DNA from: Polyangium mundeleinium
GTDB taxonomy: Bacteria; Myxococcota_A; Polyangia; Polyangiales; Polyangiaceae
DNA length: 64,000 nt
Assembly: GCF_028369105.1 (NCBI RefSeq)
Contig: NZ_JAQNDO010000001.1
Coordinates: forward strand, 10,572,501-10,636,500
Direction of reading: 5' to 3'
The first letter of the stretch is position 1, and every line of letters begins with the position of its first letter. Under the pieces are notes generated by a model, which saw only the letters and a list, made by a program, of their open reading frames with translations, searched no databases and was not told the origin of the DNA. Of this stretch, positions 1 to 64,000 are shown one piece after another. Position numbers and translations under genes: made by a program.

Positions 1-3000
1 AACACGACCTGCAATGCCTCCGCCACGATCTCGGGCGATAGCGTGAACGACGGCGTCCACATCATCGCCTGATTGAAATGATGTATCTCTTCGGGGTCCT
101 TGTTCAGGAACCAATGCTGGCTCGGCGTCAGCGAAGCCCTGCCGGTCACCGCGCCCTGCTCCACCAAAGCTTCGCTCGAGCTGCGCGCCGCCGGCGAAAG
201 CTCCGCGACCGTCTGGTGCATGAACATGTCACGCACGGTCAAGTGCAAACCGGCTCGCTTGGCTCGCCCCACCACCTGGATCGCGAGGATCGAATCGCCT
301 CCGAGCGCGAAGAAGTTGTCGTGGATTCCCACGGGCGTGGCGCGCAGCACCTCCGACCAGATCTCCGTGAGCGCTTGTTCCGCTTCCGTGCGTGGCGCGG
401 CGTAGGCTGCCTCCGCGGCCTGTCGCGTGTCGTCCGGCGCAGGCAGCCGCCTGCGGTCCACCTTGCCGTTCGGCGAGAGCGGCAGCGCATCGAGGGAGAC
501 GAAGGCCGACGGGATCATGTAATCGGGGAGCCTGCATTGCAGGTGCTCGCGCAACGCGCCCGCCGCCGGCGCGCCGTCCTTCCCCACCACATAGGCGACG
601 ATTCGCTTGTCCCCCGGCGCATCCTCACGCGCCACGACGACGCACGACCCCACCGCGGCGTGCGAGCAGAGCGCCGCCTCGATTTCGCCTGTCTCGACTC
701 GGAACCCTCGGATCTTCACCTGGTGATCGGCGCGACCCAAAAACTCAAGCTCGCCGTCTTCGTTCCAGCGCGCGAGATCCCCGGTGCAGTACATCCGGGC
801 GCCAAGCTCCTTCGAGAAAGGATCCGGGACAAACCGCTCCGCCGTCATGCCAGGACGATTCAGATAGCCACGCGCCAGGCCCACCCCCGCGAGGTGGATC
901 TCCCCTGCCATTCCTATGGGCACGGGCCGCTTGGCGCCATCGAGCACGTGGATCTGCACGCCGTGAACCGGTCGGCCGATCGAAAAACTCTCCGGCCGCT
1001 CTGGATCAAAATAAGCTTGCGCACCGAAGATGCTGAACTCGGTAGGGCCGTAGGAGTTCAGCACGTTCCGGCCCTTCGCCCACTGCGCCGCGAGCGCGGG
1101 CGAGGTCGTGTCGCCCGCCAGCGTGATATGGCGCAGATGGGGTGCGCGACAGTTCAGCACCCGCAGCATCGCGGGCGGGATGAACGACACCGTGATCCCA
1201 CGGTTCTCCAGGCACTCTGCAATGCCCTCGACCGCGCCGGAGGCATTGCTCGGCAACACACACGCGGCGCCGTTGCACAGCGATATCATCCAGTCGATGA
1301 TCGCTCCGTCGAACGCCACCGCTGCGCTCTGCAACACGCGATCGCTCGGATGGATCACGAAGTGCTCGCGCTGGAATGCCACACGCGCGGCCAGCCCCCG
1401 GTGTTCGTTGATCACCGGCTTGGGTTTGCCCGTGGAGCCTGAGGTGAACACCACGTAATTCGCATGCTCGGGCTTGACGCCGCTCTCGGGGGGAGCATCC
1501 GGCTGCGACGCCCATTGCGTCGCGTCCGCGTCGAGCCGCACCATCGTCACACCGGACGCCGTGAACCGGTCCTCAAGGCTTTCGTGCGTCAGCAGCACCG
1601 GTGCCTGCGCTTCGGATAGCAGGAGCGAGAGCCTGTCCGCCGGATATGCCGGATCCAGCGGCACGAATGCGCCGCCTGCCTTCAGGATCCCGACCAGGCC
1701 CACCACCATGTCGAACGACCGCTCCACGCACAGCGCCACGCGCACCTCGGGCCCAACGCCGAGAGAGCGAAGGTGGTGCGCCAGCCGGTTCGCCTGCGCC
1801 TCGAATTCACCATAGCTGAGCTGCCGGCCGTCCTGCTCGAGGGCCACGGCCCCCGGCGCCTTCGCCGCCTGCTCCGCCATGAGCTCGTGAATGCACCGCG
1901 CGGCGGGGTCCACTTTGGGCGTGTCGTTCCACGCGGCGAGTTTCTCCGTCTCCTCTTCAGTCAAGAGGTCCAAGTCCGACAAACGTTTGTCTGGGTGCGT
2001 CGCGGCATCCGTCACCACCGTCCGCAGATGCCCGCACAACCGCTCCGCTGCCGTGCGCGAGACACGCCTCGTGTCGTACAGGACCTCCACGACGGTCCCC
2101 TCGGCGCCGTGGCGGACGGTCACGGCGAGCGCGTTCTTCGCCGTCGTCACGCCCTCCGGCACCGCGCCGAGCAGCGGTGACCAGCCGGCCGCATCTCCGG
2201 TGCTCGGCGGCGTCACCTCGAAGAAGGTCACGTCGAACAGCGGGTTCTCGCCGGCCTGCCGCGAGAGCCCCTGGTCCTGGACCACGACGTCGAATGGCAG
2301 CGCCTGGTGTTCGTACGCGTCCAGCGAAGTCCGCCGCGCACGCGAGAGCAGCTCGGCAAACGTCGGGTCTCCCGAGAGGTCGGTCCGCAGCACAACCGTA
2401 TTCGTGAAAAACCCGAGCATCGCCTCGGTCCCAGCGACCTGGCGATTCGCGAGGACCGCACCGAGGCCGAAGTCCGTCTGCCGGCTGTACCGAGAAAACA
2501 CAGCCGCCAGGGCCGCATACCAGGCCATGAAGGGGGTCGCGTTGCTTTCGTGCGAGAGCGCCTGCATTCGGCGGCTCGTCTCCGGCGACAAATGAAGCGA
2601 GACGCACCCTTCCGGCCCCGAGCCTGCGTCCGAGGGAGGAGAAACCATCGACAGGTCGAGCCGCGGTACGCCGGAGAGAGAATCTTTCCAATAGGCCCGC
2701 GACGCCGCGAGCCCGTCGCTGGCGAGCGCCGACTGCTCTGCGCGCGCATAATCCGAAGAATGGTAGACAAGGGGAGGCAGCGCGGCCGTCCCGCCGCGGC
2801 GCGACGCCTCGTACAGGGACGAGAGCTCCGCGAGCAAGAGCCCCCACGACCATTCATCCGTGATAACGTGGTGCTGGTGCACGACGACGACATGCCTGTC
2901 CGCGGCCGTCTTCACGGCCAGGACCCGGGTCAGCGGGCCACGCTCCAGGTCGAAGCGGGTCTCGACCTCCGCGGCGAGCAGCACCCGGAATGCGGCATCG

Positions 3001-5273
3001 CGCTCTGCTTCGGGCAGGGACGAGACGTCTTCCACGCGAATCGGAATGGCCACGTCGTCCGACACGCGCCGCCTCGGCGTGCCGTCCACCTCCGGATACG
3101 TCGTGCGAAGGATTTCGTGGCGCAATGCCAACGCGCGTACGCTTTCGTGGAGCGCCGGAACTGAGAGCGCGGACACCACCTCGAATACGTGCGGGATCTG
3201 GTACGACCTCGCCTCCGGCGACAGCTTCTCCAAAAACCAGATGCGGCGCTCCGTGCCCGACAGGCCCTCATGAGGAGCCTCGCCCTCCGCGCGTGGCGAG
3301 AGGCGGATTTGCGGCGCAAACGCCGGTCGCTCTGCCCTCGTGTCACAAATTGCCGAAAGCGCCTCGATCGTCGGATGGCGAAACACCGTCGCTACACTCA
3401 GCGCGCCCCCGATCCGCGCCTCGATGGCGGACACGAGGCGAAAGGCCAGGAGCGAATGGCCGCCGAGCCGGAAGAAATTGTCTTTGACCCCGATGGGTCG
3501 CACGTCGAGCAACTCTTCCCAAATGGCTACGAGCGCGCGCTCCGTCTCGGTCCGCGGCGCCACGTACGACGTCTCCGCCTCGCCGCGCGTCGCCTCGGGC
3601 GACGGCAGCGCCTTGCGGTCCACCTTGCCGCTCGGATTCAGCGGCAGCTCCGTCAGCCGCACGAACGCTGACGGCACCATATACTCCGGCAATGTCGCGC
3701 TCAGGTGCTCACGCAATGCGCCCGGCGCCCACCCCTCCTCCGCTGCAACCACGTACCCCACCAGCCGCTTGTCGCCCGACGCGTCCTCCCGCGCCACCAC
3801 CACGCTGCCGCGCACCGACCCGTGCGTCGCGAGCGCCGCCTCGATCTCGCCGAGCTCGATCCGGAACCCGCGGACCTTCACCTGGTGGTCGATGCGGCCC
3901 AGGAATTCAAGCTCCCCGTCCTCCCTCCAGCACGCCAGGTCGCCCGTGCGATACATCCGCACGCCCGCCTCGGGCGAAAACGGGTCTGGAACGAATCGCT
4001 CCGCCGTCAGCTCGGACCGATTCAGGTAGCCGCGAGCGAGCTGCACGCCCGACAGGTACAGCTCCCCCGCTACGCCCACGGGCACCGGGCGCAAATCGTC
4101 GTCGAGCACGTACGTGCGCGTGTTGTCGATCGGACGCCCGATCGGCACCGGCCCCTCCTCGTCCGCCCGGCAGGCGTGGCTCGTCACATCAATGGCCGCC
4201 TCCGTAGGGCCATACAGATTGTGGAGCTCGCCCTTGCTGCCCCCATACCAGGACCCACGCAGGTGCGCCGGCAGCGCCTCGCCGCTCGCGAATACCAGCC
4301 GCAGCGACGCGCGCTCCCGGGGCTCCGTCGCCGCCAGGAACACGCCGAACATCGACGGCACGAAATGCGTCACCGTGACGCCGCGCTCCTCCATGAGCGC
4401 AGCAAGATAACGCGGATCCTTGTGCCCCTCGGGCGCCGCAATCACCATGCGCGCGCCCTCCAAAAGCGGCCACCACAATTCCCAGCCTGACACGTCGAAC
4501 GACAGCGGCGTCTTCTGCAAGACCGCGTCGCTCGCCTTCAGACCGTAGGCGCGCTGCATCCAGCGCAGGCGATTGTCGAGCCCGCGATGCGTGTTCAGCA
4601 CACCTTTCGGCCGACCCGTCGAGCCTGAGGTGTAAATCACGTACATCGCATTGCCCGGCCCTACCTCCACGTCGGGCGGCGTGACCGGCTGCTCCTGCCA
4701 GCGGGCCGCGCCTGCATCGAGGTAGACCGTGACAACCTCATGCGCGGGCAGCCTCCCCTCCAGGCGCTCCTGGGTCAGCAGCACCGCCGGACGCGCGTCC
4801 GTCAGCATGTAGGCCAGCCGTTCCCGCGGATAACCAGGGTCGAGCGGCACGTACGCGCCACCCGCCTTCAGAATGCCGAGCAGCCCCACCACCATCTCCA
4901 GCGAACGCTCGACGCACAGCCCGACCCGCACCTCCGGGCCCACGCACAGCCCGCGCAGGTGGTGGGCGAGCTGATTCGAGCGCTGGTCGAGCTCCCGATA
5001 GGTGAGCTCGTGCTCGCCGAACACCAATGCCACGGCATCAGGCGTCCGCGCGACCTGCTCCTCGAAGAGCTCGTGAATGCACTTGCACTCCGGATACGTC
5101 ACCGCCGTGTTGTTCCACGCCGCCAGCAGGCGCAGCTCGTCGGAGGTGAGCAGGGGCAAGCGCCCCATCGGGCACGCCGGCTCGGCGTGCTCCTCGTTCC
5201 AACGCGCCCCAAGGTCGCCGCGGCGGCCTGCGTCCTGACTCCGAATGCATCCGCTCTCGTCGTGCATGCTCAT
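1..5273 (-). CDS. Non-ribosomal peptide synthetase, loading module plus second module (3' end outside window)
   Basis: Start ATG at 5273; the frame is open to the left edge, so the C-terminus is missing. There is no condensation domain before the first adenylation domain, so this is an initiating A-PCP module. Approximate order on the minus strand: A1 (5130-3640), PCP1 with GGHS (about 3580-3380), C2 (about 3290-1990), A2 (1920-480), PCP2 with GGDS (about 410-200), then the start of an epimerization-like domain (LTPSQHWFL, HHFNQAM). A1 shows STGRPKG and FDVSGWE. Lined up by eye to GrsA, its pocket residues read D-V-W-H-F-S-L-I-D, close to the known serine code DVWHLSLID. The A2 pocket reads D-G-I-F-T-A-S-I-F, which I cannot assign. 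C2 carries HHVITDEWS, that is HHxxxDE instead of HHxxxDG. The GGDS-type PCP followed by an E-like domain suggests a D-configured second residue. It follows mbtH, a thioesterase and a DUF697 gene in one operon. Confidence 0.93.
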   Translation of the reverse strand, partial: MSMHDESGCIRSQDAGRRGDLGARWNEEHAEPACPMGRLPLLTSDELRLLAAWNNTAVTYPECKCIHELFEEQVARTPDAVALVFGEHELTYRELDQRSNQLAHHLRGLCVGPEVRVGLCVERSLEMVVGLLGILKAGGAYVPLDPGYPRERLAYMLTDARPAVLLTQERLEGRLPAHEVVTVYLDAGAARWQEQPVTPPDVEVGPGNAMYVIYTSGSTGRPKGVLNTHRGLDNRLRWMQRAYGLKASDAVLQKTPLSFDVSGWELWWPLLEGARMVIAAPEGHKDPRYLAALMEERGVTVTHFVPSMFGVFLAATEPRERASLRLVFASGEALPAHLRGSWYGGSKGELHNLYGPTEAAIDVTSHACRADEEGPVPIGRPIDNTRTYVLDDDLRPVPVGVAGELYLSGVQLARGYLNRSELTAERFVPDPFSPEAGVRMYRTGDLACWREDGELEFLGRIDHQVKVRGFRIELGEIEAALATHGSVRGSVVVAREDASGDKRLVGYVVAAEEGWAPGALREHLSATLPEYMVPSAFVRLTELPLNPSGKVDRKALPSPEATRGEAETSYVAPRTETERALVAIWEELLDVRPIGVKDNFFRLGGHSLLAFRLVSAIEARIGGALSVATVFRHPTIEALSAICDTRAERPAFAPQIRLSPRAEGEAPHEGLSGTERRIWFLEKLSPEARSYQIPHVFEVVSALSVPALHESVRALALRHEILRTTYPEVDGTPRRRVSDDVAIPIRVEDVSSLPEAERDAAFRVLLAAEVETRFDLERGPLTRVLAVKTAADRHVVVVHQHHVITDEWSWGLLLAELSSLYEASRRGGTAALPPLVYHSSDYARAEQSALASDGLAASRAYWKDSLSGVPRLDLSMVSPPSDAGSGPEGCVSLHLSPETSRRMQALSHESNATPFMAWYAALAAVFSRYSRQTDFGLGAVLANRQVAGTEAMLGFFTNTVVLRTDLSGDPTFAELLSRARRTSLDAYEHQALPFDVVVQDQGLSRQAGENPLFDVTFFEVTPPSTGDAAGWSPLLGAVPEGVTTAKNALAVTVRHGAEGTVVEVLYDTRRVSRTAAERLCGHLRTVVTDAATHPDKRLSDLDLLTEEETEKLAAWNDTPKVDPAARCIHELMAEQAAKAPGAVALEQDGRQLSYGEFEAQANRLAHHLRSLGVGPEVRVALCVERSFDMVVGLVGILKAGGAFVPLDPAYPADRLSLLLSEAQAPVLLTHESLEDRFTASGVTMVRLDADATQWASQPDAPPESGVKPEHANYVVFTSGSTGKPKPVINEHRGLAARVAFQREHFVIHPSDRVLQSAAVAFDGAIIDWMISLCNGAACVLPSNASGAVEGIAECLENRGITVSFIPPAMLRVLNCRAPHLRHITLAGDTTSPALAAQWAKGRNVLNSYGPTEFSIFGAQAYFDPERPESFSIGRPVHGVQIHVLDGAKRPVPIGMAGEIHLAGVGLARGYLNRPGMTAERFVPDPFSKELGARMYCTGDLARWNEDGELEFLGRADHQVKIRGFRVETGEIEAALCSHAAVGSCVVVAREDAPGDKRIVAYVVGKDGAPAAGALREHLQCRLPDYMIPSAFVSLDALPLSPNGKVDRRRLPAPDDTRQAAEAAYAAPRTEAEQALTEIWSEVLRATPVGIHDNFFALGGDSILAIQVVGRAKRAGLHLTVRDMFMHQTVAELSPAARSSSEALVEQGAVTGRASLTPSQHWFLNKDPEEIHHFNQAMMWTPSFTLSPEIVAEALQVV

Positions 5274-5331
5274 CGTATGTCGTGATTGCGTCTCTTGATA
5301 TCCATCCGAGCCCGAGGATCGACCGGCAGGC

Positions 5332-5844
5332 CTACGGCTCCTGCTGCATCGTGGCGACCGTCTCCTTGGCTTTCTCGAACTCCGACCTAAAATGCGACCT
5401 CATGGCGTTCGGATCGAAATCGAGGAACGTACCACCGGTCTCGAAATGCATCGTAAATACCTTGCCAAGCGCATACGTGGCCGCGCCCGCGACGAGCGGC
5501 GTCGAGATGAGCCCGAGAGCCGTGCCGACCACGGGGACGAGCTTGACGAGTCCGTATCCGAGCGTGGCTCCCACGCCCACGCTCCAGGTGCTGGAGATGA
5601 GGGAACCAACGAGCATTGTCACGACCTCATGGGTGAACTTCACCTCGTAAAGGTCGGCGAGCTCCCTCAGCATCTTGAGCTGAACACCCTTGATTGCGAC
5701 GAAGTCGGCGACCGGCACGGGAAGGACGCCCGCCACGAGCGCCCATAAGACGTTCCGCCGTATGATCGCCTCCGCCCGGCCGGCGCGCGAATCGTCCTTG
5801 GTGAACGTCTTGGTTCGATCAGCCTTCGTAGCCTCGCCTGCCAT
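5332..5844 (-). CDS. DUF697-family membrane protein inside the NRPS operon
   Basis: 170 residues from an ATG at 5844. A short charged, basic N-terminus (about 25 residues) is followed by hydrophobic segments around residues 33-55 (ALVAGVLPVPVADFVAIKG) and 82-130 (SVGVGATLGYGLVKLVPVVG), and a charged tail. The P-V-x-D-F-x-A-I pattern followed by LKMLRELADLYEV is typical of DUF697 domains, small membrane modules often fused or adjacent to GTPases. No GTPase is present here. It lies 30 bp after the thioesterase gene and 58 bp before the NRPS start, on the same strand, so it is very likely co-transcribed with them. DUF697 is not a known NRPS helper. A role in product handling at the membrane or immunity is only a guess. 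Confidence 0.8.
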   Translation of the reverse strand: MAGEATKADRTKTFTKDDSRAGRAEAIIRRNVLWALVAGVLPVPVADFVAIKGVQLKMLRELADLYEVKFTHEVVTMLVGSLISSTWSVGVGATLGYGLVKLVPVVGTALGLISTPLVAGAATYALGKVFTMHFETGGTFLDFDPNAMRSHFRSEFEKAKETVATMQQEP

Positions 5845-5874
5845 AGTCGCGCTCTCTATGCACCAATATCCAAT

Positions 5875-6636
5875 TTACACTTCACCGCGCGAGGCTCCCT
5901 CGAAGGCCTGCCCGACCACGCGCAGCACAGCCGCCTCGGCGGAATGCAGAAAGAAATGGTCGCCCTCGAGGATGCTGAGCGCAAATGGTCCTTTCGTGTG
6001 CTCGCGCCACCCTTCGAGCTGCGCCGACGGCACCGTGTCGTCCTTCGTGCCTCCGATTGCGGTCAGCGGAACATCGAGAGGCTCTGCCGGCACGTGGCGG
6101 TAGGACCGAAGGAGCTCGAAGTCCGCCCGGAAAATAGGCACGAGCAGCTCCATGAGCCCCGGCTCGGCCAGAACGCTCGCGGGCGTTCCGCCATAACGTC
6201 GGATGCAGGAGAGGATGTACGCGTCGGTCAGCTCGCCGGTGGGTGGGTAGGAGTCCGGGATCTGCGCCGCGCGGCGGCCGGAAATGAAAAGGTGCATCGG
6301 CGCCGGAAAGCCGCGCGCGCGCAGCCAGTGGCAAAGCGAAAACGCGACGAGCCCGCCCATGCTGTGCCCGAACATCACGAAAGGGATGCGGCTAGGGGCG
6401 AGCGTCTGCCCGAGCGCCTCCACCAGGGGCTTTAGCCTCGTGATGGGCGCCTCGCGGATTCGCGGCCCTCGGCCTGGAAGCTGCGCGGCGACGAGTTCCA
6501 CGTCGGGCGACAGGTGAGCGGACCAGGTCCTGAAGACCATCGCGTTCGCCCCCGCATAGGGGAAGCAAAAGAGCCGCGCCCGCGGCAATGCCACGGGCCT
6601 GGGCCTCCAGAACCACGCGCCCGGGATCGGCTCCAT
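5875..6636 (-). CDS. Type II (external) thioesterase of the NRPS cluster
   Basis: 253 residues, the normal length for a stand-alone NRPS/PKS editing thioesterase of the alpha/beta-hydrolase fold. The start ATG at 6636 lies 12 bp after the mbtH stop. The N-terminal LFCFPYAGANAMVF strand-loop is characteristic. The nucleophile elbow is GHSMGG with Ser at about residue 92. The acid is probably Asp199 or Asp200 in GGTKDD, and the catalytic His is in GDHFFLH at about residue 227. Such enzymes hydrolyse misprimed acyl or aminoacyl groups from carrier-protein phosphopantetheine arms. Its position between mbtH and the NRPS genes supports a housekeeping role for this assembly line. All triad residues are visible, so it should be active. 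Confidence 0.95.
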   Translation of the reverse strand: MEPIPGAWFWRPRPVALPRARLFCFPYAGANAMVFRTWSAHLSPDVELVAAQLPGRGPRIREAPITRLKPLVEALGQTLAPSRIPFVMFGHSMGGLVAFSLCHWLRARGFPAPMHLFISGRRAAQIPDSYPPTGELTDAYILSCIRRYGGTPASVLAEPGLMELLVPIFRADFELLRSYRHVPAEPLDVPLTAIGGTKDDTVPSAQLEGWREHTKGPFALSILEGDHFFLHSAEAAVLRVVGQAFEGASRGEV

Positions 6637-6648
6637 GGGGTCGGCGAC

Positions 6649-6882
6649 TCAGGCCTGCGACTTGGCCGCAGCCGCAGCCGCGTCCATCTGCTTGCGCAGG
6701 CTGAGCGGCCGCATGTCGGTCCAAACCTCCTCGATATACTGGAGGCACTCCGCGCGCTTCCCGCTCTTCCCCGCCAGGCGCCAGCCCGCAGGGATCTCCC
6801 GGCCGGCGGGCCAGATCGAGTATTGCTCCTCGTGGTTCACGACCACCTCGAAGGTGGTATCTGCGTCGTCGAAGACACTCAT
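6649..6882 (-). CDS. MbtH-like adenylation-domain activator
   Basis: 77 residues starting at the ATG at 6882. An upstream in-frame extension exists, but MSVFDD is the usual start of the family and AGAGGA-like bases precede this ATG at a good distance. The conserved signature is complete: [17 protein letters not shown], then [15 protein letters not shown] with the invariant tryptophans. MbtH proteins bind A domains of NRPSs and are needed for their solubility or adenylation activity. It is the first gene of the operon mbtH, thioesterase, DUF697, NRPS, so its promoter should lie in 6883-7365. The C-terminus after residue 68 is an Ala-rich tail. Confidence 0.95.
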
Positions 6883-7634
6883 CGTGGGTCCTCTTGCGAC
6901 CCCCGGCGTCGAAAGGTCGCCTCGGGATGCGCTGATGTGAATCGATCGCCGGCAAGCGTCGCCCAACAGGGCGGTGACACTGCCGCTGACGACGAACGTT
7001 TGTCTTGGCGCACGCTCGGGGGGCGCCTTTTGCTATCCAGGTTCTCTTTGGGTAGACGTTACGCCCGCGACGTAGCAAGCGCGGTGCCAGCCCATGATAG
7101 GTCTTGCTTGTGCATCGGAGATCGACCTGGCCGCATCCTGTGGTATGACAGCATGGGATGACAGCAGGCCGTTGCCCTCGAACCACCAACCCGCGCAGGT
7201 TGCAGGACGCGATCGAGCGCGCCGGGGCTTTCTAGCGGCGAACAGCGCAGCGAGGCGAAACGCGCGTCGGTGCCTTCGGCCGGGTGCGACCCTCGGGTGG
7301 CCTGGGCCTACCGAGCCGGGGCGTCCCATCGTTCTTTGGAAATGCGACCTACCCTGGCCCGACCGCTGTAACAGGACCTGTAACAGGGCCCTGTTACAGG
7401 TCCTGTTACAGGTCCTGTACGCATCCGTCGGCAGCGCTCGGCCGGTGGCCGCCTCCTTACCGTAAGCGCACGCTCACCGACGAATTTGTGTTCTCGTTCG
7501 GAAAGGTGGCCCAAGCGTTGCAAGGCGCACGCTCGAAGCAGCCACGACGGATCCCCGAGGTGTCCCGCGGCTCGCCATCTCCCATAGCATCGTCGACCAT
7601 CCGGAGCGCAACGGCGAATCCACAGGGTGAACTC
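6883..7634. other. Divergent intergenic region between mbtH operon and multicopper oxidase
   Basis: 752 bases with no convincing gene. It must contain the promoter of the leftward NRPS operon and of the rightward oxidase gene. The only strong structure is the 46-bp palindrome at 7366-7411. A long in-frame extension of the oxidase to an ATG at 7284 exists, but it would translate the palindrome as a low-complexity Thr-Gly-Pro/Cys-Tyr-Arg stretch ahead of the real signal peptide, so I reject it. No clear -35/-10 or sigma54 box was recognised. Confidence 0.6.
7366..7411. repeat. 46-bp perfect palindrome built of CTGTAACAGG units (candidate operator)
   Basis: Two 23-base arms (7366-7388 and 7389-7411) are exact reverse complements, centred on GGGCCC at 7386-7391. 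Each arm holds two copies of a CTGTTACAG unit (reverse complement CTGTAACAG), so the element contains four half-sites about 11 bases apart, one helical turn. A further partial copy (GGTCCTGTAC) follows immediately. It lies about 220 bases upstream of the multicopper oxidase GTG start. The helical phasing suggests cooperative binding of a dimeric or tetrameric regulator. A transcribed strong hairpin is the alternative. Confidence 0.85.
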
Positions 7635-9566
7635 GTGACTTCCCATAACAAATCTTCATCGGATAAAAATTTGGCTCGTGTCACGCTCACATTCGATCGG
7701 CGCCTTTTTTTGAGGATGGGCGCCACGCTCGGCGCTGGCCTCTTGCTGCCCGATACGATCGGTTGCAGCGACGACGACAAGACCCCGACGCCGCAGCCGG
7801 TTCCGAGCAGAGAGCTCTTCAACCCTGCCACGGTCCGAGCCAAGGACGGCCTTCTCGATATCGAGATGACCATCACCGAGGTCGAGGTGACGGTCGGTCA
7901 GTATACGTTCATGACCCGCGCGTACACCGGCCTCAAGGTCAACGCAGGAGAGGCGAACTTCGAGGGAACGTATTCGGGCACGATCCCAGGCCCGAGCGTC
8001 GAGCTTCGCCCGGGTGATCGGCTCAAGCTCAAGCTCATCAACGGCCTCCCGGACGACGGCAGCGCCGTGGACCCCGTCGATTGCGGCATGACCACCAGCG
8101 GCGGCCATGGCGGGCACGGCCCGGGCATGCAAAACAACACGACCAACTTCCACACGCACGGTCTGCACGTCGACCCCGGGCCGCCCGGAGATGACGTCTT
8201 CTTGGCGATTGGTCCTGGCCAAAGCTACGACTTCGTCATCGACATCCCCAAAGACGTCGTCATGCCGGATGGGACGATGGCCGATCATCCGGCCGGGACC
8301 TACTGGTATCACCCACACTTCCACGGCGCGACGGCCATCCAGGTGGCAGGCGGCATGGTGGGGGCCCTCATCATCCGCGATGAATGGCAAGACGATCTCG
8401 ACAAGATGTTTTCACCCGAGCCCGCGCCGGGCCAGGGCAAGGAGCAGCTCCTGGTCGTCGGTGAGCTCATGCTCCAGACCAAGGATCCATGCAATGGGAA
8501 AATCCGCCTCGCGACGTACGGTGAAATGGGCCATTCCGGCCCCTTGCCTGATAACGTTGTGGATTTCTTCCACGTCAACGGCCAGATCAACCCGATCCTT
8601 CGCATGCATCCGAGTGAGGTGCAGCGCTTCCGGGTCCTTCACACGGGCTTCCGTGCTCCGCTGGACATCGCCTTCCTCCGCGTACCGGACGATCAGGTGG
8701 ACGCCGCAACGTCGTTGCCGAAGCCCGACTATAATCCTTTCGACTATTCTTGCGCGAGCAACGGGGGGCCGCCCGTGCTCAACCGGGACGCGTTGCGGGC
8801 GAAGTCGGTCACGTACTACCAGGTCGCGACGGACGGGATCACCTACGCGGCGCCCCTGAAGATGCCGATGACCAACGCCGTTTCGGAGGTCGAGTATGTC
8901 ATCCCGCCGGGAGGCCGCGCGGACATGCTCGTCCAATTCGAACCGGGCACCTACCAGATGGTGGCGCTCGGCTACCTGGACTTCGTCTGCTGGGAGCCGC
9001 AGGTCCTCGCCACCGTGATCGTCTCGGGGACGCCAGACACGAGCCTTCAGATCCCGCAAGCACTCACGCCTCCGGCGCTTTACCCGTCCTTCGACGACAT
9101 GGCGAAGCCCGGCAACCAGATCGACAAGAGCCGCCAGCTCGACTTCGCCGTGTCCATCGATGCGCAAGGAACACATTTCACCATCGACGGCAGGACGTTC
9201 TGCGAAACCCGTATCGACCAATGCATGGCTCTGGGCGCCGTGGAGGAATGGACGATCAACAACAAGGCGGCAGTGGCGTCGGTCCATCCCTTCCACATCC
9301 ACGTCAACTCGTTCCTTGTGACGTCCATCAACGGGAAGAAGCCGGCACAGTCCATCTGGCGCGATACGTTTCTCATCCCCACGGGCGACATGATGGGCGT
9401 CGACGGCACCCTGACGTTCCTGTCGCGCTTCCTGCATTTCGAGGGCAAGTACGTGCTGCACTGCCACATCCTGGAGCACGAGGATGAAGGCATGATGCAG
9501 CTCCTCGAGGTGAAGAAGGACGCGCTATGTGAACCGTCGATGACCGACACGTGCCCGATGCCGTGA
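7635..9566 (+). CDS. Exported multicopper oxidase
   Basis: 643 residues from a GTG at 7635. This start is chosen because it leaves a short polar n-region followed by DRRLFLRMGATLGAGLLLP, a Tat-type signal, with a cysteine (TIGC) that may make it a lipoprotein. All copper ligand clusters are present: NFHTHGLH (about residue 172), WYHPHFHG (about 225), HPFHIHVNS (about 551) and HCHILEHEDEGMM (about 609). That gives intact type 1, 2 and 3 copper sites, in the usual three-cupredoxin arrangement. Likely activities are oxidation of phenolics or of Cu(I)/Mn(II) in the periplasm or at the surface; the substrate cannot be read from sequence. It converges with the FHA activator gene, 11 bp away. The palindrome at 7366-7411 is its likely control element. 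Confidence 0.93.
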   Translation: MTSHNKSSSDKNLARVTLTFDRRLFLRMGATLGAGLLLPDTIGCSDDDKTPTPQPVPSRELFNPATVRAKDGLLDIEMTITEVEVTVGQYTFMTRAYTGLKVNAGEANFEGTYSGTIPGPSVELRPGDRLKLKLINGLPDDGSAVDPVDCGMTTSGGHGGHGPGMQNNTTNFHTHGLHVDPGPPGDDVFLAIGPGQSYDFVIDIPKDVVMPDGTMADHPAGTYWYHPHFHGATAIQVAGGMVGALIIRDEWQDDLDKMFSPEPAPGQGKEQLLVVGELMLQTKDPCNGKIRLATYGEMGHSGPLPDNVVDFFHVNGQINPILRMHPSEVQRFRVLHTGFRAPLDIAFLRVPDDQVDAATSLPKPDYNPFDYSCASNGGPPVLNRDALRAKSVTYYQVATDGITYAAPLKMPMTNAVSEVEYVIPPGGRADMLVQFEPGTYQMVALGYLDFVCWEPQVLATVIVSGTPDTSLQIPQALTPPALYPSFDDMAKPGNQIDKSRQLDFAVSIDAQGTHFTIDGRTFCETRIDQCMALGAVEEWTINNKAAVASVHPFHIHVNSFLVTSINGKKPAQSIWRDTFLIPTGDMMGVDGTLTFLSRFLHFEGKYVLHCHILEHEDEGMMQLLEVKKDALCEPSMTDTCPMP

Positions 9567-9577
9567 GCCGGTCATGA

Positions 9578-11001
9578 TCACCCGCGATACGTGTCGACGC
9601 TGATCGAGAATCTCTGTATCCAGCGGTGGATCTGGACCCGCGACTTGCCCATGTCGCGCGCAACCCCGCTCACGTTGCCCCTGTGCTTCTCGAGCAGCGC
9701 CACGATACGCCCGCGCAACGCGTCCGGCGCCGTGTCCCTCTCGTCCTCGGGCTCCGGCGCCACGACGCTCTCCTCTTCGGGTGGCGCGACGGTTCCGAGG
9801 CTCCGCTCGATCAAGTGCGCGCGCTCGATGAGCGGCCCGTCCGCGAGCGCAGCCGCGACCCCGAGGACCTGCGAGAGCTCCCGGATGTTGAGCGACCACG
9901 GCTGCGACAAGAGCCACTTGCCCGCCTGTAGGGTGAAACCAAGCTCGCTCGCGCCCGGCACCTTGGAGCGCCCCAAGAGATCACGGACCAAGATCCCCAT
10001 GTCCTCGATCCGATCCCGCAGCCGCGTGAGCGTGTGCCGATGCCCGGAGAGCCGCGCGAGCAAGTCGACCCGAAGCTCGCCCCGGATGGCCATCTTGTCG
10101 AGCGGCTTGTGCGTCGCCGCGACGACGCGCAGATCCACCTTGATGGGGTTCGAACCACCGACGGGTACGACTTCGTTCTCCTCGAGCACGCGCAGGAGCG
10201 CGGCCTGCGCGGGCAGCGGGAGATCGCCCACCTCGTCGAGGAAGAGCGTGCCGCCGTCCGCCCGGCGCACATAGCCCGGCTCGTCCCGGATGGCCCCCGT
10301 GAACGCGCCCTTGACATGTCCGAAGAGCTGGCTCTCGAGCAGCGACGCCGTGAGCGCCCCGCAATTGACGGCGACGAGCGGCCCGGCGCGCCCCGAGCGC
10401 GTGTGGATGTTGCTCGCGAGCACCTCCTTGCCCGTGCCCGACTCGCCGAGGAGGAGCACCGGGATCGGCGCGCGCGCGATACGAGCGAGGGCGTCGAGCT
10501 CGTCCGCGAGCGGCGGGACGAGCGTTTGGAGCCCCCTGGCCTCCGGGGTATCGAGTTCGAGATCCGCGGCGGAGGTGGGCGAAGAAGGCAAGCCCGCGCG
10601 ATAACGCAGGATGACGTTGCCGAGCTCGATGAAATCACCGTCCGAAAGCGCGATCTTCGTGACGCGCCTGTCATTGACATAGGAGCCGTTCCTCGAGCCT
10701 GCGTCCTCGAACACCCACGTGTCGCCGCTCCTGACGAGGCGCCCCTGGGTCTTCGAGATGGTCGCGTCGGGCAGGCGCAGATCGAGCCGCCGCACGCCGC
10801 CCTCGCAGATGCGCGAGGCGACGCGCGAGGCGCCGCGCCCGATGTCGACGACGTCGAGCTCCGCGAGGCCATACCGCGCTCCGCCGAGCGCCGGCTGGCC
10901 ACAATGGAGCACGACGAACAGGAAGGGACGCGCGAGGGGCTGCGCCCTCCGCTGCTCGCGCACGGGGTCCTGGGTGGTACCGAGCGAGATCAACTTCCTC
11001 G

Positions 11002-11005
<4 letters not shown>
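9578..11005 (-). CDS. FHA-domain sigma54-dependent transcriptional activator
   Basis: 475 residues. An N-terminal FHA domain (about 45-130, with SRNGSYVN typical of the phosphothreonine-binding loop) replaces a response-regulator receiver. It is followed by the AAA+ activator domain: Walker A GESGTGKE (about 188), the sigma54-contacting GAFTGA loop (about 231), Walker [13 protein letters not shown], and a C-terminal Fis-type helix-turn-helix ([19 protein letters not shown]). This architecture is common in myxobacteria, where a threonine-phosphorylated partner controls the activator. The start overlaps the stop of the upstream kinase gene by 4 bases (ATGA), so the two are translationally coupled and the kinase is the obvious input. 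The usual NVREL segment reads SLNIRELSQ here. Confidence 0.95.
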
Positions 11006-15762
<4,757 letters not shown>

Positions 15763-16195
15763 GCGGCACCGCCTCGGCGAACATGACCACGGATCGCATC
15801 GGTCGAGCTAGCTGGAACGGCGTCGCGCGCAAGGCGTTGGTCGCACCCATCCTCGTTGCCCACGTCGGCGCGTTCGCTCAGCGTCGGCTATCATGCCCTC
15901 TGGAGGGGGTTCAACGGGCGATCGATCCTCGACGTGGCGCGCCACGCAGCGTGCGACCGACCGCGGCGCCGCCGCAAGCGGCATCCCAAGAGTGCGGCCG
16001 GGACGAACCATATCGCTAGGAGTCGCGGACGCGCACTGCATTCGGTCGTGCTATGCCCGAGCAGCCTCCTACATCCAGCCCACAAACCGCCAGCTATCCT
16101 AAAAAACGGTGGGTGCTTCGACAAGGCTTCCCTTGATCACGCTTGATAGGTTAGCATGCGCACCGTCGAAGCTCGGTCGTCGGAGGGCGGTGGAG
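15763..16195. other. Divergent intergenic region kinase/vgrG
   Basis: 433 bases between the kinase gene (leftward) and vgrG (rightward). It should hold both promoters. Short open frames here have no protein-like features. AT-richer bases at 16060-16160 just upstream of vgrG are a plausible promoter zone, but I could not identify a defined -10/-35 or sigma54 (GG...GC) motif. Confidence 0.5.
16182..16187 (+). promoter_or_regulatory. Shine-Dalgarno fixing the vgrG start
   Basis: GGAGGG lies 8 bases before the ATG at 16196. It decides for this start over an in-frame ATG at 16109, whose extra 29 residues look non-coding. Confidence 0.75.
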
Positions 16196-18793
16196 ATGTC
16201 GTTCGTCAAGACGTCGAAGGATGAGGCAGTGCAAGAAGCAGGGGAAGCGGCGCTCGAGGGCGCGGTCGGCGCTGCCACGGCGAAGGTCTCCGGCAAAGGG
16301 AGAGAACTCATCCGGGGCGCGACGTCGAGCATCGCGGAGGACCTGCCGTTCTTCGAGGAGAAAGCGATCACCTCGAACATCGCCAAGCAGGCCGTCAGCG
16401 CATTTGTCGGCGGCGCGGCGGCCGTCGCGGGAAAGCTCGTCGGCACCAACAACTGCGAGATCGAGCTCGCCTCCAAGGATCACCTCGACGTGCGGCAATT
16501 CGAGGTGCGTGAGCGAATTTCGTCGCTCTTCCAGATCACGATCACCGCGCTCTCGAAGAACCCGAGCATCGACTTCGACGAGGTCGTGGGGCAACCCGCG
16601 CGCTTCGCGCTCGCCACGGGCGCGTTTACGCGCGAGTGGACGGGCCTCTGCAACCACATCGAGCTCGTGCGCGTCGCGCCGGACGGCATGTCGACGTATC
16701 AAATCTCGGTCGTGCCGACCTTGTGGCTGCTCACGCAGCGTAGGAACTACCGCATGTTCCAGCAGGTCTCCGAGCCGGAGATCGTACTCCAGATCCTCGC
16801 CGAGTGGAACATCGCGCCGAAGAAGCAATACGACGCGGGGGCCTACAAGAAGCGCAAGTACCGCGTGCAATACGCGGAGAGTGATTTCACGTTCATCAGC
16901 CGGATGCTCGAGGACGCTGGCATCGCGTATTATTTCGAGCAGACCGACGAGGGCACGAAACTCGTGCTTTCGGACGCGGCGCACACGAATCCCGCGCGCG
17001 AGGGAGCGCTCACGTTCGCGGATGATACGTCGAGCGTGCGAGATGTCGGGATCAAGTTCGTGACGGCGGTGCGCATGTCGCAGCAAGTGAAACCCGGCAA
17101 GGTCACGCTGCGGGATCACGATTATCGAAGGCCGCCGAGCTACAAGCTCTTGGCGAGCGCTTCGGGCGGCAGCGACATCGAGGAGAAGCTCGAACGATAC
17201 CACTACGTGCCGGGCGCGTTCCTTTTTGGCACGGATCAAGGCGAATCGACACCGGTCGCGGACGATAAAGGCAAGGCGCGGACGGATGAAAAAGAAGCCG
17301 CGGTCCTGGCGCAAAAGTGCCTGGACGCACACCGGGGTAGCGCGCGGGTTTGCACGTTCGAGACGAATGCGCACGACCTCGCGCCCGGCGTGGTGATGAG
17401 CTTCGAGGGGCATCCGCACGCGGCGATTGGCGATGGGAAACCGCTGCTCGTGATCGAATCGTCCTTGAGGGGCACGGATCAAGGCGAGTGGACGCACCGC
17501 TGCGCGGCGCGGGGGACGGATGTCCCTTTCCGGCCGGATCAAGAGACGCCGCGGCCGACGGTCAATGGCGTGGAGAGCGCGACGGTCGTGGGTCCTTCGG
17601 GCGAGGAAATCCACACGGACGAATTCGGCCGCGTTCGGGTCCATTTTCATTGGGATCGCGAGAGCAAGATGGACGAGAAAAGCTCCTGCTGGATCCACGT
17701 GAGCCAGCCCTGGGGCGGCGCGGGATATGGCGGGTCGAGCTTGCCGCGCATCGGGCAAGAGGTCCTGGTCGATTTCTTGGGCGGCGACCCGGATCGCCCC
17801 GTCATCGTCGGCCGTGTCTATACGGGCCTGCAGAAGACGCCGTACAAGCTGCCGGAGAACAAGACGCAGAGCGGATGGAAGAGCAATTCGACGGGCGGAG
17901 GCGGTGGCTACAACGAGCTGATGTTCGAGGACGCTGCGGGCAAAGAGCTCCTGCGCATGCAGGCCGAGAAGGATTTGAACAAGCTCGTCAAGAATGACGA
18001 GAGCGTCAATATCGGCAACGATCGGACGAAGAGCATCGGTCACGACGATACGCTCACAGTCGGCAATGATCGGTCACGACAGGTGGGGAATAACGAATCC
18101 GTCACGATCGGCGTGAACCAGTCTGTCACGATCGGCTCGAACCACACGACGACGGTGGGCGGCGACCAGAAGAATACGGTCACGGGCAGCCAATTCAACA
18201 CCGTGCTCGGCCAGCCGAAGCAGGGCGGCTTCAATGGCAGCCACACCGACATCACCGGTCATTACAAGATGACTGCGTCCGACACCTCGTTCATGAGCGC
18301 GCCGAACAAGATCACGCTCGAATGCCAGGGCAGCTCGATCACGCTGGAGCCTGGCAAGATCACGATCAAGGCGGGCGACAATGCCCATATTGTGCTCGAC
18401 GCGAATGCGCTGATGAAGTCGAGCTCGGGCACGGAGGTCTTCCTCGACGCGAACGCGAAGGTACATTCCTCGGGCAACAGCGAAATGTTCCTCGACACGA
18501 ACGCGAAGATGCATTCTTCGGGCAACAGCCAGGTCTTTCTCGACGCGAACGCGCTGCTTCAAGCGAGCGGCGGCGGTCAAACGCTGTGTGACGCGAATGT
18601 CTCGAGCACCGGCAAAGTGGCAACCGTTGCGTCGACAGATGGCGCAGGCGCGCAGTTCACGGCGGACGCGACGATGAGCGGCACGAACGTGAACATCTCG
18701 GGCGGCGCGAAGGTGAGCATCGCGGCCCCGGCGATCAACTCGTCGGCGGCAGGGACGAACGAGATCACGGGTGGGGTGGTGAAGATCAATTGA
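16196..18793 (+). CDS. vgrG: Type VI secretion spike protein VgrG (TssI)
   Basis: 865 residues. An unusual Ala/Lys-rich helical extension of about 80 residues precedes the gp27-like part (NNCEIELASKDHLDVRQF). The gp5-like OB-fold part is marked by DEFGRVRVHFHWD, SSCWIHVSQPWGG and VLVDFLGGDPDRPVIVGRVY, all canonical for VgrG. Then come GN-D/N-ES-V-T-I-G repeats of the spike beta-helix and a C-terminal block of 16-residue repeats (18386-18625). No enzymatic effector domain is visible at the C-terminus, so this VgrG probably carries cargo rather than being an effector. The cargo is likely the PAAR-Rhs protein encoded convergently. No tss core genes are in the window, so this is an orphan VgrG cassette. 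Confidence 0.96.
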   Translation: MSFVKTSKDEAVQEAGEAALEGAVGAATAKVSGKGRELIRGATSSIAEDLPFFEEKAITSNIAKQAVSAFVGGAAAVAGKLVGTNNCEIELASKDHLDVRQFEVRERISSLFQITITALSKNPSIDFDEVVGQPARFALATGAFTREWTGLCNHIELVRVAPDGMSTYQISVVPTLWLLTQRRNYRMFQQVSEPEIVLQILAEWNIAPKKQYDAGAYKKRKYRVQYAESDFTFISRMLEDAGIAYYFEQTDEGTKLVLSDAAHTNPAREGALTFADDTSSVRDVGIKFVTAVRMSQQVKPGKVTLRDHDYRRPPSYKLLASASGGSDIEEKLERYHYVPGAFLFGTDQGESTPVADDKGKARTDEKEAAVLAQKCLDAHRGSARVCTFETNAHDLAPGVVMSFEGHPHAAIGDGKPLLVIESSLRGTDQGEWTHRCAARGTDVPFRPDQETPRPTVNGVESATVVGPSGEEIHTDEFGRVRVHFHWDRESKMDEKSSCWIHVSQPWGGAGYGGSSLPRIGQEVLVDFLGGDPDRPVIVGRVYTGLQKTPYKLPENKTQSGWKSNSTGGGGGYNELMFEDAAGKELLRMQAEKDLNKLVKNDESVNIGNDRTKSIGHDDTLTVGNDRSRQVGNNESVTIGVNQSVTIGSNHTTTVGGDQKNTVTGSQFNTVLGQPKQGGFNGSHTDITGHYKMTASDTSFMSAPNKITLECQGSSITLEPGKITIKAGDNAHIVLDANALMKSSSGTEVFLDANAKVHSSGNSEMFLDTNAKMHSSGNSQVFLDANALLQASGGGQTLCDANVSSTGKVATVASTDGAGAQFTADATMSGTNVNISGGAKVSIAAPAINSSAAGTNEITGGVVKIN
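18386..18625 (+). repeat. Five 16-residue tandem repeats in the VgrG tail
   Basis: Consecutive 48-base units encode variants of FLDANAKVHSSGNS preceded by two residues: HIVLDANALMKSSSGT, EVFLDANAKVHSSGNS, EMFLDTNAKMHSSGNS, QVFLDANALLQASGGG, then a degenerate QTLCDANV unit. They probably extend the triple-stranded beta-helix needle and may set the PAAR docking surface. Confidence 0.85.
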
Positions 18794-18852
18794 TCCAATT
18801 CGCGCCGCGAGCGCATTTCCGCGATCGAGACAACCGCTTCTGAAGCCGGGCC

Positions 18853-20772
18853 CTACGCGCGCCTCGCGTCCCGCACCGCCTTCCTGGCCTCTTCCCCGAG
18901 CTTCATATCCTTCGCCACACGCTTCGCCCACATGCGCACGATGGGCATCAGCGCTGGCCGCTGGATCTTCAGGGCGTCGAGCGCTTCATTTGCGCCTCCT
19001 CGCTCCAAGGCCACGGAGATTCGAGCGTACTCCCCAACGGCGATCGGGCCTCGAAACTTCTCCACCTGCGCGACATACGCCCCATCATACGCGCCCCGGA
19101 GCGCGTTCTTTCCTTTTTGCGGCTCCTCCTCGAGCGCCTTGTTCCAGCGCAGCTCATTCGCTTTCCACGCGCCCTCCTTCAAGCCATGCGCATCGAGGAT
19201 CTTCACACGCTCGGTTTTCCCCTCGGCGATCTCGGCCGCGATCGCCGCGGTCTTTTCGATCGTCAAATCGGCCGGCCGCTCTTCCGCTGCGGGAGGCGGC
19301 GCGGGTCTCTTCGGCTCTTCTGCCGCTTTGGGCGCGTTCGCTTGTTCTGCCTTGGGCGGAGGCGCTTTCGCGAGCGCCTCGGGCATCGCTGGCGTTGCCA
19401 AGGGTCCGATCATCGCGGGGGGCGCGATGGCCGCGGGGCGCGGCGCTTCGAGGGGACGATCGACGGCGACCTTCAGGCTCTTTTGCGTCGTCGGCGGCAG
19501 TTCGTCGAAAGGGATGGGATCGACCGCCATGGGCGCCGGCGGGGAAACGACCGGCGGCGCCGCGCCTGATTGAAATGGAAGCACCGGGGCCGGGTTCTTC
19601 GTCCAAGGCCCAATCGTCCCCGTGCCGACCTCCTCGTCATGTTCGCGCCGAGAGGTCTCATGCCCCCCCATTTCGAAGATCGCCGGGTTTGGCGGCCCCG
19701 CGGCGGGCATGAACGGCAGGGCCGGACGCGTAGGCACATTCGCGATTTTCGTGGTCGTCGGCGCCACCGTCAGGGTGCTTTCGATATCCGCGCTCGCCTC
19801 CGAGCCCACTATCATCACCATCACGGTTCCGGCTTCGTCGGGCTTCTCGAGAAGCACCACGCCGCGCCAAACGAGCGTCGCCAGGGATCGATCGGTATCG
19901 ATGCACAAAGTATCCGCGCGGAGCCGGATCTCTTGTGCCCCTCCCGATTCACGCATCACGGTGACCTTCGGTTGCACCTTCGCGAGCTTCGTCGTGAGCC
20001 GCGGGTGGCTCGAATGCAGGTGCTCGAGCACGACCGTCTCGTCGCCTCGAATCTCGGCGAGCTGTTGATCCACCGGCGCGGCATTGAAGTACGCGCCGTC
20101 GAAGTCATCGAACAAGGGTCGCGTATTCCAGGTCCGCGGATCCCAGGTGCTCGCATGACGCCCGAGCAGCGACGCACGCGGATACCACGCGGGCGCGAGA
20201 GGACCGAAACCGATGGACGGAACCGAATCCGCCGGAGCTCGCACCGTGAAACCTCGGGGCACGAGGCTCGGAGCCGGCCTGAACCCGCGCGCGTCCGGCG
20301 GCGCGTTCGGGGCTATGCCGGAAGGGTTGTTCGCGCCCCCGGCGGCTCGCTCCCATACGAGCGGCGCTTTCAAAAATGGCTCTCCGACGACGATGCGTCC
20401 GTCCATCGTAAAGGCGCGATCCGCGTGCACTTCGATGGCTTTATCGATCGAGCCGACGGCGATTCGCGCAACGACCGAGGTCACGGGCGCCGCCGTCGGC
20501 GCGAAGGCGTGCCCGAGCACGAGCACCTCGGCACGCCGCTTGAACGGAACGAGATCACTCGCGACCCGCAGGCTTCGCCGAGGATCGTCATTCCAGTGGA
20601 CATCCGCCTGAGCTGGCTCGTCTTGCGTTTTCGCGAGCGGCGACTCGCCGGGCCCGAGCTCGAACGTCGCTTTGCAGACCACGGTCAACGCATGGGAACC
20701 CGGACGAGGTTGCCAAGAAAGCGCAGCGACGCGAAGCGGGCAGTAGGAGAGGACATCCATGACGCGAAGCAT
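18853..20772 (-). CDS. DUF2169 protein, T6SS effector adaptor/chaperone
   Basis: 639 residues from the ATG at 20772; an in-frame TTG at 20787 and an ATG at 20760 are alternatives. The N-terminal 300 residues match the DUF2169 pattern: ALSWQPRPGSHALTVVCKAT, DVHWNDDPRRSLRVASDLVPFK, and the later ASTWDPRTW and YFNAAPVDQQ. The middle (about 340-500) is a Pro/Ala-rich disordered linker. The C-terminus is charged and helical with a LKIQRPALMPIVRMW motif. DUF2169 proteins in other bacteria are encoded beside vgrG and PAAR/Rhs effectors and are needed to load the effector on the spike. Here it is downstream of the Rhs toxin gene set and convergent with vgrG, 59 bp from its end, fitting that job. A separate promoter may lie in the preceding 180 bp gap. 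Confidence 0.85.
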   Translation of the reverse strand: MLRVMDVLSYCPLRVAALSWQPRPGSHALTVVCKATFELGPGESPLAKTQDEPAQADVHWNDDPRRSLRVASDLVPFKRRAEVLVLGHAFAPTAAPVTSVVARIAVGSIDKAIEVHADRAFTMDGRIVVGEPFLKAPLVWERAAGGANNPSGIAPNAPPDARGFRPAPSLVPRGFTVRAPADSVPSIGFGPLAPAWYPRASLLGRHASTWDPRTWNTRPLFDDFDGAYFNAAPVDQQLAEIRGDETVVLEHLHSSHPRLTTKLAKVQPKVTVMRESGGAQEIRLRADTLCIDTDRSLATLVWRGVVLLEKPDEAGTVMVMIVGSEASADIESTLTVAPTTTKIANVPTRPALPFMPAAGPPNPAIFEMGGHETSRREHDEEVGTGTIGPWTKNPAPVLPFQSGAAPPVVSPPAPMAVDPIPFDELPPTTQKSLKVAVDRPLEAPRPAAIAPPAMIGPLATPAMPEALAKAPPPKAEQANAPKAAEEPKRPAPPPAAEERPADLTIEKTAAIAAEIAEGKTERVKILDAHGLKEGAWKANELRWNKALEEEPQKGKNALRGAYDGAYVAQVEKFRGPIAVGEYARISVALERGGANEALDALKIQRPALMPIVRMWAKRVAKDMKLGEEARKAVRDARRA

Positions 20773-20952
20773 TGTACCACGGTCCAAGGCGGGCGTGGAC
20801 GCCGTCGTACGGAGCTTCCTGAGGCCTGGGCGCTACTGCACGAGCATTCCGCGATAGAGAGACACCCATGGCAAGCTGCGCCCTCCGTGCGCCGATCGCT
20901 CGACGGCGGGCTTAGGTCGTGCGCAGCGCAGCCAGGGGTCTCCCGTATCGCC

Positions 20953-22440
20953 TCACTCCTCAGCCTGTGCGGCTGCGTCCACGCCGACCTCCGCTCGCTC
21001 CATGGCGTCCGCCTGCGTGTACAACGATTCCGCCTGCGCGATCAGCCCGCGTTCTCGGCAGAGCGCCGCGAGGCGGCGCGCCGCCTCCGGTGCGCTCGAG
21101 ACTTTGACCATCTCCCTTTCCGAACCCACCGCGACGCGGATCGCCTCGGAGAAGCACGAAATGGCCTGCTGCTCCGCCTTCACCTGCAATGCGAGCTGCG
21201 CCGCCAGCCTCCACGCCTCGATCGCGATCAGCGGCACGTTCGCCTTCTCGGCGCGCGTCGCGCACGCTGCATACTCGCCCGCGGCCTCGGGCAAGCGCTG
21301 CTGCAGCGACAGGAGGAGCGCGAGCGCAAGCCGCGCTTGCGCTTCCTGCAGACCGAGGTTGTGCCGTGTCGCGAGATCGACCGCGGAGCGCAGCTCCGTC
21401 AAAGCGGGATCTCGCTGGTTGAGCCCCGAGAGGTAGCTGGCGAGCGACACCTGACAGATGACCGTCACCTCCGCGAGGCCCAACGACGCGGCGAGATCAC
21501 GCGCTTCACGCTGCATACGTATGGCGTCCACGCCTTTCCCTTCCTTCATCGCAAGCGCAGCGCCGAGCACCAGACGCTGCAGATCGGGCGCCTTCGCCAG
21601 ATAGTCGGAGGAGAGGCCAGCCTCCTTGAGCGTCTGTTCCACGACCGCCGGATCGACCGGCGGAGGATCATCGACGCGCCTGGGCGGCTTTACGCCACGA
21701 GGTGCCGCGCCTGCGAACGAGGCATTCGGCGGGTATACGAGCATCTGCAGGTCCTTGTCGTGCTGCTTGGGATCCGGGACGCAGTCGCATTGGAGCGAAT
21801 GCTTCTCGCCAAGCCGATCGAGCAGCGCGGGCCGTGGCTCCGCCGCGTCGACGAGCAGGACCCAGCGACACGACCTCATCGCAGGCTCTTTGATAAGCAG
21901 CTCGAGCTCATTCCCTAGCGCGTCCACCTCCTCCACGATCGTCGGCGCGATTACGAGCACCAGGCCTTCCAGCGGCGGGCGCAGCGCTGTCACGACGGCC
22001 CCCGCCGCGCCTCGAAAAAGTGCCACGCGAGCCGTCCGAGGGCCGGCTTCCAGGTGCGCGAGCAGACCCGCCTGCCCCGCCAGCGAGGGCGCGTGCGCGC
22101 TGGGCATCTCGATGCCCTCGTTCTTCAGGAAGGCGGCGCGACGATCCTCCCAATGCGCGAGCAATCGATGCGCGCGTACCTTCCAGCCCGAATCTGCGCG
22201 GGTGTATGCATCGTCGAGGACGACCCACGCACTGCGGTTGTCGTGATGAAACTCCAGCCCCGCAAGGATCTTGAGCGCCGGTTTGCGCAGATCCGCGCTG
22301 GCTCGGACGACCAGAAGCTCTATCTCCTTCGCACGAACAAACCAGCTGCCATCCTCGAGGAGATGGTTCAGCGCGCTGGAAATGGCCTGCATGTCAGCTC
22401 CATGTCGCGGTCCGGATGGACCCAATCCCGGACAGCACAT
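20953..22440 (-). CDS. TPR-like helical protein of the T6SS cassette, function unknown
   Basis: 495 residues. The start ATG at 22440 overlaps the previous stop in TAATG, so translation is coupled; an internal ATG at 22392 (MQAISSALNHLLEDG) is an alternative. The N-terminal part (about 20-250) is a mixed domain with long hydrophobic strands (EGLVLVIAPTIVEEVDALG, CRWVLLVDAAEPRP) that I do not recognise. The C-terminal part (about 290-480) consists of Ala/Leu-rich helix pairs like tetratricopeptide repeats (ALTELRSAVDLATRHNLGLQ, EQQAISCFSEAIRVA). Lying between candidate immunity gene and DUF2169 on the same strand, it is probably an accessory chaperone or adaptor for the Rhs effector. No catalytic motif is visible. 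Confidence 0.75.
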   Translation of the reverse strand: MCCPGLGPSGPRHGADMQAISSALNHLLEDGSWFVRAKEIELLVVRASADLRKPALKILAGLEFHHDNRSAWVVLDDAYTRADSGWKVRAHRLLAHWEDRRAAFLKNEGIEMPSAHAPSLAGQAGLLAHLEAGPRTARVALFRGAAGAVVTALRPPLEGLVLVIAPTIVEEVDALGNELELLIKEPAMRSCRWVLLVDAAEPRPALLDRLGEKHSLQCDCVPDPKQHDKDLQMLVYPPNASFAGAAPRGVKPPRRVDDPPPVDPAVVEQTLKEAGLSSDYLAKAPDLQRLVLGAALAMKEGKGVDAIRMQREARDLAASLGLAEVTVICQVSLASYLSGLNQRDPALTELRSAVDLATRHNLGLQEAQARLALALLLSLQQRLPEAAGEYAACATRAEKANVPLIAIEAWRLAAQLALQVKAEQQAISCFSEAIRVAVGSEREMVKVSSAPEAARRLAALCRERGLIAQAESLYTQADAMERAEVGVDAAAQAEE

Positions 22441-23030
22441 TACGATTCGGTGTCATCGTCCAACCTTCGACCCAGACGGAGGAACAGCCCGTGAGCACCG
22501 AAGTCGGGATCGTCGTGTCGTGTCGTGAGCGGGAGCGCGGCCTCGAACAGCGCCCTCGCATCAATACCTCGCCTTTGCATCTCCAAGTACCGCGGATAAA
22601 TGACCCGGTGGAAGTCGCGGCCGCCCGCGGGCGCGTCGTAGATCGCCGTGAGCGCGAGCGCGATGTCGAGATCCGCCTGATCCAGGGACTGGAGGAAGCG
22701 CTCGAGGTAGTCGTCGATGACGCCATCGAACTGCCAAACGACTCTGCGATGCGCTGCCAACAGCGCTTGTGCGCGCCGGCGTCCTGCATCGTCGAGGCGA
22801 TGCAGGTAGACCTCCGCCATCTCGCGCGCGAGAGGATGCAGCAAGTCGGTCCGCTTACGCATCTCCGCCTTCCACTCCTCGCTGACCGGCCGGCCCGGCG
22901 CCGTCCCGGGCACCAGCGGCTCGATTTTCGGAATCACGAGCGCTGCGTCGAGCACAGCCATCTGGTCGCTCCAGCGCGCGAATAGCTCGTCCAGATCGAG
23001 CTTTTCCGTCGTCTCCCCTTTCATCGACAT
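22440..23030 (-). CDS. Hypothetical protein, candidate immunity protein for the Rhs toxin
   Basis: 196 residues, start ATG at 23030 with GGAG five bases upstream, overlapping the Rhs stop by 10 bases. A second ATG at 23022-23024 also overlaps that stop. It is mostly helical and acidic at the N-terminus (KLDLDELFARWSDQM), with no signal peptide or membrane segment, so it is cytosolic. There is a cluster of conserved-looking aromatic and charged residues: HRRVVWQFDGVIDDYLERF and YDAPAGGRDFHRVIYPRYL. I do not recognise the family. The position directly downstream of the toxin tip, with translational coupling, is the classical place for a cognate immunity gene; the 495-residue gene is the alternative candidate. 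Confidence 0.7.
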   Translation of the reverse strand: MSMKGETTEKLDLDELFARWSDQMAVLDAALVIPKIEPLVPGTAPGRPVSEEWKAEMRKRTDLLHPLAREMAEVYLHRLDDAGRRRAQALLAAHRRVVWQFDGVIDDYLERFLQSLDQADLDIALALTAIYDAPAGGRDFHRVIYPRYLEMQRRGIDARALFEAALPLTTRHDDPDFGAHGLFLRLGRRLDDDTES

Positions 23031-23482
23031 GGTGGCTCCATTCGCAGTGGATCCTTCTTATCGCCGAGCTTACCGACCAGCTTATACCCCGCTGCGATGA
23101 GCTGATCCATCTCGCGCCCGAACACCGACCTACCGTACATCTTGCTGCTGAGCAGCTCTTCGGTGGGCTCGCTGGCGAGCCGAACCACGGCATTGTTGTC
23201 TATGAAGGCCTGTAACCACATGTCATTCACGAAGGTGTTCCAGTGGAAGCCGGTGGCGGGCGGCATCGGCAAGGACAGCTTCGCGAACCCTGGGCCGTTC
23301 TTCTTCAGGAATGTGTCGACGTCGCCGAACTCGCCGATGATCGGGATATCGCTGCTCTTGAGCATCTTGTTATACAAATTGAACGCCTGGTTCTTGAAAG
23401 TATCGCTCATCGGATTGTCGACACCTTCGCCCAGGTTCCAGGCATCCGCCCGCTCCATGAAGGCCATCCAATCAAGCGTCTC
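23021..23482 (-). other. Rhs C-terminal toxin domain (unassigned)
   Basis: These bases encode residues 1251-1403 after the second DPLGL. The tip begins ETLDWMAFMERADAW and ends in a block with GFHWNTFVNDMWLQAF, AVVRLASEP and FGREMDQLIAAGYKLVG. I do not recognise a known nuclease, deaminase, ADP-ribosyltransferase or peptidase motif. The tip has few prolines and no membrane segment, which suggests a cytosolic-target enzyme. Residues that stand out as possible catalytic groups are His80, Asn82, Asn86, Asp87, Arg101, Glu105, Arg123 and Glu124 of the domain. Confidence 0.7.
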
Positions 23483-26400
23483 GAGTCCGAGGGGATCGCT
23501 GTACGCCCACGGATTCGCGGGATAGCCGTACGGATTCGTGTTCCCGGCCAGGCCCAGTGGATCGCGCCGCGTGTAGTTGCCGGTGAACGCGTCGTAGTAG
23601 CGGAAACCATTATAGCACAGCTCGGCGTCCGTGTCCTCGTATTGCCCCGGCCAGCGCCACGGACAATCGTCTGCCGTCCCCACGCGGAGATCAACCTGCC
23701 CATAAATATCGAGCTGGGCCTGCCAGGTGAGTCGACCGTGCTCGTCGTACATCTCCGTGGGATTGCCCATGTGATCGGCCGCGATCGACCAAAGCCGGTC
23801 GCCGCGCCGCTTCGCGACAGGCGCGGTATCGTGCGGGCTCCAGTACCACGATGTGAGGTCGTCGGCGCCGCGGCTCTCGTGCACCATGCGACGCCCGTCC
23901 CAGAGATACCGGACCTCCTCGTCCACGCGCCGATCCTCGCCGATTCGCACCTTTCGGGTGCGGCGACCCAGGGCGTCGTACTGGTACTCGATGCGCTGTC
24001 CATCGGGCTTGTCGATCGCGCGCAACATGCCGCGTTCGTCATAGGCGAAGCTCCACGTCGCCCCGCCTGCGTCGACCCTGCGGATCCGCTGACCATTGGC
24101 GTCATGGTCGTAGCTCGACTGCGAGGTCCGGGTGAGCTGTCCATCGGCCGCATATTCCCGGTCCCGCCGATCGGCTTGGCGGTACACGTTCCCCTGCGCG
24201 TCGTGAGCCCGTTCGATGCTCCGCTCGCCGCGGCGCTCTCGTACGACGCGCCCGCGACCGTCGTAATCGTAGTGCGTGGCCGCGCCTCGGCGCACGTCTT
24301 CGAGCGTGACGAGGCGGTCGTCGCCCTGCCAGTGCCACCGGCGTTCCTCGAGCACCTGCACCCTGCCGCTCGCGTCGTGCTCGGCCGCGGGTACGGCCGC
24401 GACCGTGTGCCTGCGGCACGCGCGGCCACGGTCGTCACGTTGCCATGTCAGCCCGATGTTGCCAGGCATGCGCCGCACGATTTCGTGGCCGGCCGCGTCA
24501 CGCTCGATCTCGATGGCCGACGCGTCAGACCACGGGCGCATCCCGAGCATCATCCGACGGACCGATCCCCTGCGATCGCGCTCGACCTCCTGCAGCAGGC
24601 CGTACGAGCTCTGTACGCTCGTCCGCATGCTATCTGGACCGTATTGCGACTGCACCCAGCCGTCACCGCTGATCTCGCGGAGCGTGCGGCCGAGCGCGTC
24701 GAGTTCGAACCTCAGCGCGCTCGATTCATTGACCGCCTCCAGCAGGCCGCCGTCCGCCCGCCAGCTCAAGGTCGTGAACGTGCCGTCCGAGTGCTGCATC
24801 CGCGTCACCCGGCCGACCTTGTCGTATTCGATGGAGGTGGTGCGCTGCGCGGGGCTCTGCACGCCGACGATTCGGCCCGAGACATCGTGCTTGTACGACT
24901 TCACGCCCCCATCGGGCTTGCGCTCGCGAACCACGCGTCCCGCCGGATCACGGTCGAACGCGGTCCGTCGTCCGGCCGCATCCACATGCGCACGGAGCCG
25001 ACCTTCCGTATCGTATTCGAAGCGTCGGAGCTCACCCTCCTCCTCGCATGCAATCACGCGATGCGCCGCACCATAGTGCAGACGCACGGAGCGGCGGCCG
25101 TCCTCGATGGCGACGACGTTCCCCTCGGCATCGTAGATCCTTCGCTGCCGCTCCCCCGAGGGGCGCGAAAGCTCGATCAGCCGACCCTCCTGGTCATGAC
25201 GCAGCGAGAGCGTTGCGCCGCCGACCTCGTGGATCCGCGTCTGGCGACCCTGTTGATCCCACGACAGGTGTTTCTCGAAACCGCTGCCGTCCTTCACGAC
25301 GCGCAGCTGTCCTTGCGCGTCGTGCTCGAACTCGACGACGCGCCTGCCGGGGCTCCGCACCCACGCCGGCAGGCCATTCGCCCAGCCGAACGTTGTCACC
25401 TGACCCAGGGGATCACTCGTCGCGAGCTGCTGCCCCTGCTCGTCGTACCGCCACCGCCATACACCACCAATCGGATCCTTGCCCTGAACGAGGAGATCTC
25501 TCGAATCGTACGTGAACTCGAGCTCCGCCCCGTCTGGCCGGACGAGCTTGGTCATGTTGCCGCGCGCGTCGTACTCCATCGCCGTCACGCGTCCGGCGGC
25601 GTCGACCTTGCGAGTCCGCCGCATCGTGACGGGATCGTAGGCGAACTCGGTCGCGCCCCCCAGCGGCTCTCGAATCTTCGTGACGAGCCCTGCGGCGTTC
25701 ATCCGGTATTCGGTCGTATTGCCGAGCGAATCAGTGACGAACGTGATGTGTTGCTTTTTGTCATAGGCGATCTTGTGGTCGAAGACGCCGCCGTCTCCCC
25801 ACGTGCGGGTGCACCAGGCATCGGCGCCGAATCCATCCCAGACGAAGTACCAGCTAAACCCGGTCCGGTCGGTCTCGCGCGTGAGCAGATGCGTGCAATA
25901 CTCGAATCGCCAACGAGCGCCGGTGGCGTCTTCCACCTCGACGAGATCACCTGCCTCGTCGTAGCGGTATCTGCGGTGTGTCGTCCAGAGGTCGCCCTGG
26001 GGACTCTGAAGCACGAGCGCCGTGATCCGCCTGGCGGCATCGTGCTCGATGCGAATGTAACGGCCCAATGCATCTCGAACCCATTCGAGGCAGCCTCGCG
26101 CGTCATACGAAAACACGTTTCGATGATGACGCGTGCGATCGCGCATCGCGACGATGCGAGCTGTCGGACCGAGCGCCCCCGGTTCACCCTCATCGCCAGC
26201 GATCGGCGCGAACTCCCGAACGACGCCATCCTTCGCTTCGATTTCCCAGGCGTCGTTGGGGAGGCAGCGGAGCGTGAGCCCTTCGACGGGGTTGAAGATC
26301 GACTGACCCGATTCGATGCGATGACGGGGCATGTCGAAGCTGTCGAACTCGATCTCGCGCCCATCCTCGCTGCGCAACACCACCTTGCCGCGTTCGCGCC

Positions 26401-27232
26401 ACACCGCCTGGTCCAGCGAGATGCTCCAACCGTTGCCCATTCGACCCGCTCGATCGGCCCACGCCGACGAGTAGACGCGGTCTATCTGTAGCGGCAATGG
26501 GCTCGACAGCGCGAAGTCCACATGCTCCGAGATCACCTTGCCCGACGCGACGTCGACCGGGTGCCCCGTGAAGAAACATACGGCACGGTGAAGGAAGTTG
26601 CGGAACCGGCCAGGGGAGAGTCGCGACACCAGTGCGTGAAGCGAATCAGACATGAACCGTGTTCGCAGCGAGGCCATGACGGCAGCCATGATGTCCAGCG
26701 ACATCGGCCCCCCGATGAGGATCGGCCGGCCTTTGGGCACCGCCAGGACGACGGACGACGGCAGTCGAATGGGCTCGGAGCAGCTCAGAAGGATGTCGCC
26801 GAATCGCACGGCATTGCTGCCCATCACCGATACCGTCTTGGAGCCGAAAATCGCAACAGCGTCGTTGTCGGGCGTGATCGGCTTGGGCGGCTTCAGCGTG
26901 TCGCCGGGGCGAATGACCGGCTTCGGCGTTCTCGGGAAGGGTGCCCAGAACACGCCCGGCGGGAACAGGATGTGTCCCGGAATGTGGATGGCTTCCGTGC
27001 CGGTGTTTGTCGCCGGGAAGAACCCCCAGTAAAGGACGGGGCCCTGCACGGGTGCTCCGACCGCGAGCGCGAACGCGGCGCCGATCGCGAGACCGGCCGC
27101 GAGCCCGATCGGATCGAAGACGATCCCGGTGAATGGATTGGGAATCGGTACGGGGGTGGGCGCCGGCATGGGCACGAGCTCCCAGTGCACGTCGATGCCC
27201 AGCACCGGATCCAAAAAGCTACTCGCAAGCAC
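23021..27232 (-). CDS. PAAR-like/Rhs polymorphic toxin, type VI effector
   Basis: 1403 residues from a GTG at 27232 with a GAGGCGA box. Residues 1-75 contain a Pro-rich strand and a hydrophobic helix (GLAAGLAIGAAFALAVGAP). Residues about 80-190 form a PAAR-like domain (VFGSKTV-like IFGSKTVSVMGSNAVRFGD, then GRPILIGGP). HPVDVASGKVISEHVDF opens the Rhs shell, followed by dozens of YD repeats (YDARGNMTK, YDSRDLLVQ, YDEQGQQLA) to about residue 1220. The shell closes with two DPLGL motifs 22 residues apart (about 1224 and 1246), the known autoproteolysis signature of Rhs proteins. The last 153 residues are the variable toxin. Cargo release and immunity are expected to depend on the next gene. Long open frames on the plus strand here are antisense shadows. 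Confidence 0.95.
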   Translation of the reverse strand: MLASSFLDPVLGIDVHWELVPMPAPTPVPIPNPFTGIVFDPIGLAAGLAIGAAFALAVGAPVQGPVLYWGFFPATNTGTEAIHIPGHILFPPGVFWAPFPRTPKPVIRPGDTLKPPKPITPDNDAVAIFGSKTVSVMGSNAVRFGDILLSCSEPIRLPSSVVLAVPKGRPILIGGPMSLDIMAAVMASLRTRFMSDSLHALVSRLSPGRFRNFLHRAVCFFTGHPVDVASGKVISEHVDFALSSPLPLQIDRVYSSAWADRAGRMGNGWSISLDQAVWRERGKVVLRSEDGREIEFDSFDMPRHRIESGQSIFNPVEGLTLRCLPNDAWEIEAKDGVVREFAPIAGDEGEPGALGPTARIVAMRDRTRHHRNVFSYDARGCLEWVRDALGRYIRIEHDAARRITALVLQSPQGDLWTTHRRYRYDEAGDLVEVEDATGARWRFEYCTHLLTRETDRTGFSWYFVWDGFGADAWCTRTWGDGGVFDHKIAYDKKQHITFVTDSLGNTTEYRMNAAGLVTKIREPLGGATEFAYDPVTMRRTRKVDAAGRVTAMEYDARGNMTKLVRPDGAELEFTYDSRDLLVQGKDPIGGVWRWRYDEQGQQLATSDPLGQVTTFGWANGLPAWVRSPGRRVVEFEHDAQGQLRVVKDGSGFEKHLSWDQQGRQTRIHEVGGATLSLRHDQEGRLIELSRPSGERQRRIYDAEGNVVAIEDGRRSVRLHYGAAHRVIACEEEGELRRFEYDTEGRLRAHVDAAGRRTAFDRDPAGRVVRERKPDGGVKSYKHDVSGRIVGVQSPAQRTTSIEYDKVGRVTRMQHSDGTFTTLSWRADGGLLEAVNESSALRFELDALGRTLREISGDGWVQSQYGPDSMRTSVQSSYGLLQEVERDRRGSVRRMMLGMRPWSDASAIEIERDAAGHEIVRRMPGNIGLTWQRDDRGRACRRHTVAAVPAAEHDASGRVQVLEERRWHWQGDDRLVTLEDVRRGAATHYDYDGRGRVVRERRGERSIERAHDAQGNVYRQADRRDREYAADGQLTRTSQSSYDHDANGQRIRRVDAGGATWSFAYDERGMLRAIDKPDGQRIEYQYDALGRRTRKVRIGEDRRVDEEVRYLWDGRRMVHESRGADDLTSWYWSPHDTAPVAKRRGDRLWSIAADHMGNPTEMYDEHGRLTWQAQLDIYGQVDLRVGTADDCPWRWPGQYEDTDAELCYNGFRYYDAFTGNYTRRDPLGLAGNTNPYGYPANPWAYSDPLGLETLDWMAFMERADAWNLGEGVDNPMSDTFKNQAFNLYNKMLKSSDIPIIGEFGDVDTFLKKNGPGFAKLSLPMPPATGFHWNTFVNDMWLQAFIDNNAVVRLASEPTEELLSSKMYGRSVFGREMDQLIAAGYKLVGKLGDKKDPLRMEPPCR

Positions 27233-27519
27233 GCGTCGCCTCGCTTGTTGTGAAGTGCTTGGCCTGCCCCACTTCGAACTTCCGCTTCATCGCAAGCCCC
27301 ACGGACTCGGTGTAGGGTATCCGACGTTCGTCGCAGGTCACAAGATGAATCGTGCGAGCGATTCGGGGGCCGCGACCGGGGGCGGGGCAAGAGCGTTGGC
27401 ACAGAACCTGCTTACACGATTTTGCCATCCTCACGCATCCTGGCCTCGATCCTACGCGCGCCGAGCAGAATCAACGGGCCTTCGTGCTCCGCCGTGGCCG
27501 GCGGTCCCGGGCGTCGGGC

Positions 27520-30500
27520 TCAACGCGGAGCGCACGCCAATTCTGAAAATAGACAAGACGGCTCGGGCAATCCCTCCGCCTGCCCACGGCCAGGGGAGCT
27601 GGGCCATTGCTCGCATGTCTCGCGGTAGGGCACGTCATCGAAGAAGCGGCGCCACGTGGAGGGCGAAAAATTTGTACCAGCGCGTGCACAAGCCATCTCA
27701 ACGAGGCGATCGAGACCGATGCTCCAGATGTACACGGCCCCATCTTGCGAAGTCGCCACAACCTTCTCACCGTCCTTGCTGATACCGGCGGCCGTGACTG
27801 TGCTTGCATTGCCTCCAATGCGAAATCGCTCCGTTTCCCGGAACCTGGCGTTTACGTAAGGCGCTTGGACATCGACAAAAATGCGGGCCTTCTCACTCCA
27901 GGTATTGGATTCGCAAGCGCTTTTCTTTTCTTCCCCCAAGAACCTCGATTGCCCGTCGGCGTCGAGTCGCCAAAGCCAGGAGTAGTAATACCTCCTGGAA
28001 TCTGTTATTCGCACACGATCATTTCCGTCGAAGCGAGCGCAGTCGAGCGGAGCTCCGTCTCCATTGATCACGAGCGGTGTTCCTGAACCATCGGTGTTCC
28101 AGATGCGGGCCGTACCATCCTCGGAGGCTGTGATCACACGTGTTCGGTCCGGACTGAAGGTGGCCGAATGCACCGGTCCCCGATGGCCGGCGAGCACAAG
28201 CGGCGCATCCAGATGGCCCGGTTTCCAGACGCGCGCAGTGCCGTCGTCGGACGCGGTCACGATGTCCTCGCCCATGGGGTCGAATCTGGCGCTCCACAGC
28301 ATGCCATGGTGCCCCCTGAGCACGGTGGGTTCCTTCGGCTTGTCGAGGTGCCAGACGAGGGCTGTGTCATCGGCGGAGATCACGAGGACGCGCTTTCCCT
28401 CAGGATCAAAGGATGGATCGGTCGTCCTCGCGGGTGCCCCGTGAAGCACGAATGGCTCGAGCTTGCCGTCGGGTCGCCATGAGCGCACAGTCCCATCGGC
28501 AGCAACCGTCGTGATCCGGTCGCCCTGCTCAGAGAAGCGCATGGCGACGACTTCCGAATCGTGGCCGCGGAGAACGATGGGGGCAGAACGACCGTCGACC
28601 TGCCAGAGGCGCACCGTCCCGTCGAAAGACCGCGTGAGCACACGCTCTCCGTCAGGGCTGAACCCAGCATCCTCTACGGTCGACTCGTGCCCTCGGAGAA
28701 GGACCGGCTCGTTGGGATGGACAAGGTCCCAGATCCGGACAACCGCATCGGCTGAGCATGTCATCAGGCGGCGACTGTCTGCGCTGAAGACGGCGCATTT
28801 GACGCGACCCTGAGGGCCTTCCAACGTCATCAACTCGGAACCGTCTTGAACACTCCAGATGCGCGTGGTCCCGTCGTGAGAAGCTGTAGCCATCAGCCGC
28901 CCATCGGAGCTGAAGGATATCGCCATAACTGCCCCGCGGTGCGCATACAATACGGTCGAGTCATCGGGATCATCGACTTGCCGCAACGTGACCACCCCGG
29001 CCGCGTTGCCCGTAGCAAGGATTCGCCCGGCGGGATGAAATGCAATCGCGCTCAGGCTCGTACCATCACCGAGCAACGTCGTCGGTGCAGGCGTCCGTTC
29101 CGTGGCCCATAACCACGACGTACCATCTTCCCAGCCAATCGCGACAAGCGAACCATCCGGGCTGACATCAAACAAGAGCGGGGAGCTTGGATGATCGGGC
29201 AGTCGCACCGGACGAAGAATGCCCTCCGCATCGAGAAGCACTTTTCTATGATCGACACCGAAGAGGACACGGTTTCGTTTCATGTGGAACGAAAGATCCC
29301 CCTCAGCATTCACCCTGAAAACAGTGGAGCTCCTGCTTTCCCCCATGCGTGACAGAAACAACTTTTCTCTATTGATAGCTGCCAAGTATCGAAAATCCGC
29401 ACTTGTCTTGATCCACATGTACGACCACCCCCCCCACCAAGCTATGTCCTGGAGCGTCTCGTTCTCGGGGACCGAGGTCACCCCGGCGATGAGAGCTTGA
29501 AGGACGGGGGCTGGCTCGGACACCTGGGCATTCTTGGCGATCTTCGCCGCTTCGACGGCAAGCAGGAGCTGAATCCGCGACTCGTTTCTCGCGCCGGCTA
29601 GCTCCGACATTGCTGCAAGCTTGCGATAGTCCGCATCATGACGCGCTCGTGTTGCGAGCCGCTCCTGCCTTCGCGCCCACACCACGATCACGATCAGCAC
29701 CAGCACGAACCCGAAGAGCACGGCGTTGAGCCGCCGGGTCCGCTGGTGGGCCCTGGCCTCCATCTGCTTCTTTTCGAGCTTGGACCGCTCTTCCGAATCT
29801 TCTGCCTTCTTGAGATAGATCCTTGCTTGGCCTCCCAGGAGGTCTCGTTCCACCCCGCGAAATCGCTCGAGCATCGTGCCCTTGGGGAGCCCATCTTCGT
29901 GGGAACCAGACGCCGACCAGATTCGCGCGGCCTCTTCCACGTCGTCGCGTAGCTCCAGGGCCGGTCGCGCCTTGTGGATCCACCCCTGAAACGTCTCCCA
30001 CCTCTGGATCAACGCCTCATGAACGAGATCCAGGCGCTCATGGCCTTTGTCGCCGCTCGCCATGATGATGCGCGCGGGCGTACCGGTCATGCCAGCGATT
30101 CCCACCGCACGACCGCCCGACAATCGCGCAAGCACCCGACCCGCGTCCTTTTCGCCACCTGCCACGTCGATGGCGTCTTTTCGTCGCGCCGTCTGTCGCG
30201 TGTCCTCACTGCCGCGCCCCGTCCTCACGAGGCGCAGGAGGAGCTTTTGCGCTCGCTCTCGGTCTTCAGCGTCCAGACATCCCAAGATGCTGTCCGCACT
30301 GCGAGCGAGCGCGCCGCCCACGCGGCCGACCTGTTCGTACGCGCGCAGCGTCATCCTTCGGCCTTCACGACGTGCGTAGAGCGCTTCGAGCACATGCGCC
30401 ACCAGCGGCAATGCCCCCGGCGACCGCGCGTCCTCGACGATGCGCGCAACGAGCCCTTCCTCGTATGCAAGGTCGGCACGCTTCGCGGGCTTCTCGATGG

Positions 30501-31488
30501 CCGCACGCAGCGCCTCATCGTCCATCGGATGGAGGTGGTAGCGAATGGCCTCTGCGGGGAGCTTGCTTTCGAGCGCTGGGAGTTCGCCCATGCGCGCAGC
30601 GAAATCGCTGCGGAGGGTGGTCACGAGCATCATGGGCCCTTCACGATCCTCGAGCGCAGCGGCGAGCAATGCGTCGAACTGCTTCACCACAGCCTCGTCG
30701 GGCCGGGCGAGCGTAAAGGTTTCTTCGAGCTGGTCGACGAGGAGCAACACGCCATGACGGGCCGGCGCGTACTCGCGCAAAAAACTCCGAAGGGCACTCG
30801 GCGAAGCCCCGAGCTTGGCTGTCATCGCTTCGAGGTCGAGATGGGGCGGAAGGTCGAACGACGGCTTCGAGTGCTTCAGGAGAGCTTCTGCGAGGTTCGC
30901 GATCGGATCGTAACCCGGCCGCATCCCAGCCACGATCCACCCGGCGGTACCGCCATCGAACACGCCCCGGCGCACCGCGGGCACGATCCCGGCATGCGCG
31001 AAGGACGACTTGCCGACGCCGCTGGGTCCGTCAATCTGAAGCCACCGACGAGGCGGGCGCGATTCGTGGAGCTGGGCGAGCGCCTCCGTCACCTCCGCCT
31101 CGCGCCCGAAAAAGTCGGCCGCGCGCTCCTCGTCGAAAAACTCGAGGCCGGGAAAAGGGCCGTGCGGTTCCGCTTGCCCCGAGGTCGGTGTCATGCCGCA
31201 GCGCTCGAGGGCGCGCTTGAAGACGTCTGCTTCCTCGCGCCCCGCTGCACGTGCCGCGGCGTTTTTGAGCCAACGCTCGAGCGGGACAGACCCGTCTCCG
31301 AGCGCGGCGGTCTCGTTCATCGCGTTCAGGTCCGTCAGGATCTGGTCGCTGGGAGTCGGTGCGGTTGGGAGCGCGGCGACAAAGTTGGCGTCGATGCCGA
31401 CGAGCAGTGCCTGGCGGCTTGCGACGAGCTGACCCGACACGACGGCCGCGTGGAGGTTCAAGATGTCGTCGTGCGAGAGAATGGTCAT
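27520..31488 (-). CDS. EAD1-nSTAND-WD40 sensor protein of a predicted conflict system
   Basis: 1322 residues from the ATG at 31488; a TTG at 31542 would add 18 residues and is unlikely because both EAD1 proteins begin M-x-ILSHDDI. Residues 2-93 are an effector-associated (EAD1-type) domain: SHDDILNLHAAV, LLVGID, DQILTDLN, LERWLKNA. A short linker leads to an nSTAND ATPase with FFGREAEV, P-loop GPSGVGKSS (about 156), Walker B LLLVDQLEETF, and LVHEALIQRW at its end. One transmembrane helix lies at about 588-608 (NAVLFGFVLVLIVIVVW). The rest is about a dozen WD40 repeats (FSPDG, GTARIW, GTVRLW). STAND proteins oligomerise on ligand binding. Here the WD40 propeller would be the sensor and EAD1 the adaptor to the divergently encoded effector sharing the same EAD1. 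Confidence 0.93.
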   Translation of the reverse strand: MTILSHDDILNLHAAVVSGQLVASRQALLVGIDANFVAALPTAPTPSDQILTDLNAMNETAALGDGSVPLERWLKNAAARAAGREEADVFKRALERCGMTPTSGQAEPHGPFPGLEFFDEERAADFFGREAEVTEALAQLHESRPPRRWLQIDGPSGVGKSSFAHAGIVPAVRRGVFDGGTAGWIVAGMRPGYDPIANLAEALLKHSKPSFDLPPHLDLEAMTAKLGASPSALRSFLREYAPARHGVLLLVDQLEETFTLARPDEAVVKQFDALLAAALEDREGPMMLVTTLRSDFAARMGELPALESKLPAEAIRYHLHPMDDEALRAAIEKPAKRADLAYEEGLVARIVEDARSPGALPLVAHVLEALYARREGRRMTLRAYEQVGRVGGALARSADSILGCLDAEDRERAQKLLLRLVRTGRGSEDTRQTARRKDAIDVAGGEKDAGRVLARLSGGRAVGIAGMTGTPARIIMASGDKGHERLDLVHEALIQRWETFQGWIHKARPALELRDDVEEAARIWSASGSHEDGLPKGTMLERFRGVERDLLGGQARIYLKKAEDSEERSKLEKKQMEARAHQRTRRLNAVLFGFVLVLIVIVVWARRQERLATRARHDADYRKLAAMSELAGARNESRIQLLLAVEAAKIAKNAQVSEPAPVLQALIAGVTSVPENETLQDIAWWGGWSYMWIKTSADFRYLAAINREKLFLSRMGESRSSTVFRVNAEGDLSFHMKRNRVLFGVDHRKVLLDAEGILRPVRLPDHPSSPLLFDVSPDGSLVAIGWEDGTSWLWATERTPAPTTLLGDGTSLSAIAFHPAGRILATGNAAGVVTLRQVDDPDDSTVLYAHRGAVMAISFSSDGRLMATASHDGTTRIWSVQDGSELMTLEGPQGRVKCAVFSADSRRLMTCSADAVVRIWDLVHPNEPVLLRGHESTVEDAGFSPDGERVLTRSFDGTVRLWQVDGRSAPIVLRGHDSEVVAMRFSEQGDRITTVAADGTVRSWRPDGKLEPFVLHGAPARTTDPSFDPEGKRVLVISADDTALVWHLDKPKEPTVLRGHHGMLWSARFDPMGEDIVTASDDGTARVWKPGHLDAPLVLAGHRGPVHSATFSPDRTRVITASEDGTARIWNTDGSGTPLVINGDGAPLDCARFDGNDRVRITDSRRYYYSWLWRLDADGQSRFLGEEKKSACESNTWSEKARIFVDVQAPYVNARFRETERFRIGGNASTVTAAGISKDGEKVVATSQDGAVYIWSIGLDRLVEMACARAGTNFSPSTWRRFFDDVPYRETCEQWPSSPGRGQAEGLPEPSCLFSELACAPR

Positions 31489-31693
31489 GGAACGCCTGAA
31501 GGAGTTGGCGAAGAGTCTCCGATAGGTTGCGATGGGGATCAACCTATGGGCACGACGTCACTCCCCCGAGCGTCGGTCGCCCGGCGAGCGCCCGCTGTGG
31601 CCCCTCGGATTTGCGCACCCGAACGCGCACCCTCCGTTGATCCGGCGCGGGACCTGTCGAAGACTGCTCGCCCCATCTCACCGACGGCGCATC
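31489..31693. promoter_or_regulatory. Divergent promoter region of the EAD1 sensor/effector pair
   Basis: 205 bases separate the two ATG starts, so both promoters must lie here. I see no clear -35/-10 pairs. The coding ends flanking this region are near-identical in inverted orientation (about 43 of 48 bases match between 31441-31488 and 31694-31741), which reflects the duplicated EAD1 domain rather than an operator. Confidence 0.6.
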
Positions 31694-33001
31694 ATGGCCA
31701 TCCTTTCGCACGATGACATCTTGAACCTCCACGCGGCGGTCATCACCGCGCAGATGGTCACGAGCCGCGCCGCCTTGCTTGTCGGCATCGATGGGCACTT
31801 CGTGGCTGGGCTCCCGATCGCCACGACCCCCGGTGATCAGATCCTCACCGACCTCGACGGGATGAACGGGACGGGCGTACTCGCAGACGGCAGCGTTCCA
31901 CTCGCGATCTGGCTCAAGAACGCGGTCGCTCGTGCTGGTGATCGACAGGAAGCCACGGTCTTCCGGAAGGCGCTCGAACGGTGCCCGACCTCGGGGCGGG
32001 CGGGTGCCGGCGGCGGAGCCACAGCAAGGTTCGACGGCGGCCAGATCAGCGCCTCGCCTGGCGAACCAGGCCCTCGGACGAGCGCCATCCCTCACCAACC
32101 CCTCTCGGTCGAGGACGTCAAGGGCAAAGTTGACTTCGGCATCCTTACCATCCGCGAGGACGAGTTCGACGCGGTGCTTGAACGGTTCCCGCCGTTCACC
32201 CATGTGAAGGGGCGTAGAGTCTACAACCTCCACCGCCTCGAACTGCCTGCTGGAGGCTCGTATCTCGTCGCCGTCGTCCGTTGCATCGAGCAAGGGAACA
32301 CGGAAGCGCTTGATGCAGCGCGCGACCTTCTGGAGGAGCTTGAACCGCAGTGGCTCCTCGTGGTCGGCATCGCGGGTGCGGTCCCGTCCGACGAGCTCAC
32401 GCTCGGCGACGTTGTCGTCTCGACGCGTATCGTCGACTTCAGCATCGAGGCGGTCCTCCAGGACAAACCCTCCGAGTACGCGATGATGGGGGGCCCCGTG
32501 CACAAGGACGCCGCTGCCATCCTAGCCAACCTGCGGGCCCACAAGGCGCAGCTCAAAGGATGGAATACGGCGGCATCCATCATGGCGTCGCGTCCTGCGA
32601 TCGTGCTCGACGACGAGCTCTTCTACGGCGACGAGGACTGGCAAAAGAAGGCGCAAAGAGCCATTGCGCACCATGCGTCGCGCTCGGAACCACTCGTGAC
32701 GGCGGGAGCCATCGGGTCGAGTGATCGGCTCGTGAAGGACACCCAAGTCCTCGCGGCATTCCTGCGCAAGGCCGCTCGCCAGGTTCTCGCCGTCGAGATG
32801 GAGTCGGCAGGTGTATACCGCGGCGCCTCCGGTCGGCAAGTGCCCGCCGTGGCAATTCGGGGAATCAGTGACGTCGTAGGGTTCAAACGTGACCCCGGGT
32901 GGACGGCCTACGCATGTCACACGGCCGCGGCATTCACGCACGCATTCCTTCGGACTCAACCCATTCAGCCCGCGGGTGCCTCAGCTCGGGTCCCGCGGTA
33001 G
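31694..33001 (+). CDS. EAD1 fused to nucleoside phosphorylase-fold domain, predicted effector
   Basis: 435 residues from the ATG at 31694 (an in-frame ATG at 31532 gives a non-protein-like Arg/Pro-rich extension). Residues 2-93 repeat the EAD1 domain of the divergent STAND protein almost word for word (MAILSHDDILNLHAAVI, LLVGIDGHFVAGLP, DQILTDLDGMN). A Gly/Ala/Pro-rich linker (94-137) joins it to a phosphorylase-superfamily domain: VDFGILTIREDEFDAVL, LLVVGIAGAVPSDELTLGDVVVS, then AVEMESAGVY (about 368) and RGISDVVGFK (about 388) with the catalytic Asp. Relatives are MTA/SAH nucleosidases and purine nucleoside phosphorylases. In conflict systems such domains are predicted to cleave N-glycosidic bonds of nucleotides or signalling nucleosides. 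All key motifs are intact, so activity is expected, gated by the STAND partner. Confidence 0.93.
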   Translation: MAILSHDDILNLHAAVITAQMVTSRAALLVGIDGHFVAGLPIATTPGDQILTDLDGMNGTGVLADGSVPLAIWLKNAVARAGDRQEATVFRKALERCPTSGRAGAGGGATARFDGGQISASPGEPGPRTSAIPHQPLSVEDVKGKVDFGILTIREDEFDAVLERFPPFTHVKGRRVYNLHRLELPAGGSYLVAVVRCIEQGNTEALDAARDLLEELEPQWLLVVGIAGAVPSDELTLGDVVVSTRIVDFSIEAVLQDKPSEYAMMGGPVHKDAAAILANLRAHKAQLKGWNTAASIMASRPAIVLDDELFYGDEDWQKKAQRAIAHHASRSEPLVTAGAIGSSDRLVKDTQVLAAFLRKAARQVLAVEMESAGVYRGASGRQVPAVAIRGISDVVGFKRDPGWTAYACHTAAAFTHAFLRTQPIQPAGASARVPR

Positions 33002-33145
33002 TTGTGCAGCTCCATCTTGAAATCCAGGAGCCGACGAAGGAAAAAATAACGTCATCTCCAGGAGCTCGTCCGCATCCTGCTCCGTCGCCTTCCTGAAAGG
33101 GCAGCGCAGGCAAAAGGGAGTACACGCAGGGTCGTCTGCGACCAT
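32981..33145 (-). CDS. Small Cys-containing protein coupled to the secreted-protein operon
   Basis: 54 residues. The ATG (33145-33143) shares its A with the TGA stop of the previous gene (TGATG). The product starts MVADDPACTPFCLRCPF and has cysteines spaced C-x3-C-x2-C, followed by an acidic stretch (EQDADELLEM). No signal peptide. Its 3' end overlaps the convergent EAD1-phosphorylase gene by 21 bases. The coupling and protein-like composition argue that it is real, but it is short and I recognise no family; a chance open frame remains possible. Confidence 0.45.
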   Translation of the reverse strand: MVADDPACTPFCLRCPFRKATEQDADELLEMTLFFPSSAPGFQDGAAQLPRDPS

Positions 33146-33477
33146 CACGGTACCCGGCGCACGATGACGTCCTTCGTCGCCTCCCCGCTGACCTCGACGA
33201 TCTCGCGGCTCACGACGTGCGTACCTTGCAGCACTTCCAGCATGTAGCTTCCCGGCGAGAGCGACGAAAAACGGAATTGCCCCTGGACGTTGGTCAGCGT
33301 GAGCATCTCCGGCTGCCTCGCGCCCGGAGGCGCGAGGAGCCGCACGGTCATCGCTGGGACGGCGCGCAGGCTGGGCGCTTCGCGCACGTACCCCGCGAGC
33401 GAGGCGTCTTGCGCCTCCGCGCGCGGCGCGATCGAGACCAGGGCCAGCGACACCATGGCTGCACGAATTTTTCCCAT
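33145..33477 (-). CDS. Secreted protein with carboxypeptidase regulatory-like (CNA-B-type) fold
   Basis: 110 residues. The ATG at 33477 overlaps the upstream stop in TGATG. A clear Sec signal peptide (MGKIRAAMVSLALVSIAPRAEAQ, cleavage after AEA) is followed by one small beta-sandwich domain: SLAGYVREAPSLRAVPAMTV, then VQGQFRFSSLSPGSYMLEVL, the usual T-N-x-x-G-x-F-x-F/L-x-PG-x-Y pattern. Such domains mediate surface adhesion or binding. It follows a two-helix membrane protein and precedes a 54-codon frame, all coupled. Confidence 0.8.
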   Translation of the reverse strand: MGKIRAAMVSLALVSIAPRAEAQDASLAGYVREAPSLRAVPAMTVRLLAPPGARQPEMLTLTNVQGQFRFSSLSPGSYMLEVLQGTHVVSREIVEVSGEATKDVIVRRVP

Positions 33478-34031
33478 CACCGATTCCCTCCGCGCTCGAA
33501 CTCGGGCGGCAGCACCTCGATGCGTCCCTCGTACCGCGCCACGTCCGGCAACTGGATCTGCTTGGGAGGCAGGATGACCCGCCCGTCTTTTGCCTGATTG
33601 AGGTTCGCCACCTCGTCGAGCACGACGGTCCCCGAAGCACCGTACGCGACGTAGAGGATCTTGTAAGTGCCCACCAGCGCCGGAACGCTCAGGTCGAAGT
33701 TCCCGTCGCCGGATACGGCGTCCAGCCGAACGGCCGCATAGACCTGGACCGGGATCACGTTGGACAGGACGCTGCCGGTGATCTTCGTCTGCTTGCAATA
33801 GTTTCGCAGTTCGACAATCGGAAAGATCAACGGGACGAAACCCAGCGCAAAGAGCACGAGCGCCGGGACGTTTGTCCTGAACTTGCCGAGGGGCGTATCA
33901 ACCGACGTGATGTCGTTGGATCGGGCGTCGATGTAGATCTTTTGCTTGTAGATGAGAATGATCCCGCCGATGACCATGGCAAAGCCGGCGAACGAACTCA
34001 GATAATAGAGCAGAAGGACGAGCGGTTCCAT
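33477..34031 (-). CDS. Membrane protein with two N-terminal helices and beta-rich exterior domain
   Basis: 184 residues from the ATG at 34031 (CGAGG nine bases upstream); a longer frame reaching 34310 adds Arg/Pro-rich sequence that does not look coding. Helix 1 is about residues 4-26 (LLLYYLSSFAGFAMVIGGII) and helix 2 about 52-70 (VPALVLFALGFVPLIFPIV). The rest is a beta-rich domain (YAAVRLDAVSGDGNFDLSVP, VPALVGTYKILYVAYG) with a PKQIQLPDV strand near the C-terminus. Family not recognised. It is translationally coupled to the secreted beta-sandwich protein, so the two probably act together at the envelope. Confidence 0.75.
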   Translation of the reverse strand: MEPLVLLLYYLSSFAGFAMVIGGIILIYKQKIYIDARSNDITSVDTPLGKFRTNVPALVLFALGFVPLIFPIVELRNYCKQTKITGSVLSNVIPVQVYAAVRLDAVSGDGNFDLSVPALVGTYKILYVAYGASGTVVLDEVANLNQAKDGRVILPPKQIQLPDVARYEGRIEVLPPEFERGGNR

Positions 34032-34429
34032 GCAGTCGACCTCGTGGGGAATGGGGCGAGAGCCCGAGGTGCGCCAAGCAACGGCGAGGCCACGCGCCAA
34101 AGAGCGGCGCCGCCAGGCGGTGCAAGGGCGCCGCGAGGGCGCCAACGCGCTCAGATCAGCGCCTGCCGGGGCCATCGGGGGAGCGCTCGCGTTGTCAAAC
34201 ATCTTGCTTGCGTGATTGAGCAAGCCACCGCCCGGCGGCGCATGCAGGAGGTGGGCACTTGCCGTGTCAAAAGCGCCGAACGAATGGGCGCGCCACGGAA
34301 GCCACACCACGGTTTTTCCGATGTTGGTTCACGGAAGCTTTGGCGCGCTTCGCCGGTTTGCCGCTTGCACCCGGACGGAGGCGTCACAGATTTCCTGTAC
34401 CAGGTTCGTGCCAATTGTGGAGATAGCGA
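34032..34429. other. Divergent intergenic region membrane operon/htpX
   Basis: 398 bases. Promoters of the leftward three-gene operon and of rightward htpX are expected here. GGAGAT lies just before the htpX ATG. No heat-shock-type (sigma32) box or inverted repeat could be identified with confidence. Confidence 0.5.
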
Positions 34430-35389
34430 ATGAAAGGAACATTCATCAGCCGGATCGCCTTGTTCGTACTGACCAACCTGGCCGTCGTGGCCATGCTCGC
34501 CATCCTCGCCCAGGTTTTCGGCCTCGAGCGCTTCCTCGTGCAGCAAGGGGTGCGGATCAGCCTGCCAGGGCTGCTCGTCACGGCCGCGCTGATCGGCTTC
34601 GGCGGCTCGCTGATTTCGCTCCTCCTGTCGAAGACCATGGCCAAATGGAGCACCGGCGCGCATGTCATCGACGTCCCCCGGACCGCCGAGGAAGCCTGGC
34701 TGGTGCAGACCGTCGAGAAGCTCGCGCGCGACGCAGGCATTGGAATGCCCGAGGTCGCCATCTACGACAGCCCGGAGATGAACGCCTTCGCCACGGGCGC
34801 GCGGCGTGACAATGCCCTCGTGGCCGTCTCCACGGGTCTCTTGCGGAACATGCAGCGCAACGAAGTCGAGGCCGTGCTCGGTCACGAGACCGCGCACGTC
34901 GCCAACGGGGACATGGTCACGCTCACCCTCTTGCAGGGCGTGCTGAACACGTTCGTCATCTTCCTGAGCCGCGTCGTGGGTTTCCTCATCGACCGACTCT
35001 TGAGCCGCTCCGAGAACAGCGAGGAGCGAGGTCCGGGCATCGCCTACTTCGTGAGCAGCATCGTCCTGCAGATCGTCTTTGGCATCCTCGCGAGCTTGAT
35101 CGTCGCCTGGTTCAGCCGGCGTCGCGAGTTCCGCGCGGATGATGGCGGCGCCGAGCTCGTCGGCAAGCAGGCCATGGCCCGCGCATTGAATAGGCTCCGC
35201 ACGCAGCAAGGCCAGCCCAGCCTCTTGCCCGGCAGCATGCAGGCCTTCGGCATCCGCGGCGGCCGCATGATTGCCCTCTTCTCGAGTCACCCGCCCCTCG
35301 AGGACCGCATCACCCGGCTCCTCTCCGAGGAAGGACCCGCCCGCGACGAGCACCAGAAGCCCTACGTCCGGCGATCCCGCGCCATGTAA
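34430..35389 (+). CDS. htpX: Membrane zinc metalloprotease HtpX
   Basis: 319 residues, family-typical. Two N-terminal membrane helices (about 8-28 and 43-63) are followed by the cytosolic catalytic part: [15 protein letters not shown], then [12 protein letters not shown] (about 148-159) with the HExxH zinc site. A second pair of helices comes next (about 164-185 and 208-228), then [16 protein letters not shown] with the third zinc ligand Glu, and [10 protein letters not shown] near the end. HtpX degrades misfolded inner-membrane proteins together with FtsH. The ATG is preceded by GGAGATAG. Monocistronic, since the neighbours run the other way. Confidence 0.96.
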
Positions 35390-35528
35390 ACCCTAGCCAG
35401 AACGATTCTCCCGCCGGGGGGTGCACGTGGCCGCTGGGGCGCGGGCTGGGCGGCGCGGCGCTGGGGGTGATATCGCTCTGCCCGTCGTTTCCGCTGAGCT
35501 TCCAGATCGCGAGCGCGGCGAGGTAGGG

Positions 35529-38500
35529 TCACCGCCCTCGGAGCCTCGGCGCAGAGGCGGCGGCCGTTGAACCGCGGACGCGCCGGAGAGCGTATTCCAT
35601 TCCGCTCTGGAGCGTGCTCATTGTCACGAAGGACCGTAGATCGACGTCGAGCGAAATGAGCGTCTGTGCGCTCCGCGGAGCGATACCCGTGATGAGTGTC
35701 TCTGCGCCGAGAAGCCGCAGCGCGCCCGCGACGTCGAGGAGCATTCGAGCGACATGGGTATCGACGTCTTTCATCCCCGTGACGTCGAGGATGACCATCC
35801 GCGCGCCTTGGCGCTGGGCGCCTTCGAGCGCGACTGCGAGAACCTGCGCGGCGCGCTCGCCATCCATGGTGCCGATGAGGGGCATGACCACGATCTCGCG
35901 CGTGATGGGCAACAGCGGCGTCGACAGCTCCGCGAGCCTATCGCGCTGCGCCCCGATGATCTGCGCCTGAAGCGCCTCGCGCTGCTCCTCGACGACGCGG
36001 CGCTGGGAGAGCTCGGCTTCGAGGCGGACGTTTGCGTCGGTGAGGTCACGATTGAGATACCGCAGCTCCTCTGTCCTTCGCGCGACCTCGAGCTCGAGCC
36101 GCTCATTGGCCCGCTTGACCTCTTCATTGGCGGCGCGCGAGTTCTCGATGAGACTTGCGATTTCAATCGCGATGGCGGCCTGCGAGGACAGCAGGGTGAG
36201 GAGCTCGACACGCGCCTCGTGAAAGACGCCTGAGATGGTGCGGTTCTCCAGGTAAAGCACGCCGCTCAGCCTGCCTTGGTGCAGGAGCGGCAGGCACAAG
36301 ATCGACCGTGGATTCTCGTGAAGAAGATACGGATCGTTCGCAAAACGCGCGGCGCTCTCCCTGTCGTCGAGCAGTACGGCCTCCTGTGTGCGTGACACAT
36401 AAAGGATGACGCTATGGGCGCACTCGGCGGCGCTCTCCAGCGGCTCACCCTCGCCGACGTCGATGGTGCTGCTCCCTTCCCCGAGCCTCGCGACAATCGC
36501 AAACTGCCCGTCTCGCGCGAGGATCAATACCCCACGATCGGCACCCGCGTTGCTGAGGACGAGCTGGGCGAGGCGATCGATGACCTTTGCGAGGTCGATC
36601 TCGCTCGCGATCTCCTGCGCTGCACGGACGACGAGCGCAGCGTCGCGGAGGCTCCCAGCGCCCGTCTTGCTGAGGAGCGTCCTGCCCAGCTCCGTGAGGC
36701 CCGATGTGTTCGTCGTCCCCGTGCTCGAGCTCGAACGCGTAACCTCGCGGGGCGAGGGCCAGATGTGCGAGGACTCCGACTCGAGCGAGGCGGCCTTGAG
36801 GGGAGCGCCCCAATGCAGGTATGCCCGGTACGCATTCCGCATATAGGCGCCGGCGCCCGCGGTGATGCCGATGCTCACGAAAAACTTGGCGAAGAGCTCG
36901 TTGGCCATCGCCTCGAAGTGGGGGGCCTTATTCTCTTGGCAAAGCGCGATTGCGCTTTCGTAGCGCTGCATGGCGCCGGCGACATCGCCTTGCGTTCGTG
37001 CCTCCTCGGCGTCAACGAGCGCCTTCACATGCGCAAAGCTCTTCGGGGACCACGCCGCGAGTTCGGCGATCTCCGCCCTGTATCTCGTAAAAAGCTCCTT
37101 GCGCCTCGCCGCCTCTTTGGGCTCCTCAGGCGGCGGTAGGATGAGGAGCAGGAGCGCTCGGAAGAACGGATGGATCTTTGGTTGAATCGTCCCGCCGCCG
37201 AACATCAATGCACGCTCGGCGATCTCCGAGGCCTCCCAGGCGTCCGCGTGTTTTCCGTGCACGAGGAGAACAAACGTCTTCAACACGCCATAGTGGACAT
37301 TCGTGCTGCTGGGTTGCTGGCTTTGCAGGTCACGAACAAACTTGTCCTCGTCGAAGTTGTCGTCGCTGAACGACGTCGCGTCCCGCGTCTTGCCTGCGAG
37401 GCACGCGATGCTCTGCCGAACCGCGGTCATCGCGGCGTTGTTGCGCTGAATCTTGGTGCGCCGGGCGATTGCCAGGTTCTTCTCGGCGAGGTCCAGAACA
37501 TCGTCGATCTGATCCCCCGCGAAAAGGTTTGCCATCGTCCCGAGGAAACAGGCGACGCCGAGCATGTGAAACTCGCCGGTCTCCAAGCAGCGTTGCCGCG
37601 TGACGGCGAACCGCTCCCCCACTTGGCGCATCGGATCTCGCATATGCGCGCAGCTGCTCGCAGCAAAGCCCAGCCTCGCGGTCTGCAGGGCGCTGGGAAA
37701 CTTCGCGTTGATCCCCTCCGCCAGTTTGCAGAAATCCATCCCCTCGTTCACGCGCCCGCGGATCGCCGCGAGCATGTAGCCTACGCAACTGTACGGCAGC
37801 GCGACGAGCTCGGTATGACCGTGCACGAGGGCGATGTTGACCGCCCTGAGATTGATGATGGAAAATGGGATCGCGCCGAGGTGGTGCGAGCCGTCGCCGA
37901 TGGAGTCGAGGATCGAGAGGACCGCGCCGATCACAGGGTCTTTCACCTCCGGCGCGTCGATCACGTCCTCGATGCGGCGTCCACGCAAGTTGGTCGTAAC
38001 CTGGGCGAGCTCCGCCATCATCACCTGCGGCGACGTGATCTCTTCCATCCGCAGCGGGTGTCCGAGCAGCCCCAGCGTATCGAGGCCGATCCTGACGCCT
38101 TCCATGAATTGCCCGTGGGATATCCTGCTGTATACGCGCTCCCTCTGGATCGCAGCCCGCTCGATATCGGTCTTCACCCGACGCCCGAGCTCCGCGAAGA
38201 CGACCTCGGCGCGTTCGGCGTCACCGCCCAAAGACGCGCCTTGCCCCGCGAGCATGTACAATTCGAGGCACAAATCATAACGTTCGTCCCAATCTCCATC
38301 GCGGAGCAGGCCGATGCCAGCGCGTGCATACTCGGCGGACGCGTGGTAGGCCGTGGAAGCCTTGGCTCTTTGGGCGGCTCGCAGGTTGAGCGCCGCGAGG
38401 TCGGCCCGCTCGGCATGACTCTCCATGCAGGCAGCGCCGATATTGAGGTGGCGAACGAGCTCCAGGAGATGCTCGTCCACGGACGCGCCTTTGATGTGCT

Positions 38501-40688
38501 GCTGGAGGAGGCGCCCGATGCCAAGATGGAGCGTTTCCCGCTGCTCCGGCGGGAGGAGAAGGTATGCAGCTTGATGGACCCGATCGTGAACGAATCGATA
38601 GCGGACGTCGAACCGCGCCGCCGAGACGCTCGCGTCCGCGCCGCCGAGCCCGACCTCGAGATACCGGTAATCGCCGTCCGGAGACACGATGAGTCCGGCC
38701 TTCATCGCTCCCCAAATCGCGGCAAGGATATCACCCGGCGGTTTGTTCGCGACGATGGCCAGCAATCCATAATCGAATGAATGACCAATGCACGCCGCGA
38801 GCACGAGCACCTGCTGCGTCGCTGCCGGGAGTTCCTGCATGCTTTCGAGGAGCAGATCGACGACGTTGTCCGTCACGTTCGCTGCGCGGATGGTGTCGAC
38901 CTCCCATGACCACGCGTATGTGGATGGGTCGAAGCGGAGGAGATTCCGTTCGTTCAGCGTGACCAGGAATTGATGCAAAAAGAACGGATTTCCGTGCGTT
39001 TTCTCGTAAACCAGCTCGGCCAAGCTCTCGACCTCCTCGGGCCGGCTCGTGAGCGTGTCGGCGACGAGGTGGTGCAACGTCTCACGATCGAGCGGCCCGA
39101 GTTGGATTTCGGTGGCGCGGAAGCCGACTTTGCCGAGCTCCGCGACGAGCGAGAGGAGCGGATGGCCCGGCTCGACTTCGTTGTCCCTGTAGGCGCCGAT
39201 GATCAGCAAGTGCCGACTGAACGCGTCCGTCAGGAGAATATGCAAAAGCCGCCGCGAAGCCGGATCCAACCATTGAAGATCATCGAGAAAGAGGACGACG
39301 GGGTGCGCCGCGCTCGCGAAGACGTGCAAAAAGTCGAGAAGCGTCAGCTCGAAGCGGTTCTTGGCCTGATCCGGCGGCAGGTCCGGCACGTTGGGCAGGT
39401 CGCCGACAATGAGCGCGAGCTCCGGCACGAGCTCGGTGAGCAGCGCGCCGTTGCCCTTGAGCGCGGAGAGGAGCCCCTCTTTCCATCGTGCGAGCGCCGC
39501 GGGTGGCTCCGTCAGGATCTCGCGCATCAATTCCCGAAACGCATGGGCGACCGGCGCGAGCGGCACGTCGCGGGAAAGCTGATCGAATTTTCCCGAAATG
39601 AAATACCCACCATGCCGCGAGATGGTCTTGTGAATCTCGCGGACCAGCGCCGACTTACCGATGCCGGAATAACCCGAGACGAGGACCAGCTCCGGGCCGC
39701 GCTGGCGGGCGCGCTCGAACGCCTGGAGGAGCGCTTCGATATCGCGCTCTCGGCCGTACAGGCGTTGCGCGCGCCGCAATTCGGGCGCCCTGTCCTTCGT
39801 ATACAGACGGAATGAGTCTACGGAGCCGTGCTCCCTCCACTGCCGGAGGCATTCGCTGAGGTCGAACGCGAGGCCCGCATCGCTCTGGTATCTCTCCTCG
39901 GGCGTCTTCGCGAGGAGCCTCATGACAATATCCGAGAGCGGCGCAGGCACGGACGGAGCCATCTCGCGCGGCGGCACCGGATTTCGTGTCAGATGGGCCT
40001 GAATGACGTCCTCGACCTCGCGGTCCGGGAAAGGCACATGGCCGACGAGCATCTCATACAGAATCACGCCGAGCGAATAAAGGTCCGACCGCGCGTCGAC
40101 GGCGCGATTCATCCGCCCCGTTTGTCCCGGTGAAACATAGAGAGGCGTGCCCTCCAGCGATCGCGCACTCGTCGGCGCGTTGAGCTCACGAGATATGCGC
40201 GCCGATATGCCGAAATCGATGAGAAAAACCCTCGAGGTGGACGTATCCACCAGGATGTTCCTCGGCGTGATGTCCTTGTGGATGACGCGCCTCTCGTGGA
40301 TCGCCGCGAGCGCATTGCATATCGATATCGCGAGGACGAGGACGGTGTCGATCGAGAGCTTCTCCCCCTCGAGGACCTCGCGCAGCGTGGGGTGGCCGAT
40401 GTCCGCCATCACGAGGCGCAGGCCGCGTCCGTGCTCCTCCAGCGCGAGCGCTTGGGGAGTGTTGTCGAGCCCGAGCTCGCGCAGAATCATGAATTCGCGC
40501 CGCAGCCTGGCGAGCTCTCGCGCGCTCGGATAGTCGTTCTTCGTCTGCTTCAGGATGACCTGCGCCGCGCTGTCGTGTGTCCGAGCCCGATACACGAACG
40601 TTTCGGCGCCTTCATAGACGGGCACCACGGACGTGTAACCGTCGAAAGCATCGGCTGCTGAGGCGGGAAAAGCGGACGGCGCGACCAT
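35529..40688 (-). CDS. Multidomain Ser/Thr kinase - AAA ATPase - TPR - GAF - STAS signalling protein
   Basis: 1719 residues from the ATG at 40688, which has a perfect GAGGAGG. Order: kinase (about 14-275; catalytic loop VIHKDITPRN at about 138, DFGIS, GTPLYVSPGQTGRMN), predicted ATPase with P-loop SGYSGIGKS (about 336) and LFLDDLQWLD, a long helical-repeat region (about 650-1330), GAF (about 1363-1520), coiled coil (about 1525-1580), and a C-terminal RsbR-type STAS domain (AELSTPLLPI, LDVTGMKDVDTHVARML). The glycine loop is degenerate and HRD is HKD, as is usual for this family. The STAS end resembles the two PAS-PAS-STAS proteins in this window, suggesting they could co-assemble in a stressosome-like complex. 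Upstream is the beta-propeller/cytochrome gene, 310 bp away. Confidence 0.94.
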   Translation of the reverse strand: MVAPSAFPASAADAFDGYTSVVPVYEGAETFVYRARTHDSAAQVILKQTKNDYPSARELARLRREFMILRELGLDNTPQALALEEHGRGLRLVMADIGHPTLREVLEGEKLSIDTVLVLAISICNALAAIHERRVIHKDITPRNILVDTSTSRVFLIDFGISARISRELNAPTSARSLEGTPLYVSPGQTGRMNRAVDARSDLYSLGVILYEMLVGHVPFPDREVEDVIQAHLTRNPVPPREMAPSVPAPLSDIVMRLLAKTPEERYQSDAGLAFDLSECLRQWREHGSVDSFRLYTKDRAPELRRAQRLYGRERDIEALLQAFERARQRGPELVLVSGYSGIGKSALVREIHKTISRHGGYFISGKFDQLSRDVPLAPVAHAFRELMREILTEPPAALARWKEGLLSALKGNGALLTELVPELALIVGDLPNVPDLPPDQAKNRFELTLLDFLHVFASAAHPVVLFLDDLQWLDPASRRLLHILLTDAFSRHLLIIGAYRDNEVEPGHPLLSLVAELGKVGFRATEIQLGPLDRETLHHLVADTLTSRPEEVESLAELVYEKTHGNPFFLHQFLVTLNERNLLRFDPSTYAWSWEVDTIRAANVTDNVVDLLLESMQELPAATQQVLVLAACIGHSFDYGLLAIVANKPPGDILAAIWGAMKAGLIVSPDGDYRYLEVGLGGADASVSAARFDVRYRFVHDRVHQAAYLLLPPEQRETLHLGIGRLLQQHIKGASVDEHLLELVRHLNIGAACMESHAERADLAALNLRAAQRAKASTAYHASAEYARAGIGLLRDGDWDERYDLCLELYMLAGQGASLGGDAERAEVVFAELGRRVKTDIERAAIQRERVYSRISHGQFMEGVRIGLDTLGLLGHPLRMEEITSPQVMMAELAQVTTNLRGRRIEDVIDAPEVKDPVIGAVLSILDSIGDGSHHLGAIPFSIINLRAVNIALVHGHTELVALPYSCVGYMLAAIRGRVNEGMDFCKLAEGINAKFPSALQTARLGFAASSCAHMRDPMRQVGERFAVTRQRCLETGEFHMLGVACFLGTMANLFAGDQIDDVLDLAEKNLAIARRTKIQRNNAAMTAVRQSIACLAGKTRDATSFSDDNFDEDKFVRDLQSQQPSSTNVHYGVLKTFVLLVHGKHADAWEASEIAERALMFGGGTIQPKIHPFFRALLLLILPPPEEPKEAARRKELFTRYRAEIAELAAWSPKSFAHVKALVDAEEARTQGDVAGAMQRYESAIALCQENKAPHFEAMANELFAKFFVSIGITAGAGAYMRNAYRAYLHWGAPLKAASLESESSHIWPSPREVTRSSSSTGTTNTSGLTELGRTLLSKTGAGSLRDAALVVRAAQEIASEIDLAKVIDRLAQLVLSNAGADRGVLILARDGQFAIVARLGEGSSTIDVGEGEPLESAAECAHSVILYVSRTQEAVLLDDRESAARFANDPYLLHENPRSILCLPLLHQGRLSGVLYLENRTISGVFHEARVELLTLLSSQAAIAIEIASLIENSRAANEEVKRANERLELEVARRTEELRYLNRDLTDANVRLEAELSQRRVVEEQREALQAQIIGAQRDRLAELSTPLLPITREIVVMPLIGTMDGERAAQVLAVALEGAQRQGARMVILDVTGMKDVDTHVARMLLDVAGALRLLGAETLITGIAPRSAQTLISLDVDLRSFVTMSTLQSGMEYALRRVRGSTAAASAPRLRGR

Positions 40689-40998
40689 GTTGCCTCCTCG
40701 GAGAAGCTTAGCTTTAAGGAGAGAACCTACCCGAGGTGGGGGCGCCTCTGCAAGGGTTCTCTTGCCGGGGTAAGCCCCAAAGAACGTGGATCTGCGCCGG
40801 AAGTACAGCGATCGAGCGCCAACCCCTTCACTTCCACCTGAAATTACGCGATCTTGTGCATGCCCAAGCGCACGACCCCATCGCTGGATGACCTCCAGGT
40901 TCAGCACGGCGCTGTGGGCACGAGAGATGGGCGCGTCGATGCTCGACGTGGCCCGCTGCAGGAGAGCTTCGCGTCCCTTGGCGCAGCAGCGCGTAGGG
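40689..40998. other. Intergenic region upstream of the kinase-STAS gene, with inverted repeat
   Basis: 310 bases. The kinase promoter should be here. A 7-base inverted repeat GAGAACC (40721-40727) / GGTTCTC (40755-40761) sits 30-70 bases upstream of the start, and GGGGTAAGCCCC follows near 40767-40778. They could be a 5' UTR hairpin or a regulator site; evidence is weak. The in-frame upstream extension of the kinase frame through this region is rejected because of the strong Shine-Dalgarno at 40693. Confidence 0.4.
40693..40699 (-). promoter_or_regulatory. Shine-Dalgarno GAGGAGG fixing the kinase-STAS start
   Basis: Minus-strand GAGGAGG ends 4 bases before the ATG at 40688 and rules out the much longer upstream frame (to 41054). 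Confidence 0.85.
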
Positions 40999-43821
40999 TT
41001 ATTCGTCGCCGTCCCGGATGCCGTCCTCGTCCCGATCGATGCCAATTCGTTCACCGGTTCCAGGGGGCACGCACGTAAATGTCAGCTCGCGCTGGAAGAG
41101 TTGAGCCAGGTTTAACAGCGCGGTCTTGGAGATCGTCCCGAACGATTGGTAGCTCGACGTGAACTCATTCGCGCCCACATACAGGAAGCCGATCTCCTGC
41201 GCGAAGCGGGTCTTTCCGACGAGATCACATTCGCCGACATCGGCGCGTGACACGAGGAGATTGAGGCGTGCCTTCGCGGCGGCGCTGTTCTGGCTCGTGA
41301 CGGTGACCTGCTGCCCGACGATCGGCGCCAGGTTGCTGTCGAAGGCCAAGAGGAATTGCTCGACCTGCCTGCGCACCGGGTCGCCTGCCCCTGGAGGGCT
41401 CTCGTCGAAGCCATTGGGGGAAACGGGGGGGCTGTCCGGGAACGACGTCTGATTGTCGAACCCGCGCGAGTTCATGAAGCGGAAGAGCGTGTCTTCAGAC
41501 CCATCGTTCGTGAAGCCGAATCCGCGCACCTGGTCGCCCATGTGGTCGTTATCCTTGGGGAAGATATTCGACACTCTGGCCATGCCGAACATACCGACCT
41601 TCTGGTACAGGTTGCGAAGATGCGGAACTTTCAGGCTTTGTGGCTGCTCGTTGACGACGTATCCGCCCCCGGTGCCAAAAAATCCGGGAATGGGCTCGCC
41701 GAACTCGGCATTGGCGGTCGAATCGAGTCGGTGGCACGTCTCGCAGGCGCCGGAAAGGGCCCCACCCACCGTGAAGAACTGATCGCGCCCCGCCTCCTGA
41801 TCCGGCGTGAGCGAGTTGTCGAGGTTCCGAATCGGGTTCGGGGGGTACATGATCTGGAGAACGAAATCTGCGAATGCCTCCATGTCGTCGTCGGGGATCG
41901 GGGCGCTGCGGCCGAGCAAGTCGATGAACCCGGCCTGGAATTGCCTGAACGCCTCACGTTCATCGAACGTCCCTTCGTTCGGCTGCGCGCTCGGCTCGGC
42001 GTTGCCACCGGTGCGATCGCCTCGCCAATGCATGGGGCCATGATTCGCCATTCCGCGGAGGCTCTGCGTCGTCATCGGCCCCTTGAGCGCAGAGAATCCA
42101 TTGAATGTCGGGAAAAATTTCGGAAACGGACTGGCGATCGGTCCCGGCAGGTCGCCCGTCGCGATGTCCGGGTTGCCGAGATTCCAGGCGAGGCTATCCA
42201 TGTCGCCGAAGACGTGGCAACTCGCGCAGGACGCTTCCCCGTTGGCGGAGCTGAATCGTGCATCGTACAGGTATTGCCGGCCCGCGACGACGCTCGGAGG
42301 CTCCGGGTTATAGAGCGAGACGCGGCCGAGGACGGCTCTTGTCGTCGTGTTGACGATCGCGATCGAGTTGTCGAACCGCGTGAGCACGTAGAGCCGCTTT
42401 TGGGACTCGTTGAGAACGATGCCCGTCGGGCCGACAGGCTCGTCGCCGTCGTCGAGGACGATGTGGTTCGCGGCGCTCGGGGTGAATGTACCGTTCTCGA
42501 GCGTGGCCGTATCGAAGACGCCGATCTTGCTGGAACCGAGCGCCGCGACGTACAGCTTCGAGCCATTGCTGGTGATGGCCATCCCCACGGGCGTCGCGAG
42601 GCTCTTGTCATTTACGGTGTTGGGCAGCGGCGCGCAGCAGGAGTCATAGTCGATGTGTTTGTTGAGGTGGCGCGGCGTGACGGTGCCATTCGACAGTACG
42701 GAGATACGGGCTTCATGCAGGTGGCCCCGGACCGTCGAGCCGGTGAAGATCCCCGGCCCCTCGAACCGCTGGAGGTTGTTCGCATCGGTATTCGTGACGT
42801 ACACCTTCCCGTTCGCGGGGTTCACGATCATGTTGTAGAGGACCGTACCCACGCCGGTATAATAGCCCGCGGTCCCTGCGAGCTGCGCGGGAGGGTTGGA
42901 CATGGCGTCGATGACAAAGACGTCCTTGTCGGGGAGGGAGAGCCTCACGGCTGCATCCCAAGGTGTCCCGCTCTCGTCCACCCAGTGATTGCCGTCGTAC
43001 TTCACGATCAGCGCGGTCGGCGGCTGGGGTTCGCCGAGAGCATTCGTGTAAGGCGGCGGCATCCCGCCGTTGGTGAGGACGAGGTGCCTATGAATGCTCG
43101 TGGTGCGGTTGCCCGTGTGGAAGCCGGCCGCGTAGACACGCTTCCCGTCCGGACTCACCGCGAGCGCCCGCGGCGTGTCCGCAAAGAGACGGAGGATGTT
43201 GAGGGGGACACCTCCGAGCGAGCTCGACCCCAGGTTCGTCGCGTCGAATACCCAAACATCCGCGCGCCCAATGCCGGGCGTCGTGAGCTGGGGATCAAAA
43301 GGAGCGTTCTGGCCGCGGTGGGCAGTGGTAATGAACGCCCGGCTGCGGTTGGGGCCGCCGAACACGATGTCGCGAGGCTCGTCGCCGACGAGCAGCGTAC
43401 GGACGACGCGCGGGGCGAAGGGAGCCGTGACGTCCACCACGCTCACGCTGTCGGAGAGATGATTGACTACCCAAACCTCGTCATTGTTTCGAGATGCGAC
43501 AGCAACAGGCTCGAGTCCGACCGTTACAGATCCGACATGCAGCAGCCCCGAAGACGTGACATGGAAGACCTCCAGCCGGTTATCCGGGGTGTTCACGGCA
43601 TACAGCCGCTGGCCGTTTTGTGAGAGCGCGAGAGGCCGGACTTGGCCGCTCTCGAAGAGCGTATAGGACGCCGCACTGGCAGAGCCCACCGACAACATCG
43701 CGCCTGAAAGGGCTGCCGCAAATGCAACCCAGGTTTTTCCGCGCCGCCGTCGCGCCGGCATGAGGATAGCGTGATCGAGCCCGGAGCCATGGAGCTCCCG
43801 CGCGTGAAGGTCGGTCGACAT
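40999..43821 (-). CDS. Exported beta-propeller protein with two heme c motifs (di-heme, MauG-like half)
   Basis: 940 residues from the ATG at 43821, preceded by AAAGGGGAG; a start at 43761 leaves a shorter signal, and one at 43995 looks non-coding. The signal region is [18 protein letters not shown]...SASA. Residues about 55-560 form a YVTN-type propeller ([55 protein letters not shown]). The C-terminal half has two heme-binding sites, CASCH ([16 protein letters not shown] follows) and CETCH. The protein ends [15 protein letters not shown], a calcium-binding thrombospondin-3-like motif. Di-heme domains of this type act as peroxidases or oxidise bound partners. Periplasmic or surface location is expected. 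Substrate unknown. Confidence 0.88.
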
Positions 43822-44530
43822 ATCTCCCCTTTCAGCGATGAAGCAATCGCCCAAATTCGGACGAATGAATTTCAGCGAGACCGACGAGCCGAAGGGTATC
43901 GATGGATCCACATCAACGGACCATCGCTCTTTCCCTCCTGCCGGTCGATCGGGGGCGCCTTCGGGCGCTTTTATAAAGTACCCGGTCCGTGTCAAATTTC
44001 AAGCTTATTTTGTGTAGGCCAACATGCGCATTAATGGGATGCCCCGACGAAGATTCGACGCCATCGTTGGCACAAGTCTTTCAGGGCGTTCGCGTGGCCG
44101 TAGAGCGCCCGAGAAAAACAAGCCGCCTCTTCGGCACGCGTCCCTCGGGCCCGCCCTTTGCCTACGCTGTGCCGTCTGCCCATCCCCCGCGCTGCCGCGC
44201 GCAAGCAGAGGGCAACGTCGCTCGGAGCTACCCGCAGGTCGTTTCCAGGTCAGAGCGCTCGCAGCGAGGGGGTAAGGACGCAACGTTGCCCGGCGCGAAC
44301 ACGGTGGCATCCCCCGAGGTGACCTCGGGCGGCCGTCGGACGTCGTGTTCGCGAGCCACTGCGTGGACGTGCCCCGCACGGTCAGCCAGTTGCCCGTCCG
44401 CACCTCGCGACGAACGCCGCGCCGGCCACGGCGCGACACGTAGCCTGCACGCTCGCCCGGCGCGGAGATGCGCGGCGATCGCGCCCTCGCAGGGGCCGGA
44501 CGCACATGAGCCCCACCACGAGGCGTATCG
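43822..44530. other. Long intergenic region, no supported gene
   Basis: 709 bases between two leftward genes. An AT-richer patch at 43965-44035 (TTTTATAAAG, TCAAGCTTATTTTGTG) stands out from the GC-rich background and may contain the promoter for the propeller/heme gene. A plus-strand open frame at 43989-44585 has Arg/Pro/Ser-rich composition and no family features, so I do not call it. Confidence 0.5.
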
Positions 44531-45442
44531 CTACTTGGGCGGGTCCACCGGCAAGAAGCAGAAGTTGCTCGTCTCGAACCGGTAATTCGAGCCCGAGTAA
44601 TTCCGCTCCGCATGGAAGACCTGCAGATCGTATACGCCGCCGAGGGCCAAGCCGAGCTCCGAGGCGCGCTGGTCGAGATCGACCGTGCCCAGCTCGGGAC
44701 CGTGGAGTCCGCCGAGGTCGATGGCGAGGCGGTGATTGATGAACACCCAGATGTCGTCGTCCCCGCGGAACGTGAACACTTCCCCGCCCTTGTAACGGAA
44801 GGAAACGAGCGCTTCGGTGGTGAAGTGCCAGTTGTTCGGCATGCCATTCAGCTCGAAACCTTCGTTCCCAAAACCGAAGGTCGCATCTATCGGATGAAAA
44901 TTCGCGTCGTCGTAGACGAGCGTGGTACCATTGCCCGTGAGCGGGATCTGCACATTGGAAGCAAAATTGACGCCGGGAGTGTCCCTATACCATGCATCGA
45001 AATTGGCGACACCGGTGAAGGGCGCGTAGGTCGGGCCATCGGGGCTGACCGCATTGCCGGCAACGTACACGGGCTTGAAGCTGCCGTCAGGCTGCTTGGC
45101 CAATTCAGCAGCCAGGATGCCCTGTCGAATGCCGACGATTTCACTGAAATTGGGGTGGTCGCTCCACTGGAAGTCGGGGTGGCTTTCGGAGAAGTCGCGC
45201 ACCCGCATGGTCAAGGTGCTCAAACACTCCTCGCCGGTATCGCCGCCGGTGCCGCTGGAGGTCGTGAGATTGAGACCACCTTCGCCGCCCGCACCGCCCG
45301 CCCCCGCGCCGCCACTTCCCCCACCCCCCGAACCCGAGCCGGAGGAGCCAGTCGTTGCCCCCGTCGGAGAACCGGTATCCTGACCGGACGAACAACCGAG
45401 GACGAGAAGCAGGCCGAGGAGCGAAAGGTTCGTGGTGCGCAT
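44531..45442 (-). CDS. Lipoprotein with fibro-slime/PA14-like domain
   Basis: 303 residues. Lipoprotein signal peptide ending LLLVLGCSS, then a 45-residue Gly/Ser/Thr linker (GSGSGGGGSGGAGAGG), then a globular domain: LTMRVRDFSESHPDF near its start, WHFTTEALVSFRYKGGEVFTF, then GDDDIWVFINHRLAIDLGG and FHAERNYSGSNYRFET at the end. The RDF-x-HPDF opening and the DDDIWVFINxxLAIDLGG motif are hallmarks of fibro-slime domains, found in surface proteins of myxobacteria, Fibrobacter and slime moulds. Probably anchored in the outer membrane facing outward, perhaps binding polysaccharide. Next gene downstream on the same strand is the propeller/heme protein after a long gap. Confidence 0.9.
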   Translation of the reverse strand: MRTTNLSLLGLLLVLGCSSGQDTGSPTGATTGSSGSGSGGGGSGGAGAGGAGGEGGLNLTTSSGTGGDTGEECLSTLTMRVRDFSESHPDFQWSDHPNFSEIVGIRQGILAAELAKQPDGSFKPVYVAGNAVSPDGPTYAPFTGVANFDAWYRDTPGVNFASNVQIPLTGNGTTLVYDDANFHPIDATFGFGNEGFELNGMPNNWHFTTEALVSFRYKGGEVFTFRGDDDIWVFINHRLAIDLGGLHGPELGTVDLDQRASELGLALGGVYDLQVFHAERNYSGSNYRFETSNFCFLPVDPPK

Positions 45443-45527
45443 TGGTGGATGATACCATGCGACCAGACGGCGCGGAAGCTCATCCAGGGAGCTGCACGAG
45501 GTGCCCGCGAGGCTCCCGCGCCATGAG

Positions 45528-46487
45528 CTAGGGCGCGGGGATCCCTTCGCCGTTGTCGGAAAATGCGTTGTCCTCCCAGGTGGTCAAGGTCGTATCGACG
45601 AGGTGCACCGGGACGCCCATAAAGTTGCGGTCGAAGCGGTTTCCGCGCACCACCACCGAGCCCGTCGTGCCATAGATTCGAAGCGGATACCAGCTCCCCC
45701 CGCCGAGGAGCATGTTGCACTCGACCGTCACGTCCGACGATGGATTGCCGAACTCGGGGCTGACGAAAACGGCCGCGTTCACACCCCCATTCTCGACGGG
45801 CGGCGCGGCCGGGTCGATCCAGTTGTGCCGAATCACGACATCGACCCCGCCCATGTCCTGGATGCCGTCGACGTGCGCGCCGGGCGTCGGCGCGAGTCCG
45901 TCGAAGAGGTTGTCTTCGAGCAGCACGTGCGACGCGGCAAATTGATAGCCGTCGTTACGCGTCATTCCGGGGCCAGCGTGCGTGTGGCTCCGCCGCACGG
46001 TGGTGTTGTCCGGGGAGAGGATGCCGCCGTAGATCTCGCAATCCTCGATCGTGAGCCCCGATGCGGTGTCGGTCGCGTAGACGACGTAGTACTCGTCGCC
46101 CACGAGGAGCGACCGCTTGATGGTGATGTTCTTGTGGTCGACGTAAAGCCGTCCGCGCAGCTCGACCGCGTCGAACACTTGGCCATCCATTTCGGTGTGC
46201 AGATCGTTCTCGATCACCGTGAGCGAGGGCGTGCCCGCCGGAATCCCGGTGTTCGTCGCGTCGGGCCACGGTTTGGCGCAAGGATCGGCATTGCCGCCTC
46301 CTGCGCCACCACCGCCACCCACACCCGATCCGGCCGGCATGCCGGCGCCCGCGCCGCCGCTGCCCCCAGTGCCACCGGCCCCATCGGTGGCGCCGGAGTT
46401 CCCATGGCTCGAGGAGGAGCCGCAGGCAGCGGCGAGAGTGAGCTGGAAGAGGAAGAGCGCGCGTAGAAAGGGATGGTCGAAGGTCAT
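45528..46487 (-). CDS. Lipoprotein with right-handed parallel beta-helix domain
   Basis: 319 residues. The lipoprotein signal ends LTLAAACGSS. It is followed by a 50-residue Gly/Ala linker, then strand-turn repeats typical of pectate-lyase-like beta-helices: LTVIENDLHTEMDGQVFDAV, ITIKRSLLVGDEYYVVY, LTIEDCEIYGG, TVRRSHTHAG, VLLEDNLFDGL, VVIRHNWIDP, VTVECNMLLGG, VVVRGNRFDRN. The GAHVDGIQDMG segment supplies possible catalytic or ligand residues. It may be a polysaccharide lyase-like or purely structural surface protein. It lies 85 bp upstream of the fibro-slime lipoprotein gene on the same strand and shares its linker style, so a joint surface role is likely. Confidence 0.88.
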   Translation of the reverse strand: MTFDHPFLRALFLFQLTLAAACGSSSSHGNSGATDGAGGTGGSGGAGAGMPAGSGVGGGGGAGGGNADPCAKPWPDATNTGIPAGTPSLTVIENDLHTEMDGQVFDAVELRGRLYVDHKNITIKRSLLVGDEYYVVYATDTASGLTIEDCEIYGGILSPDNTTVRRSHTHAGPGMTRNDGYQFAASHVLLEDNLFDGLAPTPGAHVDGIQDMGGVDVVIRHNWIDPAAPPVENGGVNAAVFVSPEFGNPSSDVTVECNMLLGGGSWYPLRIYGTTGSVVVRGNRFDRNFMGVPVHLVDTTLTTWEDNAFSDNGEGIPAP

Positions 46488-46506
46488 GGTGGCTGTCTAA
46501 GGCTGT

Positions 46507-47373
46507 CTAAACGGAGGGGGAGGCATGGGGGGCCGATTCCGCGGCCGTTGCCTCGGCGGCCTTGAGCCGCGTGCCGCAGAGGACGTCCCACAGGTAGAGC
46601 GCCTCGCCGAAATGCGTGTTTGCCCGGGCGTGGTGCACGTTGTGGAAGGCCGAGGTGTTGAGGAAGATACGAGGCAACGTCTTCTCGACCCACGAGAGGG
46701 TCACGCCGCAATGGAGATAGAAGTTGAGGTTCACGAATCCCACGACCAGCGCGAAATAGAGCGGGGCCCAGTGCAGCGCCTCGGGGATGCACAGAAGAAG
46801 AATCGGCCAGAAGGTGAGAAGCGCCTCGATCGGGCCCACCGCAAATCCGGCAAAGGCGGTGGGATCGCGGAAGACGTGGTGGGATTTGTGGAATCCGAAC
46901 AAGAGCCGTGTGTGCAGCAACCTGTGTTTCCAGTAGAGCCACGCGTCGATCACGAGGACGCCGAGAACGGTCTGCACGACGACCGCCACCACGCTCACGC
47001 CGTGCGCATCGAGGTTCCAGACGAGCCCCGTCGGGTACCCCAATCGCCATGCCGTGAGGGGCCAGGCCATGAGGCAGGCGGCGACGTACATGGCGCGCGC
47101 CGTCTCGAAGGCTTCCCTCGCCATGGGCGCCGGCTTGATACGTGGCCCCTGGATCCGCGTCCCGAGGCGGCGCGAGAGCCATGTCACCATCGACGCGCCC
47201 GACAATACGGGCACCACGAGGATGGCGAAGGAAACGAGGAGGCTCGAGAACCAGGTTCCCGTGCTCTCGGGGTGAAGAAATCCAGCAGCCGTCAAAACGA
47301 CGAGAACGGCCGCGTCGATGATCTCGTGGATGGTCCAGCGCCTCGTGTTCGGCGCCGGAGGCGGAGCTTGCAT
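46507..47373 (-). CDS. Sterol desaturase/fatty acid hydroxylase family membrane protein
   Basis: 288 residues from the ATG at 47373, with CGGAGGA seven bases upstream; a longer frame to 47523 is not supported. About five membrane helices. The diiron histidine boxes are present: WKHRLLH, FHKSHH, and FHNVHH, plus an HCG before the last box. Family members hydroxylate or desaturate sterols, fatty acids or carotenoids. The exact substrate cannot be read. Located just 19 bp downstream of the beta-helix lipoprotein region in reverse order (this gene is transcribed first), so they may be co-transcribed. Confidence 0.9.
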   Translation of the reverse strand: MQAPPPAPNTRRWTIHEIIDAAVLVVLTAAGFLHPESTGTWFSSLLVSFAILVVPVLSGASMVTWLSRRLGTRIQGPRIKPAPMAREAFETARAMYVAACLMAWPLTAWRLGYPTGLVWNLDAHGVSVVAVVVQTVLGVLVIDAWLYWKHRLLHTRLLFGFHKSHHVFRDPTAFAGFAVGPIEALLTFWPILLLCIPEALHWAPLYFALVVGFVNLNFYLHCGVTLSWVEKTLPRIFLNTSAFHNVHHARANTHFGEALYLWDVLCGTRLKAAEATAAESAPHASPSV

Positions 47374-47609
47374 GACATATCCTCCGATCGGATCCCTTCG
47401 GGGACGTACCACAGCTTGCCTCGGACCATCAATTCCCAGCAGCGAAGCGTCGAAGCGGTTCCTCTGCGCGTGCATCCCGGCGACGGATCCAGGGACCGAG
47501 GGCATGCATCGGAGCCCGCGCATCGCGCTGGTCTCAGCGGGATATCGTCATTCCTTCGCAATCTCGGTGATGCGTCATCACAGCGCTTGCGACGGAGACC
47601 GCAGGCCCA

Positions 47610-48149
47610 TCACCGAGGCGGGGCCGCCGGCGTGACGCCCCCCGCGGCGGCGGCTGCTTCGAGGAGATGCACGGCGCGATCGAAGCGGTCCCAGGACGCG
47701 CGGGCGATGCCGTGAAAGGAGTCGGTGCCGCGATCGCAGCGGCCGTCGGGCCACTCGATCGCGAACCATGGGCCGCCGCAGTGGATGCACTCGCCGTGGG
47801 CCTCGACCGCGATCTCGTGGGGTGCGACGGCGACGAGCTCGCGCCACACGTAATCCATTGCGTCATTCGCCAACCGCACGCACGCCGGAGCCTCGAGGAT
47901 CGAACGCGTGGGGCACTTGGCGTCGGCAACCAACGCCACGTCGAGCACCTGCATGAGCGATTCCCCATCGACCCGCCTAACGCGCAACACCACCCCCGGG
48001 GGCCGCGTCTGCGGCAACGGTTCGCACACCGGCTCCGCGACGTCATCGCCCCGCGGCCGCGGCTCGCGTTCCCCCGCGTGCGGCGCGCACCCGATCATCA
48101 CGAGCGCGACGAGCCACGCACGATCCCAGCTTCGACGAACGAGGGACAT
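47610..48149 (-). CDS. Hypothetical lipoprotein
   Basis: 179 residues with a signal peptide (WLVALVMIGCAP) and lipobox cysteine at about residue 21. The mature part has several cysteines (VCEPLPQ, DAKCPT, APACVRL, HGECIHCGGPWF, DGRCDRG), which suggests disulfides in an exported protein. No known domain recognised. Ends in an Ala-rich tail. Transcribed leftward, 236 bp before the fatty acid hydroxylase gene. Confidence 0.7.
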   Translation of the reverse strand: MSLVRRSWDRAWLVALVMIGCAPHAGEREPRPRGDDVAEPVCEPLPQTRPPGVVLRVRRVDGESLMQVLDVALVADAKCPTRSILEAPACVRLANDAMDYVWRELVAVAPHEIAVEAHGECIHCGGPWFAIEWPDGRCDRGTDSFHGIARASWDRFDRAVHLLEAAAAAGGVTPAAPPR

Positions 48150-48311
48150 TTTCGCCCGGAGAGCCTAGCAGCCGGGAGCGTAGATGCGAGACGTGTTGCA
48201 CGAGCACGAGAAAGACGCGCTCCGTTGCACGCTCGCCGTGTCTCGGTGTACCGTCCGGAGCTGCGCGCCGGCAGGATGCCCCTCGTCGTCACCACCAGAA
48301 AGCAAACTCGC

Positions 48312-48680
48312 ATGATTACCAAGGTGAAATTCGTCAGCATCCCGGTGAAGGACCAGCAGAGGGCGCTGGAGTTTTATACGCAAAAACTGGGCTTCGAGGT
48401 GGAGACCGACCAACCGATGGGCCCGGGGCAGCGGTGGATCGAGTTATCCATCCCGGGGGCGCAGACCGGCGTGGTGCTCTTCACGCCGCCGGGACAAGAG
48501 TCGCGTATCGGTACCTTCTTCAATGGTTCGTTCGCCACCGCCGACGTGGAAAAGACGTACGAGGAGCTGAAGGCACGCGGGGTGGAGTTCGTCCAGCCGC
48601 CGAAGAAACAGTCGTGGGGCACGAGCGCGATCTTCAAGGACCCGGACGGAAACCAGTTCGTCCTCTCATCGGAAAAATGA
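48312..48680 (+). CDS. Glyoxalase/VOC superfamily protein
   Basis: 122 residues from the ATG at 48312; an in-frame ATG at 48276 would add 12 residues. Typical paired beta-alpha-beta-beta-beta modules: KVKFVSIPVKDQQRALEFYTQKLGF, RWIELSIPG, then ADVEKTYEELKARGVEF and IFKDPDGNQFVLSS. The first metal-ligand His of glyoxalase I is not at its usual place, and the C-terminal Glu (usually G-N-x-x-E-L) is Val/Leu, so it may be a binding or antibiotic-resistance-type VOC protein rather than glyoxalase I. Stands alone between leftward genes. Confidence 0.9.
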   Translation: MITKVKFVSIPVKDQQRALEFYTQKLGFEVETDQPMGPGQRWIELSIPGAQTGVVLFTPPGQESRIGTFFNGSFATADVEKTYEELKARGVEFVQPPKKQSWGTSAIFKDPDGNQFVLSSEK

Positions 48681-48691
48681 GCGTCGCGGCG

Positions 48692-48712
48692 GAGCCCGCA
48701 GGGTCCGGGCTC
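48692..48712. terminator. Possible bidirectional terminator hairpin between convergent genes
   Basis: GAGCCCG and CGGGCTC form a 7-bp stem with a 7-base loop in the 89 bp between the convergent VOC and PP2C genes. No U-run follows on either side, so intrinsic termination is uncertain. Confidence 0.4.
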
Positions 48713-48769
48713 TCTCGACGCTCGCCGAGCTCAGCGCCGAGCGCGGTGAGCGCGCAGTGGCTCTTTATG

Positions 48770-49729
48770 CTATGCGCGCTCGCCGAGAATCATGGCGACA
48801 TCGTCGTGAAAACTCCCAGAAGGGAGCTTCACAGCCTCGATGAGCGCCTCGACGGCCGAAGGGACATCCCCCGCAAGAACAACCTCGGATAGCCTCGGTC
48901 GAGGCAGGTACTTCAGAAGACCGTCGGTCGCCAGGAGGAGGCGTCCCACGAGAGGCTGCTGCTCGATCGCCGTGGGCGTGCATGCCCCACTGCCGAGAAG
49001 CGGCTTGCGCTTCTGCATCGCGGTCAGCTCCACCACCCGCCCATTCTCCATGAGGAGGGCCCCCGAATCTCCGATGCTCGCGCCCCACAGCTCATTGCCG
49101 CTCACCTGGACCACGACCAGCGTCGTCTCGCCGCATTTTGGATCCGCGGACATCTCGTGGTCGAGTCGCGCGAACCATTCGCACCAGGCCGCAGGCGTGA
49201 GCTCCATGTCTGCCCCCAGGGCCGACGCCGCTTCCGCCGCTCGTCGTGCAGCGAGCGCGCCGCCGGAAAGCCCACCCGCGCCGTCCGCAACGATCAACGT
49301 CCAACGTCGACCACGGCAGCTCGCTTCAAGGCGATCCTCGTTTGCGCTGCCCGCACGCCGCTGCGACCAGACGTGCAGCCATTCCAGCGGAGGGGCGACG
49401 GGGATGAATTCGTCGGTTTGCGCGGGAACGCCCACCTCGACGCTCTCCACGACGTTGTCCCGGAACCACACCGTTGCTTCGTCCAGCTCGACTCCACAGT
49501 GACGACATGCGGCCTCGGGCGTACCCGACACGGCAACCAGACCGCCCACGTTTTCCCCCATGTCGATCCGCGGTGCGCGACGCCCGGGTGGATCGAACCA
49601 GCAAATCGCGTCGCCGGGCTTGTACTCGTGCAGGCGGCAATACCCGTATTTGTACTGGATGCGCCACGGTTGCAGGTGGTCGCAGCGCGGGCACTTTGCA
49701 TCGGTTACGACAATGTCGAAGAGACCCAT
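48770..49729 (-). CDS. PP2C-type Ser/Thr phosphatase with N-terminal zinc ribbon
   Basis: 319 residues from the ATG at 49729; an upstream Arg-rich extension to 50038 is antisense-like and rejected. N-terminal CPRC (residues 13-16) and later CRHC make a likely zinc ribbon not usual in PP2C proteins. The phosphatase domain shows NEDRLEA, IVADGAGGLSGG, GASIGDSGALL, LLLATDGLLKYL and HDDVAMIL, so the Asp metal ligands are complete. It would reverse Ser/Thr phosphorylation by the kinases of this region. It lies 55 bp downstream of the HEAT/DUF4132 gene on the same strand, probably one operon. Confidence 0.92.
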   Translation of the reverse strand: MGLFDIVVTDAKCPRCDHLQPWRIQYKYGYCRLHEYKPGDAICWFDPPGRRAPRIDMGENVGGLVAVSGTPEAACRHCGVELDEATVWFRDNVVESVEVGVPAQTDEFIPVAPPLEWLHVWSQRRAGSANEDRLEASCRGRRWTLIVADGAGGLSGGALAARRAAEAASALGADMELTPAAWCEWFARLDHEMSADPKCGETTLVVVQVSGNELWGASIGDSGALLMENGRVVELTAMQKRKPLLGSGACTPTAIEQQPLVGRLLLATDGLLKYLPRPRLSEVVLAGDVPSAVEALIEAVKLPSGSFHDDVAMILGERA

Positions 49730-49784
49730 GACGGCGATGAGGTTGGTGTTGTACTTCCAGAGCGAGGCGCCTGCACGCGGACGT

Positions 49785-52700
49785 TCACGTCGCCGGATCC
49801 TTCCGCGGCTTGCGCGGGTTGCGCGCCTTGGGCTCGCCAGCGTCCGCGGTGTCCTTGGGCTTCTTGGGCGCTCTCGCCTTCTTCGGCCCCATCTCGGTCT
49901 CGAGCACGATGCGCGCGTCCTCGAGCGCCTCGCTCCAGAGCGCAGGCGTCGGCGCCGCCCATACGGGTAGCCGAATCGGCTCGATGTTCTGGAGGCCGCA
50001 CGTCTTCTGGCCGCGCTCCCGGACCCATATCGCGTCATGCCGCACCATCATGAACCAGCCGTCGCCGAGAGGACGCCTCGATTCAGTCACGATTCCCTCC
50101 TCGACCGTGCCGCGGTGATAGCCACGCTGCCGCAGTAGGCCCTCGAAGGCCGCGAGCGGCCTCGGCTTGCTCGCGGTGATCAACGTGGCGAGCTGGGCTT
50201 GTGCATCGCGGTGGAAGCGGCGTTCGAGTTGCGCGAAGGGCTGCACCAGCGCGAGCGCCGCGAGCCGTTCACGCAGCGCCGCGAGCACCGCCTCGTCGAT
50301 CTCTATCGGGTGCGGGATCGTCACCGGCGCCACGAGATCCACGACCACGCCCGCGGCGTCGACCGCGCCCTCCGCCGTGAGGATCGCGAGCCGCCCCTTT
50401 GCGTCCTTCCACACGAGCCCGGCCGCAAAGGCGCGCACCACCGGGTGCTCGATCACGAACACACGGAAGTGCTCGGCGTCGTAGCTCCGCCCCACGATCA
50501 TCGCCGCTTCGAGCCGCCGCCGCAGCGTCGCGCGCGCTTTCTCAGGGTCGTGCGGCGCGCGTGGCATCGTGAGATCGAAGAGGCCATCACGATCGATGCC
50601 GCGCTCCTCGCACGCGTGGCGGAGCGCTTCCTGCGCGGCGCGCGCGAGCGCCGGTTTGCCGTGCGCCGAGAGGTGATCGAGCCATTCGAACGCGACGCCG
50701 CGACCGCTCCGCCATAGCGCCTCGATCTCGAGCGGCGTCTGCGCCCCGGCGCCGAGCGCGTCGAGCTGCGCGTCGCTACCGAGCGTGCCGATCGCGAGCA
50801 CGCGCCACGGCTTGTGCCCGAGCAGCTCGCGCTGCATCACCGTGAGAAGCTCGGCCGCATCACCGTCGTCGATCTCGCGACGGATCGCGGCGAGGCCACC
50901 GTGGGGCGCGCTCGCGTCGTCGGCAGCCAGCGCAGCCAAGAGCCCACGGCGTGCGTCCTCGGAGAGCCCGATGCCATCGCGAAAGCGCATCGCCTGCAGC
51001 CCAGGAAGCCGCGGGACGTTCGCGCCCCGCTCTCGCGCGCGCTCGGCGAGGTATGCATCGAGCGCCGCGTGATCGGACGCGAGCGCCCTCATGCGGCACG
51101 ATTCGAGCGCGAGCGTCAACGCTGCAAGCCGCTCGCCGGTCGCACCTGCGAGCGCCTTCTCGAGCACCGCAACCGCCTCCGAAGCCGGCAGCGCGCAGAT
51201 CACACGCGCCGCTGAGATGACGCTCTCGTCGTCGTCCCGCGCGAGCAAGGGAAGCACCTCGGGCACCACGCGCATACCCGCACGCACGAGGCCGCGCACC
51301 GCGAGCTCACGCACCGGCGCGTCCTCGCTGCGCGCACACGCGATCAGCACGCGTCGTCCCTCCCACGCGTGATGCTCGGCGACGTGCGCCGCGATCTTTG
51401 CCGTGTTGCCGGGAAGGCGCCGCTCCAGTCGAAAGCCGAGCGGATCGAGCGCAGACGGCGCGCGATCGAGCAACGTCTCGTCGAGCCCGTAGATGCCGCG
51501 ATCCGCGGCGAGGAGGTCCGCCACGATCGCGGCGATGCCGGGGTGCTTGCCGACCTCGGCCAAGGCAAAGCCGAAGAATCCGTGCACCACGTCGAGCTCG
51601 GCGAACGCTGCCAGCGCGCGCACTGGATCGGCCTGAATCGCCGCGCGTACCTGGACGGTCGCGGGCTCCGGCCAGACCCCCGCATACCCTCGGCCCGGGG
51701 CCGCGATCTCCGCGTACCGCGCGCGCTCCTCGCTCGTGAGCGACGCCTGAAGCTCGCGCAACGCGACATCGGCCGCCGAGGGCAGCGCCTCGACGGCGTG
51801 CAGTTCGTCCCTCGCCCAGCGCGCGAGCGTCCCCTCGCCCTTCGACGCCTCGATGAGCGCCGGCCGCGCAGCCTCCCCGAGCATTCGGAGTGCTTCACGC
51901 GCGGCGTTTCGTACGAGCTCGTAGCGATCGTCGGCATGCGCGAGGAGCACCGTCGCCACGCTCGCGCCGCCGATCGCGCCGAGCGCGCGCAGCACCACGC
52001 CACGCCATGCCGCTTGCTTGCCCGGCCCTTCGATCCACGCGACGAGCGGCGCCACCGCGGCGGGGCCCGAAGCAACCAGCGCTTCCTGCATCACGCGTTC
52101 ACTCCAGGAGTCGCGACCACGCGCGTCGGGGACACGCTTCGCGAGGTCGTCGAGCGCGCGCCCGAGGATCTTGGGCGTAGGCACGAAGCGCGCGAACTGC
52201 CAGTCGATCGTGGGCATCGCGAGCAGGAGCGCTTCACGCCGCTCGGGCGGCAGCGTGAGCAGCGTCTCGCCGAGGAACGCGACGATCGGTTGGCTGAACG
52301 CGATCGTCATCGCCTGGGTCAGGAGCGTGTCCCAGCGCGCGTCGAGCGGAGCCCCCGTGGCTTCGAGGAGGCGCGGCAAGAGGATCGCGCACGCGTGCGT
52401 CACATCGGGCCGGTTTGGCGGGATCGCCTCGGCGCGCGTGATCACCAGCGGGAGCGTCTCCTTCGCGATCGGCAACACGTAGCGGAGCGCGCGCTTGGGC
52501 TCTGGGTCGTGGCCCCAGGCCTGCGGATCGAATGCGAGCGCGACTGCGGCTTCGGGGCTCGGCGTGAAGCCTTCGTCGAGCAGACCGTCTGCGCCGTTCC
52601 AAAGCACGGCGCGCGCGTTCGGTGAGAGGAGCGTGCGGCGGAGCGCGGCAAGCGCAGCGGACACGTCGGATGCGAGGAGCGCCGCGCGCATCGCGTCGGG

Positions 52701-53072
52701 CATCGGTCGTGTCGCGTTCAGGGAGCTGCCCCACGCGTCGCCGCGCGGGCAGCGCTCCTGATGCGTGGGCACGCCATCCGTGAAGATCGTCCAGTAGCCC
52801 TCGAACACCTGCTGGCCCTGGGCATTCCGCGAGCGCTTGCCTTCCCGCACGCGTTTGCCGTTCTCGAAGGCGGTCACGCGCCAGACGTCGCCGCCTTGCG
52901 CGACCTCCTCGAGCATCAGCGAGCCATCCTCGCGATACGTGTGCCAGGTCCCGATGGGCTCGACGATCGACGTGCCGGCGTGCCAGAGCGCGCCGTTTGG
53001 GTGATACCAGCGCACCGGGCCGTCGTTCGTCCCATCGCTCTTCCGCGTGACCCACTGACACTTGCGCTGCAT
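49785..53072 (-). CDS. Large HEAT-repeat protein with MORN-like N-terminus and DUF4132-like C-terminus
   Basis: 1095 residues from the ATG at 53072. GTG codons upstream (region 53160-53215) are possible alternatives, while the longest frame (53387) would overlap the divergent STAS gene. N-terminal MORN/toxin-modulator-like repeats (GPVRWYHPNGALWHAG, GTWHTYREDGSL) are followed by many HEAT-like helix pairs (AAVAPLVAWIEG, VLRALGAIGGASVATVLLAH, LAVRGLVRAGMRVVPEVLPL). The C-terminal part holds HPIEIDEAVLAALRERLA and LVQPFAQLERRF, resembling DUF4132, and GDGWFMMVRHDAIWVRE; the tail is Lys/Pro-rich. DUF4132 is found in MolR-like proteins of unknown function. The PP2C gene follows directly. Confidence 0.85.
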   Translation of the reverse strand: MQRKCQWVTRKSDGTNDGPVRWYHPNGALWHAGTSIVEPIGTWHTYREDGSLMLEEVAQGGDVWRVTAFENGKRVREGKRSRNAQGQQVFEGYWTIFTDGVPTHQERCPRGDAWGSSLNATRPMPDAMRAALLASDVSAALAALRRTLLSPNARAVLWNGADGLLDEGFTPSPEAAVALAFDPQAWGHDPEPKRALRYVLPIAKETLPLVITRAEAIPPNRPDVTHACAILLPRLLEATGAPLDARWDTLLTQAMTIAFSQPIVAFLGETLLTLPPERREALLLAMPTIDWQFARFVPTPKILGRALDDLAKRVPDARGRDSWSERVMQEALVASGPAAVAPLVAWIEGPGKQAAWRGVVLRALGAIGGASVATVLLAHADDRYELVRNAAREALRMLGEAARPALIEASKGEGTLARWARDELHAVEALPSAADVALRELQASLTSEERARYAEIAAPGRGYAGVWPEPATVQVRAAIQADPVRALAAFAELDVVHGFFGFALAEVGKHPGIAAIVADLLAADRGIYGLDETLLDRAPSALDPLGFRLERRLPGNTAKIAAHVAEHHAWEGRRVLIACARSEDAPVRELAVRGLVRAGMRVVPEVLPLLARDDDESVISAARVICALPASEAVAVLEKALAGATGERLAALTLALESCRMRALASDHAALDAYLAERARERGANVPRLPGLQAMRFRDGIGLSEDARRGLLAALAADDASAPHGGLAAIRREIDDGDAAELLTVMQRELLGHKPWRVLAIGTLGSDAQLDALGAGAQTPLEIEALWRSGRGVAFEWLDHLSAHGKPALARAAQEALRHACEERGIDRDGLFDLTMPRAPHDPEKARATLRRRLEAAMIVGRSYDAEHFRVFVIEHPVVRAFAAGLVWKDAKGRLAILTAEGAVDAAGVVVDLVAPVTIPHPIEIDEAVLAALRERLAALALVQPFAQLERRFHRDAQAQLATLITASKPRPLAAFEGLLRQRGYHRGTVEEGIVTESRRPLGDGWFMMVRHDAIWVRERGQKTCGLQNIEPIRLPVWAAPTPALWSEALEDARIVLETEMGPKKARAPKKPKDTADAGEPKARNPRKPRKDPAT

Positions 53073-53379
53073 CTCCGCCGTATCGTGGAACGACGTGTGG
53101 AGGGTGTGGGTCTCTTCTTGCTCGGGCGAGAGGACGATCGGCTCGTGAGCTGTCGAGGTCACGGACGCGACAATGCGCACGGACGCCGCGTGCCGCAAGT
53201 CGGAGGAGCTCACCGGAAAATCAAAAACGCGTCCCGCGACATCGCGCGTGGCGCAGCAGGCGGTCTCGAATTCGAGCACCTGTGGTTCGAGCTTGTCCTT
53301 GCATCTCCCGCTGTGGCAGGTTCGGCCCATAGAACCGCGAGGGCGGACCGTCTCGGTCATGGGTACAGGGAAGACGGGG
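53073..53379. other. Divergent intergenic region HEAT/DUF4132 gene and PAS-STAS gene
   Basis: 307 bases if the starts chosen here are right. It should hold both promoters. Part of it may code for the true N-terminus of the HEAT protein through a GTG start. No operator or terminator recognised. Confidence 0.4.
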
Positions 53380-54522
53380 ATGAGCACAGAGATGCAATAC
53401 GATCATCAAGCACGTCGCTTTTTTCTGACGAATCCCGACATTTGCCTCGTCGTCGGGTCGGGCGGCGCCATTTCGTGCAGCAACCTGGCTGCCGAGCGTG
53501 TGTTCGGTGCCGCCTGCGAGCAAGGCACATCACTCACGGATCTCTTGCTGCCGGAGGCGCGCGCGGCGCTCTCCTCTGTGTGCGAGGGGCTGCGCGAGGG
53601 GGGAGAACCGTCCGTCTTCGAATGCAGCCTCCGCGGGCGGGACGGACGCTACGAGACCTATGTGTGCGTCGCGTGGCGCACGGCAGGGGATGAGATTCAT
53701 GTGACGTTGCGGCCGAATGGCAATGCGGTGGATCGCGTTCCCGATCTCGCGGCGCTGGAGAAACGCGCGCGTATCCTCGACGTCATCTTCAACAGCCTCC
53801 CCATCGCGGTGTGGACCTGCAACGAAAATGGCATTTTGACCCTCCAGGAGGGCAAGGCCCTGGAGACAGCCGGCCTCCGATCGGGGCAGCTCGTCGGGAG
53901 GAACCTTTTTGATCTCTACGCGAATGACCCGACCATCGTGGACACTCGCGCCGCGCTCGAAGGGCGCGCCGCACACAACAGCAGCGAGGTCCACGGGGTC
54001 TTCTGGGAAAACTGGGTTTTGCCGATGCGGGAGGAGAGCGGGACGATCTCGGGGCTCGTCGGCGTATCGATGGATGTCAGCGAATTCAGGCGCGTCGAGC
54101 AGGAGCTCCTCGCCAAGATCGAGCTCATCCACAAGCAACAGCAGGTGATCCGGGAGCTCGGGGTCCCCATCATCCAGGTATGGGATCAGGTGCTCACGCT
54201 GCCGCTCGTGGGCGTCGTGGACAGCGCGCGCGCGGACGAGGTGATGGCGAACCTGCTCCAGACCGTGCTCCAGACCCGAGCGCGCTTTGCGATCCTGGAC
54301 CTCACGGGCGTCGACATCGTCGACACGGCGACGGCGAATCACCTCCTGCAGATGATCTCTGCCATTCGCCTGATGGGGGCCGAGGGCATCATTACGGGCA
54401 TCCGGCCCACGGTGGCGCAGACGATGATCGGCCTCGGGCTCGACATCTCGAGCACCGTGACGCTCGCGAGCCTGCGCGACGCGCTGAAGTTCTGCATCCG
54501 GCGCATGAACGAAGCCGCCTGA
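53380..54522 (+). CDS. PAS-PAS-STAS (RsbR-type) stress-signalling protein
   Basis: 380 residues from the ATG at 53380 (GGGAAG upstream); an ATG at 53359 is a close alternative. Two PAS domains (about 10-110, and 128-250 with NSLPIAVWTCNENGILTLQ and LVGVSMDVSEFRRVEQEL) lead into a short coiled coil and a STAS domain (about 265-378): VWDQVLTLPLVGVVDSARAD, AILDLTGVDIVDTATANHLL, GAEGIITGIRPTVAQTMIGL. The two threonines expected in RsbR-like STAS domains (in LTGVD and DTATA) are there. Such proteins form or resemble stressosomes whose STAS domains are phosphorylated by a kinase. The next gene, gdx, is separated by a riboswitch. Confidence 0.92.
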   Translation: MSTEMQYDHQARRFFLTNPDICLVVGSGGAISCSNLAAERVFGAACEQGTSLTDLLLPEARAALSSVCEGLREGGEPSVFECSLRGRDGRYETYVCVAWRTAGDEIHVTLRPNGNAVDRVPDLAALEKRARILDVIFNSLPIAVWTCNENGILTLQEGKALETAGLRSGQLVGRNLFDLYANDPTIVDTRAALEGRAAHNSSEVHGVFWENWVLPMREESGTISGLVGVSMDVSEFRRVEQELLAKIELIHKQQQVIRELGVPIIQVWDQVLTLPLVGVVDSARADEVMANLLQTVLQTRARFAILDLTGVDIVDTATANHLLQMISAIRLMGAEGIITGIRPTVAQTMIGLGLDISSTVTLASLRDALKFCIRRMNEAA

Positions 54523-54599
54523 AACCAGCCGCACTCTTCCTGCGCGCTTGCCTGTCCCCCGTTCCAGCGCTAGCTTTCCGAAGCCGGACGAGCGCCGGC

Positions 54600-54640
54600 C
54601 CGGACGAGACGCGCCGTACCCGGTCAGGCCAAGACGACGC
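54600..54640 (+). ncRNA. Guanidine-III riboswitch (ykkC-III)
   Basis: CCGGACGAG, then GCGCCGTACCCGGTCAGG, then CAAGACG follow in the order and spacing of the guanidine-III aptamer known from Thermobifida fusca, with only a few changes. The pseudoknot is preserved: CCGG pairs with the later CCGG, and GCGCCGT (54611-54617) pairs with ACGACGC (54634-54640) with one C-A mismatch. It ends 10 bases before the AAGGAG ribosome-binding site of the downstream SMR gene, fitting ligand control of translation. A partial second copy of its 5' strand (GCCGGACGAGCGCCGGC) lies just upstream. Confidence 0.88.
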
Positions 54641-54663
54641 ACCCGAAGGAAGGAGTGCACGTC

Positions 54664-54978
54664 ATGGCATGGGTATCCCTCATCGTCGCAGGGTTTCTCG
54701 AGGTCTGCTGGGCCATCGGGTTGAAGTACACGAACGGGTTCAAGCGTCCGCTCCCGAGCGCGCTCACGATCACGGCGATCGTGGCGAGCATGTACTTGCT
54801 CGCGACCGCTACGAAGTCGCTCCCCATCGGGACGGCCTATGCGGTGTGGGTGGGCATCGGTGCACTCGGGACGGCGATCGTCGGCATGGTGCTCTTCGAG
54901 GAGCCTGCAACACCGGCCCGGATCGGGTTTCTTGTGCTGTTGATGGCTTCGATCGTCGGCTTGAAGGCGAGCACGTAA
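54664..54978 (+). CDS. gdx: Guanidinium exporter (SugE/Gdx subfamily of SMR transporters)
   Basis: 104 residues, four transmembrane helices, SMR family length. Start ATG at 54664 with AAGGAG eight bases upstream; a GTG at 54655 is less likely. The conserved glutamate lies in GFLEVCWAIGLKYTNGF (Glu13) and the family motif in GTAYAVWVGIGALGTAIVG. Gdx proteins export guanidinium in exchange for protons as antiparallel or dual-topology dimers. The guanidine-III riboswitch directly upstream makes the guanidinium substrate assignment much stronger than for most SugE annotations. Confidence 0.95.
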   Translation: MAWVSLIVAGFLEVCWAIGLKYTNGFKRPLPSALTITAIVASMYLLATATKSLPIGTAYAVWVGIGALGTAIVGMVLFEEPATPARIGFLVLLMASIVGLKAST

Positions 54979-55470
54979 TCAAGCCGTGCTCGAGGTTCGC
55001 GTCCGAGCAGCGGGGCTCCCTCCGTGCAGCGCGAATTCGAACTTCGTCATCGAGCGAATGAGCGGGTTCGGCTCGAATGCCGGCGGGACCTCCCGGATGC
55101 CGTGCCGCCCCTCCCGCAAGAGCTTCCAGAGCTCGGCCGGCGAGGACACGCCACCGGGAAGACGGCGAGCCATACCGATGATGGCAATGCGCATCGAGGA
55201 CGGGGACGGATCATTCAGGCGGACGGACTCGACGAAGGACGAAAACGATGCGACGGGTAGGCTACGCATGGCGGCATATCTCGACAACGCCTCGATCGTG
55301 GAATATTCCCCACGCAGCGGTGGGCAAAAGCGGGCGACCGATATACGCCGAACAGACGAGCGACCAAAGCCGTCAACAGCGCGGACTCGAGGCCGAGTTC
55401 ACGAAAACGCCGATCTCTTCCAATGGCGTCGACGACACGCCGAGCAATCGCCCCACTTCCACCTGGAGCC
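54979..55470 (-). pseudogene. Decayed PKS fragment: carrier protein followed by ketosynthase N-terminus
   Basis: On the minus strand, RRFRELGLESALLTALVARL (near 55400-55340) reads as a carrier-protein active-site region. After a frameshift near 55320 the text resumes as EYSTIEALSRYAAM, the end of a carrier domain. Then MRIAIIGMARRLPGGVSSPA (from 55194) and ELWKLLREGRHGIREVPP match the beginning of a beta-ketoacyl synthase, which breaks off after about 40 residues into unrelated sequence and a stop at 54979. The order ACP then KS is a normal PKS module junction. Frameshift plus truncation show it is dead. It could be a relic of a biosynthetic cluster related to the NRPS region or of an independent one. 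Confidence 0.75.
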
Positions 55471-56489
55471 ACACGCACAATGATTCTTGGCGCGAGGACG
55501 CAGGCGACCTTCGCGCTCGCATCGAAACCGGTATTCTCATACATACTCGATGAAGAAACCGCCCCGCTGGCGATACTCGCCCCGATCATACTCCGGAGCC
55601 TTATGGAGCACGTTTATTGCGCTGTAACACGATGGACCAGCGGCGCGCAAGAGCAACCGGCCGTACGGAATGGCCGCACCACCCACGCGGATGTTCAGCC
55701 ACGGGAGATCCGCGCAGGCGCCACGAGCTCGCCATGTTCAGCTTGACACCAGCGCAATTTTCGTGGGTGCGCACGAATTTCAATGGGCAACCCTCGCCTG
55801 TTCAGGCGCGTTCAGAGCTCATGGGGGCGCGATGTGCCGCACTCGGCTGGTCGACCCCGTGGGAGGGAGCGTCGGCACCTTGGATCCCACTCGTGAATCG
55901 CCCGGGAATCTCGCATCGATCGGCTGCCCAATCCAACGTTACTTGCCCCGTTGCGAGCAACCTCGTAATGGAGCCCACAGCACGAATCACACTGGACTTA
56001 CCCCGCCGCTGCTGATAGATGTCGTACTTCTACAAGATTTTAAACAGAAAAGCATCAACTCATCGCAAAAAATGAGGAAGAACGTCGGCTCGTACGGGCC
56101 GGCGCGCGTCGACGCGATGGGGGAAACGCCTCCCGGTGCGATTCAGATGGAGATCACCCTTGGGTGGCACTTTTCGTGGAGTGAGTCGTGTACCCCCTAT
56201 CGGAGGCAGCAGGGAGATCAGAAGCATCAAGGGGCTCAGGCGAATCGTGACTCCGTCGTCCGCGCAGCCCGCGGCCCCCGGCGGAGCGCGCGGGCCAACC
56301 GCGCGGTCTTGGATCAGTACCTCGCCAGACACGAGCGTTCCAACCGGAAGAAGAAGAAGACTGGCTGAAGGACCTCGAAGAATTTGTCCGCAGCCGGCCG
56401 GAAGGGCCGAAAGAGCTTCAAGCTGAGCACGTTGTTCTAGGTTCGAAGATGATCGGGGCGACCCGATCAAGGAAAGCGACGGATTCACC
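55471..56489. other. Gene-poor region, probably degenerate
   Basis: About 1 kb with lower GC than the surroundings in places (e.g. 56020-56080). No intact gene. Near 56280-56450 two plus-strand frames each look protein-like for a short stretch: RANRAVLDQYLARHERS in one, then EEDWLKDLEEFVRSRPEG in the next, joined across a GAAGAAGAAGAAG run. This may be a frameshifted remnant. Confidence 0.5.
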
Positions 56490-56762
56490 ATGGCCACCGA
56501 AACTGCACCCACGAAATCGGCCACTCCCACCGCCGCTGCGGCAGCGACGCAGGAGCCCATCATCATCGACCTGGGGAAGAAGAAGCGAAAGGACGTCCGC
56601 AAGCTCCGCAGGGGCAAGCCGGGCCGGCTGATGGATCGCATCCTGCAGGTCCTCGACGACGGGAGGGCGGCCCAGGCGATCCCCGCCGGCGCCCAGGCGG
56701 TCGTGATCGTCGTACGCGAAAAGAAGCGCACGAAGGCCGGCAAGATGTTTGGACTCGGCTGA
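56490..56762 (+). CDS. Small basic protein, possibly DUF6200 family
   Basis: 90 residues from the ATG at 56490. A Thr/Ala-rich N-terminus (about 20 residues) is followed by EPIIIDLGKKKRKDVRKLRR, GKPGRLMDRILQVLDD and AVVIVVREKKRTK. The pattern I-I-I-D-L-G-K-K-K-R-K-x-V-R-K-L-R-x-G-x-G-x-L resembles, from memory and unverified, the small DUF6200 proteins of myxobacteria. Strongly positively charged and cytosolic; nucleic acid or partner binding is only a guess. It stands between gene remnants and is the only intact frame there. Confidence 0.7.
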   Translation: MATETAPTKSATPTAAAAATQEPIIIDLGKKKRKDVRKLRRGKPGRLMDRILQVLDDGRAAQAIPAGAQAVVIVVREKKRTKAGKMFGLG

Positions 56763-56856
56763 ATACCGATTGCGCATGAGGGGCGGGGGCGGATCGATTC
56801 TCAGGTCAGCTCCCATCCGTCTCCGAGCTCGACGACATTCCTATTCTCATATCACC

Positions 56857-57204
56857 ATGCGGAAGAAGAAGCTGATTCCAACTCCCCTCGCTGTACGCAA
56901 GGGTATCACGAGGCACCCGCTCGAACCGGTCCGTTCCTGGCGTCTCTGCTTCACGTTCTGGTTGGTCTTCAAGGTGATAGGGCACCGGTGGATGGCGCAG
57001 CTCCGGGCTCCGCATGGCATCGAAGGCAAGTGTACGCCTCTCCGCGTCGCGCTCATGGTTCGAACGGACATGGAGCGGCTGGGCGGTCTGTGGATCAAGG
57101 CTGCTCAGATCATGGCAATGCGCAGGGACATCTTTCCGAAGGTGTTCTGCGGCGAGCTGGCTCCTGTCGCTGTACTTTGCGGCGGAGCATCGCGAAGCTC
57201 GTGA
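56857..57204 (+). pseudogene. Truncated ABC1/UbiB-like kinase gene
   Basis: From an ATG at 56857 the frame reads MRKKKLIPTPLAVRKG, then a hydrophobic stretch and RTDMERLGGLWIKAAQIMAM with RRDIFPKVFCGELA. This matches the N-terminal ERLGPxFIKxGQxxxxRxDxxPxxxxxEL motif of ABC1/UbiB (AarF) atypical kinases. The frame then ends after 115 residues, before any of the kinase core (a full protein has over 400 residues). A short tail in another frame, IAKLVKLLGLKGTGMNLW (57187-57248), might be the remains of the C-terminus, implying an internal deletion. Confidence 0.65.
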
Positions 57205-57267
57205 AGCTCCTCGGGCTCAAGGGGACGGGAATGAATCTATGGGTTTGATGGGAAGGCGAGGCGTGAC

Positions 57268-58767
57268 GTGCAGAGGTATATGAAGTTACGTCCACCCCTC
57301 ACGCGAAGGGCGCTCCTCCGCGGCGCGGCCGGCATCGGAGGCAGCCTTCTCTTCGGCTGTGGACGAGGCGGTTGCGCTCGTTCCGGCCCGCTCGAGAAGA
57401 GGACGGCGGACATCGTCGTGATCGGCGCTGGTTTGTCAGGGCTCGTCGCCGCACGGGAGTTGCTGAAAGCAGGCGTCGGCTCCGTCGTGGTGCTCGAGGC
57501 TCGGAATCGGGTCGGCGGTTTGACCATCAGCCAGGAGGTCAGCCAAGGTGTGATGGTCGACGGTGGAGGGGCCTGGGTCAGCCCAAAGCACACGCGGATC
57601 CTTGCGCTTGCGGAGGAGCTCGGCGTCGGCACCGTGGACGCGGCAGAGTCCGAGGGAAACCCCGTATTTCTCTTCGAGAGTGTCCGCGTGGCCGGGACGG
57701 GCCGGCTCTTCACGCGCGCCGAGGCGCGGGAGCTGCGGCAGCTAAGGGACAAACTCGAGGCGATGGCGGCCGAGCTCCCGGCGGGTGCGCCGTGGGACGC
57801 ACCCCGCGCGGCCGAGTATGATCGAGTCTCGATGTTCAACTGGCTCTCGGACAATTCGTCGACGGTATGGGGAAGGCGCGACATCGAGCTCGCCATTGAT
57901 TGGACGTTCGGCTGCCAGCCGCACGACATCTCGCTTCTGCGGTTCGTCGCGGCCGTCAAATCCGTCGGCGGACTCGAGCGCTTGATGGCCATTTCGGATA
58001 GCCAGGATGTTTCGCTCAGCGGCGGCTCCCAGATGCTCTCCGTGAAGATGGCGGAGATGCTCGGGGACCGGGTGCTGCTCGGTTCGCCCGTGACGCGCAT
58101 CGTGGATCATCCGACGGGCCCCGTGCGCGTCGAGACGGAGCGCCTGGCGATTGAATGTGGCCGCGTGATCGTCGCGATGATGCCGGCAGATGCTCGACGT
58201 ATCGATTTCGAGCCCAAGTTGCCCGAGCTCAAGGCAGGACTCATCAAGAATTGGAAGGGCTCGCCGGATTACAAGGCGCACATCGTGTACAAGACGCCCT
58301 TTTGGCGCAACAGCAGGCTCAACGGCACAGCGGTCGGGGATGGGGTCGTCGTGGACTTCATCTTCGACAGCACGCCGGCGTCCGGCACGCCAGGCGTCCT
58401 CGTCGCCTTCGGTGCGGGGGAGGAGCTGCCCGCCACCGCGGAAGGCCGCAAGGAGGTCGTCACCCAGTCCCTCGTGAGCTTCTTCGGAGAAGAGGCGCTC
58501 GATGCCATCCATTTCGTAGAGATGGATTGGCTCGGTGAAGACTGGTCGACCGGCTGCGCGTCGCCGCTCGGGCCTGGCGTCCTCAGCAAATATGGCCCGG
58601 CCCTGCGCCAGCCTGTGGGCCGCATTCATTGGGGTGGCTCGGATACCTCTGCCGAGTTCGATGGGTTCATGGAAGGCGCAGTTCGCGCCGGGGAGCGCGT
58701 CGCCTCCGAGGTGGCGGTGATCCTGCGCGAGAATGGCGTCATCCCCGCACCCGCGAAATCGGGTTGA
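57268..58767 (+). CDS. Exported FAD-dependent amine oxidase (flavin monoamine oxidase family)
   Basis: 499 residues from GTG at 57268 (GGCGAGG upstream) or ATG at 57280. A twin-arginine-type signal (LTRRALLRGAAGIGGSLLFG) with following cysteines suggests periplasmic export of a folded flavoprotein. The dinucleotide fold is DIVVIGAGLSGLVAARELL with Glu at the end of beta-2 (VVVLEARNRVGG). The C-terminal FAD motif is IHWGGSDTSAEFDGFMEGAV. The usual monoamine oxidase central features (LSGGSQMLSVKMAE) are present. The covalent-FAD cysteine of eukaryotic MAO is not obvious. The substrate may be an amine or an L-amino acid. Stands alone, divergent in origin from the debris upstream. Confidence 0.92.
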   Translation: MQRYMKLRPPLTRRALLRGAAGIGGSLLFGCGRGGCARSGPLEKRTADIVVIGAGLSGLVAARELLKAGVGSVVVLEARNRVGGLTISQEVSQGVMVDGGGAWVSPKHTRILALAEELGVGTVDAAESEGNPVFLFESVRVAGTGRLFTRAEARELRQLRDKLEAMAAELPAGAPWDAPRAAEYDRVSMFNWLSDNSSTVWGRRDIELAIDWTFGCQPHDISLLRFVAAVKSVGGLERLMAISDSQDVSLSGGSQMLSVKMAEMLGDRVLLGSPVTRIVDHPTGPVRVETERLAIECGRVIVAMMPADARRIDFEPKLPELKAGLIKNWKGSPDYKAHIVYKTPFWRNSRLNGTAVGDGVVVDFIFDSTPASGTPGVLVAFGAGEELPATAEGRKEVVTQSLVSFFGEEALDAIHFVEMDWLGEDWSTGCASPLGPGVLSKYGPALRQPVGRIHWGGSDTSAEFDGFMEGAVRAGERVASEVAVILRENGVIPAPAKSG

Positions 58768-58775
58768 TTCTCAGC

Positions 58776-58949
58776 ATGAACGACCCTGAATCCACCTTAC
58801 GCGCGGCGCTCGCCGACAGGCGCATGAACCGGATCGACGACCTCGGGGTTCGTCGCCCCCGACGGCCTTGGCGAGCGGCATCGAAACGACCCGACCGAGC
58901 ACGACGCGCTTCACCTCGACGCGCCGCTCGGATAGCTTCGTCGTCATGA
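58776..58949 (+). pseudogene. Possible frameshifted small gene
   Basis: From ATG 58776 the frame begins MNDPESTLRAALADRRMNRIDDLG and then becomes Arg-rich junk. With a one-base shift at the GGGG run (about 58847-58850) it would continue FVAPDGLGERHRNDPTEHDA and end at 58943 with LHLDAPLG, a much more protein-like sequence. Either a mutated small gene or a sequencing error. No function recognised. Confidence 0.3.
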
Positions 58950-58986
58950 ATGACGCTTCGGAGGGCGGGGCCGACGATCGGGATCC

Positions 58987-60342
58987 TTGGAGGCGTTATC
59001 CCGGCGCATCGCCGCGCTCGAGGAGCAGGTCGCAGCGCAGGAGCGGATCATCGATGTCCTGCGCGCCAAAGAGGCGCTCCTCGAGCGCGTGGGGGACGAG
59101 CGGCGCCTCATGAGCGCCGCCCTCGAGTGCTGCACGGATTTCGTTGGGATTGCCTCGCTCGACGGGAAGGTCCTCTATGTAAATACGGCTGGACGGAATC
59201 TGGTGGGGCTCGCGAGCGCGGAGCAAGTGCAGAGCACCGTAATGACCGATTACGTGATGCCAGAGGAGATCCCCCGGCTGGAGAAGGAGATCGTCCCCAT
59301 TCTCATGACCGAGGGGCGCTGGGAGGGAGAGCTCCGGTTCCGGCACATGCCGACGGGCGAGCCCATTGTCGTCTATTACAGCGCGTATCTCGTCCGGCAT
59401 CCCGAGACGGGGGGACCGCTCGCCCTGGCCACGGTCACGCGCGACCTGCGAGCAGAGAAGCGCGAGGCCGAGGAGCGGCAACAGCTCCTGGAGCAGCAAT
59501 CGGAGACGGCCGCGGAATTGCGCCGCGGGCAGGCGCGCATGGAGAGCCTCGACGAGGAGCGCCAGCAGATGATCGCCGCCGTGGAAAACTGCGCGGATTT
59601 CATCGGCATCTGCACGCTGGACGGCCGCGGGATCTACTGCAATGCGGCTGGCCGAAGGTTGATAGGATTCGAGCTCGACGCGGACATGCGTGGCTTCGAC
59701 GTCACGAAGGTCCTCACGCCGGAGGCCGCCCGCTACTTCGTGCAGCACGTCGTACCGACCATCCAAAAGACGGGGCGCTGGGAGGGCGAGCTCGAGTTCA
59801 GGCACCTCCAGACGGGCGAAGCGTTCCCCACGCAATACAATGCGTGCATCGTCCGAGATCAGCAGACGGGACAGCCGCTCGGCATCGGGGCCGTGACGCG
59901 CGATTTGCGGGTGGCGAAACGGGCCGAGGAGGAGCGGCGGCGGCTCTTGGACGAGATCATCCGGACGCAGGCGTCCATGCTGGCGGAGCTCTCGACGCCC
60001 CTGATTCCCATCAGCGACCACGTGGTCGTGATGCCGCTCATCGGTACGGTGGACGAGGCGCGCGCCGAGCACGTGCTCGAGAGCTTGCTGGCAGGCGTGA
60101 CGGCGCGGGGCGCGAAGGTGGCCATCCTCGATATCACAGGCGTGGCAACCGTCGACGCTGCGGTGGCCGAGGCGCTCCTGCGCGCCGCCAGGGCGGTGCG
60201 GCTGCTCGGCGCCGAGGTGGTGCTGACGGGGATTCGCGCCGAGGTGGCCCAGGCGCTCATTGGTCTGGGCGTGGATCTCGGCAATATCGTCACGCGCAGT
60301 ACGCTGCAGAGCGGTATCGCATTCGCCATGCGGCGCGGGTAG
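58987..60342 (+). CDS. PAS-PAS-STAS (RsbR-type) signalling protein
   Basis: 451 residues if read from a TTG at 58987. No ATG or GTG fits better in frame, and a one-base difference would link it to an ATG at 58946 (MNDASEGGADDRDP), so the start is uncertain. An N-terminal coiled coil (RRIAALEEQVAAQERI) is followed by two similar PAS domains (MSAALECCTDFVGIASLDGK and MIAAVENCADFIGICTLDGR, about residues 42-160 and 190-310), each ending VTRDLR, and a STAS domain (about 330-450: AELSTPLIPISDHVVVMPLI, AILDITGVATVDAAVAEALL). The two PAS domains look like an internal duplication. The STAS resembles that of the kinase-STAS giant at 35529 more than that of the 53380 protein. Confidence 0.9.
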   Translation: MEALSRRIAALEEQVAAQERIIDVLRAKEALLERVGDERRLMSAALECCTDFVGIASLDGKVLYVNTAGRNLVGLASAEQVQSTVMTDYVMPEEIPRLEKEIVPILMTEGRWEGELRFRHMPTGEPIVVYYSAYLVRHPETGGPLALATVTRDLRAEKREAEERQQLLEQQSETAAELRRGQARMESLDEERQQMIAAVENCADFIGICTLDGRGIYCNAAGRRLIGFELDADMRGFDVTKVLTPEAARYFVQHVVPTIQKTGRWEGELEFRHLQTGEAFPTQYNACIVRDQQTGQPLGIGAVTRDLRVAKRAEEERRRLLDEIIRTQASMLAELSTPLIPISDHVVVMPLIGTVDEARAEHVLESLLAGVTARGAKVAILDITGVATVDAAVAEALLRAARAVRLLGAEVVLTGIRAEVAQALIGLGVDLGNIVTRSTLQSGIAFAMRRG

Positions 60343-60358
60343 GCACGCCCGCTCGGCG

Positions 60359-61546
60359 TCAACCGCCGCCGTTCTCGACCGTTAGCCCCAGATAAAGCAG
60401 CTTGGGATCCGCGGGAGAGGCGACGATGGCCGATACATCGTCATTGGCGTTGTGCGTCTTCGTGACGTTGCCGGTCACGTGGTCGTACCGGAAGAGGTCT
60501 GTCCCGTAGTCATTGTACTCCATGCCGAAGACGAAATAGAGCACGCCGACGTCGGTCGCGTGTGGTGCGAGCAGCGTACCATTGATGAGTTTGATGTCCG
60601 CCGAGTCGGTGACGACCACGCCGAAGGTCAAGCCGCCGTCGCTCGATCGATAAATGTGGCGGATGTCGGGGCCGATCTCCAGCGCCTCGGCCCATACGAC
60701 GTCTCCATCCACGGAAGACACTGCGATGGAGAACACGTTCGAACCATTGGCACCGAGGCCCGCGCTCTGTTTCCATGTCGCGCCGCCGTCGAACGTCACG
60801 GCACCGCCGCCCACAGATTGGCCGAAGAGCACATGGTCGAGGTTTTTGGGATCGAAGGCGAAACGATACCCGATGAAGCTGCCCGAGGCGGGAGGGGTGC
60901 CCTGCTTCGACCACGTCTCGCCGCCGTCATGCGAGTCGTGCAGGCTGCCGTTCGCGTCGCCCAGGCGCAGGTGTTTGCCGTCGGCAGGATCGACGCCCAC
61001 GCCGACGATGTTCGGCGCGGGCGTCGAAAAGGCGTGGGGGCCGGTCTCATCGATTCGATAAAACGCGTCGCCGTTTTCGGCCCATGCGTACGCGAGCCCT
61101 CCCTTCGCGGCCGTGATCCTGAAATTGCCCCCCGTCAGCGTGCCCACTTCGCTCCAGGTGCAGCCCGCGTCCTCGGAGCGCAAGAGTTTCCCCTTGTGCT
61201 CGGCGAGCAGCGTGTTCGGCGTATCGAGCGCCGCGAGCCCGTAGGTGTATCCGATTCCCTGGAGCTGGCCCGGAGTCTTTGCGAGGTTTTCCCCTTCGTC
61301 AAGCGTGAAGGTCACGGCCGAAGTCCCGCTCACCGATTCGCACGCAGGCAACGCCCAGCCGGGCGTGGAGCCGCCCGTTCCCCCTGTGCCACCTGTGCCA
61401 CCCGCGCCACCTGCGCCACCCGCTCCGCCGGCGCCGCTCCCCCCGGCGCCGTCGATTCGAGGGGTGCCGTCGGTTCCGCAGCCAAGCAACAAAGCGCCAG
61501 TCGTGGCAATGGCCCAGAGAAGAGTAAGGTTCGTCTTTGCAAGCAT
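60359..61546 (-). CDS. Lipoprotein with BNR/sortilin-like beta-propeller
   Basis: 395 residues from the ATG at 61546 (GAGGGA eight bases upstream); an ATG at 61561 is the alternative. Lipobox LLLGC, then a perfect Gly-Gly-Ala/Gly-Gly-Thr linker (about residues 40-60), then repeated Asp-box motifs of exo-alpha-sialidase/sortilin propellers: LLRSEDAGCTWSEVGTL, HDSHDGGETWSKQG, VTFDGGATWKQSAG, YRSSDGGLTFGVVV. These S-x-D-G-G-x-T-W boxes form the blade turns. No catalytic signature; probably a surface binding or structural protein. It converges with the STAS gene, 16 bp away. Confidence 0.88.
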   Translation of the reverse strand: MLAKTNLTLLWAIATTGALLLGCGTDGTPRIDGAGGSGAGGAGGAGGAGGTGGTGGTGGSTPGWALPACESVSGTSAVTFTLDEGENLAKTPGQLQGIGYTYGLAALDTPNTLLAEHKGKLLRSEDAGCTWSEVGTLTGGNFRITAAKGGLAYAWAENGDAFYRIDETGPHAFSTPAPNIVGVGVDPADGKHLRLGDANGSLHDSHDGGETWSKQGTPPASGSFIGYRFAFDPKNLDHVLFGQSVGGGAVTFDGGATWKQSAGLGANGSNVFSIAVSSVDGDVVWAEALEIGPDIRHIYRSSDGGLTFGVVVTDSADIKLINGTLLAPHATDVGVLYFVFGMEYNDYGTDLFRYDHVTGNVTKTHNANDDVSAIVASPADPKLLYLGLTVENGGG

Positions 61547-61621
61547 GTTGTTGTCCCTCATGGGTGGGGCGTACGCGCTTCCCGAGCGCGGACCTGTGCA
61601 ACAGGCATGCCTCGACGACCC

Positions 61622-62206
61622 CTACCCCTCGCCCCGGCCGGTGGTGATGGGCCCGGCGACAGGTAACTCGACGATGAACGTCGCTCCGGCGGAAGGCTCG
61701 CTCTGGACATGGATCGAGCCGCCGTGCGCCTCGGCGAGCTTGCGGCTGAGGTAAAGACCAAGCCCGAGCCCGCCGTAATACCTGCTGGGCACGGCGCGCG
61801 CGAAGCGTTCGAAGATGCGGCCCTGCTGCGCAGGCTCGATGCCGATTCCGTGATCCTTGATCGTGAGCCGCGCGATCCCGGCCTCCTCTTCGATGAAGAT
61901 CTCGATGGGTTTGCCGGCCCCGAATTTTACCGCGTTGGAGAGCAGGTTGACGACGATCTGTTCGATCCGGGCGGGATCCCAGCTCCCCACGACCGGAGCG
62001 CTGTCCCGGATCGAGACCGAGCACCGGGCCTGCGACATCTGCAATTTGAATTGTTCGACCACGTCCCGGACGAGGGCGCCGAGGTCGACGGCGGCGAGTT
62101 CGAGCGGGAGCTGACCTGTGTGGACCCGGGCGACACTCAGGAGATCATCGTTGAGCCTGCGTAAGCGCGCGCCTTGCCGCAAGGCGCGCTCGGCCAGCTT
62201 GGTCAT
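61622..62206 (-). CDS. Histidine kinase C-terminal half: HisKA helix 2 plus HATPase
   Basis: 194 residues. The ATG (62206-62204) overlaps the stop of the preceding frame in ATGA. It begins MTKLAERALRQGARLRRLND, which is the second dimerisation helix of a HisKA domain. The ATP-binding part is intact: N box IEQIVVNLLSNAVKFG, G1 box IKDHGIGI, F box IFERFA, G2 box GGLGLGLYLSRKLAE, and a final GATFIVELPV strand. No phosphoacceptor His is in this frame; the H box is in the upstream frame. So it either works as a split kinase or is the result of a frameshift. Confidence 0.85.
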   Translation of the reverse strand: MTKLAERALRQGARLRRLNDDLLSVARVHTGQLPLELAAVDLGALVRDVVEQFKLQMSQARCSVSIRDSAPVVGSWDPARIEQIVVNLLSNAVKFGAGKPIEIFIEEEAGIARLTIKDHGIGIEPAQQGRIFERFARAVPSRYYGGLGLGLYLSRKLAEAHGGSIHVQSEPSAGATFIVELPVAGPITTGRGEG

Positions 62207-64000
62207 GATCTGTGGGTCGCTGGAGGGGCTCGATTGGCAGCCCGGCCCATCGATTGGAGCGAGAGCATGAGCGACGTGAGCGGGGTGTTGAGCTCGTGCG
62301 ACGCCATGGAGAGGAATTCGTCGCGCGCGCGGATGGCCTCCTGAGTCGCCCGATAGAGTCGCGCGTTGTCGATCGCACTCGCGGCCCGGCGCGCCACTTC
62401 CTTCGCCAGCTCGACGTCGGCGCTCCCATAGTTGCGGCCCGATGCGCCCGTGACGAGGGAGAGCACCCCGAGCGTTTGTCCGCGCGCCAGGAGAGGCACG
62501 GCGAGCAGCGATCGGAGCCCGAGCGCGCGGATGATCCTCTCGTGTCCTTCATCCTGGGTATGATCTCGGAGGCGCGTGTCGAGGTCGGGGAGCAGGACCG
62601 GCTCACCGGTGGCAATGGCTCTGGCCGCCGGGTGGGGCGACCCCATATGGGGCGGATATCGCCGCCGGAGCTCCTCGACCAACGGCGCCTTCGCAGGATC
62701 CTTGTGCACCACGGCGATGCGCCGGATTTCCTCCCCCTCCACGGTGTCGATCACACACCAATCGGCCATGGATCGCACGCACAGGCGCCCGAGACGCGCG
62801 AGGGTATCCTCGTAATCGAGCGACTCCGAGAGCAGCTCCCCGGCCTCGGCCAGGAACGCCGAGCGCCGCTCCGCCTCCTCGGCCGCGGCCCGCGCCGCTT
62901 GCTCATCCGACAGGAGCCGCGCATTCTGAAGGGAAATGGCAACCTGGACCGCGAGGAGCGAAAGCGCGACGAGCCGACCGGGCGTGAATGCACCGATGAG
63001 CAGGTTGTTCTCGAGATAAAGCAGCCCGACCACGTGGGCCTGCCTCAGAATGGGGAGGCACAGGACCGACTTCGGCCGCTCGCGGGCAATGTACGGGTCC
63101 GAGGCAAACTTGCTCGCCGTCGCGTCGTCGAGGAGCACCCGCTCCTTCGTCCGCTGCGCATACCGCACGATCGAGGCCGGGACGAGGGGGGACGACAAAA
63201 CCGGGAGCGAGGGGAGGAGCCTCGTCACCGCCCCTTTTTCTTCGAGGCGCGCCTCCGCTTCGATCGAGAGGTCGCCCTCACGAAGGAGGAGCAGGTAGCT
63301 CTTCTGCGCGCCGCCCTCTTCGAGGACGACCCGGAGGAGCGTGCGGGCCAGCTCGTCGAGGAGGATCTCGCCCGAAATGGTCTGAGAGGCTTTGACGACG
63401 GAGAGCAGATCGAGCTGCTCGGTGCGCAGCGCGAAGGTGGCGGTCGGCGTGAAAGGCCTGTGCTCCTGGAGGCGCGGATTCTGCTCGTCGAGCTGCCTCA
63501 CCTTGCCATCGGCCCCCCAGCGCGCATAACAGGCGCGGGCGTCGCGGAGGTACGTGTCGGCCACCTGCTCGAACCCCCGTGCCCGGTAAAACCTCGACGA
63601 GAGCTCGTAGGCGAGACCTTCGTTATGGACGAACCCATTTTCACGCGCGGACCGGATGGCCTGCTCGTACAGGTGCATCGCATCGAGATCGCGCCCCTCG
63701 ACGCGCGCGACCTCGGCCGAGACCAGCGCGTATCGATTGAGATAGTTTTCGGGGCAGTTCTCCGCCCAGGCCGCGAGCTTCTGCAACACGCCCCCGAGGG
63801 CCCGCGTGAGCTCTTCCCGCTCGTCGGCGGGTGCATCCGGGAGGAGCTGCACCATCGTGAGTGCGTGGAAGAAATGGTGGGTGGCCTCGATCGGCATGGC
63901 CATTGCGGCACTCAGGTTCGCCGCCGCTCGCGCCGCAAACGAGAGCGCCTCGGCGTGGCGCCCATAGGTGAACGCCGTGATCTGCTTCATGATGTCGTGA
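62203..64000 (-). CDS. Sensor kinase N-terminal part: helical region, two GAF domains and H box (5' end outside window)
   Basis: The frame is open at the right edge, so the true start lies beyond 64000; an internal ATG at 63990 is in frame. Residues upstream of the GAF domains (LSSRFYRARGFEQVADTYLR, ACYARWGADGKV) match the helical region of the kinase-AAA-GAF family, as in the 35529 gene, so a kinase and AAA domain are expected outside the window. Two GAF domains follow (about 63400-62930 and 62830-62380), then FLSMASHELNTPLTSL with the phosphoacceptor His. The frame ends soon after the H-box helix at 62203, exactly where HisKA helix 2 should start. That helix is in the overlapping next frame. 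Confidence 0.88.
   Translation of the reverse strand, partial: HDIMKQITAFTYGRHAEALSFAARAAANLSAAMAMPIEATHHFFHALTMVQLLPDAPADEREELTRALGGVLQKLAAWAENCPENYLNRYALVSAEVARVEGRDLDAMHLYEQAIRSARENGFVHNEGLAYELSSRFYRARGFEQVADTYLRDARACYARWGADGKVRQLDEQNPRLQEHRPFTPTATFALRTEQLDLLSVVKASQTISGEILLDELARTLLRVVLEEGGAQKSYLLLLREGDLSIEAEARLEEKGAVTRLLPSLPVLSSPLVPASIVRYAQRTKERVLLDDATASKFASDPYIARERPKSVLCLPILRQAHVVGLLYLENNLLIGAFTPGRLVALSLLAVQVAISLQNARLLSDEQAARAAAEEAERRSAFLAEAGELLSESLDYEDTLARLGRLCVRSMADWCVIDTVEGEEIRRIAVVHKDPAKAPLVEELRRRYPPHMGSPHPAARAIATGEPVLLPDLDTRLRDHTQDEGHERIIRALGLRSLLAVPLLARGQTLGVLSLVTGASGRNYGSADVELAKEVARRAASAIDNARLYRATQEAIRARDEFLSMASHELNTPLTSLMLSLQSMGRAANRAPPATHRS

What the first reader, a model, noticed from the sequence alone, without database searches (positions are those of the whole stretch)
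7366..7411. 46-bp perfect palindrome upstream of multicopper oxidase
Two 23-base arms match perfectly and are built from four CTGTAACAG/CTGTTACAG units about 11 bases apart plus a fifth partial unit. Perfect symmetry of this length is far beyond chance and the helical phasing fits an operator for a multimeric, possibly copper-sensing, regulator. It also lies between the oxidase and the NRPS operon promoter and may control both.
Basis: partly seen in the sequence, partly recalled or inferred. Interest (0 to 1): 0.62.

Follow-up and report, generated by a model that had tools for sequence, protein, structure and literature searches.

The report
Enhancer array between two sigma-54 promoters
The 46-base palindrome is real and is most likely a cluster of landing sites for a neighbouring activator protein (a sigma-54 enhancer-binding protein with a kinase partner) that switches on, in opposite directions, a copper-dependent oxidase gene and a non-ribosomal peptide gene cluster in the soil bacterium Polyangium.

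Summary
The palindrome is confirmed: 7366-7411, 23+23 bases, no mismatch, unique in the 13.25-Mb genome, not a repeat family. It is made of CCTGTWACAGG units 12/13/12 bp apart. An array of such units lies between mbtH and the multicopper oxidase (MCO) in all six Polyangium genomes held (degenerate in one), but the perfect dyad does not recur: sister-species mismatches are uncompensated.

It sits between two divergent sigma-54 (-24/-12) promoters, 7074-7089 (-) towards mbtH-TE-NRPS and 7507-7522 (+) towards the MCO: the best and a joint-second-best match in the 64-kb window. The MCO is always followed by an FHA-domain sigma-54 activator (bEBP) and a WD40 Ser/Thr kinase. Related arrays elsewhere (other MCOs, peptidases, a small gene, paralogous kinase/bEBP loci, another genus with the bEBP ortholog) have a -24/-12-like element 53-143 bp beyond the array, in the same orientation; seven of ten groups score 11 or more, where chance is 0.7% each. 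Nannocystis MCO orthologs lack array and promoter.

Best reading: a shared enhancer array for the kinase-linked FHA-bEBP. Binding is inferred, not shown.

The parts
7366..7419 (.). Enhancer-like array: four CCTGTWACAGG units (7366, 7378, 7391, 7403) forming the perfect 46-bp palindrome 7366-7411, plus a partial fifth unit CCTGTA at 7414-7419
   Evidence: array present at the same place in all six Polyangium genomes
7507..7522 (+). Predicted sigma-54 -24/-12 promoter TGGCCCAAGCGTTGCA towards the multicopper oxidase, about 85 bp past the array
   Evidence: score 11 of 13; conserved in the other five species
7074..7089 (-). Predicted sigma-54 -24/-12 promoter TGGCACCGCGCTTGCT towards mbtH and the NRPS operon, about 273 bp from the array
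   Evidence: score 12 of 13, best in the window; conserved in the other five species
7635..9566 (+). Multicopper oxidase gene (Cu-oxidase_2, Cu-oxidase_3; twin-arginine-like N-terminus by eye)
   Evidence: Pfam; 83-91% identical orthologs in five Polyangium genomes
9578..11005 (-). FHA-domain sigma-54 activator (bEBP) with GAFTGA motif and C-terminal HTH; proposed binder of the array
   Evidence: Pfam; GAFTGA; conserved next to the MCO in all six species
11002..15762 (-). Ser/Thr protein kinase with nSTAND1 and WD40 repeats; its end overlaps the bEBP start by 4 bp; proposed input to the bEBP
   Evidence: Pfam; conserved synteny, truncated at this locus in G005
6649..6882 (-). mbtH, first gene of the divergent NRPS operon
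   Evidence: Pfam MbtH
5875..6636 (-). Type II thioesterase gene of the NRPS operon
   Evidence: Pfam Thioesterase
1..5399 (-). Start of the NRPS gene (runs on beyond the window; a second NRPS gene and two ABC transporter genes follow)
   Evidence: Pfam Condensation, AMP-binding, PP-binding, ABC_tran on L034

Best explanation
The palindrome is a dense upstream activating (enhancer) array for a sigma-54 enhancer-binding protein, most likely the FHA-domain bEBP encoded convergently next to the oxidase. Proposed mechanism: the WD40 Ser/Thr kinase receives an unknown signal; the FHA domain of the bEBP reads the resulting phospho-threonine; bEBP dimers bind the CTGTWACAG-type units, assemble into the ATPase ring, loop the DNA and open RpoN-polymerase at two divergent -24/-12 promoters, turning on the multicopper oxidase and the mbtH-NRPS operon. 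The symmetry of the array suits divergent promoters. Shown by sequence: array, promoters, conserved synteny, co-occurrence. Inferred: binding, kinase input, looping, signal.
For: Two outward-facing -24/-12 elements flank the array: best and joint-second-best of the window, conserved in six species. bEBP with FHA, GAFTGA and HTH, plus kinase, conserved beside the MCO in all six. RpoN present. Ten independent groups of related arrays, found without using promoters, all have a -24/-12-like element 53-143 bp beyond the array in its tail direction; seven score 11 or more (chance 0.7% each), the others 10, 9, 9; the opposite direction of non-MCO1 sites never reaches 10. Paralogous FHA-bEBP/kinase pairs carry their own related arrays and -24/-12 elements, three of them directly after the bEBP stop codon. 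In another genus holding a 73% bEBP ortholog the profile's only hit is a hexamer array with a -24/-12 element; inspected weak hits in genomes without the ortholog are not arrays. Nannocystis MCO orthologs have no array and no -24/-12 element scoring above 9, and no bEBP ortholog beside them. EBP repeats 80-150 bp upstream of -24/-12 are the rule (PMC7910581).
Against: No binding or expression data. The genome encodes many bEBPs (165 first-look candidates), so another could bind. Several related sites (M20, small gene, second MCOs, G036) are not next to a bEBP. The mbtH promoter is 273 bp from the array here. The array is only modestly better conserved than its flanks (0.86 against 0.80). The promoter null used random positions, so enrichment over ordinary promoter regions is less than stated. 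Two of ten groups have only weak promoters (score 9).
Confidence: 0.75

Rival explanations
1. Operator of a copper-sensing repressor or activator (CopY, CueR, CsoR or CorE-like) that controls the oxidase in response to copper.
For: Sites lie upstream of three different MCO genes; in M. xanthus the MCO gene cuoB is copper-controlled through the ECF sigma factor CorE (PMC3107203).
Against: The CopY box TACANNTGTA is absent from 7362-7421 (read directly). Sites also precede peptidase, amidohydrolase and other genes. No copper regulator gene is conserved beside the array; a bEBP and kinase are. Outward sigma-54 promoters flank it.
Confidence: 0.08
2. A sigma-54 enhancer as above, but bound by a different bEBP encoded elsewhere, the adjacent FHA-bEBP being an unrelated neighbour.
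For: Many bEBPs in the genome; several related sites have no bEBP nearby.
Against: The bEBP is next to the array in all six species; paralogous bEBP loci carry their own related arrays; array found in the other genus that has the ortholog; absent with the MCO in Nannocystis.
Confidence: 0.12
3. Palindrome acting as an RNA hairpin, terminator or attenuator in a transcript of the intergenic region.
For: A perfect 23-bp inverted repeat would fold strongly if transcribed (inference).
Against: It lies upstream of both predicted promoters. Mismatches in four sister species (3, 1, 2, 4) are all uncompensated. No terminator-like site was found at the palindrome.
Confidence: 0.03
4. Selfish or neutral repeat (MITE, REP, or hexanucleotide microsatellite) without regulatory role.
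For: Unit number varies and G001 has tandem ACAGGT hexamers, so slippage contributes.
Against: Unique in the genome; same place in six species and in none of 91 other relatives; related sites precede -24/-12 elements in one orientation.
Confidence: 0.02

Closest known systems
Nla28 EBP sites at sigma-54 natural-product promoters of Myxococcus xanthus (PMC7910581, PMC9765219)
   Same: bEBP repeats upstream of -24/-12 promoters of natural-product loci; clusters of 3-5 half-sites in many promoters
   Different: Half-site CT(C/G)CG(C/G)AG, not TGTWAC; spacing irregular; Nla28 is a two-component response regulator, not an FHA protein; many promoters lie inside genes
GcsR enhancer of the Pseudomonas aeruginosa gcs2 operon (PMC4894688); TyrR box
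   Same: Three tandem bEBP sites upstream of an RpoN promoter; half-site TGTAAC resembles TGTAAC/TGTTAC here
   Different: 18-bp sites TGTAACG-N4-CGTTCCG for a TyrR-like, glycine-responsive protein; single direction; no FHA domain or kinase
FHA-domain EBPs of M. xanthus (Jelsbak et al. 2005, seen only as a cited reference in PMC12288465)
   Same: Same protein architecture class: FHA plus sigma-54 activator
   Different: That paper was not read here; binding sites not compared
CorE-controlled multicopper oxidase cuoB of M. xanthus (PMC3107203)
   Same: Regulation of a myxobacterial multicopper oxidase
   Different: Copper-dependent ECF sigma factor, not a sigma-54 enhancer

Membership tests
sigma-54 enhancer (UAS) bound by a bEBP | Repeated or dyad sites upstream of a -24/-12 promoter, typically 80-150 bp | tested here: met
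   MCO side 63-87 bp past the array in six species; mbtH side 71-146 bp in four and about 270 bp in G000 and G005
sigma-54 enhancer (UAS) bound by a bEBP | -24/-12 promoter with invariant GG and GC | tested here: met
   scores 12 and 11 of 13; conserved in all six species
sigma-54 enhancer (UAS) bound by a bEBP | Competent bEBP and RpoN encoded | tested here: met
   GAFTGA, AAA+, HTH; Sigma54_DBD E 1e-64
sigma-54 enhancer (UAS) bound by a bEBP | The bEBP binds the site | not testable with these tools
   only co-occurrence and synteny
sigma-54 enhancer (UAS) bound by a bEBP | Transcription depends on RpoN and the bEBP | not testable with these tools
   no expression data
Copper-responsive operator of CopY type | cop box TACANNTGTA | tested here: not met
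   absent from 7362-7421
MITE/REP repeat family | Many copies at unrelated sites | tested here: not met
   one array in the genome
PhoB (Pho) box | CTGTCAY direct repeats 11 bp apart | tested here: not met
   units are CTGTWACAG at 12-13 bp, partly inverted; Pho-box-like sites CTGTCACAGTCCTGTCACA precede a pst-like transporter in G002 and G005

The most novel reading that the evidence does not exclude
Polyangiaceae carry a family of self-contained kinase-to-promoter cassettes (WD40/nSTAND Ser/Thr kinase, FHA-bEBP, private enhancer array built of 6-bp half-sites, sigma-54 promoter, effector gene). Their arrays co-vary with the bEBP paralog and control different effectors (oxidases, an NRPS operon, peptidases, an amidohydrolase). 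The array in this window has become symmetric because it serves two divergent promoters.
Probability: 0.5. Interest if true: 0.6.

Novelty: new member of a known kind. Interest (0 to 1): 0.47.

Why it matters
It gives a concrete DNA motif, a small regulon and a candidate activator for a kinase-linked FHA-bEBP in Polyangium; no such motif turned up in the papers searched. It ties a multicopper oxidase and an NRPS cluster to one signal and makes both testable by mutating one 55-bp element. It also offers a handle for switching on a natural-product cluster.

Tried and rejected
Repeat family: rejected by genome-wide pattern search. Sigma-70 promoter and terminator scan: nothing at the palindrome. 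Full-text search for the 9-mer CTGTAACAG: 144 papers, none relevant among the 20 listed. Searches pairing Polyangium with sigma-54 or enhancer binding gave one paper each and nothing on this motif. Hairpin/attenuator: uncompensated mismatches in sister species. Pho-box reading: spacing and sequence differ. The single-unit site at C1:10278499 first looked like background but proved to share the extended core CTGTTACAGGTACA and a -24/-12 element. G000:C1:7732979 (E 2.9) has no promoter at a fitting distance and was dropped.

Full report
OBSERVATION. The palindrome exists as stated: 7366-7388 / 7389-7411, 23 + 23 nt, 100% complementary, no spacer. It is the longest perfect palindrome in the window (next 18 bp) and about 8e-9 are expected by chance. 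It is built of CCTGTWACAGG units starting at 7366, 7378, 7391 and 7403, so spacing is 12/13/12 bp rather than about 11, with a partial fifth unit CCTGTA at 7414-7419. In the 13.25-Mb genome the two-unit pattern, even with two mismatches, occurs only here; it is not a dispersed repeat.

CONSERVATION. Of 97 genomes searched, the two-unit pattern (up to 1 mismatch) was found in five of the six of the same genus and in none of the 91 others. Four same-genus contigs match named Polyangium records (P. fumosum DSM 14668 and strains y55x31, 15x6 and 6x1) in contig length and coordinates. The sixth genome (G001) has a degenerate version at the same place. In all six the array lies between mbtH and the multicopper oxidase. 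The number of units varies (six near-consensus units in G002; ACAGGT hexamers in tandem in G001). The perfect dyad is not kept: four sister species have 3, 1, 2 and 4 unpaired positions in the stem and none is compensated. What is conserved is the units and their arrangement (central A mostly on the left, T on the right), with a right-hand tail CTGTTACAGGTACA in five species. Array identity is 0.86 against 0.80 for the rest of the intergenic region.

PROMOTERS. A scan for sigma-54 -24/-12 elements (TGGCACGRNNNTTGCW, invariant GG and GC) found 4 hits at 11 or more of 13 in 128,000 strand-positions of the window. Two are in this intergenic region and face outward: 7074-7089 (-) TGGCACCGCGCTTGCT (12, best of the window) towards mbtH, and 7507-7522 (+) TGGCCCAAGCGTTGCA (11) towards the MCO. 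Both are conserved in the other five species. The array lies upstream of both and would not be transcribed from either.

ACTIVATOR. The gene converging on the MCO (9578-11005, -) encodes FHA + sigma-54 activation domain + HTH, with an intact GAFTGA. Its start overlaps by 4 bp the end of a Ser/Thr kinase gene with nSTAND1 and WD40 domains. The order MCO-bEBP-kinase is conserved in all six species, although the kinase at this locus is truncated in G005. RpoN is encoded in the genome.

RELATED SITES. A sequence profile of the sites (R1, built) searched over the genus and the pattern searches found: an M20 peptidase in G002 and G003, a small gene next to a CocE-like hydrolase in G000 and G003, an S8 peptidase beside a kinase copy in G005, and a divergent second MCO in G002. 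A weak site before a second MCO in G001 was found by reading its upstream region. In each case a -24/-12-like element follows within 53-134 bp in the direction of the array's tail. The promoter elements were not used in finding these sites.

TEST OF THE BINDER. Paralogous FHA-bEBP/kinase pairs (bEBP 56-62% identical) were then examined. The one in the own genome has CGTTACAGTAACCGTTACAGTAACTGTTAC (12-bp repeats) followed at 143 bp by TGGCATGCACGTTGCT. Those in G005 and G001 have GTACACGTACAGGTACAGGTACACC and GTACACGTACGAGTACACGTACACC immediately after the bEBP stop codon, followed at 77 and 62 bp by TGGCATTGGCGTTGCA and TGGCATCGGCCTTGCT. A further G001 pair has a weaker version (promoter score 9). 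In G036, another genus with a 73% bEBP ortholog and a 74% kinase ortholog, the profile's only hit (E 0.2, 49 kb from the bEBP) is a hexamer array GTTACAGGTACCGGTACAGGTACACC with TGGCATCGGGTTTGCC 115 bp on. Of nine other genomes five gave no hit; two of the four weak hits were inspected and are not such arrays, and two were not inspected. Nannocystis orthologs of the MCO have no array, no -24/-12 element above score 9 and no orthologous bEBP (one of eight loci has a 29%-identical bEBP nearby). Over ten independent site groups, seven have an element scoring 11 or more where a random position has 0.7%; in the opposite direction none of the non-MCO1 sites reaches 10. The null used random positions, coding and non-coding alike; promoter regions will be richer than that, so the contrast with the opposite direction is the fairer control.

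MECHANISM. Best reading: bEBP dimers bind the units, oligomerise, and activate RpoN-polymerase at both divergent promoters by looping; the FHA domain and the kinase suggest control by threonine phosphorylation. Array, promoters, synteny and co-occurrence are shown by sequence. Binding, the kinase-FHA link, the inducing signal and the use of the array by the mbtH promoter (273 bp away here) are inferred. The copper idea rests only on MCO genes being among the targets; peptidases and other genes share the site.

LITERATURE. In M. xanthus sigma-54 and the EBP Nla28 directly control natural-product promoters, and EBP repeats typically lie 80-150 bp upstream of -24/-12 (PMC7910581); Nla28 promoters often have 3-5 clustered half-sites (PMC9765219). 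GcsR binds three tandem TGTAACG-N4-CGTTCCG sites (PMC4894688). The M. xanthus copper-controlled MCO cuoB uses the ECF sigma factor CorE instead (PMC3107203). No paper describing this motif in Polyangium was found in the held library.

VERDICT. A real, conserved cis-element: a new member of a known kind (sigma-54 enhancer), with an unusually dense and symmetric architecture and a plausible kinase-linked activator.

Noticed in passing
L038, L039, L041, L043, L044 (Nannocystis), about 130-290 bp upstream of the MCO start: A shared sequence AAGTTCGAAGTTTTTTGGATCGC, part of a near-palindrome AAAAAAGTTCGAAGTTTTTT, stands upstream of five of eight Nannocystis orthologs of the MCO; it may be a different operator.
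   Followed up: partly
G005: L029 10583-13186 and L171 6341-11077: In Polyangium sp. 15x6 the kinase at the MCO locus is truncated, while a full-length copy (84% identical to the window's kinase) sits on another contig beside a second array and an S8 peptidase gene that appears frameshifted.
   Followed up: partly
L235 about 7500-7910 (own genome, C1 near 8,626,900): The paralogous bEBP locus of the own genome has a 12-bp repeat array and a -24/-12 element before a gene whose product matches Pfam Bac_thur_toxin (Cyt-like fold family).
   Followed up: partly
L114 and L136 near position 1501: Pho-box-like sites CTGTCACAGTCCTGTCACA lie upstream of a phosphate-transporter-like permease gene in G002 and G005.
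   Followed up: no
window 5332-5844 (-): A DUF697 gene lies between the thioesterase and NRPS genes of the operon; its role there is unclear.
   Followed up: no
window 7089-7366 compared with L026-L030: In this genome and G005 the array is about 270 bp from the mbtH -24/-12 element, against 71-146 bp in the other four, because of extra sequence in between.
   Followed up: partly
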